Below are positions 1-64,000 of a DNA stretch of 64,000 nucleotides, in pieces; position 1 is the first letter of the stretch, and each line of letters opens with the position of its first letter. The notes under the pieces are model-generated. The model was not told the DNA's origin, did no database searches, and saw only the letters and a list, made by a program, of their open reading frames with translations. The DNA is from Sphagnum magellanicum (Eukaryota; Streptophyta; Sphagnopsida; Sphagnales; Sphagnaceae): NCBI GenBank assembly GCA_021904315.1, contig CM038924.1:17194051-17258050 (forward strand), read 5' to 3'. A program made the translations under genes and the position numbers.

Positions 1-3000
1 TGAGCTTTTCAAATATGTTGTGTGTGTGTGTGTGCTACATATATATGAGGGAATTACAAAATTTTGAACAACAAGTTCTACTTAGAGATGCTTCATCATT
101 AGTTTATATTTTAACACACATAATAGACTTGATGAATTCAAAAAAATCAAATAAATGGGGAAAATTTTGAGCACATTAGTGAAGAGCTATTAGACTGAAG
201 TATGCACCTCTTAAAAGAGGTGAGGGAAAATTTCCAATTCCTTGTGAAAAGTTTTGTTTGTTTTGGTTGGTAAAGGCATTTAGCTAGGATTTGCATATTA
301 ATATGATAATTTACATTTTGTGTCAACACTTGTTCTTCAAATAATGCAATAACTCGTCCTAATGTGACTTTAAGGTCATTTTTCATCTATGCAACAAAAA
401 AAAACTCTTGTCAGTACCAACCCATAGAAAAAAATGTAGTAGAAATGAGTTTTGGGTTCAATAGGAAAATGGACTTTAATAGACTCATTTGAGAAGTTTG
501 AGAATATTTATGGCTCGTGAATTATCATGGAAACATGTAACATAAATATGAATCTAGGAGATAATATTCTTAAATTTTTCCCCTCTTTGGCTATGGATTG
601 GATAAGGAAAATGTTGTTGCATCAGAAGGGATTGTTATATGGTGAGAACAAAGGTTTGATCTAGCTCTCTTTTGATATGCACTTCTTGAAGACATTGTTA
701 CATACAAGTTAGGTATTTGTAGAATGAGTAAGGTGTTTATTCATGTTGTTAAACATAGTATGATTTTCATGTAGAACTTTTTTCGCATTGAAAGACATTT
801 TTTCCATGTTTCTTGTTTTAGTTCATTATTTGTGTTAAAGATCTTGTAGGTGTTATTAATCTCTTTTGAATTAATATAATACCTAATTGCATTGAACTCT
901 ACCTATGCGCTATCAACAATAGTTACATTTGGGTACCAATAACGTGCATGTAAGAATGGCCTTTGATCGAGCTTTTACAACCATGGTGTAATGTTCCTCC
1001 TTGCCACAACATGTAATGAAAATGATATTAAAATACCATTTTGCAATCCATCAAAGATCATGAATATATATAATGATACTATAAGGCAAACCTTATAATA
1101 GGTTAGGATGCCACCCAAAGAAATGTGCAATAGGACATTATTATGCACATACAACATTATTTGAATATAACATTTTGTAATCAATTTCATTAGCTTTTGT
1201 TCACTTGTCCCAAAAGTCACATCATATGACATTTTCTCCTATTTCCATTTATGATCATCATTTTCATTTGCCATTCTATTTGAATTCAAATTGTGAATGG
1301 CACGTCCTTGTTAGAAATAGGATTCAAGTCTAATATTCCATATTCATATATATTGTAGCATAATACATTTTTTTCATTTTTAGTCACCCACATATGAACA
1401 CTGATGGGATCTTTCTTGTGTTTCTACCATAGTTTTTTAGGTCATTTATTATATAAATTATACACATCCACTATAAGTATAAAGGTGTCCCTTGTTGAAT
1501 TCCCATGAACTTAAATTCCATGCCCCACACATGTGCCTTGTGTTATTGCATTATTTGTGCATGAGAAAGGCATGTCCTTAACTATAACATTATATATTGT
1601 TTCGTCCCTACCAATAACCTAGTACCCATTGCATGATAGAACCTTTCATTGCAACTCCATGCCATGTTTGTCTTGTAACATTGTTGTGATCCATGTTGTG
1701 ATATTGTATGACACACATATTATTGTTCAAATATGGTTGTGTTGCATTAAAGAAACACAAAAGTCCCCTCTTCATGTCTTGACTTGCATTGAACTTGGTC
1801 ATTCTTTTCTTTGGAATGGATGAATGTGAAAGAAAAATTGAAGGTTCAGTAACTTTTCTCCTTTTGTTTCTTTATGGTGGATTGTAAATTTTTTTTCAAG
1901 TCATCTTATATTGTATAAATGTTTTCTAACATACCAAATGCATGATGGAATTTTCATGGATGTCATTCATTATAACTTTTTGGGACAAAACTTAAACAAT
2001 AAATCTTGTATTCTTGGGTTGACAAAGAGATCTAGCAATGATCTACATATTAATGAATCAAATGATGCCATTAAGCCTTCAAATTCAAAATTATGTGTAC
2101 ACTCCTTCATAATCAAAATAATAATACAACCCATCACAAATTAAAATCCTATTTTAATTATCTTAACACCTTAGCAAATAAAGCATTAGTTGGAAATCTC
2201 ATAATAACTTATACAATTTTGTTTTCAATTAGTCTTTTATTGAATTCTTTCTTTCTTTCACCATGTCTTGTTCCAATGAAGTAGGGTCTATCATCAAAGG
2301 ATAATACCATTGGTATCATTGGAATAATAACACTTGAAGAAAGACCATAAACATAATCCAAGGGCTTTTTATAAGTCAATTGAGCCTTAACCACAACCTA
2401 CATGCTACCATATCATTAACTTCCAAAGCAATAGAAATATCATTATAATGAAAAAACATTTAAGTCTTTCATGCCTACTTTCCAACACACACCCATATTA
2501 ATTTCCAAGCTTACCACCTACCATAGTAGGTGGCATTCTAATGAAACCACATATCATTGAAATCACAAGAAGATATGCAACCATAAATAAATCACCACTT
2601 TGTTTCTCATTTCCACATGCCCATTCTAATGAATTAAAAAATATTCTTTCATTGGTTAGTATGCTTGTAATCTCGAACAATAATTTGACAAATGTGCATA
2701 AAGTTGTGTCATAATTTTGTTTCTACTATTATTTGCTTTAAATGTTACTCCTCAGATCTTTGGCTTTTCCCTTGAAAGCTAATGCAATTGATTTTTGAAC
2801 CCATTACCACATGGCATGAACAAATTGAAAAACTCAACCAAATTTTAAAAATTTAAAGCGTAAACTAGAATTAAAAACCCATGGCTACATTGAATGTAAG
2901 TAGGAGCTTGAATGGGAGTAGGGTCCCATGAAGTCTAAACCCAAACCAATCCTTTTAATCTTATCATTTGGGTTCCCAATGACCACAATCCATGATATTT

Positions 3001-3235
3001 TTGCAACTTATTGTTTATATATCCATGATATTTCAAAGCTAAGATGCTTTTGAAGAACCTAATATTCAACTCATTGTTAGGAAAATGAATTATTGTCCAA
3101 TAATTATACATTGTTGAATTTTTTTTACATCAACCATTACTAAATTTGAAACAAAATTTTTTTTATAAAATAATATTAGTTGGAGGGTAGTTACTTTTGT
3201 TCATCTCTTAATTTGGCAACAATGATGTCATGCCC
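1..3235. other. AT-rich intergenic DNA
   Basis: No gene is supported here. Open frames are short, mostly lack ATG starts and show no family motif. A short TG dinucleotide run lies at about 18-34. The composition is AT-rich with many poly-A and poly-T runs. It lies downstream of the P450 gene and its exon relic, so decayed 3' exons of a P450 duplicate could be hidden here, but none was recognised by eye. Confidence 0.6.
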
Positions 3236-3347
3236 AACTTTTGTTTTCAAGGATAATGGCAATGGGTTTTACAATAGCTTGTTCTCATTTGAAAACAAAA
3301 ACTTGTTCCCTTCCCCCTCCTAGAGAAGATAAAAGATGCAACTTGAA
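3236..3347 (-). pseudogene. Relic of a P450 exon 2 (duplicate of the neighbouring gene)
   Basis: Read on the minus strand, this stretch begins with an acceptor-like TTGG tract followed by GTGTTCAAG, as at exon 2 of the intact P450 (7117-7286). It then encodes EGNKFLFSNENKL, identical to that exon, but a stop follows almost at once and the middle of the exon is shortened and out of frame. Sequence on its 5' side (about 3348-3600) also resembles intron 1 of the intact gene, for example the words around ATGTATG and CACTTAATG. This points to a genomic duplication rather than a processed copy. No other exon of the duplicate was found. It is non-functional. Confidence 0.8.
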
Positions 3348-3790
3348 CACCAACCAAACCAAGTTGAGAACTTTCATTACATGATCACCGAGCTTGTCAA
3401 TGCACATACAAATTCACATTGTAATCCTCATACCATGCACATTTGATTTACTTGTGATTCAACTCACATGCATTTGAGAAAAATGTATGTATGAATTGCA
3501 CTTAATGTTGAAAGTTTGAAGGAACCACCAAAGCGTAACATGGCCAATTTTACATGAATTGTGCAACTATTCATTGCATTGAATCAACCATATTTGGAAA
3601 TGGTACATGTAGGATTCATTATTGCTTACACAAAAAAATGAACAAAAGTTCATGTATGACAATGGTCCACAACACTTACAATCTTAAATCTTGAATTCCA
3701 CAAAACCTTTTTTATAAATAAATTAACTTTTCCTTTTCCACAAATTATTCTTGCCACTTGTGAGGAGTGTTTTGAATCAACATTTTGTTT

Positions 3791-3990
3791 ATTAGCAAAA
3801 TTTCGCCAGAAAGGGAATTTAAAAATTCAAAAATAAAAAATGAAGTGATTTTGGAGGTGGTCAATATGAAGAAATCAAAAAATAAATTGTAAAAATATAT
3901 AGATTGAGTTTCGCGTGTGGCCATGAGTATAGAAAGCCATTTAAGAAATTTGCCACAAACTCAATTTGTAGCCAAATTTGGCTAAACCTT
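3791..3990. repeat. Dispersed ~200-bp repeat with palindromic end
   Basis: This segment ends with the perfect palindrome TAGCCAAATTTGGCTA (3969-3984). Its other end, GCAAAATTTCGCCAGAAA followed by ATGAAGTGATTTT, reappears in inverted orientation at about 35300-35371. There the matching palindrome-like end lies at 35174-35189. A third, weaker copy of the palindromic end is at 44452-44467. The middle parts are poorly conserved. It is probably a decayed non-autonomous element; its limits are approximate. Confidence 0.45.
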
Positions 3991-4606
3991 CTTAGGGATG
4001 ATTGCCATTTTCTTTACATTTTCCTATGGATGATTACCATTTAGGTTACATTAAAAAATTCCAAAAAATACATTGGTTATGATTCTAGAGTTAATGAGAG
4101 CAACAAATTATTACCATGAATTTCATTGATTTATTTCCATGAATTTGTGTAATTCATTTTCCAAATTTAATATTTTGTTTTCTAGATTTATCCATAGCCT
4201 ATGGCTTCAAGCCATTCACCACATAATTATTATCATCATGTATGTATACATCATCTACTAAAATAACTACCTCACCAATCTCGCCTACCCAACTATATGA
4301 AAAAGCAAAATCTTTATAACTATTTTAAAAAGATCCTTTCATAATTTTCACCTCAATCTTTAACAATTATTTTGACCTCTTCCTCACATACCTTTTGAAA
4401 TCTACCCTTTCAAAGTGAAAATTAAATATTGAATTCAAATGAAATAACACATTACAACATATAATGAATATGGGCAACATCAAAACTCAATATAATCAAT
4501 TCATAACTTATAGATCCCACAAATATTCTAGGCAAATCAAGAGTATTAGTTATTATGTCTACGTTTTGGAAAAGTTTTTGATCATATATCCTTATTGAAC
4601 TTTTGA

Positions 4607-7600
4607 TTAATCTTTCTTATGGATTCTCAATTGAAGCCCTTTCTGAAAGGTAGGAAATGGATCCATTGTCATTTTTTCAAAAGGGTCAATCATTGACCAT
4701 TCATAATTCAACACCAAATGGTGTAGGAATATAACCATTTCAATGCGAGCAAACTCACTTCCAGGGCACATTCGAGGTCCACCTCCAAATGGCAAATAAG
4801 TGAAAGGTTGGGGTCCTGTTCCTTCAAAACGAGATGGATCAAACCTTTTAGGATTTGGGAAAAATTGTGGTGACAAGTGCGAACGTGGACCACTCCAAAC
4901 AACCTGCACAACATCCATGAATGTGGAAGGTTATTGATGCAATTAGTAAAGAAGAAACTCAATCCAACATTATGTTAATTCTTATTTAACATTTGGATTA
5001 ATGATAATTCAATTCAAAACATCATAATATAAAAGTTCATAAAAAATCTTTAGTGTGAAAAATCTTCCAATTGTGGTGTTAGGTTTGAAATGTGATTTGA
5101 TATTTGGCTAGGTCAAAAATCAATTTAATTAGTCAATTGGTATTTCTAAACTCGTCGACATGTGTTAGTTGGATGTGTAAATCATTGTTGGGTGGTTACC
5201 TTGTTTGGGGGTTACCACTAAAGGTTCTAGTTTTAATTCATAAAAAGTGAATCAAAATTAAGTTTGATTTTTCAAATTGATTTTAAAGTCAATTTTTTTA
5301 AAAACATTAAATTGAAAAACCAAACCAAAACCAAAATTGGAACCCATATCTTTGAAAAAAAAAATTGAAAAAAAATTAAATCAAGCACTAATTAGAAGTT
5401 AACTATTATTTCCAGTCCGAGTTCCTTACAATTTGATGTAGTTTTCAAAACAAGAACCCAAACTAGAACTAATTTTCTTTGGTTTGAAAAATCAAAGCCA
5501 AAACTAGAACCAGAATCACAATTTTTGTTTTAAAGAACCGAAACCAAAACTATTCTAATTTATTTTTAAAAATTGAAACCAGAAGACTTTCATAAAAGTC
5601 AAGAATTAGCCAACACTTATATTAACTTCAAGTAATTGTCTTATGGATTGGTAGTAGATTTACACAAGTATGCTTATGATAATATGAAAATTTTGTACTT
5701 TTATGAACTTGTTAACTAAATTAAGCTTAACCTATTTTGTGGTCCATCATTTCAAGAAACATAACATATAAAAATGTTTTCTACAACTCTTACCTTCCAA
5801 CCTTTTGGAATGGTAAATCCTCCATATTCAATCTCTTTAAGCGTTTCTCGTGGTGCAAATGCCAATATAGGTTGTATGCGCATAGTCTCTTGGATCACTT
5901 GCCACGTGTATTTCATTTTTTGTGTATCATCCCAACATAGCAAGTCTCCAACCTTTTCCATTGCAATTTTCTTTTGCTCTATCACATGCACAAATGTAAA
6001 TCTTCAATTTCAATTAAATCGAATTAGTTGGCAAAGAGAAAAGGATAAATTTGTGTTAAAATGGCGTAGAATGCCAATATATATAAAATGTGATTCCATC
6101 CAAATATTTCATTTTCTCAAGACCTTTTCACCAAATTTATGAACTAAACATCTAATCTAGGGAACATACCTTTAATAACCTCTTGTAAACAATGCGGATT
6201 TAAAAATAGATATTTGAGTACGACTCCAAGTGTGCTAGATGTTGTGTCATGGCCTGCAAATAAAAGGGTCAAAATGTTGTCTTTGATTTCGTCGTTGCTG
6301 ATTAGGTGGCCTTGATCATCAAGGGTGCTAATTAGAATTGACAAAAGATCCTGGCGAGGTGAGATCTTCCCTTTTTCCATATCCTGCCATTGAAAACAAT
6401 AATAAAAGTATGTACTTAAATGAAACCTATCAAATGTACATTATACATGGGAGGAACCACCATAACATGGCATCCCAACTATACTACCCAATTTGAAATT
6501 AATCAAGGCCAATTGTGAAAGTAATCAAAAACTTTGGAAATAAGTTTAAATTGATGGAAGACCACAAAAAAATTTGCAATATGGAATCACTTGCCTTTCG
6601 CTTCTGACGTATAGTTATTTCCAGTGTATGAAGCATTTTTTCACGTGCCAACCTAGCTTTGTGGTACGTAGTTCCAAGAAAATCCAATGGTAATGCAAAA
6701 AACCCTGCCATGTATGTATTCATATCATGTGCTAATGCATGAGATTCAGGGCCTTCTTTGATGCTCATGAATAAATCAATTGTCAAAGATAAAGTAATTT
6801 TTTTCAATAACGTCCGAGCTGTAATTTCATCTTTCTTTTCCCAGAATTGCTCAAAATGGGCTCTTATTGTTTCATGCATTATAGGCACAAAGCTTTGCAA
6901 GCCAATAGGGCCGAAGAAAGACGAGAGAATTTGGCGAGCCTTCCTAAACATTCAAAACCACAATTTATTAATCATGCCCATTCTCAATTATCATAGTCCA
7001 TTGTACTTCCATGATTAACACAACACAAAAATCACTTTAAACAAAAATGAATGCATGTCCAAGATCTATATGGTTGAAGGCTTTGTAAATGGATATATTG
7101 ATGGCAAGGTAGGTACTTGTGTTCTTCTCCTCTTTTCATGGAAATGCTGCCGTGCCCAGAAAGTTTTTGCATAGATGATGGCCATGAGACTTGCACTAGC
7201 TTGTTTTCATTTGAAAACAAAAACTTGTTGCCTTCAGGTGGACCTAGAAACACTTGTGGAGAAAATAAAATATGTGTCTTGAACACCTAAACCAATTTGA
7301 AACTTTAATCATATAATCACCTTGTCAATATGTAGATGAATTCCAATTTAAAATTAATATGCAATTCACTTGCATATGTTTAACATTGTATACACTAAAG
7401 AAAGATGTATGCAATACACATTTAATGATGAAACGAACATCTTTGGTAAATTTATATTCAATCATGTCACAAATAGAAATAGTGTTCAAGGATTACGTTT
7501 GATCTCTATCTTCACATCCTCAAAGTACCTTTGCATTTTCAAGTATTAAAATGATTTGTAGCTTGTCAAAATAAGAGTCCATAACATAGACATGTATTGC

Positions 7601-8221
7601 CAAGAAAACAATCCAATTCAAAATTCAAACTCCAAAGAACATGCACATTCCATATGAATGTTAGACATGTGACTTTAAGGATAAAGAAGCACCTTGAAAT
7701 AACCTAAGATGCATTTCCATGCAAAAGATTTAATTAACACATCATGCAATGCAAGTTTGATATTATTGTAAATATAGGTTCCATAAAGTTTGAAATGTAA
7801 AGTAGCATCATGATTGGGTTAAACACACCATCAATGTTTAACTATACTTCATAGAAAGCACTTTTGCAAAGATGTATAGGATAAATAGATGACAAACCTG
7901 TCCATATTTGGCGATACGAGGGTTCATAAAGTCCTCCATAAATTTATTAGCTTTATAAGCACGAAGAAACTCCAAAGTCTCTCCTAAAAAAGGGAGCCCA
8001 AGACTACCAGGAGGTAGAGTTGTTTTGGCACTGTCCTTCAAGTTTCTTTGCCAAGAGTACAACCTATACAAAGTAACGACTCCTATTACAATTCCAACAA
8101 CCAAGCCCACATCACGGACATCACGGAATGCTGAAGAAAGACACAAAAAGTCAGTGATTTTGCAATCATAATATGCTCGATGACCCATTTCTAACTTGTG
8201 CTTGCACCCTTTCCCGATCAT
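4607..8221 (-). CDS. Cytochrome P450, CYP85 clan (CYP716/CYP725-like), six exons
   Basis: Membrane-anchored haem-thiolate monooxygenase, probably acting at the ER on a triterpenoid, diterpenoid or sterol-like substrate. Exons on the minus strand: 8221-7898, 7286-7117, 6943-6595, 6383-6170, 5978-5794, 4903-4607. They join in frame to 512 aa with no stop. A hydrophobic anchor lies at residues 38-57 and the proline hinge PPGSLGLP at 70-77. The I-helix oxygen motif AGHDTT is at 324-329, ExxR (ETMR) at 383-386, FDPSRF at 435-440, and the haem loop FGGGPRMCPG at 453-462 with Cys460 as ligand. Length and all key residues are normal for the family, so the gene looks functional. Introns are 611, 173, 211, 191 and 890 bp; intron 3 has a GC donor. 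The start is uncertain: ATG at 8221, ATG at 8188 (501 aa), or an upstream exon spliced at 8130. Similarity to CYP716/CYP725 is judged from memory; the substrate is unknown. Confidence 0.92.
6384..6594 (-). other. GC-AG intron (intron 3 of the P450)
   Basis: Exon 3 ends CGAAAG and the next bases are GCAAGT, the best-known context for a GC donor. The intron ends ATGGCAG before GATATGG. Using this donor joins RQKRK directly to DMEKGK in phase 0, matching the family. The only GT nearby, two bases further on inside GCAAGTGA, would shift the frame. The other four introns of the gene are GT-AG. Confidence 0.85.
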
Positions 8222-8526
8222 TGGACTAGAAACTTATTTGCAACACGGTAGTAAACCTACAATATCCATATATAGACCATCCAAACTATGAACAGGAGTT
8301 GTTCGAATTCAGGTGTGTGCAATCAAGGAAATTTGTACAATGAAACCATGCCAAATTCATCGATAGGAGAATGTTGTACATGCACACTTGAACAAAAGAT
8401 GTGACAAAGAGTCAAGACTGTGTCTTGTAAATGACATCCCTCAACTATGGAAGGGGGTGCCTCATGAGGTGCTTCATATATGTGAAAGAGATTTGTAGCT
8501 CCTGTCAACAAAGACACAATTTCCAA
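8222..8526. other. Upstream region of the P450
   Basis: About 300 bp between the P450 start and the first direct repeat. It should hold the leader and core promoter if ATG 8221 or 8188 is used. No clear TATA box or second exon was identified. A 67-codon minus-strand frame at 8323-8526 shows no P450 features and is not called. Confidence 0.4.
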
Positions 8527-9079
8527 TGGTAAAGGCCCACCATCTCCAAAAGGATTTTACTTTTTGCAAGGTAATCAATTTTTTCTATTAATTTTCATGC
8601 ACATCCAAGGTCAGTTGTTACAAGATTTTTTTTTTGGTTTGACATGTGGAGCACCATATTTGTTATATAATTCATACCAATTTTGAATTAGTAGCACATT
8701 TGTCCCATTTGGAGGGATTTGTTAAAAATGTTGATGATAGCAATATTCAATGTTTATTGGCACTGGGTGATATATTTTTCAATTTTCTGATGTTGCATTA
8801 TTAGCTAGCATCCCAAGAGGAACTGGGATTAATGATGAAAAGTTTTTCGAATGTGTCAAGGTAGTTTTAAAACTAGTTTTAAAAATACTACCAAACTAAA
8901 ATTTGAGTCCAAATGTGGCTCTTGAAAAAAGAAAAATTAAATGGAAATTTTCTCAAGAAAAATGAGAATATTTCAAAAGAATATTCCCTTTCAATAAAAA
9001 ACACTTCTTCATATTTTGGCAAAATTTTGCACCAAAAGACATGCTGATTGGCACACCCAAGTCAATCCATCATGCTACT
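8527..9079. repeat. Direct repeat copy 1 (possible LTR)
   Basis: This ~553-bp segment begins TGGTAAAGGCCCA and is repeated in the same orientation at 10485-11040. Shared landmarks include ATCTCCAAAAGG, GGAGGGATTTGTTAAAAATGTTG, TTGGCACTGGGTGATAT, CAAACTAAAATTTGAGTCC and GAGAATATTTCAAAAGAAT. The copies differ by scattered substitutions and small indels, so the duplication is old. It lies just upstream of the P450 gene and could contribute promoter sequence. Confidence 0.8.
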
Positions 9080-10484
9080 TAGTGTTGGATTTCAAAGTAT
9101 TTCCTCACATATAATACATGCAATTGGAACCTGAAAGGATCAAAACTTTTGAACTTCAAAAAACTTCACCCCCATTAAAGTAGGTGCAAAATCATCTTGA
9201 CAAGGTTATGGATCTGTTTTTATTTTCACTATGTTTTATGAACCCATGACATCCACCTGAAAGGACTAATTAGCAATTCCAAAGCATGATTTCACAATCA
9301 TAATGTTCCTAGGAATAAGGGGGGCTTGTTGTGGGGGTATACAATGTTGGGTAGATATAATAGGTCTTTGAGAAAAACAGGTTAGACAAAATATGTGCCA
9401 AAGTAATTAGTTCCAGGTTTTATTTTATTTACATTGCAAAAATGTGGTAAACATGTTTACACAAAATAACTAAAAGGATACAAAAGTCAATGACAATTTC
9501 TTGTTATTTGTCCGATGAATTTAATTGAGATGGATAAATTTTCTTTTAAAAAAAAAAGTAATTCTTGCTGACCACCTGACACGTCTAGCAAGGTTGACAT
9601 AATTTCCGATTTTTCAGGAAAAAGATGAAAAGATGGGTTGTGCCATACCTATACACATGGGTTGCTATTTTGCAATTGATCAGATGAAATACATGACAGC
9701 ATATATGACATCATCCAAGTGACATATGCAGATTCTAGATATGTAAAGCATTGGCTTTTTTATTTTTATTTTTTGTCTTTGTTATTTGACAATCAGTTTC
9801 TAGCTGAATATTGGAGGCCTATCTTCCAAGTAATATTCTTTATGTAAGAGAATGGTAACCCCTCAACTCTTCATTTAATATTAATTTTTTTTCAATTGCG
9901 TGCTCCTTGTTTCCATTCCAAGTGATGGGGTGTTACTTCTCCCATTCTTTGAAGAATCCAATAGTTGTTTAACAAATCACACAAACTCCTCAAAAAGCAA
10001 CTCCTCGACGGGTTTTCTATTCTACGAACATTTTGTGGAGCAATTCATTAAATGAATATTTTTATATAAGTATAACCATTTAACATATATAAAATAAATT
10101 ATATATTTTTTGATAATTTTGTATTAAATTGATGGTTGAAACATTTATCTAATTCCTTCCCAACATGATAGTAACAGAACTTATATTTCTTAAGATTATC
10201 CGTCATGCAACTTTGATCAATGGAAGATATCATACTTGGGGAAAAAAATAGACGATGAAATATGCATTATGAGAATGCTCAACAAATCATGGAAAAGAAT
10301 AATAGGTAACACAATCGAATGGTCAGCATTCTGCCTAGTGAATAAAGAACGTCAGAAATATGAATGGAACAAAATAACATATAGTGAAATTTGCACAATT
10401 TTATGTTTCGAAAAAAAAATTCAAATAGTAAATCTAGTGAACATTTTAAAATAAAAATTAAACCTAACATATTATTCAAAAAGT
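9080..10484. other. Spacer between the direct repeats
   Basis: About 1.4 kb of AT-rich DNA. There is no long reading frame, no reverse transcriptase or gag motif, no convincing tRNA primer-binding site after copy 1 and no clear polypurine tract before copy 2. If the flanking repeats are LTRs, this is a non-coding (TRIM/LARD-like) or heavily eroded interior. Confidence 0.5.
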
Positions 10485-11040
10485 TGGTAAAGGCCCACGA
10501 TCTCCAAAAGGGTTGTATTTTTTGCAAGGTAATTATTTTTTTCTAGTAATTTTGATGCATATCAAAGGTCAATTGTCACAAGAAAAGAAATTTTTGTTTC
10601 ACATGTGGAACATGATACTTTATATATAATTTGTACCAATTTTCAATTAGTAGCCTATCTATCCCAATTGGAGGGATTTGTTAAAAATGTTGTTGATAAC
10701 ATATTCAATGTTTATTGGCACTGGGTGATATCTTTTTCAATTTTCTAATGTTGCATTATTGACTAACATCCCAAAAGGAACTAGCATTAAATGATGAAAA
10801 GTTTTAGAGCCTGTCAAGATAGCTTTTAAACTGGTTTTTAAAATGGTACCAAACTAAAATTTGAGTCCAAATGTGACCCTAAAAAAAAATAATAATAATA
10901 AATGGAAAATTTCTCAAGAAAAATGAGAATATTTCAAAAGAATAATCCCTTTCAGGAAAAATCTTCACATTTCAAATTGCAAAATTTTGCACTAAAAGAC
11001 ATGTTGATTGAGACGCTCAAGTTAACCCATCATGTTACCA
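10485..11040. repeat. Direct repeat copy 2 (possible LTR)
   Basis: Second copy of the repeat at 8527-9079. It starts TGGTAAAGG and ends ATGTTACCA, so its outermost six bases form the inverted pair TGGTAA/TTACCA and fit the TG...CA rule of LTRs. The five bases before copy 1 (tccaa) and after copy 2 (agcaa) agree in only three positions, so no clean target-site duplication is visible. Confidence 0.75.
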
Positions 11041-11059
11041 AGCAATCCCTTACCTACCC

Positions 11060-12660
11060 TTTCTATCTTTTCTTGGCAAAACTTTTATCTCGTGGCAAAA
11101 CTTATATCTCTTTTTGACTAAAGTTTTTATTTCTTGGCAAAAGTTATATCTTTTCCTGGCTAAACTTTTCACTTGGCAAAACTTATATTTTTTCTTGGCT
11201 AAAAAATGTTCTCTCTTGGCAAAACTTATATCTAATTTTTGACTGAACTTCTAATTTTTGGCAAAACGTGTATCTCTTCTTGACTAAACTTTTCTTTTGG
11301 CAAAACCTATATTTATCTTTGGTTAATCATTTCTCTTTTGGAAAAACCTATATTTATCTTTGGCTAATCTTTTTTCTATTGGCAAAACCTATATCTATTC
11401 TTGGCTAAACTTTTAATTCTTGGCAAAACTTAATATTTTCTTGGTTAAATTTTTTTTCTCTTAGCAAAACCTATATTTCTTCTTGGCAAAACCTATATCT
11501 ATTATTGGCTAAACTAATATTTTTTTCATTAAAATTTTTTTCTTGGCAAAATTTATAGTTTTTCTTGGCTAATTTTTTTTCTCTTGGCAAAACCTATATC
11601 TATTCTTGGTTAAACTTCTAATTCTTAGCAAAACCTATATTTCTTATTGGCTAAACTTTTTTTTTTGTGGAATTTTTTTTCTCTTTTGGCAAAACCTATA
11701 TTTTTTTGGCTAAAATTTTCTAACTCTTGGCAAAACCTATATTTCTTATTGGCTAAACTTTTCTTTCTTGGAAAAAATTATATTTATTCTTGAATTTCTT
11801 TTTGGCAAAACCTATATTCTTATTGGCTAAACTTTTCTCTCTTGGAAAAACTTATATTTATTCTTGAAATTTTTTTTCTTGGCAAAACCTATATTTCTTT
11901 TTGGTTCAGCTTTTTTAATTCTTGGCAAATTTTATATTTTTCATTAGCTAAATTTTTCTCTCTTAGCAAAGTTTATATTTCTTCTTGGCAAAACCTATAT
12001 TTCTTATTAGTTAAAATTTTCTCTCTTGGGAAAACTTATATTTCTTCTTGGAAATGTATTTCTCCACAAAACCTATATTTCTCATTGGGAAAACTTTTCT
12101 CTTTTGGCAAAGTTTATATTTCTTTGGGCAAAATATTTCTCTCTTGGCAAAACCTATATTTTTTTTTGGTTAAACTTTTCTCTCTTGGCAAAACTTATAT
12201 CTATTATTGACTAAACTTTTAACTCTTGGCAAAACTTATATCTGTTTTTGGCTAATTTTTTTTTCTTTTGGCAAAACCTATATCCATTCTTGGTTAAATT
12301 TGTAATTCTTGGTGAAACCAATATCTCTTCTTGGCTAAACTTTTTTTTCTAGACAAAACATGTATCTCTTTTTGGTTAAACTTTTAAGTCTTAACAAAAC
12401 TTATATCTATTTTGCCAAAAGTTAAAAGTTTAGCCAAAAGTGCACCCTTGTTAAACTCCGACCTCCCAACAATTCTTTCATGTCTTTTTTGGTCAAAATC
12501 ATACCTTTCAACAAAACTTTTATTTATTTATAGCAAAATCCCTACCATTTATTATAATCTTCATGTATTAGATAAACCTTTACTTCTCAACAAAACCTTT
12601 TTATATTTTGGCTAAACCTATATTTATTGGCAAAACCTCTTTATTTTTTAGTTAAACCTC
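11060..12660. repeat. Degenerate tandem array of TTGGCAAAAC / TTGGCTAAAC motifs
   Basis: Dozens of copies of two alternating words, CTTGGCAAAACYTATATYT and TTCTTGGCTAAACTTTT, with a basic spacing of roughly 20 bp and a composite unit near 35-45 bp. The array is regular from about 11060 to 12400 and fades into looser copies to about 12660; the word TTTTGCCAAAAG near 12415 is in inverted orientation. Copies vary in poly-T length and by point changes. A 122-codon frame at 11842-12210 is only the array read through, giving YISLGK-type repeats. The array starts about 20 bp after direct repeat copy 2. Confidence 0.9.
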
Positions 12661-15600
12661 TACTTCTCTAGAAGGAAAAGAAATATTAATGGAATCCACA
12701 AGGTGTAAATTGAATTTAAGTATATATGTTTTATAGAAATCAATTAAGGACATAAAAAATAATGTTGATTTTATTTAGAAATAATTAAGGAGGTAAAAGA
12801 AAATATTAAAAAATTCTTGTATTTTCAACAATTATCTAATTTCATCATATAAATCATTAAAAAATAATGGAAAACATATGGTTTGTACATGGGGGTTAAA
12901 TTATATAGAGGTTGAAGGTTTAGGTTTTGGGCATTACAATATTCATGTCAACTTTAAGTTAACACCATGTTTGTAATGATTTGGAGTTCCCAAAACTAAC
13001 CTATTACATGGGTAACATGCAGGTGTTGCTTACTATGCCAATTACTAATAATAGTTGAAGATTTAATCCCAACATGTAATACACACCTATGAAAATAATG
13101 CCATTTGTGACCAAAATGAAAGTTTTTTTTTCTTGAAATCCTTTTTTAAAAAAAGATTATATTTCTAATTTCTTATACTTTTATTTTTCATTTTAAATTT
13201 TTATTATCTTTTTCTTGTTTTAAATGATTTTTTTCTATTTCTTGTAATTTGATTTCTTGCTTTCAAATTTTATTGTTTTTTTTTGTTTTAAATGATTTTT
13301 TTTCTATTTCTTGTACTTTTATTACTCATTCTAAAATTGTCTCTTTCTTATTTTAAATGGATAAAATGCATGTTTATCATAACATATTATACTATTGTCC
13401 TATTTTATGCTTAGAACTATTTGTGCACAATAAAAGTTAGAGCCACAAGTCAAATATTTTTTTTGGCTTTTTCTTTTTGTTACGTGATTTACTAGCATTT
13501 CTCTATGAGGCAAAAAAGAAGGATAAAAAATATCTAGATGTTTTTAAAGATGTAATTTGAACTTGGATAAACAATTACCAAAGTGATGGATATGTAATTG
13601 AAATTAAGAATTTTCAATCCTATTGGTTCTTGAAGGTTTGAAACATTGGAAAGTGAATTTTTAAGGGCTTGGGAAGATTGAAAGTGGAGAAAATGCATCT
13701 ATCTTTTTGCAAGGAAAATTTCAAATTTGAATATGGATTGATTAAAATATTTGATTTTTTAAGAACATTAAATCATTTAACTAACACTTAATATTTTTGG
13801 TAACTAGGCCTAGCTAGTGAGTTCCATATCCCAATGGCAAAACATCAAATGAGGGTTGAGTTATTTTGTAGTTAAAGGTCAACATTGTTTGCAAATTGCC
13901 TTATTGAATGGACTTGGTGGTTGCATTGATGCTATCAAATTGTTGTTATCTACCCATAGGATTTTGATTTCAATTCCATGATCCACTTAGCGAAAACAAA
14001 AACTCAAGTGAATATTAATTTCAAAATCAAATATGGGAAGACCTTGACATGCTTTGCCCATTTGGTGATAATTGCAATAAAATATGAAAGAGTCGACTCC
14101 CAACTTCACAATTCCATTTGTGACAAAATCATGTTTCAAATTGAATAATTTTCACAAGAAATGTATAAACTCTTTGAAAGAGATTTGAAACTTCCAGCTT
14201 TATCAAACTAGGAAGACTTGTAAGCTATGGACGAAAATCCCTGTTCAAATAATTGTTTTATGCTTCATGTGCAAAAAAGAGACTTCAACAAAAAAAAGCT
14301 CTAAAAGCAACTAATTGTTTTTAAAGATAGGGCAAGGTCAATGTGCAAACATAAAGTATGTATTTATGGATATAAATATACAAAGATGGACATGCAATTT
14401 GGTAAGTTTAATGTGGATGCATCACTTAAAATGTTATGCATTTCATTTAATACCCTCTCTTTCTCCAACCTCCCTTTTGGTTCCTTTCCCGTGTTCAAAT
14501 CTGTAACAAAAATCACAATATGATATTTAAATCCAAAGAAACTTTAGTCCTCATCTCCTTCTCTTGCTCACCAATGCAAGGAAGATGAACATGCAACATC
14601 CAAAAATATTTTGGATAGAAAAAATCAAACAATGTGTCTTTTCATAAGTAATTAGTCAAAGATGTGTCTTTTCATATCTAAGAACATTAGGGCACACAAA
14701 TATACATGGCTTGAAGCCATAAACTTTGGATAATTCCAAAAGAACAGGACAAGGGCATGGGTAATTCTTTTATAATTAATGCTTGGGATCTACACTTCTA
14801 CATAGTCCAATTTTTTTTCCTTGGTGAAAATCGCCAAATTTCCTTAACTTTTTTAGGTGGGTCACTTGTACGCTTGGAATTAAAGGGGGAAAATTGAACT
14901 TTTCATCTAAAACACTTATCATGGAAATGGATGCCAAAATTGGCGTTGGTAACTCACATTGTATTTTGTTGCCTTCAAAATGATGCCTATCAATTTGCCA
15001 AATATTAGCTTATGGCCAACCTTATTTCCATCTTCTCCCTTTACACCTATTGATTTTTGCCACTTTGCATCTTTGATATGAACCTTAGATCGATCCTACC
15101 TATTTAGGGTTCCTTTTGTCACTCATTCTCTCCCTTGCAAGAGGAAATCATCAAGGCCTAAACCTAGCTGAACTTTGTATGTGCATTGTGTATAATCTTG
15201 GAATGTTGTAATGAGCATTGAGTGTCCAAGTTTAAGCATTTAATTTTATGAAGTTATATATTATCAACATGTAATGGAAATGTTGAATGGGCAATGGGCA
15301 TTGATGACTAAATGATTGGTGTTCTTAAATAACCTTGGAGATTAGAATGTTATACATACCAATTCTCTTTTCCATTAATCGCATGGTGGTTGGATCAAGT
15401 GTTAACAACTTGACCCAAGTGTTTTACAAGCCTAATGAATGAAGCTAGTTGATCCAAAAAGTTGATTGGTAAAAAGTTAAAGACATTTCATGTAAATAAG
15501 GTTGTTGTATTCCAAGGTATTAAGTCAAGGGTTACAAAACATATTTCTAAAAGGTGGGCCCCCCCACTCCATGGGAGTTCATTGTATGGTTCATTGTACC

Positions 15601-16326
15601 AATCTTGTAATGCAAATATAATTCTTACATATGGTGAGTAGAATCAAAATCTTGCTCTCCACATTGTACAATTTTTTTTAAAGAGCTTTAAACAACATTT
15701 GGAGTTTTCCAAGCTTGTTAAGATAATGGAAACAAAAGGTGTTAAGATTTTGCACAATGTGAAAATTCAATAGATTTCTATTTTTTCTCCAATGAGACAT
15801 GATATATTTAAATACATGACATTATTGATGATGGCCAATGATGGGCCCAACAATGATAAGGCAAACGTAAATTTTGATTTCCTTTGTGATGTCCAAATTT
15901 TGTTGGGGTTTGTTGTCATACTCCTTTTATTGCAATCAACTCACAATTGATTAAATTTAGCAAGTTACAAGATGTGTTCATATGTAATTCTACAATAACA
16001 ACTGAAGTTTGCCAAGGTGAAATTTATGTTTCATACATAAACATGAACACCTAGTTCAAGCCCGAGGAAATTATTCTTTATATATTTTAGAAAGCACTTG
16101 AAATAAAAAAGGTATTTAAAAATATGTTATCAAAAAATGGTATATTTTAATATATTATCATAATGAACACCATATTCAGATATAAGTAGATCATAAATTA
16201 TATTTTTTCAATAAATTGTATTTTTTCTACACACCATTTGGAATTAAATGGAGATGATTTTCCTAATAGTTCAAGTCTAATGCCTTTGAAGGTTACAAAT
16301 TCTTAACAGATACTAAGCATGAAACA
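12661..16326. other. AT-rich intergenic DNA
   Basis: About 3.7 kb with no supported gene. There are T-rich stretches around 13120-13340 containing TTCTTGTTTTAAATG-like repeats. No domain motif was recognised in the short open frames. The right part may belong to the 5' region of the hAT relic that starts near 16330. Confidence 0.5.
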
Positions 16327-17214
16327 ATTATCATGCATTGCATGACAAATTTGAACATTAGCGTTGAACACTTGACATTTCATGTGAATCAACAACATAC
16401 ATGTTCAAGCTTTATTTATGACACAAGAAGAGTATGTTGCAACCATTGCACTTGTGGGGGCAAATTGTGCAAGTATTTTCTAAACCTTAACACAAATTAT
16501 AAACATTATGATTATTTGTAAACATCATCATTCATATAATAAATTATATTATTTAAGGTTTGATATTAATATAGTTAAACATATTATATTAACATAACCT
16601 TATCACAAATTTATAAACTTCATGATGTTTGCATTATTTTATATCTGCGTTGTGGTTATAACTTGTGTGATTATCTTTTGTTGATGAAATGAATGTTTAT
16701 GTTTGAACTTTGGTAGGGGTTGTTAATTTCCTTGTTGCAAAATTACAAGGAAGGTTCCTTGCTTACAGGATTATGGATAGTTTGGGTGTGATGTACCCAC
16801 AATACTAGCTCCAACCAAATGCAAAGGAATGTTTCAATAAGCATTTGAACATTGAATAGTTTATATTTAAGATGGCCATGAAATTTAATGCTTTGGATGC
16901 CATGACTAAACTTGCAGATTTAAACCTTTTGCACAACTTTGGTGCATTCATGTAGCCAACATAGTTTTTTTTATCCTTTTTCAAAATACTTCACATTGGC
17001 AAAGATTTCCATGCTAGAAATCCTTGGGAGCATGGAAGATGAGTATTGTTTCCATTTTTTGTTGGTTTGCAAATTCAAGTTACACAATAGACTCATTAAC
17101 AACTTGGGTTTAGTGGTCAATTTTTTTCCCATAAGTTTTTCACCCTTAACAATATTTCATATGCATATGTATATGTGGCATGAAGATCGTCCTTTGTATG
17201 GTGTAGGAGTTTGA
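16327..17214 (+). pseudogene. hAT-family transposase relic, C-terminal part
   Basis: The plus strand carries pieces of a hAT transposase. Near 16333 the peptide MHCMTNLNISVEHLT resembles the conserved HCMAHRTNLA stretch. From about 16716 a frame reads NFLVAKLQGRF, then YPQY followed by a stop. At about 16980-17214 the C-terminal dimerisation domain is preserved (FTLAKISMLEILGSMEDE, then KFKLHNRL), ending MWHEDRPLYGVGV and a stop at the usual place. Several stops and frameshifts break it. The same domain appears in the relic at 30985-33161, so both derive from one family. Confidence 0.75.
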
Positions 17215-19823
17215 TTTGCTTAAAGCTGTCAATTATGTAGTTTTTGATGTAGATGTTGGAATATCTTTTGCTTAGGTTTTGGCAACTCATGTTTGTTGGT
17301 TTTTTGTGTAAGTGAATTATAATGGATACCACTTCTAACTTAAGATTTCCATTTTTTTGCATTTTGCAGCTTTTCGTGTCTTTTGTGAGATGACATTTGT
17401 GATTGTAATGTGGCTTGTGTGTGTTGTTTTTTATTTACATGTGTCTTGTAGGACATTTGTGTTGCAAATGGATAGTTTCAAAGGTTCAATCCTCTCATAA
17501 GTGATTAAACTCTTGCATGTTCATGGTTTTAGGCTATGAATCATGAGCATTATGTAATTGTATTTTTTTGGTTGCATCAAGCATGGTCCTTGTTCAATGT
17601 TGAAACTTGATACATATGCTCATTTTGAAATGTTATTTTGGAGCTAGAGACTTTACTATTTAGATGTAGATAACTGAAATTTCTCCTATTATGCTTTTAG
17701 AGTAGCCAAAAACTTGCCAAATTTAAAACCTTGGTAGCCAAAACTAACCACCTTGGGAAAAAAACATAATTAAACTCTATGCCCTTGAAAATAATTGCCC
17801 TTACTCATAAAATGTTTTCTTAACCAATTGGATCTCCAAGTCATTCCAACCAGTAAATAACTCAACAACACGTGTGCTTAAACATGAATTAGATGTGATT
17901 TTTTTTCCAAAACAAAAAAAAACAAAAAAAACAATGCACAATATTAATGATGATGATCTAATTAAAAAAAAAGAATTGATTTTGTGAAAATTAAGTTCCA
18001 TTTGAAAGAAAATATTGATTGACATTGCATGAGACTTGAATTCAATTGAATTTAATTTGGATTTAATATAATTGAATTCAATTAAAGAGAAATCGAATGC
18101 AAATCCTCTTCTTGTGACTGTGTCTAGGGGGTTGAAAACAAAAACATTTAAAAACACAAATTTGAAAAGATTTATTTTTATTTGAGAATTGAATAAACAT
18201 ATTCTAGTTTGAAATGTTCACAAGACAACTTATAGAACTTAAAGTTCTGCTACATAGTGAAATTGAATTCTCCGTGATGATGCGGAACCATTTTAATGAA
18301 TCACTATCACTAGAATATTACATTTGTCTTTCATATATGTATATATATATGCACATTGTGACGTAAAAAATGGGGTGAATTTTTGGACTATGTATATGAT
18401 ATGTTGTGTGCAAGTATCAAACATTCACAAAGTGGGGAAATACAACTAGGAATTGCAGACATGAGCAAATGACATTAACCAAAGACCTTAAGGAATTGTT
18501 TTTTTTTTTTTTTTTGTTACTAAAAATGCTTCAGCAACTTTAATATTACATTCAATAATGCATTACTATAATGGTGAGAATGGAAGAATCTGAAAAGTTC
18601 TCTAGGGTAGAGAACAACAATCTTGTTCAAGGCAACTAATGCAAATAAAATGAAACAAGTAAATATATATACTAATTATATAGTCATCTAGAAACTTTTT
18701 TAACCCATCAAAACTGAATACATTGCAAAATGTGTGAATACCAAAGTAAGTCATAGGATGATTTTTTTTTGTTCTTTCAAAATCTCAATTGTTCAGGTAT
18801 GTATATTACCCATAGTATGTATCCATGAGAAATTCAAGTTAATAAGAATGTGCTCACCACATTAAAATTGGGACCATTTCATCATTGAAATCAAGCTGGT
18901 ACGAGTTGGAATTTGGCTAGGGAAGCAAGCCATAACAATGTGTAATCTTTACCAAGCATAAGTGGACACTAATTGTGACACCTCATTCGCCTTTCCGTGA
19001 TGGAATGTGTAATACAAAAGGCATAATTGTTGGTGTTGGCTCAATTATTATTTCATCAAAGCAACTTTCAAAATGTCATTAAAATACTTCACTGAAAGAT
19101 AGTTTTGCAGAAAGGCTCATGATTTTCCAGTTGTTCAAAAATCATTTGTCATGGGTGGCAAGTTTGGTGATGAAGGGGTGGTGGGTGGAGGTAAGTTTGT
19201 TAGCCCTATGTGTATACAACAAGGGTTATAGTATTAGTGTTCTACCTAACCATGTGTAATAGCAATTTACAGACATAGCTCTGGCACATTCCTTTTGCAC
19301 TTTGTTGTTAAAGGAGTGCGTAGAGTTAGTCATGCCTTTGTTTCATTTGGACTAATGGGCACTGGGCCACCGGCAAAAGGTCACATATGAAAAGGCAGAT
19401 AGGACAGCCAATCTATATTTTTCCATGTATTTCCTCATTTGATGTGAAAGGGGAAATAAAATGGGCAATGTAATCAAAACATTTTGTAACCTTTAATTAA
19501 TTTTCAATGTAAAAAAATACACTTTACATTTAATAATTATTGCTCCATTGAACAGAAAACAGAGATGCAGGTGATTTCCAGGAGTGTTTTAATAGGTCAG
19601 GTAACAATTTTCCAGCGATTAATTTGCAACAATAGACAATTCTCATACCCGTAGAGTATGCATAGGAGGATGAAAAGTTTTCATCCATATGCTATCATAG
19701 AAATGTCTTAGGTAGAAAGGCCATTACTCAGGCAAAGGGAAAGTACATCATAGAGAACTGAGATCCAGACTTCTGGATTAGATTACCTTGATCATTACTT
19801 GTCTCTCCAGAGAGTGACCATTC
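17215..19823. other. Intergenic DNA downstream of the VTC2 gene
   Basis: No gene is supported. A poly-T run lies at about 18500-18517 and a short TA-rich run near 18340-18352. The right-most few hundred bases should include the 3' UTR of the minus-strand gene that ends at 19824, but no specific poly(A) signal can be assigned among many AT-rich candidates. Confidence 0.5.
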
Positions 19824-22800
19824 TTATGCCTGCAGCAGCAAACAGTGTTCTGCCTGGCCATTCAGGACTCCTGCATTCATCTCCATTGGGTGAAGATTTG
19901 AGGCTATGGTGGACATGGACATTGCTTTGTTCGGGCCCTCGAACACTGCTGTAAGACAATGTTTCTTCACTTCATTAAAACGCTCTTGGGTTAGAGAGAC
20001 TTCTGCCAGAAGTCTCCAGGCTGACTCCTCTGTTGCTGTGTCATAGTCACACCTGCGCTTGAGTACAATATGACCACTGATCTCCCACACTGCAGGGTTG
20101 ACTTGAGTGTCCAGAATTTCTTGATCCACTTCTCCCCGTGCTTGCTTTTCTCCAAAACACTGTATCGAATTTTGTCCACAAAAGTGAGTAATCATAGATC
20201 AGATAAATCACAGTAATGAGAAAGAAACAGTTAGATAATGACAGAATCTGAAAGAGTTCAGTAAATTGTGTTTACTGTCTTGCAAAAAGCTATAGTTGTT
20301 TCATTCCTTCAGAATTTCAAAAACCAGTGATGTGTTGGAATTGGCCCAACCTGAGGGAATATGAAAACACGGCCACCTCGGTCAGCAATGAGAACATTGA
20401 AAGGGATATTGGTGTTCTGAAGATATATGCAAGCATTAGCTACTGCGTTTGCTAGATCTTCAAGATTGTCCCCGACTTCAAAGACAAGTCCTCGAACTGG
20501 GAAATTTCCAAGCTCAAGTATTTTGATGCCACCCTTCTTGCAATGATGACAAATTGGTGTTGTTGGTGCCCGCTCTACTGGAAACGGGGCTGTCAAATAG
20601 TAGGCCTGCAAGTTTTACCAAGTCATCAGGCCATGCTCATAAACATGGAAGCCATATAAGAACTCATAAATAGGTATACACAACCCTTGTTATCAACCCA
20701 CTAATAGACATAAATATTTTGATCTAGTCTTCAGGAGTCCCAAGATGTACACCTAAAAGCACATCTCTCATAACGCCACCAATTGTGCTCAACAAACTGA
20801 GACCAACAAATACCTCATTTGAGAATCACCAGTGTTTCTGTACCTGGAAATGGAGGTGGTTGATTGTAGCAAAAGCCCCAAGGCTATTGTAGCCCAGCCG
20901 GAAATAGGGGTTGTCAGCTTCTGCCGCCATATGAAGGGCCAATAAGAAGGTGTCAGGGTCAATCCGCTGGGGGGTGCAATTGAGCACTCGAGGAACTAAC
21001 AGTACATGTCCATATTCAATCGGGCTGACCTGCAAACCAAATCATTCCCGTCAGTTGCTAAAGGGCAACACCTGTGATGAATGATGGCACGCTCATCTAT
21101 ATGTCCCAAAATAGCTATTTTCCATTGAGAAACTAGAATATCTGCACAGTTGCCATTGAGATACTGCACCAGCTTGGGAATGGGAAGCCAAGTCCCTTAT
21201 GCCTTCTGCTCTGCATGACCACCAGGCACCCTATATGGTATGCACCCACTAAAGCAGAACTGACAAAATTGAACAGGCAACAAATTTTGCGGGCCACTGG
21301 TTGGAAAATATTTTGAAAGAACATACATTTATGGCAATCACATTAGGACTCTCAGAAACTGGAGCCTTTTCATAGTATTGGTTGGTCCCATCTTCACTCT
21401 CTTCGAAGCAGAAAAGAACTTCCTCTTGGCCAACTTTGGTGAAATTAAACTTTTTGCCATCATATGGTTGCAACACTTGATCTACTCGAAACTCTGTTGG
21501 CCTCTTTTTTGAATGCCTGCCCTCATTCAACTGTGCGATGAACCCATGCTCACCAGGTAGAACCTACACAATTACCACTCATGCAAATTAACATTGAAAC
21601 CATTTAGAGTCAGTCTCTCATCCCTTTGTGGAATAAAACGCCCTCTCCAATTTAAAAGTATCAGGGCCAACCAATTTCAAGGCTTCAGACAGCTATCCTT
21701 ATGGCTGGAACTACCTGCTGCTTCATAAAGATTAAGAGAACCAAATGACACAACTAGATGCCAACAATTTGACATAACATTTCCAAGGTTATGTCAAATA
21801 TTCCAGATGGTGCAGGTGAGTTCTGATTCAATCCAGAATTATCAGTATACATTTCAGGGAGTGTGTAGACATAGATAAGAATAATAAACGTGAGTGAATT
21901 GAGAAAGTCACCATGGTTTCACAGGCAGTCACATCATATCGAAACAGTCCTCTTTCCATTCGGTCCTCCCACTGAAACCAGGACAGAAAAGAAACATATG
22001 AACTTTAGTGACAAAATCGGTGATTCACTCCCCCAAGTCCAAGAGAAAGGCCAAAAAAAATGAGACAGAACTCCAAGTGACATGCAACAACCACAGAGTG
22101 GATAAGCAAAAATAATAAAGCACATGAGGTGTAAAATAATCTAGCGAAACCCCTTACCAGTGCAAAACCTTGGACTATGTAACCTGTTTCAGTATTTTCT
22201 GATAAACACTCTTTCCTAAACTGTTGCTCTCCAATCCAAGGGACAATTTAATGGTGACGTATGATACTGTGCATAGGATTAGGTGCAGGCAGAAAACTGA
22301 ACTGTGTGTAAAATTTAAGAGGGTGATGTAAAAGCTATTGCAAGCAATATTCTAGACATGTTTGAAACAGCTGAATGCTAATATCACTGTGAACTTCACC
22401 AACAAAGAAGAAATATGGTGCTTCTCAGGCATACCTGTGCAAGTAGGAGAGAATCCAAGAACCCATTGGCAGCCTCTGAGTTTTCCACAAGTCCCTGACT
22501 CAATTCATGAAGTTCATAATTATGGGGGGCAGTATCACCATTGGCAACTTTGTGGCTGTCACCATTTGAATAAGCATTGTTCTTTACATTCGCAATCTGT
22601 CGCCTCCTAAATGTGTACAATGGCAGTTTTGCTCCTGCAACAGCAGGAATTGCTGATCCTCTGTTAGGACAGGTACTCATCACAGTAAGATTTGAATAGT
22701 CAGATTTCCTTAGTAAGAGAGACAGCCTCTTCCAAAAAATTGTTTCCAAATTTTTGTGCACAGTTCAGAGGGCTTCTTGACATACCTACTTATCTCCCTA

Positions 22801-23158
22801 GTATGCCACAAACCAGATACACCTTCTACAGTTTTAGGGACACATCCTAACACATCAAGAAATCTCCAGCAGAGATTGTTGAGAAGCAAAGCAAGAAAAA
22901 AAACTATGCTCCAAAAAATGCAAAAAAGGATTTGCTCTTGCAACTTTCTCTATACTTTCAACCAAAAGAGTATTACAGAAGTGTGAAGAGAAAATGATGA
23001 GGAAGAAAATTAGTATAAGAAAACATGATAGATTTAGTGAAGAACGTGTACTGACCAGGCATGCAGCAGCTGCCAAGGCAATCTCGGCCACAGCCAGTCG
23101 CTTGCTCCAGCTCCTGGTTGAAGGAAACCAGAGTTGCCACTCGCTTGATAGTCAGCAT
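19824..23158 (-). CDS. VTC2: GDP-L-galactose phosphorylase (ascorbate synthesis), seven exons
   Basis: Catalyses phosphorolysis of GDP-L-galactose to L-galactose-1-phosphate and GDP, the committed, rate-controlling step of the Smirnoff-Wheeler ascorbate pathway. Exons on the minus strand: 23158-23056, 22634-22435, 21971-21912, 21563-21327, 21029-20844, 20605-20351, 20159-19824. They join in frame to 458 aa; Arabidopsis VTC2 is about 442. All six introns are GT-AG. The start is ATG 23158 (MLTIKRV, as in the family); upstream in-frame codons lack ATG. Visible landmarks: Cys-rich segment CGRDCLGSCC (residues 23-32), ACETM (117-121), NEGRHSKKRPTEFRVDQVLQ in exon 4, and the HIT-type site HLHFQ (258-262), with His258, His260 and Gln262 at the end of exon 5. 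DTQVNPAVWEISGH lies in the last exon. The C-terminal tail diverges from flowering plants. The gene is intact; translation is probably controlled by the leader uORF. Confidence 0.96.
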
Positions 23159-23228
23159 GATTTTTTGTTTCTCTTGCTGCGGTTGATCAGTAGTCCCCCG
23201 CTCCTTCTCCTCTTTCTCTTCTCCAAAG

Positions 23229-23507
23229 TCAAAAGATTCCACAAACGCCGCCCTCCTCGAGGAGATGCTGGAAGTCTGTGGACTTATTGTTATTACTTTG
23301 GAGATGCGAGAAAGGGGAGGAAGCTCTCCCTACGCCTCCGCCTGCAAGAGCAGAGAGGTCGGATGGACGGCCGCCCTCGGACGGCAGGGCGCCGCGACCA
23401 CCGTGCAAACTGTGGGAGCTGATCAAGCAGGAGTGGGAGCAGCTGTCGCCAGCGACCTGCGCGTTGGAGTCACTCATACGTAATCGCTGCCTGCGCTGCC
23501 ACGCCGT
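23229..23507 (-). promoter_or_regulatory. Upstream ORF in the VTC2/GGP leader (ACG or ATG start)
   Basis: A minus-strand frame stays open from just after a TGA at 23516-23514 to a TGA at 23231-23229, ending 70 nt before the VTC2 ATG. It has an in-frame ACG at 23507-23505 with A at -3 and G at +4 (strong context), and ten codons later an ATG at 23477 in weak context (C at -3, A at +4). Peptide lengths are 92 or 82 codons. The central HGGRGALPSEGGRPSDL followed by ALAGGG resembles, from memory, the conserved uORF peptide of plant GGP genes. That uORF is known to initiate at ACG and to stall ribosomes when ascorbate is high, lowering GGP synthesis. The position, ACG and peptide agree; the regulatory role here is inferred. 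Confidence 0.82.
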
Positions 23508-24120
23508 GATGCTTCAACTTGCCTACACTAGCGAATGCTATGTGTTTTGCCAGGGCGGCTGATCACCTCCAAACTCCTCTCTCTGCCGCTCTCGCTCCTC
23601 TACAAGTGAAGAAGCCACCGACACCCGCCTGCCTCTCTAGAGCAAAAAGAGAAGAAGAAGCGTGCAAGCAAATGTTCTTCAAACAAACCAGCCACCCCCA
23701 AAAAAAAAACCGCTACTCTTCCAGAAGAGCAACAGCAACCCCCAAAACAAAACAAAATAAAACAAACAAAAAGCTCGAATTCCAACGAGAGAGAGCAAAA
23801 CGGTTTCCAACAAACTACAAATTCAAACCAAAAGCACAACCCTAGGGAGAACGCAATTCAAATGTTCTCGTCAGGACACAAGAGAATGGCAAAGACACAA
23901 AGAGAATCGAGAGACAGACGGAGACAAAGAGGCACAAAGAGAGACGAGGGAGAGAAAGAGAGCCGAGAGGATACGAGCGAGACAGTCTCGAGAACGCGAG
24001 AGAGAGAGCGAGAGACAGCGCGAGAGAGACTGAGAGAGCGAGAGGGGCGTGCGCGTACACAACTGGTTAAGTTCAGAGAGACCGAATTAAAAGCAGCCAG
24101 GAATAGAAAAAGGGAATGAT
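23508..24120 (-). promoter_or_regulatory. 5' leader/promoter region of VTC2 with long CT-rich tract
   Basis: On the gene's sense (minus) strand, about 23870-24060 is strongly pyrimidine-rich with repeated CTCTCTCT and TCTCTGTCTC words (GAGA on the plus strand). CT-rich tracts of this kind are common near plant transcription starts and in leaders. The transcription start cannot be fixed. Open frames through this tract on both strands are low-complexity artefacts. GC content rises sharply between about 23050 and 23640, typical of a gene's 5' end in this window. Confidence 0.5.
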
Positions 24121-25174
24121 CCAGAACAACAACTACTCCTCTGCACCCCCTGCCTCCCCCCCCCTTCTCTTTTATTCATTTGTGTGGCTCCGCTTACTAG
24201 AGGCTCTGTCCAAAAATGATGCTTCTTTATCATACCGTAGTACCTATTTTATGATGCCGTAGTACCTTGGCCAGTCAGTTGAACACAAAGCAAAACAATT
24301 ATTTCATTTTGAGGATTTTATTTCAACAAAATAATATATTCTCAAATATTCCATCAATATTCTTTCTTTTCCTTCAGGGAAAAAAAATTTCTTGGAAATT
24401 TATTTATTTATTTTTGAAAATTTCAACATTTCTGAAAATAATATAATTAGAGTCGTATTGGCCCCAAGGTACTACCGTATCCAACACAGAATTGGCAATG
24501 TAATTGTTTTGCATAGTACTTTGATAGCTTGGCACATTAGTTAAATTACTTGCAAAAATGTTGAAAATTTTAACTTTGTTCCCCCACCCTCCCAAAAAAA
24601 ACAAAAAAACAATTATGTGAACGAAAATAGAGATTATTTGGAAAAACTCTAGAACATGCCGCTTGTTGAACTGGAATTGTGAAAATTAATTATTTATTCA
24701 ACAAACATATGTCAAACTTGTGGTCAAAATTAAATATTATGATATATATTGTCTTCTTGAACTTAAACTAAATGGTTGGAATTCTGTTGATTTTGAATAT
24801 GAATTTGATATTTAATATGAGATTTCTCTTTTGCTAGCATGCCCAAAGCATCACCAATCCATCCTTTGAGTTTTTAAAAAATTAGGTCAAAAATAAATTG
24901 AGGAAAAAGATAGAACTAAGTAGAGAAAAAACAATTTTTAAGAAATGTGATCATTTAAACTCTAAACATATAATGGGTCAATTTGAGATAGCACTGTTCA
25001 AGAGTTGGAACAATTCAACTAATACTAGCCCCTCCCTGTCCCTATACCCGCTCAAAGGCAGTTCCCATTCCTCCGTGGGACAGAGCCCATCAAAACAAAT
25101 GGAAGTACTGGCTCCACATATACCCACTCATTCATTGCTAGTTATACGGGACAGGGATGGCACCTTGCATGGCG

Positions 25175-25272
25175 GAATGAATGAATGAATGGATGAATAG
25201 TCAGTCGTTAGTTAGTTAGTTAATTAGTTAGTTAGTTGGCTAATTAGTTAGTTAGTTGGTTAGTTAGTTAGT
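25175..25272. repeat. Tetranucleotide microsatellites (GAAT)n and (GTTA)n
   Basis: GAATGAATGAATGGATGAAT at about 25175-25198 is followed within ten bases by an imperfect GTTA/ATTA run to about 25272. Confidence 0.9.
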
Positions 25273-26473
25273 GGGCTGTTAGCATTTGCACGGATGGCCA
25301 TTGGGCACCATACAATTTATTGTTCCTTGAAGAACCCACTATAATTTTTGTACTGTACCTATATGGATGGCACCTTACCCTTAGTAAAAAAATGCCTTAC
25401 TATGTCTCACAGTTTGTGCCCCTTGCAAATAAAAGTTTCGTGCAGCCAATGAGAAGGCTCAGCATGCACTCATGAGGGGTTTAGGATTTTTTTTTGGGGG
25501 ACCGGAGGGTGGAAGGGATTTTTTTGTTTTTCCCCCTTGTTCCCAATTTCTTCCCATTGTGTTCCCATGAGGTCCCCAAAGGATTTCTCAAGTTCCCAAG
25601 TTGTTCCCCAAAGACAGAACTAATAGCACCTTAGTTTAATCTAATCCCTTATGATTTGCCCAAAGGTTCAACTCCTATGTACATAAACTGAAAATGTGAG
25701 GGATCCAAAAAGGTTGCTTCTATTGGGGGAGTGCCCAATACTCCAACCAATTGGTACAGCATCATACACTTTTCTGTAAGGTTCCTTATTATGTTCCTGG
25801 TTTTGAAAAGGGGGAAGGTTCCTCGGGTTTTTCCATTTTTATGAACCTTACAGGTAAGGTTCGTGAGGCACTTGGAGGAACCTTTGGCACGATATAAGGT
25901 GCTCTCTGAACGAAACACAGCCATGCATTTACCAAAAGTAAAAAATTTACCAACTCTTTACGTTACGCAATGAACTTGAAGGAGGACCTGTTGTAGGAAT
26001 TTTGGGTCCCACTTTATGCAGGGTGTTCATTCCTCCACACCCCCCAAACTCCCCCAAAACAAGCCCGCTCTCTCAATGCTCACTCTGCACTCACAAAGCC
26101 CTGCTCTGTTGTTTTTCTAGTGTTGTGACAGGTAACATTAACGAAAACATAACAATTCACTGTTCTGTTGCAGAAAAGTTTCATCCACAAAACAAAAGGG
26201 TTTTGGTCTTTTAAAAGCTCCACTTCTATCATGAATTTTATAATTAAGAAAAATGAGGAAGCTTTATGCACAGTAAGGAGCATCTTTAGCGGTGCCCCCT
26301 CTTATGGGCTGGTGGCATCGGTATCAAATATGTTACCCCACCTCACTCGTAAAGATGTATTTTGAATACTATTTTATTATGACACCATTTAAATATATTG
26401 AAACATGGACCAATCAATGTGATTGTTCGATTAAAGGGAGTCGTTTACCGATATCGTCCTTGTGGAAGAGTTC

Positions 26474-26573
26474 ACACTATTGGATCATTTTGTCTACTCC
26501 CAATTTAGTCGGACTATATACATACACTATTGGATCATTTTTCCTACTTTCAATTTAGTGGTATAGTCCGGAC
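26474..26573. repeat. 50-bp tandem duplication
   Basis: CACTATTGGATCATTTT recurs exactly 50 bp downstream, followed in both copies by CTACT, CAATTTAGT and a TATA/GGACTATA-like end. Two diverged copies are present. Confidence 0.75.
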
Positions 26574-27130
26574 ACCTTGAGAGACACTCTACGGCCCTCA
26601 GGGAGGGAGAATGTTTGTAAAACCAGGGCTGAACTGTGGCAGTGCTTAACTCTGCCTCACATGACCCCTTTATTCTTGTAAGGACCTCTCAGTAAGGCCT
26701 TTTACCAACCACTGTTGGGCAGGCAGTCCTCTCTTTTTTCCAATGAAAGAACCTCTGGGTATCTATCTGGTATATGCACTCTGCATTGATGGTTGTCAGT
26801 CCCTGAAGAACCTTCTAGAGAACTGGCTGTTCTTTGACAGTTCTTTCATACAAACATTTGGTTCTTTGAAGGGTCTGGAGTCTGGACCCCACCGAAAACC
26901 GACAGCTCTTTCATTGGCAAACATAATTTGTTTCCTTTGTATTTTAGGGTAACTCCCCAGTCAGAACTTTCACATGGACTGCGAGAATCTGTACGATCCT
27001 CTGGGCTTTGTCCGGTCTTTTTACATACATTCGTCAATTTACGTCAGTTTTGACATAGCCAAAGGGTAGGACCTGCTGGCATTGGTCTGTTTTCAGGCAC
27101 AGAGAATTGGAGCTACTTCCCTCGTTTCCC

Positions 27131-27364
27131 ATGTGTTTTGCCCAAACAAAATGCCCTCCAGCCTTGCCCTTCCCTACACTGAATTTTTTTAATACCCAGA
27201 ACTCCATGTTCTTTGAACAAAAAGAATTCAAAAGAATCAAAACTGGCATGTGTTTACCCAAACAAACAAAATGCCCTCGAGCCTTGCCCTTCCCTACACT
27301 GAATTTTTTAATACCCAGAACTCCATGTTCTTTGAACAAAACAAATTCAAAAGAATCAAAACTG
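27131..27364. repeat. 117-bp tandem duplication
   Basis: Two adjacent copies (27131-27247 and 27248-27364) share GCCTTGCCCTTCCCTACACT, AATACCCAGAACTCCATGTT and AAAAGAATCAAAACTGG. They differ by a few substitutions and small indels, so the duplication is fairly young. Open frames across it are repeats of the same words, not a supported gene. Confidence 0.9.
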
Positions 27365-28819
27365 GAGGGTTTGGTTGGGTAGGTGTGGGGAGAAGCAAGG
27401 ACCATGTGAATTGATGTCAAAGGAAATTTGAGATTCGAGTTGAGTATATGTATATGGGGGATGATGGCATATTAATGATCGGATTAAGTTTAGGTGTAAA
27501 ATGGATTTGCAAATTTTTTTTTTTATGTGGGATGGTGGCACTTCACAAGTTGTATGCAATAACTTAAGGTTTAGTTGCAGGTCAATTTTGGTATGTTGAT
27601 GTCAGTCATCAACCTCTCTCCCTTGGTGAAGAGATGTTCTACCAAAACCAGAATGTAAGAAATAGTAAAAGAAACTTTTATAAATCACACCACAAATTAA
27701 TTACAATGTTATAATGAGCATGTGACCATATGATAGCCATTTATGTAAAGCTCTTGCGCAGTAGTTTTTTTTAACACTAGGAGGAGTAGGCTGTACAAAG
27801 TGAAATTTTGCTCTGGTCTAGTGGGAGGGAGTTTTGGTTTTTCATTTTGAGTTAAGCTCTTTCATTGGGGGTTACAATTTTGCATGGGGGATTACCTTCC
27901 TTTGTCAAGGCTTCATCGAAGATTTTGTGAGCCGTCATCGAGCGAGCTTTACATCATACATTCCCCAGCCCTCCGTGTGTTACCCTACACATGAAGTGCC
28001 AACAGAAAATTTCTCATGTATTTGGAGGGTGCCTTAAGAGCAAAATTTCTCCCTAGCATGTGCGAGATGTTTTGAAAAGCAAAATGCTTGTTGGAGTTGC
28101 CACTCCTCAAGTGTTACCCTGCACATGTTGTGATAGAATGAGGACATAAACAATGAACTTACTCAGTAAGGTTATGAAATTCAAGATGAAATTTTCACAT
28201 TGACTATTATTGCTGCATTTTCTTAGTTGCCATGGAAATAATGAATTTTCTCAAAAATATGCATTTGCATGAAGGGAAGAAAATATATATATACATTCAA
28301 ATGGAATGCAAAATCCTTTGGTCACATATGACTATGAACTACAACATTATATAACCAACCACAAGTCAATTCACTCATGGCCAATTTCTGAGTCACTATG
28401 TGTCTTGTGAAACACACAATGGACATGCATTACCAACCCCAAGCTGTAGCTTTAATATGATAGTTTGTTGGACCAAGATCCATTGTTGCGGCCAAAGTTC
28501 AATCCAAACTAGTTGAGTTCATTTCTATTTTTTAAAGATTTAAAATCCATATTGCTCTCCTAACTAGTACGAACTTGTACAATGTCCTTTCCCACAACCA
28601 TACTTATCTTCACAGGTCCACTTCTGAGTGATCAATGTTTCATTTGGTGTTGGGATTTGGACTTTCAAACGTACTCATTTCCTTTACTCTTCATACATGC
28701 AAGTGTATTGTCCACATCAACATTTCCCCTCCAATTAGGTAGCATCTATGAAGTCCTCTTTGAAAGGATAGTGGTATCCCTTTCAATAATTTGGCCAACC
28801 AACTTGAAACTTATCGCAA

Positions 28820-29040
28820 ACTCAGAAAAGCACCATTTCTTTTGTGATGAACTGAGTTTCATCCTGTTTTGACCCCCCTCTTTCCTTTTTCCTGAGGGCC
28901 AGGGTGAATTGACCCCCACATTGGGATCATGGTAAAAACCCCAAAACCCAAAACCCAGGTTTTTACCATGATCCCACCGTGGGGGTCAATTAGCCCTGGC
29001 CTTTCATGAGCGCCTCCACTGCAGCTACCACCCCCCCCCC
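28820..29040. mobile_element. MITE-family copy (partial), interrupted by a hairpin
   Basis: GATGAACTGAGTTTCATCCTG, then CTTTCCTTTTTC and GAGCGCCTCCACTGC, are shared with the inverted units at 34436-34746 and 35550-35947. AAACTCAGAAAA just upstream also matches the unit at 35550-35947. A 105-bp hairpin (28897-29001) splits the shared sequence between CTTTTTCC and GAGCGCC. A long C-run (29031-29042) follows. Confidence 0.65.
28897..29001. repeat. 105-bp hairpin with 44-bp stem
   Basis: The arms 28897-28940 and 28958-29001 are inverted copies matching at 40 of 44 positions, around a 17-base loop made of CCAAAA/CCCA words. The ends are GGCCAGGG and CCCTGGCC. The insert sits inside a MITE-family copy, so it arrived after that element or formed within it. 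The size and pairing resemble a very small foldback MITE or a miRNA precursor; neither role is shown. Confidence 0.9.
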
Positions 29041-30984
29041 CCGGTTTTTTTTTTTGGCAAAATATTGCCAGAAAGTGATAGAGAAAAAGGGCTTGCAAAA
29101 TTCACTAAAGAATTTTTTTTTTAAATGAATGAAAATCGCCATATTGCGGTAGAAGCTCAGAGATTGTTTGTCATTTCACATATTCTTCATAAGGCCTCTC
29201 ACCTACTATAATCAGGTCATTAGGTATCCCTGTCACCAAATTAGCACTACTAGATGTTGTTGGATCTAGGTTAATTGCTAGCAATTCACCGTTAGACCTA
29301 GGGTTATCACCATTAGATGTATTATTATCACCAACAATTTTAAGTCTAGACTCTAGAAAGTCCAAACTATTATGCTACTCAACGCACTAAGGTAGCCAGC
29401 TTGAAAATTAGTGCTACACTCATTGTTGTGACTTGGAAACTTTTGTCAATGTTCACTCCATCAACTTGTTATGGCTCATGAGTGTTTCTAGTGGGCCCTA
29501 AAGTCTAAAGGGTTGGAAGCTTGGGATTTTAGGAAAGTAATAAGGATCTAGGTTTTCAAGGTGTGTTCTAAATTACAAGTTGTTGGGTTTGGTTGGAACT
29601 CAGTTTGTTGCAGGAGTCACAAGGGTGCACATGGTTCAGGAATCAATGTTGCTTGAAGGCAAAGTGGAGGTGATGGTGTTAAAGAATTCTCCGTCCCACC
29701 TCTTAGAGCCCATTGCCACCGAATCAATATTATTTGTGTGTGCAAAAAGTTCATAGTGTTGACCATTGTCCATTGAGTTGTTACAAGTTTGTGTGTGCAC
29801 AGTTCATAAAATTACTAAATGTTACAACTTGCTCAACAATGTTTTCTGCTACATGTGCATGGTAATGTTAGTCGTCAAGTGAACCTCATGGACATCACTA
29901 ATGTGCATTGGTCAATGTAAGACTTTTTCATTAAACTTTGTCCTTTACTTGTTCTTCGAAGGTTGATTTCATTTTTGTAACATAGTGTCGCATGTTTGTT
30001 AGAAGATTACAAGCTTTGTATATTCAAGTTAATTCAAAACTTTGTTTTTTATTGAAGTTTTGTTCAAGCATTGTTCCAACTTTGTTTTCAATCAATGAAA
30101 CATCTATGTTCTTAATCAATGTTTGTTTGAAGTTTAGAAAGGTTTGGGGTTTGGTAGGTTTTACGTTTATGGTTTAAAATCTAAACAAAAGGATCCTACA
30201 CAATCTAGATGCTTATGTTCTTCAGTGAACTTTGTTCAAGCTTTATTTTTGGTTAAGACTCAGTGCACATACATCAAATGCCTACTTTAAGGTTTTGGTA
30301 GATTTTTAGTTTAAGGTTCAAACAATTTAGGAATCAAGATTGTGCACAAACTAAATCCAAGCTCGACTTACATATATGTCATTTGTTTACCATACTTATG
30401 CATAGTCCATTTTGCACAACATGTAAAAAAACAACTAACTAGGAGGTGTGAGAATAAGGGCTTTCTTGTAGTTTGGCAACATGCTTTGCTTTTCATAAAA
30501 ATTTGGAGCTTAAAGTTTTACAATGCACACGGATCAACAGTTGATGTTGATCAGTGGTTCACAAACTTTCTTTGTTTGTGTTTCTCAACCTCCCATTGCT
30601 TATGTCTTTTATATGGTTTCTTTTAGTTAAAAGGTTCGAATGGCACACACCTATGGAAAGGACACAAAAAGACAACGTGATGTTTAACTTTTTCAAATCT
30701 AGTAAGAATCCTATGGACAATTTTCTTCTTGTGATCCTTCCTAAACCTAAACCAATTCCATTTTTTGTAGCAAGTTCAAATGGTAGCAAGGTTGGATCAA
30801 ATTCTAATTTCAATTGTAATAATCTTGTTGTGCAATTTGTTTGTCTTGGTGGATTGCTCACTTATGCTACCTCTGTGGTAGATTTCTTAAAGATCCGTGT
30901 CATTATAAAGGAAAAAGAATCAAAATTGCCCCCATTTAAGAAACCTAAAAATAAATTATGACATATCACGAAAGTGTTCGGATG
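29041..30984. other. Intergenic DNA upstream of the hAT relic
   Basis: No gene is supported. A minus-strand frame at 29171-29365 (ending PYEEYVK) and a plus-strand frame at 30554-30961 are open but match no family I recognise. The latter lies immediately before the hAT relic and could be part of its decayed 5' region. Confidence 0.4.
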
Positions 30985-33161
30985 TGTGGGCTACTCAATT
31001 CCCATGGACAAATATGTTGAGAAGTGAAACTAAAGAAGTTCACCATGTGAAATGTTTGGTATGTTCATTTGTGAAAGGCAAGGATGTAATCTTAAAACCA
31101 AAGGCTAACACTCTTGAAAAACATGTAGGGAAAAAAAGGTTATTCAAGACATGCCACACTTAAACAAAAAACAAGGATAATGGTATGTCAATAAGAAATG
31201 CAACTATGCAAAGAATGAAGTGGTTTATTCTAAAAAAAACCACCACACAATTATTAAAAAGATTGAAGGAGGGGTTAATGGGGAGTGGGGTAGAAAGTAG
31301 TAATAGTTTGTTACAATCTTACATTTATTACATTAGGCCAAGCCCATGCTTGAATTTGAAGCTTTGAAGTCTTTTTTTTTCTTTCTTAAATGTCCCCATG
31401 TTGTCAAAACATCATTGGAATGATACAACGTAATGGGTTATGGCTGAATGTACGCATAAACAAGGCATCAAGGGGGTAAAAAAAGTTATTGCAAGTTCAA
31501 AGTACCTTGCATTGTCTTATGATGAGGTAACCACAATTGATAACCACTCATGGATTTCTATCCATTCCTATGTTATTCAAGATTAATGTCACATACTTAT
31601 ATTCATTTCTTTAAAACAAGTTATTAAAGGAAGGAGTGTAGATAATCTAACTAAAGTTATTATGGGTGTTTTGAAAGAACATGGTGGTCTTTTTTATGCA
31701 AATATTGTTGCAAAACTTATTTCCTTCGGGGTTAATGAAATGAATGTTTTTTAGGGAATGCGCAATGGTGTTATTTGCCAAATGTAAGATCAATATTCCC
31801 CCCTTTGGAAGGCATTCATTACATGGTGCATTGCACCAATCTAGTTGTGCAAACTTTGTTTCAAATCCTTATTGTGAAATCTATAAAAAATTTATTGTAG
31901 TCGTTATATTATTTTTCTCTAACGATTCGAAAAAGAATCTTCAATTTTTGAAGCTGGCAAATTAATGAAGGAGAAAGGGAAAAAAAATCTATTGAATGTC
32001 AAAACATGTTGGATCGGCATGTTCAATTTAACAAAAAAGGTGATGACAATGTATATGCCATCATTGGCAAAGATGGTTGAAAATAGTCCATAAATCATGT
32101 TAGCCAAAATGAATATCGAGTTTTTTTATGATGTAAACCTTCTCATCTTTCTTTATTGTTTGTTGCCCATGCTGAAAATTGTCCATGCATTCATCAAGTT
32201 TGCATAAAATAAAGATGTCTTTGTATGTGATTATGTTGTTGCCATAAAAATTTGTTAGGGTCAACTTTACTCTCATTATATGGATTCAACAACAAAATAT
32301 TTTTATGATATTTTCAAAGACTTCCAAGGTTTGATTGTTTTCATAGTAATATGCATTTGAAATGAAAGACCAATTCACTAGACATCGATACCCATGGTGG
32401 TGAGTATAATTTGGCCGTTGATTCATCAAATTACACATTTTGGGCTACATATGTAAATGCCATTGGTGAGAATGTTCAAGTGACTCAAAAGGTCTTCACT
32501 AATTTAGTGGAGGATGTAAAATCATCATGCTCAAATTTTTTTCTACCATTCTCCTTGTGTCTATGTTTTTTGTGATTTTTTGGTCTTTGATTTTGCAACT
32601 ACAACATAAGTTTTCACTTGTGTTCACTCATGAGCTTACAACAAAGTTTCCAACATCCCATTTGATGGATGTTATGGGCATTTGTTATCTATATTATTGG
32701 TTTCAAAGCAATGTTGAAAATAATTTTAATCGACATCTAATGTTGATTAAGGCATATTATTGTTTTGAGAAGTTGTTGGAACCTATCAAAACTTTAGAGG
32801 CGAGTTTACCTCTTGTTATAGCCAATATTTGCCCAACACTTCTATCTACAAGTGTTTTTAACATGTAATCTCATATTTTAAAATCATTATGCACTTTAAC
32901 GTTGTTGCCACTATGGAGGCACCATTTCATGTTAATTCTTTAATTTAACTTTGGTGGATTTTGGAAGCTTTTTGCATTTTACAACATTCCTTCCTTGAGT
33001 TTTTCAAATTGGCGAAAATTGCGATAGTGCAAATGTTGGGTTTAGTGGAAAATGAATGGACATTTTCCACTCTTTCTTTCATGAAATATAAATTGAGGAA
33101 TCATCTCAATGAACATTTGAATAATGTTGTGGGAATGTATTATCAAACTTTAACAATTTGA
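30985..33161 (+). pseudogene. hAT-family transposase relic, nearly full length
   Basis: Plus-strand pieces appear in the order of a plant hAT transposase. An N-terminal segment WATQFPWTNMLRS runs into a zinc-finger-like module (KCLVCSFVKGKD, then NTLEKHVGKK) at about 30985-31160. SKYLALSYDEVTTIDNHSWI lies near 31500-31560, VDNLTKVIMGVLKEHGGL near 31640-31690, and NDSKKNLQFLKLAN near 31920-31965. The C-terminal dimerisation domain (LAKIAIVQMLGLVENE, FMKYKLRNHL) is at about 33010-33130. Many stops and frameshifts make it non-functional. Terminal inverted repeats were not identified. It shares its C-terminal domain with the relic at 16327-17214. Confidence 0.85.
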
Positions 33162-34171
33162 ATACTTTTTCATATGACACATGTTTTGAAAATTAGACAG
33201 AATAGAAGCCCATGCAAACATTGGATTAGACTTTTCTACTAAGATTTGGGTGGGGTTCGTTGTTCAGATCCCATCATTGATGGGCCATTCTCAATGATGA
33301 CATTTAATTATGGCTAAAGCTAGGTCATTTTGTCATTTAGAAGTTAAGATTCAAGAACCGTGATGGTTGTTCATTGTTGTGTGTGTGTTTTTCCATTGTC
33401 AATCTTGCTTTTGAGTTTTTGTCCAGTGTCAAGCATTATCTTTCTATTTATCTTCCTTGCTTCTATGTTTGCTTATCTTTGCCTTTGCCTACATTTGTTT
33501 ATTTATGTTTACCTCTATCTTCTTCTATTTTTCTCTATTTGCTTCTATCTTTGTCCAATGTTTTCCTTTGTTTAGTGTTTGCTTCTATTTTCTTTTGTTT
33601 GCCTATGTCTAGATTGTGCTTATGTATGTTTCTATTTGCCTTTGTTAGTCTACGTGCTTTTAAATTATAAATCCTAAGTTATGTGAATTTCTAAGTTTTA
33701 AATTTTGTCTATTTTTCAAGTTTTTTTCATTCTCTATCCATTGTCCTATGGTAGTCCACTGTCTAGTCACTAATGTCTACCTTGGTCCTCTAGAGTTCAA
33801 TGTCTAACATCTATTTTTCTTTGATTATTTTTATGCCCAATACCCATTGTTTGTCTTTGTTTTTTTTTCAATTGTTTGTATACTAACTTCCAATATTTTC
33901 AAAATCTAGAGTGTGTCCATCTTTCTTTGATTCAGTTTGTCTTCCTTTGATGCTTTATTAGGATATGTGTTTCTGTTGGACGAGTGTGTGTGTTTGGTGT
34001 GTAATTAAAAATATGTATGTTAACGTTGGGTGCGTCATTGTCAAGGGTCTTATGTTGTCTTTACCAGTGTTGTCTGTGTAAATGGTTTGGGACTTACACT
34101 CCATGTAAATGTAAAATACAAAAAGTGTAAGAGTAAAAATAAATGTATTTTATATAACTTTACATGGTCCG

Positions 34172-34205
<34 letters not shown>

Positions 34206-34435
34206 TTTACATCACTATGTAAAACAACGTAAATATAAAACAGTGTAAAAAATGTGATTTTTACTTGAGGAGGGGAGATTTCATAATGTTTTTGATGATA
34301 AGCAAGCTAAATGGCCCATTGCAGAAAAGAACCATCAAAATATACACCCACAACTAATTCATATGACTTTGCAAGATGGTCTGGCCATTAAAGTTATAGG
34401 GTTTAGGGTTTAAAGCCTATATAATAAATTTATAT
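33162..34435. other. Intergenic DNA with T-rich low complexity
   Basis: At about 33380-33680 the sequence is a TTTGCCTATGTCTA-like pyrimidine-rich run that yields hydrophobic open frames without family motifs. A (TA)n microsatellite lies at 34174-34202. No gene is supported. Confidence 0.55.
34174..34202. repeat. (TA)n microsatellite
   Basis: Uninterrupted TA repeat of about 14 units. Confidence 0.95.
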
Positions 34436-35947
34436 ATAAAGTAAGGAAAACAACACTAGAACCCTGAGTTTGATCATAAATAGGGTGAGATTCCAAAAAA
34501 TATAAAACGTTAGCATTCAAGGGTGGGGAGACCTCAGTTTTTTTTTGTCGTGAACTGAGTTTCACCCTGTCTTTCCATTTTCTTTAACGCCTCCATTACT
34601 GCTCCTACTTGTAAAGCTACTATAGTTAGTCTTCACCTTTGTGCATTAAATGCTGATTTTCAGCATTTCATTTCCAAATTTAATAATACTTATGGATACC
34701 CCTGAAAGAAGAGTTTGCGGTGAAAGGAGGCCCAAAGAGAGGGTGGCTTTCCAAATAATTTTAATATTTACACTTACACTGGATTTACACACCATATATA
34801 TATATGGCTATTGACACTTACACGCACAACACTGATCTTGACTTTGATTGTGATAGAATCACCCAACAATGACCAAGCCTCAAGGCCGCTGCTCTGCGTA
34901 CAATAGTGGCCACATAATAACTATGTCTAACATAATTTGGTGATCAAATTACGTGTTTCATCAATTAGCATCATGAGTCAGAGGTTGTGTAACAATATGT
35001 TCATTTTATAAATAATATCAGATTTTGCTACTATAACATTTGAACTGTGAACCCTCTCCATGAAATGAAATATACCCTCCCCAGTGTTTATTTTAGGAAT
35101 TCTTTTTTGGAGCCACAGTGACAACCATCCATAGAAAGATGCAGAGAAACTCAAGATCATTCTTCTGAATATTTAGCCAAATCTGGCTATAAACCAAATA
35201 TGAAGTATAAATTTTTAATCATCTTTTGATATATTTTCTACATGATTAAAACCAAATTTAGGAATCTGGAAAAAATTTCATCAATTGTGGCGATTGAAAG
35301 CCTTTAAAATCACTTCATTTTTCAAATTTTAGATTCTTAATTTCGTGTTTTTGGCTAAATTTTTGCCAGTAAAAAAATGTCTGACCCTCCCTATCGGTAA
35401 CTTACACCTCCTCCTTCACTTTGGTCTTTTTTGTGTCAGTCGGTTCCTCCTCCAAGAAATTTCCTTCTAATGAAGGAGAGCCGTGAAAAGGGAATGTTCT
35501 GATTCGAAGTCCAAAGATGCTAGCAATAATAGCTAACCAGAGAATAATAGAGTTATCCATAAAGTAACCGTGTCTTCACCCTATCTTTGGGCCTCATTTC
35601 AGCCCCTATCCGGTCTTTCAGTGGTTCTGCAAAATAAAGACATTTTATTATATATCAGTATGAAATGCTCAAACTCAGCATTTAATGCACGAGGTTCAAG
35701 ATTAATTACAGTAGTTGTACAGTTAGAAGAAGTGAAAATATGTGTAGCAGTGGTGGAGGCGCTCCTGAAAAAGGAAAGACAGGATGAAACTCAGTTTACT
35801 ACCAACATTGATGGTTTTCTGAGTTTCATCCCCCGTTGAATGCTAATGCACTTTTTTGCAGGTTTTTTTTTTAATCTCACCCTCTGTATGACCAAACTCA
35901 GGGTTCTGGTGCTGTGTTTTTTTTTACTTTACGGATAACTCTGATAT
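34436..35947. mobile_element. Foldback structure: two MITE units in inverted orientation
   Basis: The left unit (about 34436-34746) is repeated in reverse complement at about 35550-35947, around an ~800-bp centre. Shared words in order from the left include AGAACCCTGAGTTTG, AGGGTGAGATT, GTTTCACCCTGTCTTTCC, GCGCCTCCA-like, GTGCATTAAATGCTGA, CTGAAAGA and GGCCCAAAGA. The right unit has its own terminal inverted repeats: AGAGTTATCCATAAAGTAA at about 35550 and the reverse of AGAGTTATCCGTAAAGTAA ending near 35947. It therefore looks like a ~400-bp MITE. No transposase is encoded. The centre holds an inverted copy of the repeat seen at 3791-3990. Confidence 0.75.
35170..35371. repeat. Inverted copy of the 3791-3990 dispersed repeat
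   Basis: The palindrome-like TAGCCAAATCTGGCTA at 35174-35189 and the reverse complement of ATGAAGTGATTTT plus GCAAAATTT at about 35300-35371 match the repeat at 3791-3990. The middle is poorly conserved. Confidence 0.45.
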
Positions 35948-37092
35948 GTCTGATTTTTTAAAATAAAAATCTTTCTCTTTTCCTTTTGGAGGGGAGTCAA
36001 TGAACACAAAGAAAGGAATGCATGGGGCTAATGTACACCCCGATCCTTTTTTCCTTTTGTCGTTTTTCCCTTAATTGGCTACCACATCTTAAGATTCTCA
36101 CTATGATGGCGTCATTTTCTCCATCTCACTAAAGACAAATAACACATGGCCATCTCCTCTTTTTGTCTTCTAGAAAATGAGGCTTCCGTGGTAGTGTTAA
36201 CCACGTAATTGATTTTTGGATGGTGAGTAACATATCAAAAGGAGAGAGTTCTAAAAGTGCATTGGGGAGGCTAGCTATTGTCATAACCTGTGTTGGGCCT
36301 ATTTGATTTGTGTTAATAACGGTAGATTCAAGCTTTTCAAAATATAATAATGAGAGAACTATTGATTCCAGTTATTTGAAACAGATCAGGATCAAAGAAC
36401 AGTGTCACTTTGGATTTTTTTTTTAAAACTTTGAAGAACAAACCAATGGGATTTCATGAAAGGAATGGCAAAGAAAGAATCAAGGGCTTTAATATGTACA
36501 TTAGAATTGGTTCTTTGATTCAATTTAGAACCCTAAGAACCCACCAGCTAACTCCAGTTAAGACACTTGACTAGTGTTTGGTGATTCTTTACTTTGATGA
36601 AAAACATCTGGTTCTAGTTTTTAAAAGTAAAATTACTTGATTTGATTTTGGGTCCAATTCTCTTTTAAATTGAAATCTAGTTTTGATTTGGTTTTTTTTT
36701 CCCGTATGTGGCACCGACAATTCTTACCACCAAGGTGGATACCCACCCAAACTAGTCGGGGGGAGCCTGTTACTAATAATACTTGAGCTCAAACTCACAT
36801 ATTATTATATTTTTATCCCCTTTTATAATAAATTTAATGAAATAATAACCACAACAACCAAGTTCCAGCAACAAAAGTACAATTACTTTTCCCTATTTTG
36901 GGGGAGTATGAGAGCTTCAAAGGGGGGTTGGTGTAGAACTCCTAACCTTTGGCTGGCTACTCACCTATTAACTATTAACCTACCTATAATACTCGGTGTA
37001 GTGTACACTGTACACCCACAAGGTGCATGAACCAAAGGGTGAATAAACTTTGTATGTAGACAAGTTCTTTCTTTTGGGAAGGGGCCCATAAT

Positions 37093-37122
37093 ATTTATTT
37101 ATTTATTTATTTATTTATTTAT
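37093..37122. repeat. (ATTT)n microsatellite
   Basis: About seven uninterrupted ATTT units. Confidence 0.95.
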
Positions 37123-38177
37123 ATAGTCACCTTGTGACCTTGGTTTCATTTGCAATGTACTTTTTTGTATAATTTTATATGTTTTTTTTTTAAAAAATTA
37201 TGTAAGTAAGTATTAAAATGTTTTTCTTTAAGAGTAAATTTGGATGGGAAAAGCATTTTGTTGGGTTCATTTGTTTTTGCTCATGTAAATGAGCGTCACC
37301 TTTGTTTGTTGGTGTGTGATACATTTTGAAACATGTTAGTAATATTCATTTGACCCCTCTTTTAATTTTAAATTTTAAATTTTTTTTTCTCTCTCTCTCC
37401 TCTTTGTCTATCACAAGGGAGGTGATGGCCATATTAGGCATTATCATGTGCTTGCTTTTGGGGTCTAGAGAATGACAAAATATGGTCAAAAGTCCCTTAT
37501 GACAACTGAACCACCAAGTGATTCCTTACTTTTATGTTTCAAAGCATCTTTAATGGCAACATGAAAATTGCATGCACAATGAAGTGAGTGTCAACAATTG
37601 CCTGAAAATGGGTTGAACTTCTGAATTTTGCTCTCCTTATTTTTGTGGGTGTTATATGTAAATTTGCTTAGGATATCTTGGATGTTAAATGTTTCTCGAA
37701 AATAAAACAATTGGTTATGGTTGGTTGGCCATAATATTGGCTACACATTGACTACTATAGTCCCTAAATAGATTTGGCATTGTTATTTTACAAAATTCAT
37801 TTGTCAATTTTTTGCTTAAATGGAATCAACATTATTTTTATTTTTATTCTTTAAAATTGGAAAAAAAATTACCTAGAATCCCAAAAGTCAATCTAATTAA
37901 ATTTTGTCAAACTTGGGATTTGAACCTAGGTCTTTCCGCTATACGATCTAGACATATTGGGACTGTTGTATACTTGTTAAAAGATTTTGTTCCTTGTTAA
38001 TAATATTATTTATGTTGAAATTTCAAAAAATTTAAAATCTAGTGCCAAAACTTTCAATTCTAAATATATTAATTATTTGATAAACACTTGGCAAATCTAT
38101 CCAAGGACCTTTGATACTAATGTTTGATTAGCTATATTGAGTGCTCCACATGTGATATTTTAAATGCTCCCTCAAAG

Positions 38178-38199
38178 TATATATATATATATATATATT
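38178..38199. repeat. (AT)n microsatellite
   Basis: About eleven AT units. Confidence 0.95.
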
Positions 38200-41100
38200 T
38201 CCTTTCATATTGCACTATGTCAAAATCCACTTTAAAAATCAACGTTACATCATTTGGGATGTTATCAATGTTGTCCAGTTCCAAGAAACAAGAAAAAACC
38301 CAAACTGGTTGGTAGGGCGGTTCTTAGGATTCATAACTATGGTTCTCAAAAGAACAAAAGAATTGCTTTTGATATATAAACAAAAACTCCCAAAAAATGA
38401 AGAAATATAGTTGCCTATTCTTTATCAATTCTTTCGTGAAACCATTGATTTGTTGAAGGTTTTTGAAAAAACTAGGATTAAATGTTCTCTTGTTTAAATT
38501 TTTCAAATAATTAGAATAGGTGGTTCTCTCATTTTTGAATTTTTTTAAGAAAATAAAACTTGTAGTTCTATATGTATTTGAATAAATTGCACAACACTCT
38601 AGTTGATTACTTTCTATTTACTCTATCTAAGAGTATTTCTACTACAATACCCATAGGCATTTTTGTATTAAATTTGAGTGGCAAGGTGGCACAAAAGTTC
38701 ATGTTGCCTTAAAAAGTTGCAATTTCTAATGAAGTAATATTCAACCCTTTCAAACGAATTCATAGCTATGGATTTATCAATGTTTTTTTGTTGGCTTGGG
38801 TGTAGAGTAATAAATGATACATTTGTTTTGAAGTTGTATTTTTAGAGGTTTATGAATGGCCACAAGATGATATTTATCACTACACTGATATAAAAGTGAT
38901 AAATTTATTGCTTATATTTCAATTTAAACAATGAGAATACAATATCAATTTCCATATAAATCTAAAACATGGGATGGTTCAACTTGTTAAACCCATGGTT
39001 ATTTGCTTACAACATATATACTTCATGTTGGGTGAATCCTATTGAAAGAATTGTGTTAGCTCCCAAGAAGATTGTGGTCTTTTTGGCTTATGCACCCCCC
39101 ATGAGAATTGGGATAAAGCACAAGCTAATGATGCTTTTAGCTATTGGACATTTGCCAACTAGTGTGCACAATAAGATTTCATGTTTCAAATGATTTTTAT
39201 TTTTTTAAAATTCCAAAACCTCATTTTTTGGTTTATTTGAATCACTTTTGCTTTGTTTTCTTCTCACCACTAAGATGTTTGAGTTCATTTGTTTGTCTCT
39301 AGTCTCTACCTATGAATTCAATAGCAATTCAAAAGATTAACTACTTTGCATAATTTTTTTTCAAAAAACTTATTCGCAAAATTGGCCCAAAAAAAAAAAC
39401 AATATATAAAAAAATTTAATTAAAAAATCCCCCCAAAATAGAAAAAAAAGAAAAAAAATCACCACATAAAAATCATTGACAGTTCAATAGTTTTATCCAT
39501 GGCGTCAAAGTAAGCTTTAGTCTTGAAGGATGCTCTCATTTAACATTATGTTTTTCCATGTCATATAATTATGTAGTGGAATTTTTTTGCTGCATTGCCA
39601 AGAAAATCACCACATCTAGACCATTTTTCAACTTTTCAATGTCATGTTATTCCATGTTTTGACTTTAGATTGGGTTCATTTTAGCACAAGAAAGTTTTCA
39701 AAGCAATATCGTGTTAAATTCAAGGAATAAACTATGTACTAGTATTCTAAGAGTTTGTTTGTGATCATTTCATTGATCGAATATTCATTTTTTAATTTCT
39801 TTATAGAAAGAAATTTTCATTGAAAATTTTCATTGTGAAATTTTGCCAAACATCTAACATAAATCAATCAATAGATTTGAGTTTAAGGCCCATATACACC
39901 CCATATTTTGATTTTGGTGTATAGCCTTCTCATGGATAAACCCATAAATAAATAGTTGACAAGCATTTTTAACTTATTTTATTTTTACCCTATTGGTTAG
40001 TATAGATTTTCTTTAAATGCTTTTGGGTCTTTTTTAATGAAAATTTAGGGGGAAAAAAGGAATATGCAAAAATATTCCCATATTTGTATGCATTTCCATG
40101 TATGAAATGTATTATGATATGATGGATTCATTTGAATTTGGGTGATTAACTAATAAATATTTTTCTTTTTTCATTTATTTTAATTATTTCGAAACATCTT
40201 GTTACATAAACCCTTGAGCCCCATTGGCCACCATGAGAATGACTTGAATGCATTGCTGAAGGAGCCAAAACTTTTTTTTGTTATCTTTAATAGTTTGTGT
40301 AGATGTTTTCAATGTCGTATGCTTATGTTTGCAATACAGGTTGAACACTAGTTTTTGAAGTTGCTATTATGAAATGTTTGTAGACATATTACACAAATTC
40401 CAATTTTGTCTTCTATCTTGTAGTTATTTATTTATGTTCACAAATAAAATTGGATGATTGACCTACAATTTTACATGATAAAAGATAGAGTAAATAATTA
40501 ATTTAAACTTTCCTCAAAAAATATTTTCCCAAGCCTTTATTCTTTGTCTTTACCTTAATTGGGATTTTCAAAATGTATGTATTTTTACCCTATAGTTTAT
40601 TATTATTATTATTCATATTTAATTGATTCAAGTGTGGCACATGCGCCATTGAACACATATTGCAATAATGAATGAATGTTGAAAGGGCAAATGGTACATC
40701 TTTAACATGTTGAAATCAAAATTTCATTCAAATTTTAATATTTGATTACAAATTTGTTCAATATTCAATAACTTTTGCGCCTTAGGTCTAATATTATGAA
40801 ATCACGTCGCTACATCCTTGCTAATTAAAGGCTTTTCAATGGTACCAAGAGCATGAGGGGGGTGTTGTGATTTGGGAAATCTCAATGCGACAAAACAAAA
40901 CAAACAAACTACCGTCCATAATAGTATAATATTAAAATCAATATACTCACCAAATATTGGGTTTTATAACCATTTCACTTTATAATTGGCTTCCATGGCA
41001 TTCCACAAACATCCCAACATGCTCAACCACCCCATATATGGAATTGCCCAAAAAGCATGGAAGTTAATCCCATGCCCATTCCATGTTTTTAAAAAAAAAA

Positions 41101-41599
41101 ATCAGTATGGACTTTTTGACCAAGTTAATTCCTACAAACATCATTTCTATTGGAGTATCAGATGATATTTTGGAAGTGAATTGGAGGTTAAAATTATGAA
41201 TAAAAGTAATTTTGGAACTTGTGGGATACCAACAATACCTTGTTGGCCCCCTTGATAGTGGTCATATAGTGTCAAAACAAAACAAAATGGTTTTAAGTTG
41301 GCAATAATAGGTCTTGCGGAGAATTTGGAAAGAGATGGAACTAGGACCTCATATTAAGGCATCATGGGACCAAAATTATTTACTCCCATTTGTCCCATTC
41401 TTGTTTCAAAAAAATTGTCAAACTTTTATCCAAAACATGTGCAAACATTTGAAGGCATGAAACATTTATAAGAATTTCAATTTGGTTTTTGTCCATTGTG
41501 TTGCCACATGCCTTTAATGTGTGGATCCACACTTTTATTTGTTTATTTAAACAAATGGAGGAAATCCATTGTAAAGAAAAAAACAAGTACAACACAAGT

Positions 41600-44080
41600 C
41601 AAGGAAAGTGGCCCCCTCTCCCCCCCTACACCTTGCAAAACGCAACAAAGCACTAATAAACTAAGTTAATTAACTTAGATAATTTGTGGTTCCACCTAAT
41701 TTTACAACTACCTTTGGCACATATAGTGAAATGTGAACACTACTTTCTATCAAAGTTGTCCATGTGGGCCTTTTCAATAGTAGGCATCTTGACAACTTGT
41801 TGAAAAGTTTTTCCCAATCCAATCTATTGTGGGCCACAATGCCCTCCTTGATCAATTGCCCACTTGGAATCAAACAAAATTTGGTCATTGAATATATTCT
41901 CAATGTAGACAATCCACATGTTCTAAAAGACTACCCCTTTTAGGAATGATTAGATAGCCCTTTTAGGAATGACTAGATAGAAGCAAACGCCATGTAGTCT
42001 CAAGGAAGTTTTTTGTTGAAGAGAAATGTAAAATGTATGGTTTTTGCATGGTTCCTTGGACTTGTACTAGTGGATGCTTGAGCCAATAAATAATGGAAGC
42101 TACCAAAGCCCATGCCAATTTTGCTTTATGGCATTCATGAAATTTTTGTGATAAGGTTTGTGGGATTATCAAATCACATAAGGGACAATTAACTTCTACC
42201 TTGTTAGAAACACATGCTTTCCACATATTCATGGTTACGACTTTATGGTATAAGGCCTAAATGAACACAACATCTTTTTTAGCCTGGTTCTTTTTCCAAA
42301 CTTCATTCCACTTAATTTTGTAAGTCGAAGGCAACTTCTATGGGATTCTTTGTAGCAAGGATGATTTGATGTTAAACCACTTTCATCCTTTCTTAGCAAT
42401 GTAGTCCATCAATAGCAATTCATCCACCCATTATCATTATTTTGGATCAAAGTAAAGTTCACTCTGGCACCCATGATAGAGGTGGAAAGGCTCACTATTG
42501 GGACCAATTTTTAGTGAGGAGACATGCATTATCTACCATCGCCCAATGACCTAGAACTAAAGCCCCACATTAGTCCTTTTTTTTACTACCAAGGTGTTAG
42601 AGCTATTGTTAAAAATGTAGTTAAGGATCTCCACAAGGATAGTGAAGTTTTCATCCTCATTAGCACATTTAGGCAAGAAAATTTCCATTGTGCATAACAT
42701 TAATTTTGAAAGCAAGTTATAGGTAGTTTATAGAGCTTGAACAATAATTTGATAATTTGTCTACTTCATTGGGGAATAGAGATCAATTTTTTAGATTTCA
42801 AGTAGTTTTTGATAATTCTTTTCCAAATACAACACTTCTTTTCTTCCAACTAATAAACATCTTTTATTTCAAACCAATTTTTCCATTGCTAGGTTTGTGC
42901 ATTCCAAACATCACTCACAATTTGAAAACCAATTCAATGCAACTGTTCAACCTTTAATATTGAAATCCCAATCTCATGACCCTTGAAACTTATTGATCAA
43001 TAGAATCTCATTTTTTTAATGGTGTCAACAAGCATGGCCAATGGCACTATGCCAAAACATGACTTTCATAATTACATTCATATGACTACATAGCCAAACA
43101 GAACTTGTCATTTCAATTTCAAATAGATCAACAAATTCAATTTGACTACAATAGTATTTTTATAATCATGAAAGTCACATTTTGGTCTAGTGTGGGTTAG
43201 GCAACAATGTCTTATGCATAAACTCTTCCATGTTGTGAAAAATCAAATTTAAATCCTTGACTCCAATGCAAGACAATGTTATATAACAAACATCCAATGA
43301 ATGTTAGGGGTCCATTGTTTATGTTTGGATGGGTATGTTTTGCTAATATGATATCTCAAAAGAAGCTTGAGATTTGATTTTCTTGGTTTGTATGCTTTAA
43401 GGATCCATTTGCACATTAAGGCATTCAAAGCATCTTCAGAAAGGCTTAAACTTCTAATCTTTTGTCTAACACAACAATCCACCCCACTAATTTTGGTTCA
43501 TGTGATGTGTTCATGTCCATTGAAGTAATTTCAAAAAATTGCCTTCCATTTAGGAATTGCCTTAACTTAACCTACCTGATTTTAAATAAGCAAAGTGTGG
43601 GGGCTAGCATTGAATTCATGATGACTATGTACCAACAATTGGAAGATGAACTTTTAAAAATACTTTAGTTTCCTCTTGAGGAAAAAACTTATAAGTTTAG
43701 CCCAAAGGTAATATTTCATCATTTCAAAAGTTTTTTTTTCTTGCCTGTTTCCATTTAAACTTCTATAATCATTGTGGTCTAAAGCACAAGATCTCATGCC
43801 AATATGCCATGCTCTTCTACCAATTAAGCTATTAAATTTGCAAAAAATCCTTGAGAAGGACCATCATTCATTTACATTACCTTTTCTCACTTTGGTCAAC
43901 AAAGTGTCATTTACATATTGGGAAATGATTTGGTTCTTTTCACCACCCAACATCCTAATTCTTCAAATTTTGTTGTTAAATGCAACTTGCTTAATCATGA
44001 AGTTTATAAAAATAGGAAAGGGGCTTGTGCAAATGATTTGTTTGTGAAAAGCTTCTAAATGTGGCACATCATTTTGGTCC
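41600..44080 (-). pseudogene. LINE-type non-LTR retrotransposon relic (reverse transcriptase and zinc-knuckle end)
   Basis: On the minus strand the order is that of a plant LINE ORF2 C-terminal half. Near 43930 a frame reads KNQIISQYVNDTLLT, matching the RT active-site box Y-A-D-D-T with Ala-Asp changed to Val-Asn. At 43279-43482 is ALMCKWILKAYKPRKSNLK, the segment after the thumb region. At 41963-42232 lies the zf-RVT-like CPLCD...QKFHECHKAKLAWAL. Downstream, 41670-41912 resembles the tail that follows it in such proteins. Stops, frameshifts and altered catalytic residues show it is dead. Neither a 5' end nor an obvious poly-A tail with target-site duplication was found. Confidence 0.75.
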
Positions 44081-47000
44081 CCATCTTGGGGTTCCCACAC
44101 ACCCTTTTTTTAATGCACAAATTTGGGGAACATGCACCAAGTTATTCTTCCTTCTACCTTGTTCCATTGCTGATTTTCAAGGTTCATCCTCAATTCTTGT
44201 GAAAATTTTAGGTGTGTTTAGCAATGAGATTAAATCAATAATTTTTTGTGGTGAAAATTTTCCATTTTCAAAAAAAAGAAAAGGCACAACAACATGGTCA
44301 AAGGTTTAGGAAGAAAGTTGCAAAATCAATAAACAAATTGGTAGATTTCTAAATTCCTTCCTAGAAAATTACCAAATATTAAATAGTAGATTTTAATGTG
44401 TTGGCAAAATATAACATTATTCCTAATTTTTCTACATTTCTATTTGTCATATAGCCAAATTTAGCTAAATCCTCTTATGATTGATCACCACTTTGGGTGC
44501 AACATCAATTTTTTTATTTAAAAAAAATTATTTCAACTACATATCTATTATTATTTTTAATATTAATTTATTTTATAAATGGTGGCCATATTTTTAACAT
44601 GTGTCAAAAATCAATATAAGATGTTTATTTCAAATTGTTTCAAAATTTTGACCTACATTTTCTTTCTTATATTTGTTCAAATAAAAGTGAAAATTCATTC
44701 TTGAAGGGTTTTCAAAGGCTTACATATAGGTTATAAGGAGTCGTATAAAATTCGAAGTTTTTTGAAAGAACATACTTTTGAATTTTTATTTATTTAATGA
44801 ATATTGAATATTATCTTTTTTCCCCTTTTAAAATTGGGTTTGGAAGGAAAAATTAATTGAGCTGTCAATGTGTTCACACTTGGGCCAATGGCACAAGCTA
44901 CATTAATTGTAATTAATGTAAACATAAAAATGTTATTATATATAGCTTGTAAGATTATCCATAAAAACAATGGAATATATAGATTAATCATTAACTATAA
45001 AATTTTATCCAAGATTGTAATAATAATTTGAATAATACAAAGAATGAACCCCAATGAATTATTTCAACAAAACGTGGGCATGATAATTATGTAATGACAT
45101 AATTTGAACCAAGGTGAAAATACTCTAAGGTGAGCTAAACACATTTCACTTTTAAAACCTCATAGTTAATTGGGTTAATGAAGTAAACCCACATTTCTTA
45201 GTAGTGAATGGATTGAAGAGCTGAAGTTCAAATTTTCTTTTGTTGAAGGAAATAAATATAACAAATTGAATCATAGATCATATGAATTTTTTTTATTATA
45301 TTTATTAACTTTTATGAATGTGTCGTGCACATGTTTACATTAACATCTAACATAATGCCTTGAAAGATAATTAATGATGGGCTCTTAATATGCAAATTGG
45401 AAAGAAAAATTGCACCTTTGAATGTTTAAACCATATAACACTATTTTATTTTATTTTACATGCAATAGGAGACCCAACTAATAAGTTGCCAATAATTTTG
45501 GTTATAAATTAAGTCAAAGGCTTTGTGCACATCTATAAATAATGCGAACAAGGCCATGTAAATACTTGGTTGTGTACATCTTACATATAGAGTGTAAATT
45601 GATTTTTTTTTGTAAATATTTATTTAAATATCACATGCAAATGCAAAAATCACACAATTCATCTCATGTTAGGTTTTTTTGAAGTCTTTGGCATAATGTA
45701 TGAACCACGCATTAAAAAAAACCATTTGGCACCAAAAGTTTCATATAGTACTTACCTTGTTTATATCATAAGACAGTTAGCAAAATTTCCCTTGGGTGAA
45801 TGCAAGCTAAAGTCATTTACTTTTGGAATCACAATGGTAATTTTTGCAAGGTACATTATATTTAATTACTAGTGATGAAAAATATAATGTTGAATTTTTC
45901 AATCAAAAAATTGATTGTATAAACTAACAACTTGGTTATGAACAAATTTGTAAAATTATTATTTTAAAATAATGCATTCATTGTGAGTAGTGCACTTTTG
46001 AAGTTCAAGAATATGAACCAATCAACTAACTAATTAAGTTGTCAAGGAATTTCTTAAATCATATAAAGTTCCACTTGAATTTTTTCATAATGACTATGTA
46101 TGTGTTGAGGAATGAAATAATAAAGTTATGTGTTAAACATTTTTTTCAAAAAACTTTAACCAAATGGTAGTTATGGACTTTTGAAGGGTTGAAATTGGAC
46201 CTTATTCCCAATTTAATCTTTTTGAAATATATATATTGTATAATTTTTCAAATTTCTTTGCCTAATGAACATGTTTTTAAATTTTCTAATTGGGCTTCAT
46301 TCATATGAACTTTCTGGTTTTCCTTTTCAGATTTTCAACTTGCATTCACCATAACAAATGACATCAACATCTTTTGATATAGGTTTAAAAAGTTTCTTAA
46401 GTGGGTGAACATTTAATAATCAAATACTATAATAATGAAATCTTAAGAAGTAACAACCATTTTCACTTTAACCAAATAAAAAACCAACTACATGACATTA
46501 ATTAAAATATGTCCCATCATTGTTTTCTATCAAATCCTCTAACTTCGTCATGCAATCCTTGTTAGACAAATCACTTTGCCTCCACCTTCACATGCATGCA
46601 TTTCTCCCTTTGTAGTATCATCTAGCACTTACTTATGTGTTTGTAACCTTTTGCAATCATTGTCATCCTTAATAGTTTTGCATTCCAAAGAACTTTCAAA
46701 AAATGGTGTGCCACTCAATGTGTTCATGGTTCCACCTTAACAACATTAATTGTCCAAATTTGTTTTTCAATGCACAAGTGGGAAAAGAATACTTGAATTT
46801 AACTTGCATATGAAAAACAAATTTTTGCTTTGGGGCAAAATACAATCCATTCCCACTAGAAGCAAATTTATATTTGTGTATTTTGATTGTGGCATTTAGC
46901 CCAACTTTTATGCCATCGATTTACTTACATCTCAATATAATACATTGAAGCTAGTGTTGATCAGGTATCAAATGAAAACCCAAAACAAAATAGGTTTTAG

Positions 47001-48737
47001 CTTGGGTTTTTCCAAAAAAATCATTGAATAACAATTGAATTGATACCGAAAATGATATCCACCAAGAATGATATATATGTTGAAAAAACCAATTCAATAA
47101 AAATTAAATTCCCTTGAGTTTGTTTTTAAACTTGAACTTTAGGTAGGTTATAATACATCCCTTGGGGTTTGGTTATTATTTTGTTAATAAATAAATTAAT
47201 GTTAATTAAGGTTAATTTTAAGGTTTAAGGTGGCCATTATGCAACGTGGTGGTGAGGAGAGAAACAAGAACCTTTTATTTGTATTAAAAACATTTGATTC
47301 CTTTCAAATCCATTGTGTTTTTCTATTTATTTATCGTGTCTGTTTGCATTGTGTTCTTTTCTCATTCTTTTTTTAATTAGCATTTTTGCTACTCCTTGTT
47401 GCCCTTGTTGCTCATCATCGCTTTGATGCTTGTTACCTTTGCTGCTCATCGCATCATCTTTTATAATCATTGTTACTTTTACTCTTCATTGTTGCCTTTG
47501 TTCGTCATCCTTGTCCTATTACTTGTTGTCCCCCTTGCTATTCATTGTCACCTTATTGTTCATTGTCTTATCATTATACTAGGTACCAACATTGCTTATG
47601 TTTATCACATCATTGCCTTGTTATTCATCTTACTTCCCCCTTTTTTTGTGGTGATGTTATTTCCCTCCACCTTCAAAGTGTAAGTTGATTGTAGTTGGAG
47701 CATTATGAAAGCTACACCAATTGCAACCTTTGCAATTAAAAAAGGTGAGATTTTTTTTCCTTTTGGTTCATTGGGTTTTGTTTTTGTATTTCTTGTATCA
47801 TTATTTTGTTGTTTGTATGTTTTGTTTAGGTTTTGGGTAAATTGAGGTTGTTGAGTTTTTGTTGTGATTTTTTAGGGTCATCTATTGCAAATGAGACTTT
47901 GAATTTAAGTGAAAGGGTATCATTTTGGCTTGCATTCTTTAAACCATCTTTGTCAACTAGGATTGACCTTCATTTGCACTTGCATATATTCTTCAACATA
48001 TATTTTTTACATTATGCATCAGCTTGAGAAATATGTAATAAAATAACCTTGATAAATTTATCTTTGTGAATAAGAATTGACCCAATGATACAAGAGTTGG
48101 TTGCAAGGTTCCTTCTAGTATGATTGAATTGATAGAATTTTGAGTACATTTGGAGGATGAACTAAATGATTTTGAAGGCTCATTTGAGCAAGATGAATTG
48201 AAAGAAGATTAATCTTGTTTTTTTATTTGAATACATTATTTATTAAATGTGATTTTATGTTTTTGAATTAGATATTAAATCTTTGTAATGAAGATTGTTA
48301 GTTTTTTCTTAGCCCTTGAAATATTTGAAAAAAAAAAAATTGTCTTTATATCAAGCTTAAAATGTTAAATTGATGTTTCAAAACTAGTTAAATATAACCA
48401 ATTAATCTAAATGAAATAAAACTAATTGTGAAAGAATTGATTTTGAATGAGGGGGGAAAAAAATTGGTATTAAAACTAAGGTTTTTTTCAATGGAATTGT
48501 CTAGGTTAATTGGTTGGAAAAAATCCAAAACCAAATTAGCCAATTATTTTTTAAAATTAATAAATGGCCAACATTGATTGAAAGCTACCACAATCCAATT
48601 TAAGGGTGTATTCCAACACACTTGTTGAATGTGCATGCCACTTCATCATCAATTATTACCATTAGACTTGGGAATACACTAAACATGAACAATGAATTCA
48701 ATGTGGCACTAATCTTGACCAATTGTAAAAGAATGCC
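44081..48737. other. AT-rich intergenic DNA
   Basis: About 4.7 kb with no supported gene. A third, weaker copy of the palindrome (TAGCCAAATTTAGCTA) lies at 44452-44467. Pyrimidine-rich sequence at about 47390-47690 gives hydrophobic open frames that are compositional. The left edge may include more of the LINE relic. Confidence 0.5.
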
Positions 48738-49884
48738 TTATAAGAAATATTTTCGAAATTCTTTGACTGTACCCGAACTATGATTAATATTTTAAATATC
48801 TTTTTCACAATATTTTCAAAGGAAAAAATATTTACTATTTAGAATTTCCCCTTTCAACCGAAGGGTTCAAGGTTTGATCCTTTTTCCAAAAATATTTGGT
48901 CTTTCCATGAACGAAATGGATGAAAATGGGCTTGGGAAAATTTTTCAAGTAGATGTCCTAGGGAGAAATGGATTTTTTGACAAAATGGTAGCCCTCACCA
49001 TGTTGAGAAGGGGAACAAAGTCCCAAGGAGAAAGGGATTAAGTTGTCCTACAGAACAACTTCCTTCAGGGAGGAAGGGGTAAAGTCCCCTTAAGAGCAAT
49101 TCCCCCCAGGAGAAAGTGACTAAGTTGCTTTGAGGAGCAACTTCCCTCGAAGAGAAAGGGACTAAGTTCCCCTAGGGAGCAATTTCCCTCGAGAGAAAAC
49201 TTCCCCTAATGAACAAGTTTACAAATGTTTGACAAGAAAATACAAGGGGTAAATGTTGTTTAAATCCAACATTTTTTATATTATTGGAATTTTTTTGAAA
49301 CTTAAATATCTAAATTGATCTTGCTTTCTAAATTTGAAGTTTTGAGCAAAAAATTTATGGCACAAAAAAAACTAAAGATCAAATTTTCCAATGCCCTTTT
49401 TCCTCGAATAGTTGAATCCTTTCCCCCATTTTTTTCCCCCCAAGGAGAAAGGCACTTGGAAATTTGACACCCAACTTTCTTTTTGTCATACTATTTTCGA
49501 TATCTATGTTTCAAGAGCTTTCCAATGGTATAAAGAATGTTTGATTTAGACTACATTTTTTCCGTGAACTTTCTTGTCAAACATTTGAGATTTTGTTCCC
49601 CAAAGGACTTTAGTCCTTTTCTCTTGAATGGAACATGATTGAGGTTATCATTTTGTTTTCACTTCGTGAAAAGTCCTTTTCTCCTTAAGACATTTAGCTT
49701 GAAGAAGTTGCCCAAAAGGTTTTTTTTTTCCATCCATTTTGTTCATGGAAGGACCAAATTTTAAACCTAAACCTTTTCATTCGAAAGAGAGATTTTAACT
49801 AATAGATCATTTTTTTTTCTTGAAAACAAAAAATGTTAATCATAGTTCGGGTACAATCAAAATATTTCAAAATATTTTTCTTAC
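48738..49884. mobile_element. Large palindromic foldback element
   Basis: The two ends are inverted copies: CTTATAAGAAATATTTT and TGTACCCGAACTATGATTAA at 48738-48790 match, in reverse complement, the sequence at about 49835-49884. The pairing continues inward through TCCATGAACGAAATGGATG, ATGTTTGACAAGAAA and AATGTTGTTTAAATCCAACA to about 49330 on the left and 49480 on the right. Only ~150 bp remains as an unpaired centre. The left arm (~590 bp) is longer than the right (~405 bp), mainly through a 41-bp tandem array. No coding capacity is visible. Confidence 0.8.
49025..49200. repeat. 41-bp minisatellite inside the foldback left arm
   Basis: About four units of ~41 bp start at 49026, 49067, 49108 and 49150. 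Consensus words are AGGAGAAAGGGACTAAGTT, then CC..GGAGCAACTTCCCTC. The right arm of the foldback has fewer copies, so the array expanded after the palindrome formed or contracted on the other side. Confidence 0.85.
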
Positions 49885-50031
49885 TAAACATTGTGTTGCA
49901 ACTATGTTGAGATTGATGTTGCGTTGAATTTGTTTCTCCTATTTAGGGTAGATTGGACCATCATCAAACTCCTATTTATGACTAAACACTTATTTATATT
50001 TTTATCATATGTGCTTCATTTTGATCAATTT
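49885..50031. other. Short spacer
   Basis: AT-rich sequence between the foldback element and the 193-bp duplication; nothing recognisable. Confidence 0.5.
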
Positions 50032-50420
50032 AAAATGTTATGGGAGTGCTACCTCAAGCTCTAGAAATCATCTTTGAAGTGCAAAGGAAAAGGAGCAATG
50101 AAAAAATAACAAAACGAAAAACAAACTTTCCAACTTACAAAAGGAGTACCTTTTTCTTGTTTTTGGACCCCTCCTACTTTCAAACCTCATAACTTTTTTA
50201 TTTCTTATTCATTTTACATGATTTAAAATGCCATAGGAGCACCGCCTAAAGTTTTACAAATCAACTTTGAACTCTAATAACAGCAGAACACCATACAAAG
50301 AAGTTTTTGTGTGTTCAGGAACCAGCCTTTGTAGTGTTGGGTGGTTTGTTTTTTTGAGTTCTTGGACCCCTTTACTTGGAGGGGCCGTAACTTTCTCATT
50401 TCTAATCTGTTTGGGACGAC
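50032..50420. repeat. 193-bp diverged tandem duplication
   Basis: AAAATGTTATGGGAGTGCTACC at 50032 recurs as AAAATGCCATAGGAGCACCGCC at 50225. Further matches are AAATCA(T/A)CTTTGAA, TTGGACCCCT.CTACTT-like and CATAACTTT/CGTAACTTTCTCATTTC. The second copy is less AT-rich and includes an open frame (50267-50551) with no recognised motif. Confidence 0.6.
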
Positions 50421-51482
50421 TGTTAGTGTGTCAGATGCACCAAGAGGAGAGGTTCAAGTTTTGTTTGGACACCAGAAACAAGGGAGCCCTCCCCTTGGGT
50501 CCAGCCTACCGTGAACGCTTAAGTGTTTGGCCACCGGCCGATCTACCCTAGTGTTTGCCTTAAACTTGCACCAAAGTGATAACCATTTATGTATAAAAAC
50601 TTATGTTGTTGTGCAATCATAGCTGATTTTTTTTGCCACATTATCATCAGCTTTGACCTTTCATGCAATCCATCATTTCCCTCATGTGTCAAATGGCTTC
50701 ATTCTTGATTACATACATAACTCTTTAATATTCATTAGAAATCATAAGTCTTGTCAAATTAACTAGTTGGTCCCTGTTGGGACCTGGAGTGGAGGTAAGC
50801 CTAACACCCTAATACCCTCCATTTATGAAGGGGGTATTAAGCTAGGCCAAAAGTGGTGTCCAACCAATTTAAATGACCAAATAATGCAGCATGCAGCCAA
50901 GAGGCCAGTTTTTCTTTCTCCAATGCAACTTTGAAGTTTTAAAAAAATTGGTCATCAACTTTGTTGTATGGGTTCAATTTTTTTTTCCTTTTTTTCCTTT
51001 CAATTGTTGGGTTCAATTTTTGCATTTTGTTCAGTCAAATAAATTGGATGTGAAATGCATGGTCATAGCCAGGAATGAAGGAAGCATCAAAATTTCTTTC
51101 CAAATACACCCTTAAAATTGATGCCCAACAAATGTATTAAACAATGATTTACATTTGGTGAGTGAAGGCCGTCTGCCATTCAAATTTGTTTTCTACACCC
51201 AAAACATATAGGGGGGGTGTAATGGGACTAAAAATAACATGCCTCTTATAGTATTGGGTCCATTGTAAAACCACCAATATCTAGCCATTGGAACCAGCTT
51301 AGGTCACTTATTGTTAGTTCTATTAAGTAGTTGTGAGATGCATCCCAAATGATTTCCCAAAAAAATCTGAATTTTTTTCTTGATTTAAAAAAAACAAAAT
51401 ATGTGAAACTTTGAACAACCCCACCTACAATAGAAGTCTACACTTCCAAAACATATTGGTAGACATGCCTCCCTTTGGCCCA

Positions 51483-51517
<35 letters not shown>

Positions 51518-53389
51518 CTTATTCAGCTTTGGGCAAAAGTTATGGTATACAAGTGTGGTGAGCTATTGGGAACACCTTGAGAAACACATTGGGAACTTGG
51601 GGAACATGTTGAAAATCCATTAAGAACATGATGTGAATTCATTGAGAACTTGACATGAACACATATGATTCACAATTATCACATCCAACATTGTGTATTG
51701 ATTGGGCCTCTACCCAATTGGCCTCTACCCAGTCTAGGACCCACCCCCCCCCCTTCCCCCCAAAATTAACGTGCAAAAACAGGTACACTACAACGTGAGA
51801 GACACTTTAAAGGGAACAATCTGAGCCAATGAAGAGCAATCTTTTGGGGATCCTACGCTGAAGGTGCAGCCCTTGAATGGAATAAGGCCCTTATTAAAGT
51901 ATTTCTTTTGAAACTCTTTCATGTGAACCTGGATGTGCAGCCTATTAAAAAAAAATTCTCAACTCTTTTTCATGTGATGCAAAAGTTGCTTTGAAACCCA
52001 GAAAAGATGGAGCCTTTCTTTAACTGTTTAATCACATGTCTTTTGCTTGAAAAAGCAAAGGGTATCCTGAATCCAGTAAAGAGACAAAATTTTCTTTCAC
52101 ATATTTATCACATGTATTTTGTAGAGCAAAGGAGGCTGTCCTGTAGCCAGAAAGATACTCAAGTAGAGTGTTCCTTTTACTAGTGAGGTTTAGCCAAATT
52201 CCTACCTCTTAAAGGGGTTGGCTACCTCTAAGCATGTAAAATAGGTTAATCCTTTTTTTAAAAATAGCAAAATCTCTCTAGACTAGATTTGCAAGAGAAC
52301 CCAAGACACATTGATTGACACATGTCATCATCGTGTGGCCCGTGCATCTACGGTTGGATGTGTTGGATGTCTCCTCCCAACATTAGGGTTAAAGCATTTT
52401 CAACCTTGTTCAAGAAAGAAGGAGCTTTCTCTTTTGTCAATCTCCGTTGCTTCTCTTTTGTTACATTCATGGCTTTGCTTGTGATGGAGGAGCATTCAAT
52501 TTTGACAATGTCCGTGTTCGATTTGTTGACACTTCTCTACACTCCTTGACACATAGTCACTAGTCACCCTTGGATGTGATCTATTACCAAAGCACATTCG
52601 CCTCATGATTATTGGTAAGGTTTTTACAACCCTTTGAACTCTCTTATAAAACCATGTTCCCTTTGAGTTTTGCCAAGCATGAATGTTGGGATTTGATGAT
52701 TGTGGCAACTAGCTTAGTGATAGTCCTTTAAAGACTTCAAGTTTCAAGCTTTTTGCAATGTGCATTACAATGGCACCAGTTGATAACTAGTTAGTACTTG
52801 ATCGTTACAACTTATTGATTCAATGGCTTGCGGGATTTAGGACTTTGTAGGTATAAGCAACAAGCTTGATGTGATTGCAAATCATGATTTGAGCTTGATC
52901 AGATTTTATCAACTTTTGGAATCTAGACTTGAAGTTGTTCACCTTGGAATTGTTGTCATTTGCAATGGTTTATAATGAATTAGGATTCTAGATGATCTAA
53001 GATTTTGAAGTTTGTTGACCATCATGCTTCAAAAATTATGTAAGTTACCCAAGAATCATTAGGAGAAATATGTCCTAGTTGTAACTATTTTTTCAACTTG
53101 ATTTCAATTGAAAATGGCAAATGCAATTGCAATTTATTTTTTTATAATTGTAGCATATTTTTTGCAACTACATACCAAAAAAGTTGAAATTGATAAACAT
53201 GTGGGAACACTATGAACATTAACCACTTTAGTTATAAACCTATTGATTATTATATTTAAAGGTCATTTTCAACTATGATCCATGTCTGAATGAATTTCAT
53301 TTGTTGACATTGCATGATATTATCAAACATATAGTTGGAAGTTCACATTTGTTACAATTCAATTGGCAAAATGTCAACCAATAATTAAA
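50421..53389. other. Intergenic DNA
   Basis: No gene is supported in about 3 kb. A (TA)n run lies at 51485-51514 and a C-rich run near 51743-51762. Words such as GGGAACA...GAGAACTTG around 51560-51660 form a loose, irregular repeat of AACATGTTGAAAAT-type segments. Confidence 0.5.
51485..51514. repeat. (TA)n microsatellite
   Basis: About fifteen TA units. Confidence 0.95.
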
Positions 53390-53680
53390 TGACACATGGC
53401 ACATCCACATCCATAGGCTAGGCCACTTCAACATTAAGCTAGGTTACATCACATGGCACGAAAACATAAATGACCTCATTTAAGCCTAAACATCAAAACC
53501 TAAACTAGGTCTACAAATTGACACCTAACTTAAGCTTAGGCTAGGCCTAAACATAGGCCACCTAGATTAGGTTATGTGGCACCTAGGCTAGGCTTAAACC
53601 TAGGCCACATAACACTTAGGTTATGCCTCATTTAGGTCATATGGCATTTAACTGAAAATCTTTTATATCATTTTAGGTTG
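53390..53680. repeat. CTAGG-rich irregular repeat
   Basis: Words such as GGCTAGGCC, CCTAGGCTAGGC, TTAGGTTATG and CACATAA recur on both strands over ~290 bp, giving many small palindromes around CCTAGG and AAGCTT-like cores. There is no fixed unit length. Confidence 0.65.
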
Positions 53681-56600
53681 AGCCTTTTTGATTGGTTTAT
53701 TTTAAATGGCTATTAAATTTTGATTTTTTTTTTTGTTTTTTCAACATTTTTAATGCACTTCTTAATATAATTTAGATTCTTTGAAATGAAAAACAAACAA
53801 TATTTGAAATTTTTTGTTGCAACCTTGTTGCAATTTAATTATAAACCCTATTAGTTGTAATTTAATTGTAACCCAATTGTAACCTAATTATAATACAATT
53901 TAGTTAGTTGTAATTCAATTGCAACCTAGTTGCAATTCAATTACAACTTAATATAAATGTAGTTAGGCCAACATTTAAAGCTAGTAGTCTAAGGTTTAAC
54001 TAGGTTAGTAAATACATTAAGTAGAAATATAATTTGTCTACCAACTAACCTAACTAATAATCAACCTAAACTAAGTAAACTATTTAGTTGTAATTCGATC
54101 ACCATTATTAAAAGATTATTATACCTATTAAATTATGAATTAAAATTTTTATTACTACTAAATATATAATATTTTAATCAATAATAGCTATATCTAATAA
54201 GTGAGATAATAATAATAATAATAATAGTAATTAAATGGATAGCCTAGGTTAATTATTAGCTATATATATAATGTTACCAATATCATTAATTAATTAATTA
54301 CTACTATCTTATAATTATAATTGAAATTATAAGTATAAATATTATAATTAATATTAGTATTATAATATATTGTTATAAGAACTATTGTGAAAAGATTATC
54401 ATGCAGATTGGAATAATTTTAAGAAATTATATTAAATAATAATAATTATTTATTATAATTTATTATAATAAATAAAATATAATTACTATAGTAGTTAGTA
54501 TAAATTTTGATTAATAATTAGTTATGTGATTTTATTTCATTTTATGAATTATTATTTAAAAATATTATACCTATTGAAATAACAATAATAGTATTTACTG
54601 TTATTATTGAATTTATTTAATAATTTTTTAATTTGATGGAACATGTGATCAAGTCTTTTACTAAATTTGAAACCAAACATTGTCAACATTTATTTGTTGG
54701 ATCATCTAGTGAAGCAAATCATTGTTAACATCTATTGTTGCATCATTTAATGACCTTCAAATCAAAGTTTTTTTCCAATTTTTCAACTTCCAAATGGTCA
54801 TTTGTTAAATCTAGACTTTTCAAAAACAAAAATAATTAAAAACATGATTGAATCAATTTTACATAATATTATAATGTGAAATATTTTGGGTCATAAAAAT
54901 TAAAACAATTTGCTTGTAGGCTTATTTATTTTTTTGGGTGATAATTAATCATGTTTGGCCATGTCATCTTAATTAGCCAACAAATGATGGCTTAGGCACA
55001 AACTTAGAACTTATAACATGATGGCATCCAAATCACTTACATGGATGAACATGTTAATGGATGATCATTTGACATGCACAAATGTCATTCATCAATGTAG
55101 GTGACATAAATGGATATATAAAAACTAATAGGATGAAATCCATCAAAAGACCTCTTTGACAATTTTATAGATGTGCACTTAAATGCAATGGATGAATGAA
55201 AATTTTGGATGGAAAATGGATGAATGATAGATGCTATTGATGGATTCTATTTATCCCCAAAGCCCATGGCTTCAAAGCCCAAGTAGCATGGGGTTTTTTT
55301 ATTGTGGGCACATGGTTGTTTGTTTCACGGCTTGGGGTTATTAATTCCAAACACACTTGGAATCAACAAACTTGAAATTGTGGCTTGAAATTAGGTATGA
55401 AAGCACTTGAATACTCTAATAATTTGAACTTTTATAGACATGATTGACTTGAATGGTGTCCAAACCTCATGCTTGGAATCAAAAACCCATGTTATAGGCT
55501 TTGAGATTACAAGCTTTGGGGGGAAAAAAAAAAGTCTACCTTGAGCTAATGGAATATTTTTAAAGCAAAAAGTATTGTAAAAGCATAACCCACTTCCCAC
55601 ATGACAATGGCCCCTCCTCCAAATTTTTTTGAACATACAAAAAACAATTGAAAGGTTTTTTGAGTTCAAATCTCATATTTTCTTTATATTTACTTCTATG
55701 AATGATGTGGAGTTGAAGCCATCTAATGCAATGAAACTCAATCTATGGATGAAGTTATGTTGGTTAATATGGACAAAATCTCATGGATTGAACTATCATG
55801 GAATAATGTTCATCCATGAAATCATGGTTGCGAAATGGGACATGCCTTTGTTAGGGACATCTATGGGAGTCAGGATCTTCAATAGTGAACCTAACATAAT
55901 CTTACCTACTCCTTGAACAAACAAAACAGGGTTTTTCCTAGGGAGGTTGAACACATGCTGATTAGATTTAGTGAGTTCAAAGGATAGTCTGAATTTTGAA
56001 AGGGCTTTTCTCAATCTTCAAAAAACCATCAAGTTTCTTATAAAACATGACTTAAAGAAATAACTAAAGGAAAAGAGGGAGGAAGCAATGTTTTCTTTTC
56101 AGTTTGTGGTCTCAAATGTTTGGTAATGTTTCCAAAATTCTATGTATTTTTTTGGTCAAATTTACATTAAAAGACCAAAATTTCCAATTTTTTCGATCAC
56201 CAAGTTGTGAAAATTCATGACAAAAAATTCATTGGGGGAAGGGTAACCTAGCAAAAATCTTAAATAATTTTTGAGTTTTTGGGGCATAAATTTTGGCAAA
56301 TTAAAAAAAATTCAAGCATTGGACAATTCATAAAATTTTATATTTGTAGGCAACTAGAAGCTCATTGAAGGCATTCACATGTTGAAGTATACTTGGAAAT
56401 TTGGCAATGTTTATTTTGGTAATTTGGAATTGGTGACTTGGGAATGTGGACTTTATGATTTGGCAAAGTGGACTTGACAAAGTAGTAAAATCAACTTGAC
56501 AAAATAACCAAATAAAAAAATTAGCAATGTGGATTTGGAAATTTGGCAAAGTGAACTTGGGAAACAAGTAAAATGAATTTGGCAAAGTACCCAAGCAAAT

Positions 56601-57560
56601 GATATTCCATACTTTGTCACTTTTGTGGACGTGTTGTCAACATGACCTTAGTGGCCTTTAATGCTCACAGTCCAATATCACTTGACCTTCCTATGATCAT
56701 TGGCTATTTTCATAGTTTGTGCTTCAATAATCATGGAAAGTTGGATAGACATCTTTGTTATTAATGCTCATTTGTGACAAATAGAACAATAGAGTCAAAA
56801 AATATTTTTCATTAGGTTCTATTTTATAAGAGTCAAAATTTGTTCTTAAACTCACCTTTAGATGAATGAAAATTTTCCAAGGATAAAATCTTATTATAAT
56901 AATTCCATCCATGTATTAATACATTCATCCATGATTTTTATGAATGCACACATTCATCCCCCTTGCCTTTTGGCTTATTCCTATAATATAATTATTTTAT
57001 GTTTTAATTTATAACATGCATGACTATAGGATAAATGTTATGTGCAAGCCCTAAGTTCCAACTCTAGGCACCATGCTTAAGTTCCAAGCTCATTGAATGA
57101 TTTGCTTCCTTGCCAACCCACTTCTTTTAAGAAGCCAAATGGGTAGGTTTTGGTCATTTTGTTGGGAACTTCTTTTTTTATTACAATATGTTTGCTTGTG
57201 ATTGTTATTGTGGTTGATATATTCACCATCTTTCTTAAACTAAATTGAACATATGATATGAAGTTAGACTAGACAAAACTATCAAAATATTATTATCCAT
57301 CAATCATTTGGTATAATTTATTGACATGTGTTTAGTTTGGAAATGTTGAATTTCTTCATCTTGCCAAATCTTACATGCTTTAGATACATGGTATAATACA
57401 AGAATGCCATTTTACATTTTCGATGAATTGAAGTTTCCCATACATTTGACCAATATTCATATCCATTGGTTGATAATTGAAACATCCTCATGGGTATATG
57501 TATATGTATGTGTATGTGTGCGTGTGTGTGCATGTTTTTGTATTGCTCCACATGTGCAAC
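53681..57560. other. Very AT-rich intergenic DNA
   Basis: At 53840-53960 the words TTGCAATTCAATTACAAC and TAATTGTAACC recur. From 54170 to 54640 the sequence is almost pure A/T with AATAAT runs. Around 56400-56600 there are repeats of AATTTGGCAAAGTGGACTTG words. No gene is supported. A TG-rich run lies at about 57496-57538. Confidence 0.55.
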
Positions 57561-60500
57561 ATTACTTCATAAATAGTGTTTACACCCATGACACAAAAGC
57601 TTCAAATTAATGTGCGGAATCTGATCAAGATGTTCTGAAAGTCTGTACGTGCACAAAAGTTTTGCAGCACAAGAAAGGTTCGTATACAAGTTGTACATTT
57701 TGTTTGCAGTACTACATTGATTCTGCAAAAACCCATGTTGACACATAATTGTATGTTTCAGATCATGTGGAGATCTATTTGTTTGAAATATGCAAAACTT
57801 CCTGGAGGAACTGGAGGTATTATCAGGAGCAGATGCTTTTCTTTTTAGGTGTTGTTGATTATGTTCTCTTTGAACACTCCTGCATGCTCTTGATAAAAAC
57901 ATGTTGTGTTGTGTTGTGTTGATATGTACGTACATTTTTGAAGAAAGAATTGGAAGGCAGTGAAGACAGAGTTTTCCATCAATAAATTTGGTTTTCCAAA
58001 AGGTATATATCCAGTATTCCTTTGGAGAGCTTACATAATCTCTCCACCCATCTCTTCTTGCCTATCCCTTCTCCATCGAACATGATGTACATGAGTACAT
58101 GATGCCCATTTGTTTTTACTGTTTTGCACAAGCAGAACATGATGATCACACAGACACCGATGATAAAAACCATGCTGACATGCATAGATGCAACCTGTTG
58201 ATGTTACATTGCTGGAAAGGATTCTTTTGGTGTCTCCACACCATTCCAGTCGCAATATCTCAATGAATATTTTATTCACATTGCAACAGATCCTCAACTG
58301 CTTGTAGTCTGCAAATGAATACATTGTTTTATTAGTTGAAGCTGTGAGGTTCAGTGGAACAAAGGAAGACAAAAAAGGAAATAGAGCGTGTCATCAATGT
58401 CAGAGGAATGACATACAGAAAAGGCTTGTACAAACATTGTCTGCAGCCCGGGGGAATAGGGTATGTGCTCTCCTACACATGTTTGATTCTGAGATGACAC
58501 ATGAATCAAATTTATATTTTCTGTGCCTTCTGTTAGTGCACATACTCTAATAGAACAGATGCCCAGTGTCCACAGGCCACCTTATGTTTGCAGACTTCAC
58601 TCCCATATGATGTCAAACACTTGTGAAAGAACCGCAGCAGCCATTATAAAGAGTTGCAAGGGTTTAACAGAAATCTCAGGTCTGTTGGAAGTCTTGGATA
58701 AGGACTCAGTGATGATTCTGATGGGCCTATAGCTCCTTACCTCGCAAGACCTGACCCCACAATTCATAACAAGCTTTATTGCCAGTTTCAAGTTGAAAAT
58801 TGTGACAGTTTGCCAGTAGGGGTTGTTTTGAAATTAGAAGGTCAGCAGTCCAAACTTAGGTATAGTATTTGAACTCCTTTTTGTATTTCTGGTTTGTATC
58901 TCATGATCATAGGACTCCCACATGGGGGTAATGATCCTTCACCTTGTGTACAAGAATTGGTCTTTTGTAATCTGGAATGCAGAGTACAAGCAGTGAGGTC
59001 CGGTTTTCTGAAGGTCACAAGAAGTTCCTTGTCAGAAATTTCAGATGGGTGCATCGGCTCTTAAGATTGGCAATCCAACCTAGCCTGACCAAACCTAAGC
59101 GTAGTCAGGATAATGAAAGGAGGATCCAGTCTCCATGTGATGTACTTGTGCCAAACTTTGTCAGGTTCTATCTTTCATGAGTTTGTCTGTTTTTCAGCTC
59201 ACAGGGAAACCCAAAACTGTGATAAATGGATTGGACAAACGGGACCTTTACATGAAAGATTGTAACATTTATTGTTTTTGTGTACATGATTGCTGGATGA
59301 AATTGTTCATGGGTTTGAGGCTTCGTGCTTTTTGCTTTCCAAGAATGTGGAACATCCTGTCAAGAAGAACCTTGACAGCAATGGATTGAGACATCCAGTT
59401 ATATTATATGATAAAGAAAGGAACTGTCCAACACTCAAGCAATGATGATGGTTTTGTTCATTCCATTGGACAGCAACTGAGGAAGAATATGCTTCTAATA
59501 TGCCGCAGATGTAGCTTGCAGAATGCCAGGAATACAGTCAAAAATTGCACTGCTCTGATGTGCACAAATTACACATCAGAATCAGTCTGAAATCAGGCAC
59601 TCATACAAACAAGGCATCAAGATTGGGCAAAGATCTGAAACACTAGGACACCACTAAACCATCGAGCATTTATGTAACTATGCCCTCCTCCCACAAACGG
59701 GACCCCTGGGCCCTAGTGGCTCATTGGATATCCTACACCTCTTCACTGTCTTGTATGCTATATAAAACATGTTTATGAATAGGCAAGGCATTCCAACATT
59801 TTCTAGATTTTCTCATCCATGTCTTCCATCTCATTAAAATGAAACATGCCAGACATGGATTCCTTGCAAATTGGTGAAAGCGTTTTACACTCACCACATC
59901 ATGGATGAAGTAAATGTATGAGGTTAGGATAGCTCCATCATGATTGAAGTTTTCAAGGCTGAGTTTCTGGGCATTTTCATCATCATGAAGAAGTATGAGG
60001 AAACTAACAAACCTTGAGAACTTCAGTAAAGGAGAGATAACAAACAATTCACTCAGAGTGTACTTTGATCACAATTGCAAATGAAAAGGCAATGTTGTGA
60101 TGCCTAAAAAATGTTATGAGGCTCACCTGAAATAATGGAGGTGAAATGTCCTGTCATCGAGCAAGTACTTATAATTGCAAGCATAATCCTTCATTTTTCT
60201 GTGTAGGCTAGAAAAGCGTACTCAAATTGAAATGCCATTGCACATTATGAGATCCTTAAAACATTTCATATGTACAATTCTGAATGAAAAACAGCATCAG
60301 GAATGGATTTTTTCTCAAGTATATCATCCATAATTTCTTTGATCACTCACTAAAAAGTCTTAAGTTGGGGTCTTCTTCCTCTTCTTCCATGGATCAAGGG
60401 ACTCATCAAATTCACAATGGCAAAAGATTGGTCGTGGCAGAATCTCATTACCTGGTTATTATGTTGTTGGACATAAACCTACCCGTTGCTGGAACTGATA

Positions 60501-62060
60501 AAGTCAGTGGGGGATGTTATGGTTTTGTGCTCAATACTTACTGTACATGTTACTGTTGAAGGTCCCTGAACGCATGTATACAACATTGCTGTTCTTCAAA
60601 CTGCTCCTCAATTTTGTGTTCTTGTTTTCTCTTTTCTTCAGGTTTGGTTTCCACTTTTCTCACACTTGCTGATTGGTTGCTGTTATGTTGTTGGATCTGA
60701 AACATCCATAACGTTATTACAAGTGGTTCGTCATCTCTCAATTCTTTTTGGGTTGACTCAAATTGTATGTATTGAGAATTTCTCAGTCCTCATGAAAGCA
60801 TTTCAAGAATGCTTTCCAGATACTAAGAGCAAACTGGGGGCAGGCTTAGATGGAGTTTTAATAGGTATACAATTAGTTGCATCTTTACCCCTAAGCGTCA
60901 GGGCAGACCAATTTAGTCCACTTATCAGTGTATATTTGGCTTTCCCTGATGTTTAGGGATTACTGGAGTGACCCAAAAAACCTTGAAATTGTGCATTCTA
61001 CCACGTTCTCAAATTTCTATATGGGTTTTGTTAGTGAAAATGGTTTTGACATTGCTAGTTTTTTTCATGACCTGCATTAAAAGCCAGCTCTAAAATAGTT
61101 GGTGGTTTTTGGTTGTTTCTTTTACATGGAACTTTTTGCTATTGCGGCAAAGGGAAGATTCACAGACCAGCAATTGGATTCAACAGGTGGGGATTCAACA
61201 GGTGGGTATTCACCCAATGTCCAAGGATTGATTGCAGTCACCCACTTGTGAAGTCAGGAAAGGTTCCAAGCAAGCTTGAGTTCATAGGTTAAATCTTTTA
61301 CTGTATTTTAGCTTGAGCTGCATTGTGACTTTGAACTTGAGAAGAGAAGCTTTCTGTGCATTTCTTAAAATTGCCATTTTCTCAGCAGGCAATAGAGGAG
61401 AGGATGCAGTGTCATCTCTTGTGTCAGTGTCATCATAAGCTGAAATGTGGGCTTAGAGTGTTGGGATATAGGCTTTTCCAATGAAGGTAAGTTTTCTATG
61501 GTTGCTCAATCATTCTTTTAGAAAGCTATTCCAAGAAGATGGTGATAAAATGAAGGGCTTTAACACCAACGTCAACATAGTTCAGAGTAAGTGAAGTGCA
61601 ATGAAAAAATTCTGCATAAAATAAATCAATGTCATGAGTAAGGTCATCACACAAATGTAAATCAAGTAGTGTGCAGACCTGTGCACACTATCTCTGCATA
61701 TAGCAACATAGCATGAAACATTTTGTTAAGACATTAAACCCTAATAGGTGTACACAGAAGTGAAGACAGTTCCTCTTTACTACTAGTTTTACTACTGTAT
61801 TCCAAGCTAGATTGTGTTTTACTACTTCATATGGTGCATGAAAGAAACCAATGAAAATTCTTCAATGATCCATATATCAAGGTTTCCAATCTTATAATTG
61901 GGAAGAATGACTTTTTACTATTCTACAGAACTTGGGAATGTCAATCACAGGGATTCTACAGAACTTGGGAACACTAATCACAGGGCTCCAAATGGATGGC
62001 ACAACCCATCTTGGAGTGAAGAAAAAAACCTATGGTTATGGTGTGAGGTACTCATGTTTA
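57561..62060. other. Higher-complexity region without a recognised gene
   Basis: Compared with 30-57 kb this 4.5-kb stretch has a higher GC fraction and few simple repeats, like the transcribed flanks of the window's genes. Open frames are 60-120 codons, mostly without homology I can name, on both strands. It contains a 33-bp tandem duplication (61920-61985) and a GGATTCAACAGGTGGG duplication at about 61178-61210. It may include 3' untranslated sequence of the glycosyltransferase gene, a noncoding transcript or an unrecognised multi-exon gene. Confidence 0.4.
61920..61985. repeat. 33-bp tandem duplication
   Basis: TTCTACAGAACTTGGGAA followed by AATCACAGGG occurs twice in succession with a few differences. 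Confidence 0.9.
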
Positions 62061-62930
62061 TCAGTCCTTTATTGACGAGTGGAAGGCATCCCTATCCTGG
62101 AAAAGGATACCAAAATGATCATAACCCTCTCTTGCAGGGCTTTGCAGGTCAATCCCAATAAGCCAGACTTTGTGCACCTGAAGTCCATAAGCAAGGAGTG
62201 TGCGATCAAAGTACATACTCTCAATGTGGGGATCATGACCCTCGATTTCTAAGTCCCCCATGATTGACAGAAACCTTGCCACTTTCCATCTTTTGAACCC
62301 AAATGCATGGGCACATGTTCCAGAGCACCTTTCAGCACCAGTGCCATTTACAAGTGGCATTCTTGTTCCTGCACAACGTGGTCCACAAAGTCCTAAATAG
62401 ACCATTCCATCGCCTGATGCTAAGGACAACCCTGTCTCCAGTATTTCTTTGGCTTGATCAGGTTTCAGGCTAGGGTGTAAAGAAATGTCATCCTCAAAGA
62501 AAAAGCGCCAAGCATTTGGATCAACAGAATGATCATTTGCAAAAGCTTGCATTGCAGCAATGAATGCCATCCGGTTGGAGAAAACCTTCAAGTACTCATC
62601 AGTGTGGTACTTTCGTGAACCCTGAAACTTCTCCAATTCCTGGTCCACTTCGATGCTGTTGTACTTGAGCGGTATGTGCTGAGTAACCCTAATATTCAAA
62701 TGCTTGAGTGTAGATCCTGTATGATCAAAGCGCTCAGTGTTGATGCTTAAAACTATGCCATGAAAAATTGGGCCAACATCTGGAGAATAATAAACCTTGT
62801 GCAAGAAGCCACCCTTCATGTTGAAGCTTGTTGGCGCAACCAACCAAAGCGTCATAGTCGTAAACACTAGTGCTCCTATTAGAAAAAGACAATTTAAAAC
62901 CATCCAAAGCTTGATTGATCTGAAACCCAT
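62061..62930 (-). CDS. GT25-like membrane-anchored glycosyltransferase (putative)
   Basis: An intact single coding exon of 289 aa from ATG 62930 (MGFRSIKLW) to TGA 62061. Residues 10-31 form one hydrophobic signal anchor after a short basic N-terminus, the type II layout of Golgi glycosyltransferases. The lumenal part has HGIVLSINTERFDH (57-70), then NRMAFIAAMQAFA (119-131) and FFFEDDISLHP (143-153). The acidic EDD triad at 146-148 fits a metal/nucleotide-sugar site like that of GT25 enzymes. A Cys cluster (182, 186, 202, 206) and a sequon NGT (195-197) follow, with a conserved-looking CAHAFGFKRWK. I do not recognise a named plant orthologue; donor and acceptor are unknown. An acceptor-like TTTTTCTTAG ends four bases before the ATG, so a leader intron is likely. 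In-frame extension to 62963 uses GTG and is rejected. Confidence 0.75.
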   Translation of the reverse strand: MGFRSIKLWMVLNCLFLIGALVFTTMTLWLVAPTSFNMKGGFLHKVYYSPDVGPIFHGIVLSINTERFDHTGSTLKHLNIRVTQHIPLKYNSIEVDQELEKFQGSRKYHTDEYLKVFSNRMAFIAAMQAFANDHSVDPNAWRFFFEDDISLHPSLKPDQAKEILETGLSLASGDGMVYLGLCGPRCAGTRMPLVNGTGAERCSGTCAHAFGFKRWKVARFLSIMGDLEIEGHDPHIESMYFDRTLLAYGLQVHKVWLIGIDLQSPAREGYDHFGILFQDRDAFHSSIKD

Positions 62931-63253
62931 ATTTCTAAGAAAAATAAATAAATTAAGTGCCACAAGATTAGTAACAGTGCCTTATAATACCATAGTTTGC
63001 TTTCGCCAACCAAAACATCCCACCTGCCACACATTGAAAAATTGGATATAACTGGACTTAGTACTGGAGATTTTGAGAATGCTGTAGTTTTGTTCTAAAC
63101 TGGTCTTGAAATGGGTTTCTTTTGTTGACATGTTTTCTTTTCATTGAAATGGTCTTTTAATATATTTTTTTTCATTGGAGTCTCTTGCATTCTTCCTCAT
63201 GCAGAAAACAATGAATTAAAACTACAGCTTAATCACATGAACATAAATCTCAC

Positions 63254-63430
63254 CTGCAGATTGCCAGACAAAGATCTGCAATTTAACTTTGGATTTCTGG
63301 AACTTGGGTACTTGGATGATGAGTTTTCCTGCAGGATTTCAGCTTCCTGCAGGAGGAGGAAGAATCTAACTATCTCTAGCTCTCTCCTCCACTTGAATCT
63401 CGTTGAATGAAATTTGGCACAGCTCACTCA
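63254..63430 (-). other. Possible noncoding first exon of the glycosyltransferase gene
   Basis: On the minus strand, CTGCAG at 63259-63254 is followed by GTGAGA, a near-perfect donor. The matching acceptor TTTTTCTTAG ends at 62935, giving a 318-bp intron (62935-63253) that places four bases before the ATG at 62930. The proposed exon is purine-rich, contains CTGCAG words and lacks an ATG in its open frame. Its 5' limit is a guess. Confidence 0.45.
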
Positions 63431-64000
63431 GACCACATCCCGTTTGTCATTTTCTTTTCCCTATTCAAGATCCATCGTTCACAGCACAGTGTTAAAGAAT
63501 AGAATGTAAGAGAGTGACTGACTTCAGTTTGATTTCAGCGGACAGAAGAATGCCATGTGTGTTGTGAAACCAGCAGACTACCAAGTCAGGAAGAACCCAT
63601 CAAGGATCAGAAACTTGTTCATCCCACATCAACAAGTTCAATCCAATTCAACAGGATGCCAACTACAACCAAAGAAGTTCACAAATGGTATTAGAGCATC
63701 TCCAGTGGTGTCACATGCTGTGGTGCTCAGCATGTGACCCTGCAAAAGTATTTCTCACATCCAAGTTTAGTTATTCACTTGTTTTTCAACCTCACCCATA
63801 AAACTAAAACTGGGACTGCAAACAGATGGGAGACTACTAATAGCAAACCACTTTGACCAATTAATATGATTGGCCAATCAGAAACAGGGAGCAGCAGTCA
63901 GATCTTATTTATTACTCTTGTCTGGCAGGTGTTAGGCTTTGCTGTGCCTTTTGCCAACCTCAGCAGACTGTGCAAAAATGCTGGGCCAAAACCATTTTGC
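63431..64000. other. Region upstream of the glycosyltransferase gene
   Basis: Probably promoter or intergenic sequence for the minus-strand gene. No coding frame with a recognised motif is visible. Confidence 0.4.

Follow-up and report, generated by a model that had tools for sequence, protein, structure and literature searches.

In angiosperms, the uORF located in front of GGP/VTC2 genes has been described to start either at AUC, which encodes a conserved first Ile, or at ACG (PMC6878703), with the ACG placed in a good context (PMC6878703, PMC12559526); presumably AUC and ACG stand side by side in angiosperms. The encoded peptide is reported to comprise 60-65 residues (PMC7084844), with 60 residues in rice (PMC12559526), and position 45 of the consensus, counted from the first Ile, is Glu but Ala in grasses (wheat paper PMC6878703). 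According to two papers (PMC12559526, PMC7084844), one of which refers to Laing 2015 by name, conservation of the uORF extends from mosses to angiosperms. According to the introduction of PMC12559526 all reported GGP uORFs are from dicots, yet PMC6878703 had described those of grasses. With respect to function, the review PMC11066809 summarizes that removal or mutation of the uORF raises GGP translation, that a change of the uORF ACG to AUG greatly lowers it, and that direct evidence for a role of ascorbate in stalling is lacking. The reviews (PMC11066809, PMC11066792) regard production of the uORF peptide, and also an effect of ascorbate on it, as open questions. Here we have analyzed a stretch of 64,000 nucleotides from Sphagnum magellanicum (the window; G000:C18:17194051-17258050), in which a uORF with two in-frame starts precedes a GGP/VTC2 gene.

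The GGP gene and the uORF in its leader

The window carries an intact GGP/VTC2 gene of seven exons on the minus strand (23158..19824), with a CDS of 1377 nt that encodes 458 residues, contains a lone stop at its end and is interrupted by six GT-AG introns (Table 1). Bryophyte GGP genes have been described to contain 6-8 exons (PMC7640755). Pfam, NCBIfam and PDB sequences were without a match for the protein, and its identity therefore rests on the motif table for potato and pepper GGP in PMC11222470, from which 20 motifs were scored in the window protein against 200 shuffles each. Eighteen of these outscored the best of their 200 shuffles, with for example 39/50, 37/48 and 40/50 identical residues, and the other two, potato motif 10 (6 residues) and pepper motif 7, did not rise above the shuffles. 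The sequence HLHFQ in exon 5 is presumably part of the HIT motif. KKRP and the HIT motif are both features of GGP according to the wheat paper (PMC6878703). The original prediction, that the frame precedes a GGP/VTC2 gene, is thus supported by 18 of 20 motifs and by an intact CDS located 70 nt downstream.

The uORF lies on the minus strand, which the prediction had left unnamed, in a frame that differs from that of the main ORF and extends from stop to stop over 23513..23229. Its ACG (23507-23505, context AGCATC-ACG-GCG) stands right behind an in-frame TGA, in the order TGA AGC ATC ACG, and the ATG follows ten codons (30 nt) past the ACG at 23477, in the poor context TTACGT-ATG-AGT. Counted from ACG and from ATG, the peptide has 92 and 82 residues, respectively, and the closing TGA (23231-23229) is separated by 70 nt from the main ATG at 23158. 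Reading of the minus strand agreed with the prediction in all of these respects, namely the opening behind a TGA, the A at -3 and G at +4 of the ACG, the distance to the main ATG and the weak second start, and also in the core letters HGGRGALPSEGGRPSDL, which were found in the uORF. We assume that this core resembles the conserved angiosperm GGP uORF peptide, as had been proposed. Pfam was without a match for the uORF peptide, and none of 12 guessed peptide strings was found in the running text of papers.

Dinucleotide shuffling of 24176..23159 (2000 replicates) produced at least 92 consecutive open codons in 82% of cases and, in 3.35%, an ACG in strong context that was followed by at least 90 open codons. 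Since the leader is rich in open frames by chance, the frame alone is weak evidence for a uORF; the evidence becomes strong with the second GGP gene, which has a matching uORF.

Table 1. Location of the uORF, its starts and conserved parts, and the exons of the GGP gene (window coordinates).
Feature	Position	Strand	Basis or remark
uORF, ACG to stop, 92 aa	23229..23507	-	sequence reading; second copy at G000:C12
ATC-ACG start motif (Ile-Thr), ACG with A at -3 and G at +4	23505..23510	-	ATCACGGCGT identical in paralogue
In-frame ATG, weak context (C at -3, A at +4)	23475..23477	-	same place and same C at -3 in paralogue
Conserved core HGGRGALPSEGGRPSDLSALAGGG, residues 36-59 (Ile = 1)	23334..23405	-	residues 34-59 vs paralogue 25/26
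C-terminal tail, residues 60-93, unconserved	23232..23333	-	8/32 aligned residues identical, 9/33 with the stop codon included
uORF stop TGA, 70 nt to main ATG	23229..23231	-	sequence reading
Conserved block abutting ACG upstream, begins with strong-context CTG at 23553	23508..23553	-	39/46 nt identical to paralogue
ATG-free stretch upstream of in-frame ATG	23478..24176	-	sequence reading
GGP exon 1, main ATG in context AAAATC-ATG-C	23056..23158	-	joined CDS
GGP exon 2	22435..22634	-	joined CDS
GGP exon 3	21912..21971	-	joined CDS
GGP exon 4, with KKRP	21327..21563	-	joined CDS
GGP exon 5, with HLHFQ	20844..21029	-	joined CDS
GGP exon 6	20351..20605	-	joined CDS
GGP exon 7, with stop	19824..20159	-	joined CDS

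A second GGP locus and constraint on the uORF

The whole genome (31 contigs, 438,994,042 bases) was searched with the uORF, and a single other match at E 0.001 or better was obtained among three candidates scored, at C12:1683515-1683745, free of stops and 68% identical over residues 2-83 of the query (E 3.9e-19). This match directly adjoins a second GGP gene on its upstream side, and a genome search with GGP gave matches confined to these two loci (14 matches, 10 candidates scored). The C12 leader contains ATC-ACG at 1683742, likewise with A at -3 and G at +4, and an in-frame ATG at 1683712, exactly ten codons past the ACG and with C at -3 as in the window copy. The frame runs for 99 codons from the ACG, and the main ATG is located 46 nt past its stop. 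No relatives were found in the viral_contigs and genome_contigs collections.

Between the two GGP CDSs, 378 of 456 aligned residues are identical and 61 of 170 fourfold sites are different (gaps and intron-split codons omitted), the latter corresponding to about 0.49 substitutions per site (Jukes-Cantor). For paralogues of S. divinum, Ks peaks have been published at 0.406 and 0.643, beside duplications dated 102-122 and 189-247 Ma, and since the fourfold divergence of the GGP pair is near these peaks, the pair may have an age of the same order as those duplications. When 381 window ORFs were compared with the surroundings of the C12 gene (nine pieces, about 90 kb in all), the match at GGP was recovered, and eight further ORFs matched elsewhere in these pieces (best E 7e-16, window 35537-35836), which may represent repeats or shared genes. 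No gene order common to the two loci was seen in this comparison, and none of the 10 scored genome matches of the gene at 62061 was on C12. An origin of the GGP pair by genome duplication was therefore not confirmed by synteny, and its age estimate rests on the fourfold divergence.

The gene at 62061 is an open frame of 306 residues (62061-62981, minus strand) without a Pfam match; its 10 genome matches include itself, the other nine being 37-63% identical. Pieces of a cytochrome P450 gene are located at 4607-8233 on the minus strand, with Pfam PF00067 in 4607-4930 and with CYP90B1 and taxadiene 5-alpha hydroxylase as the nearest solved sequences; the pieces 6499-6951 and 7838-8233 are without a Pfam match and were joined to the P450 by eye. 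Also by eye, degenerate repeats such as SLGKTYIS and WQNLYF were observed in a 138-residue open frame at 11794-12210 (plus strand), and a stretch of about 110 bases with CCCTTCCCTACACTGAATTTTTT was seen twice in tandem at 27138-27367.

Conservation of the uORF was assessed from two sequences of one genome, with residues counted from Ile = 1. Within residues 1-59, 44 of the 56 aligned residues are identical, and within residues 34-59 this rises to 25 of 26; with 8 of 32 in the tail, the conserved part of the uORF thus ends at residue 59. Amino-acid constraint is distributed unevenly over this part. Between ACG and ATG, 6/10 codons are changed in amino acid and none silently (differences by codon position 2, 3, 2), compared to 6/45 changed and 6 silent from ATG to residue 59 (3, 3, 10). 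The difference in amino-acid changes gave a Fisher p of 0.004, uncorrected and with segments picked after inspection of the alignment, and the third-position share past the ATG (10/16 differences) a p of 0.016, likewise uncorrected and for a segment picked after alignment. The lone indel past the ATG is of 9 nt. Selection on the amino-acid sequence is thus visible from the ATG onward and not from the ACG, and because the peptide is unconstrained between the two starts, peptide selection in itself is no proof of ACG use. Moreover, fourfold differences are fewer in the uORF (3/27) than in the main CDS (61/170; p 0.014, uncorrected), suggesting that part of the constraint on the uORF may act on the nucleic acid.

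Compared to the GGP/VTC2 uORF as described, the window uORF has the same position in the 5' leader before a GGP gene, the same conserved Ile codon ATC and an ACG in good context at its start, no overlap with the main ORF and, as in non-grasses, a Glu at consensus position 45. This is the only Glu of the window peptide before position 85, and in the paralogue, which is three residues shorter up to this point, the matching Glu is at 42. Conservation of the peptide between genes, a further property of GGP uORFs, is found within this genome in the 44/56 residues given above. The length differs, with 92 (window) and 99 (paralogue) aa from the ACG vs about 47-65 aa in angiosperms; the window copy lies outside the range of 60-65 aa, which is descriptive, the wheat copies having 47 and 56. 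The end of the conserved part at residue 59 is close to the 60-65 residues of the whole angiosperm peptide, and what the two Sphagnum copies carry in addition is an unconserved tail of 34 residues in the window and 44 in the paralogue. Also in contrast to the described GGP/VTC2 uORF, both copies have an in-frame weak AUG ten codons past the ACG. Here they approach the AUG-started CPuORFs (PMC9305500), where a conserved peptide before the main ORF is likewise combined with an available AUG; unlike in these, the window AUG is in weak context and preceded by a strong-context ACG. The literature text consulted, in a reading of wider aim that covered running text, did not mention an in-frame AUG paired with the ACG of a GGP uORF.

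We regard the window frame as a true GGP uORF with a conserved second start. The prediction went further and saw in it an extension of the mechanism to a non-flowering lineage, a claim that does not stand, since conservation from mosses to angiosperms is already stated in PMC12559526 and PMC7084844; a non-flowering host of the uORF is, according to these papers, not new. The less ordinary part is the retained ACG together with a weak AUG in an AUG-poor leader.

Start codons in an ATG-poor leader

Within the fixed 1000 nt before each main ATG, there is one ATG in the window and one in the paralogue, in each case the in-frame ATG of the uORF. Shuffling in 250-nt blocks (5000 shuffles) gave expectations of 6.6 and 6.3 ATGs, respectively, with at most one ATG in a fraction of 0.0042 of the shuffles for the window and 0.0062 for the paralogue. 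Among 126 one-kilobase tiles of the window (63 per strand, leader region included), none had one ATG or fewer (minimum 3, median 25), although this control is unmatched in composition, the window having 33.6% GC vs 52% in the leader. Such a low number in both copies points to a leader that is transcribed and scanned over about a kilobase, in which the one remaining AUG is tolerated or used.

Both in-frame starts are retained in the paralogue, in line with the two possible initiation points of the original prediction. As ACG is the published start (PMC11066809, PMC6878703), it could be the only working one here, as in angiosperms, leaving the ATG a mere internal methionine codon. The identity of the motif ATCACGGCGT and the C at -3 of the ATG in both copies are consistent with this, but the peptide from ACG to ATG is unconstrained, with 6/10 codons changed and constraint from the ATG onward, and the ATG persists in two leaders otherwise ATG-free over the last kilobase, and we therefore find exclusive use of ACG unlikely. 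The onset of amino-acid constraint at the ATG, and not before, would in turn suit an ATG that is the main start in this lineage, with the ACG minor or leftover. This seems rather improbable to us, since the ACG has been retained in both copies with its A at -3 and G at +4, whereas the context of the ATG is weak in both.

That the conserved block acts mainly as an RNA or splicing element instead of a peptide, for example as an optional leader intron with its end at TTGCAG (23342), would be in agreement with the few silent changes in the uORF, the 39/46 nt conserved upstream of the ACG and a core tract like a strong 3' splice site (one of three of this quality on the window minus strand), but is highly improbable given the third-position bias and the 9-nt indel that the uORF frame shows past the ATG, the ordinary folding (z -0.81) and a GC content of 62% in the block 23567-23342 vs 34-44% in the six GGP introns. 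On the same GC values, a leader intron was thought unlikely. The tract itself, CTCTCTGCTCTTGCAG (23342-23357, minus strand, in the uORF core), resembles a strong 3' splice site, and its letters are the same in the paralogue. No unusual RNA stability was detected in the uORF stretch (z -0.81) or in three sub-stretches (z 0.96, 1.47, -0.81), and a hairpin aiding initiation is thus unsupported; in the consensus fold of the two copies 3/59 pairs are changed on both sides, too few to argue from.

A CTG at 23553 in the strong context GCCGCC-CTG-G (minus strand) opens a frame of 27 codons, 23553..23470, which runs across the ACG start and terminates on top of the uORF ATG (TATGAGTGA); in the paralogue, a CTG stands at the corresponding position 1683788, and the end is shared. 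We do not claim it as a coding frame, as no third-position excess was found upstream of the ACG (differences by codon position 4, 2, 1).

A proposed two-start model for the Sphagnum GGP uORF

We consider it probable that the uORF is a moss form of the GGP/VTC2 regulatory uORF that is read from two starts. Ribosomes scanning the AUG-poor leader would reach the strong-context ACG and, 30 nt further on in the same frame, the weak-context AUG, and both starts would feed one conserved peptide segment. Ribosomes leaking past both would reach the GGP AUG, 70 nt beyond the uORF stop. Reinitiation is expected to be poor behind a uORF of 92 codons, and GGP output would hence depend on leakage past both starts. 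The weak AUG would function as a backstop, giving more baseline entry into the uORF with GGP still accessible. By analogy with angiosperms, the nascent peptide would stall ribosomes at high ascorbate and thereby reduce GGP synthesis; use of either start, stalling and ascorbate control are here proposed.

More tentatively, AUG and ACG may contribute equally to synthesis of the regulated peptide. Ascorbate could then not act via the choice of the non-canonical ACG and would have to act on the ribosome during reading of the core, and the paired weak AUG would represent an evolved setting of the basal leakage in a leader purged of AUGs.

Since this natural leader has ACG and AUG in the same frame, the choice of start codon can be told apart from stalling that depends on the peptide: should feedback persist with the AUG as the sole start, an action of ascorbate via the ACG would be excluded. 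In addition, comparison of the paralogues points to residues 12-59 as the part of the peptide worth mutating, and suggests that its tail is dispensable.
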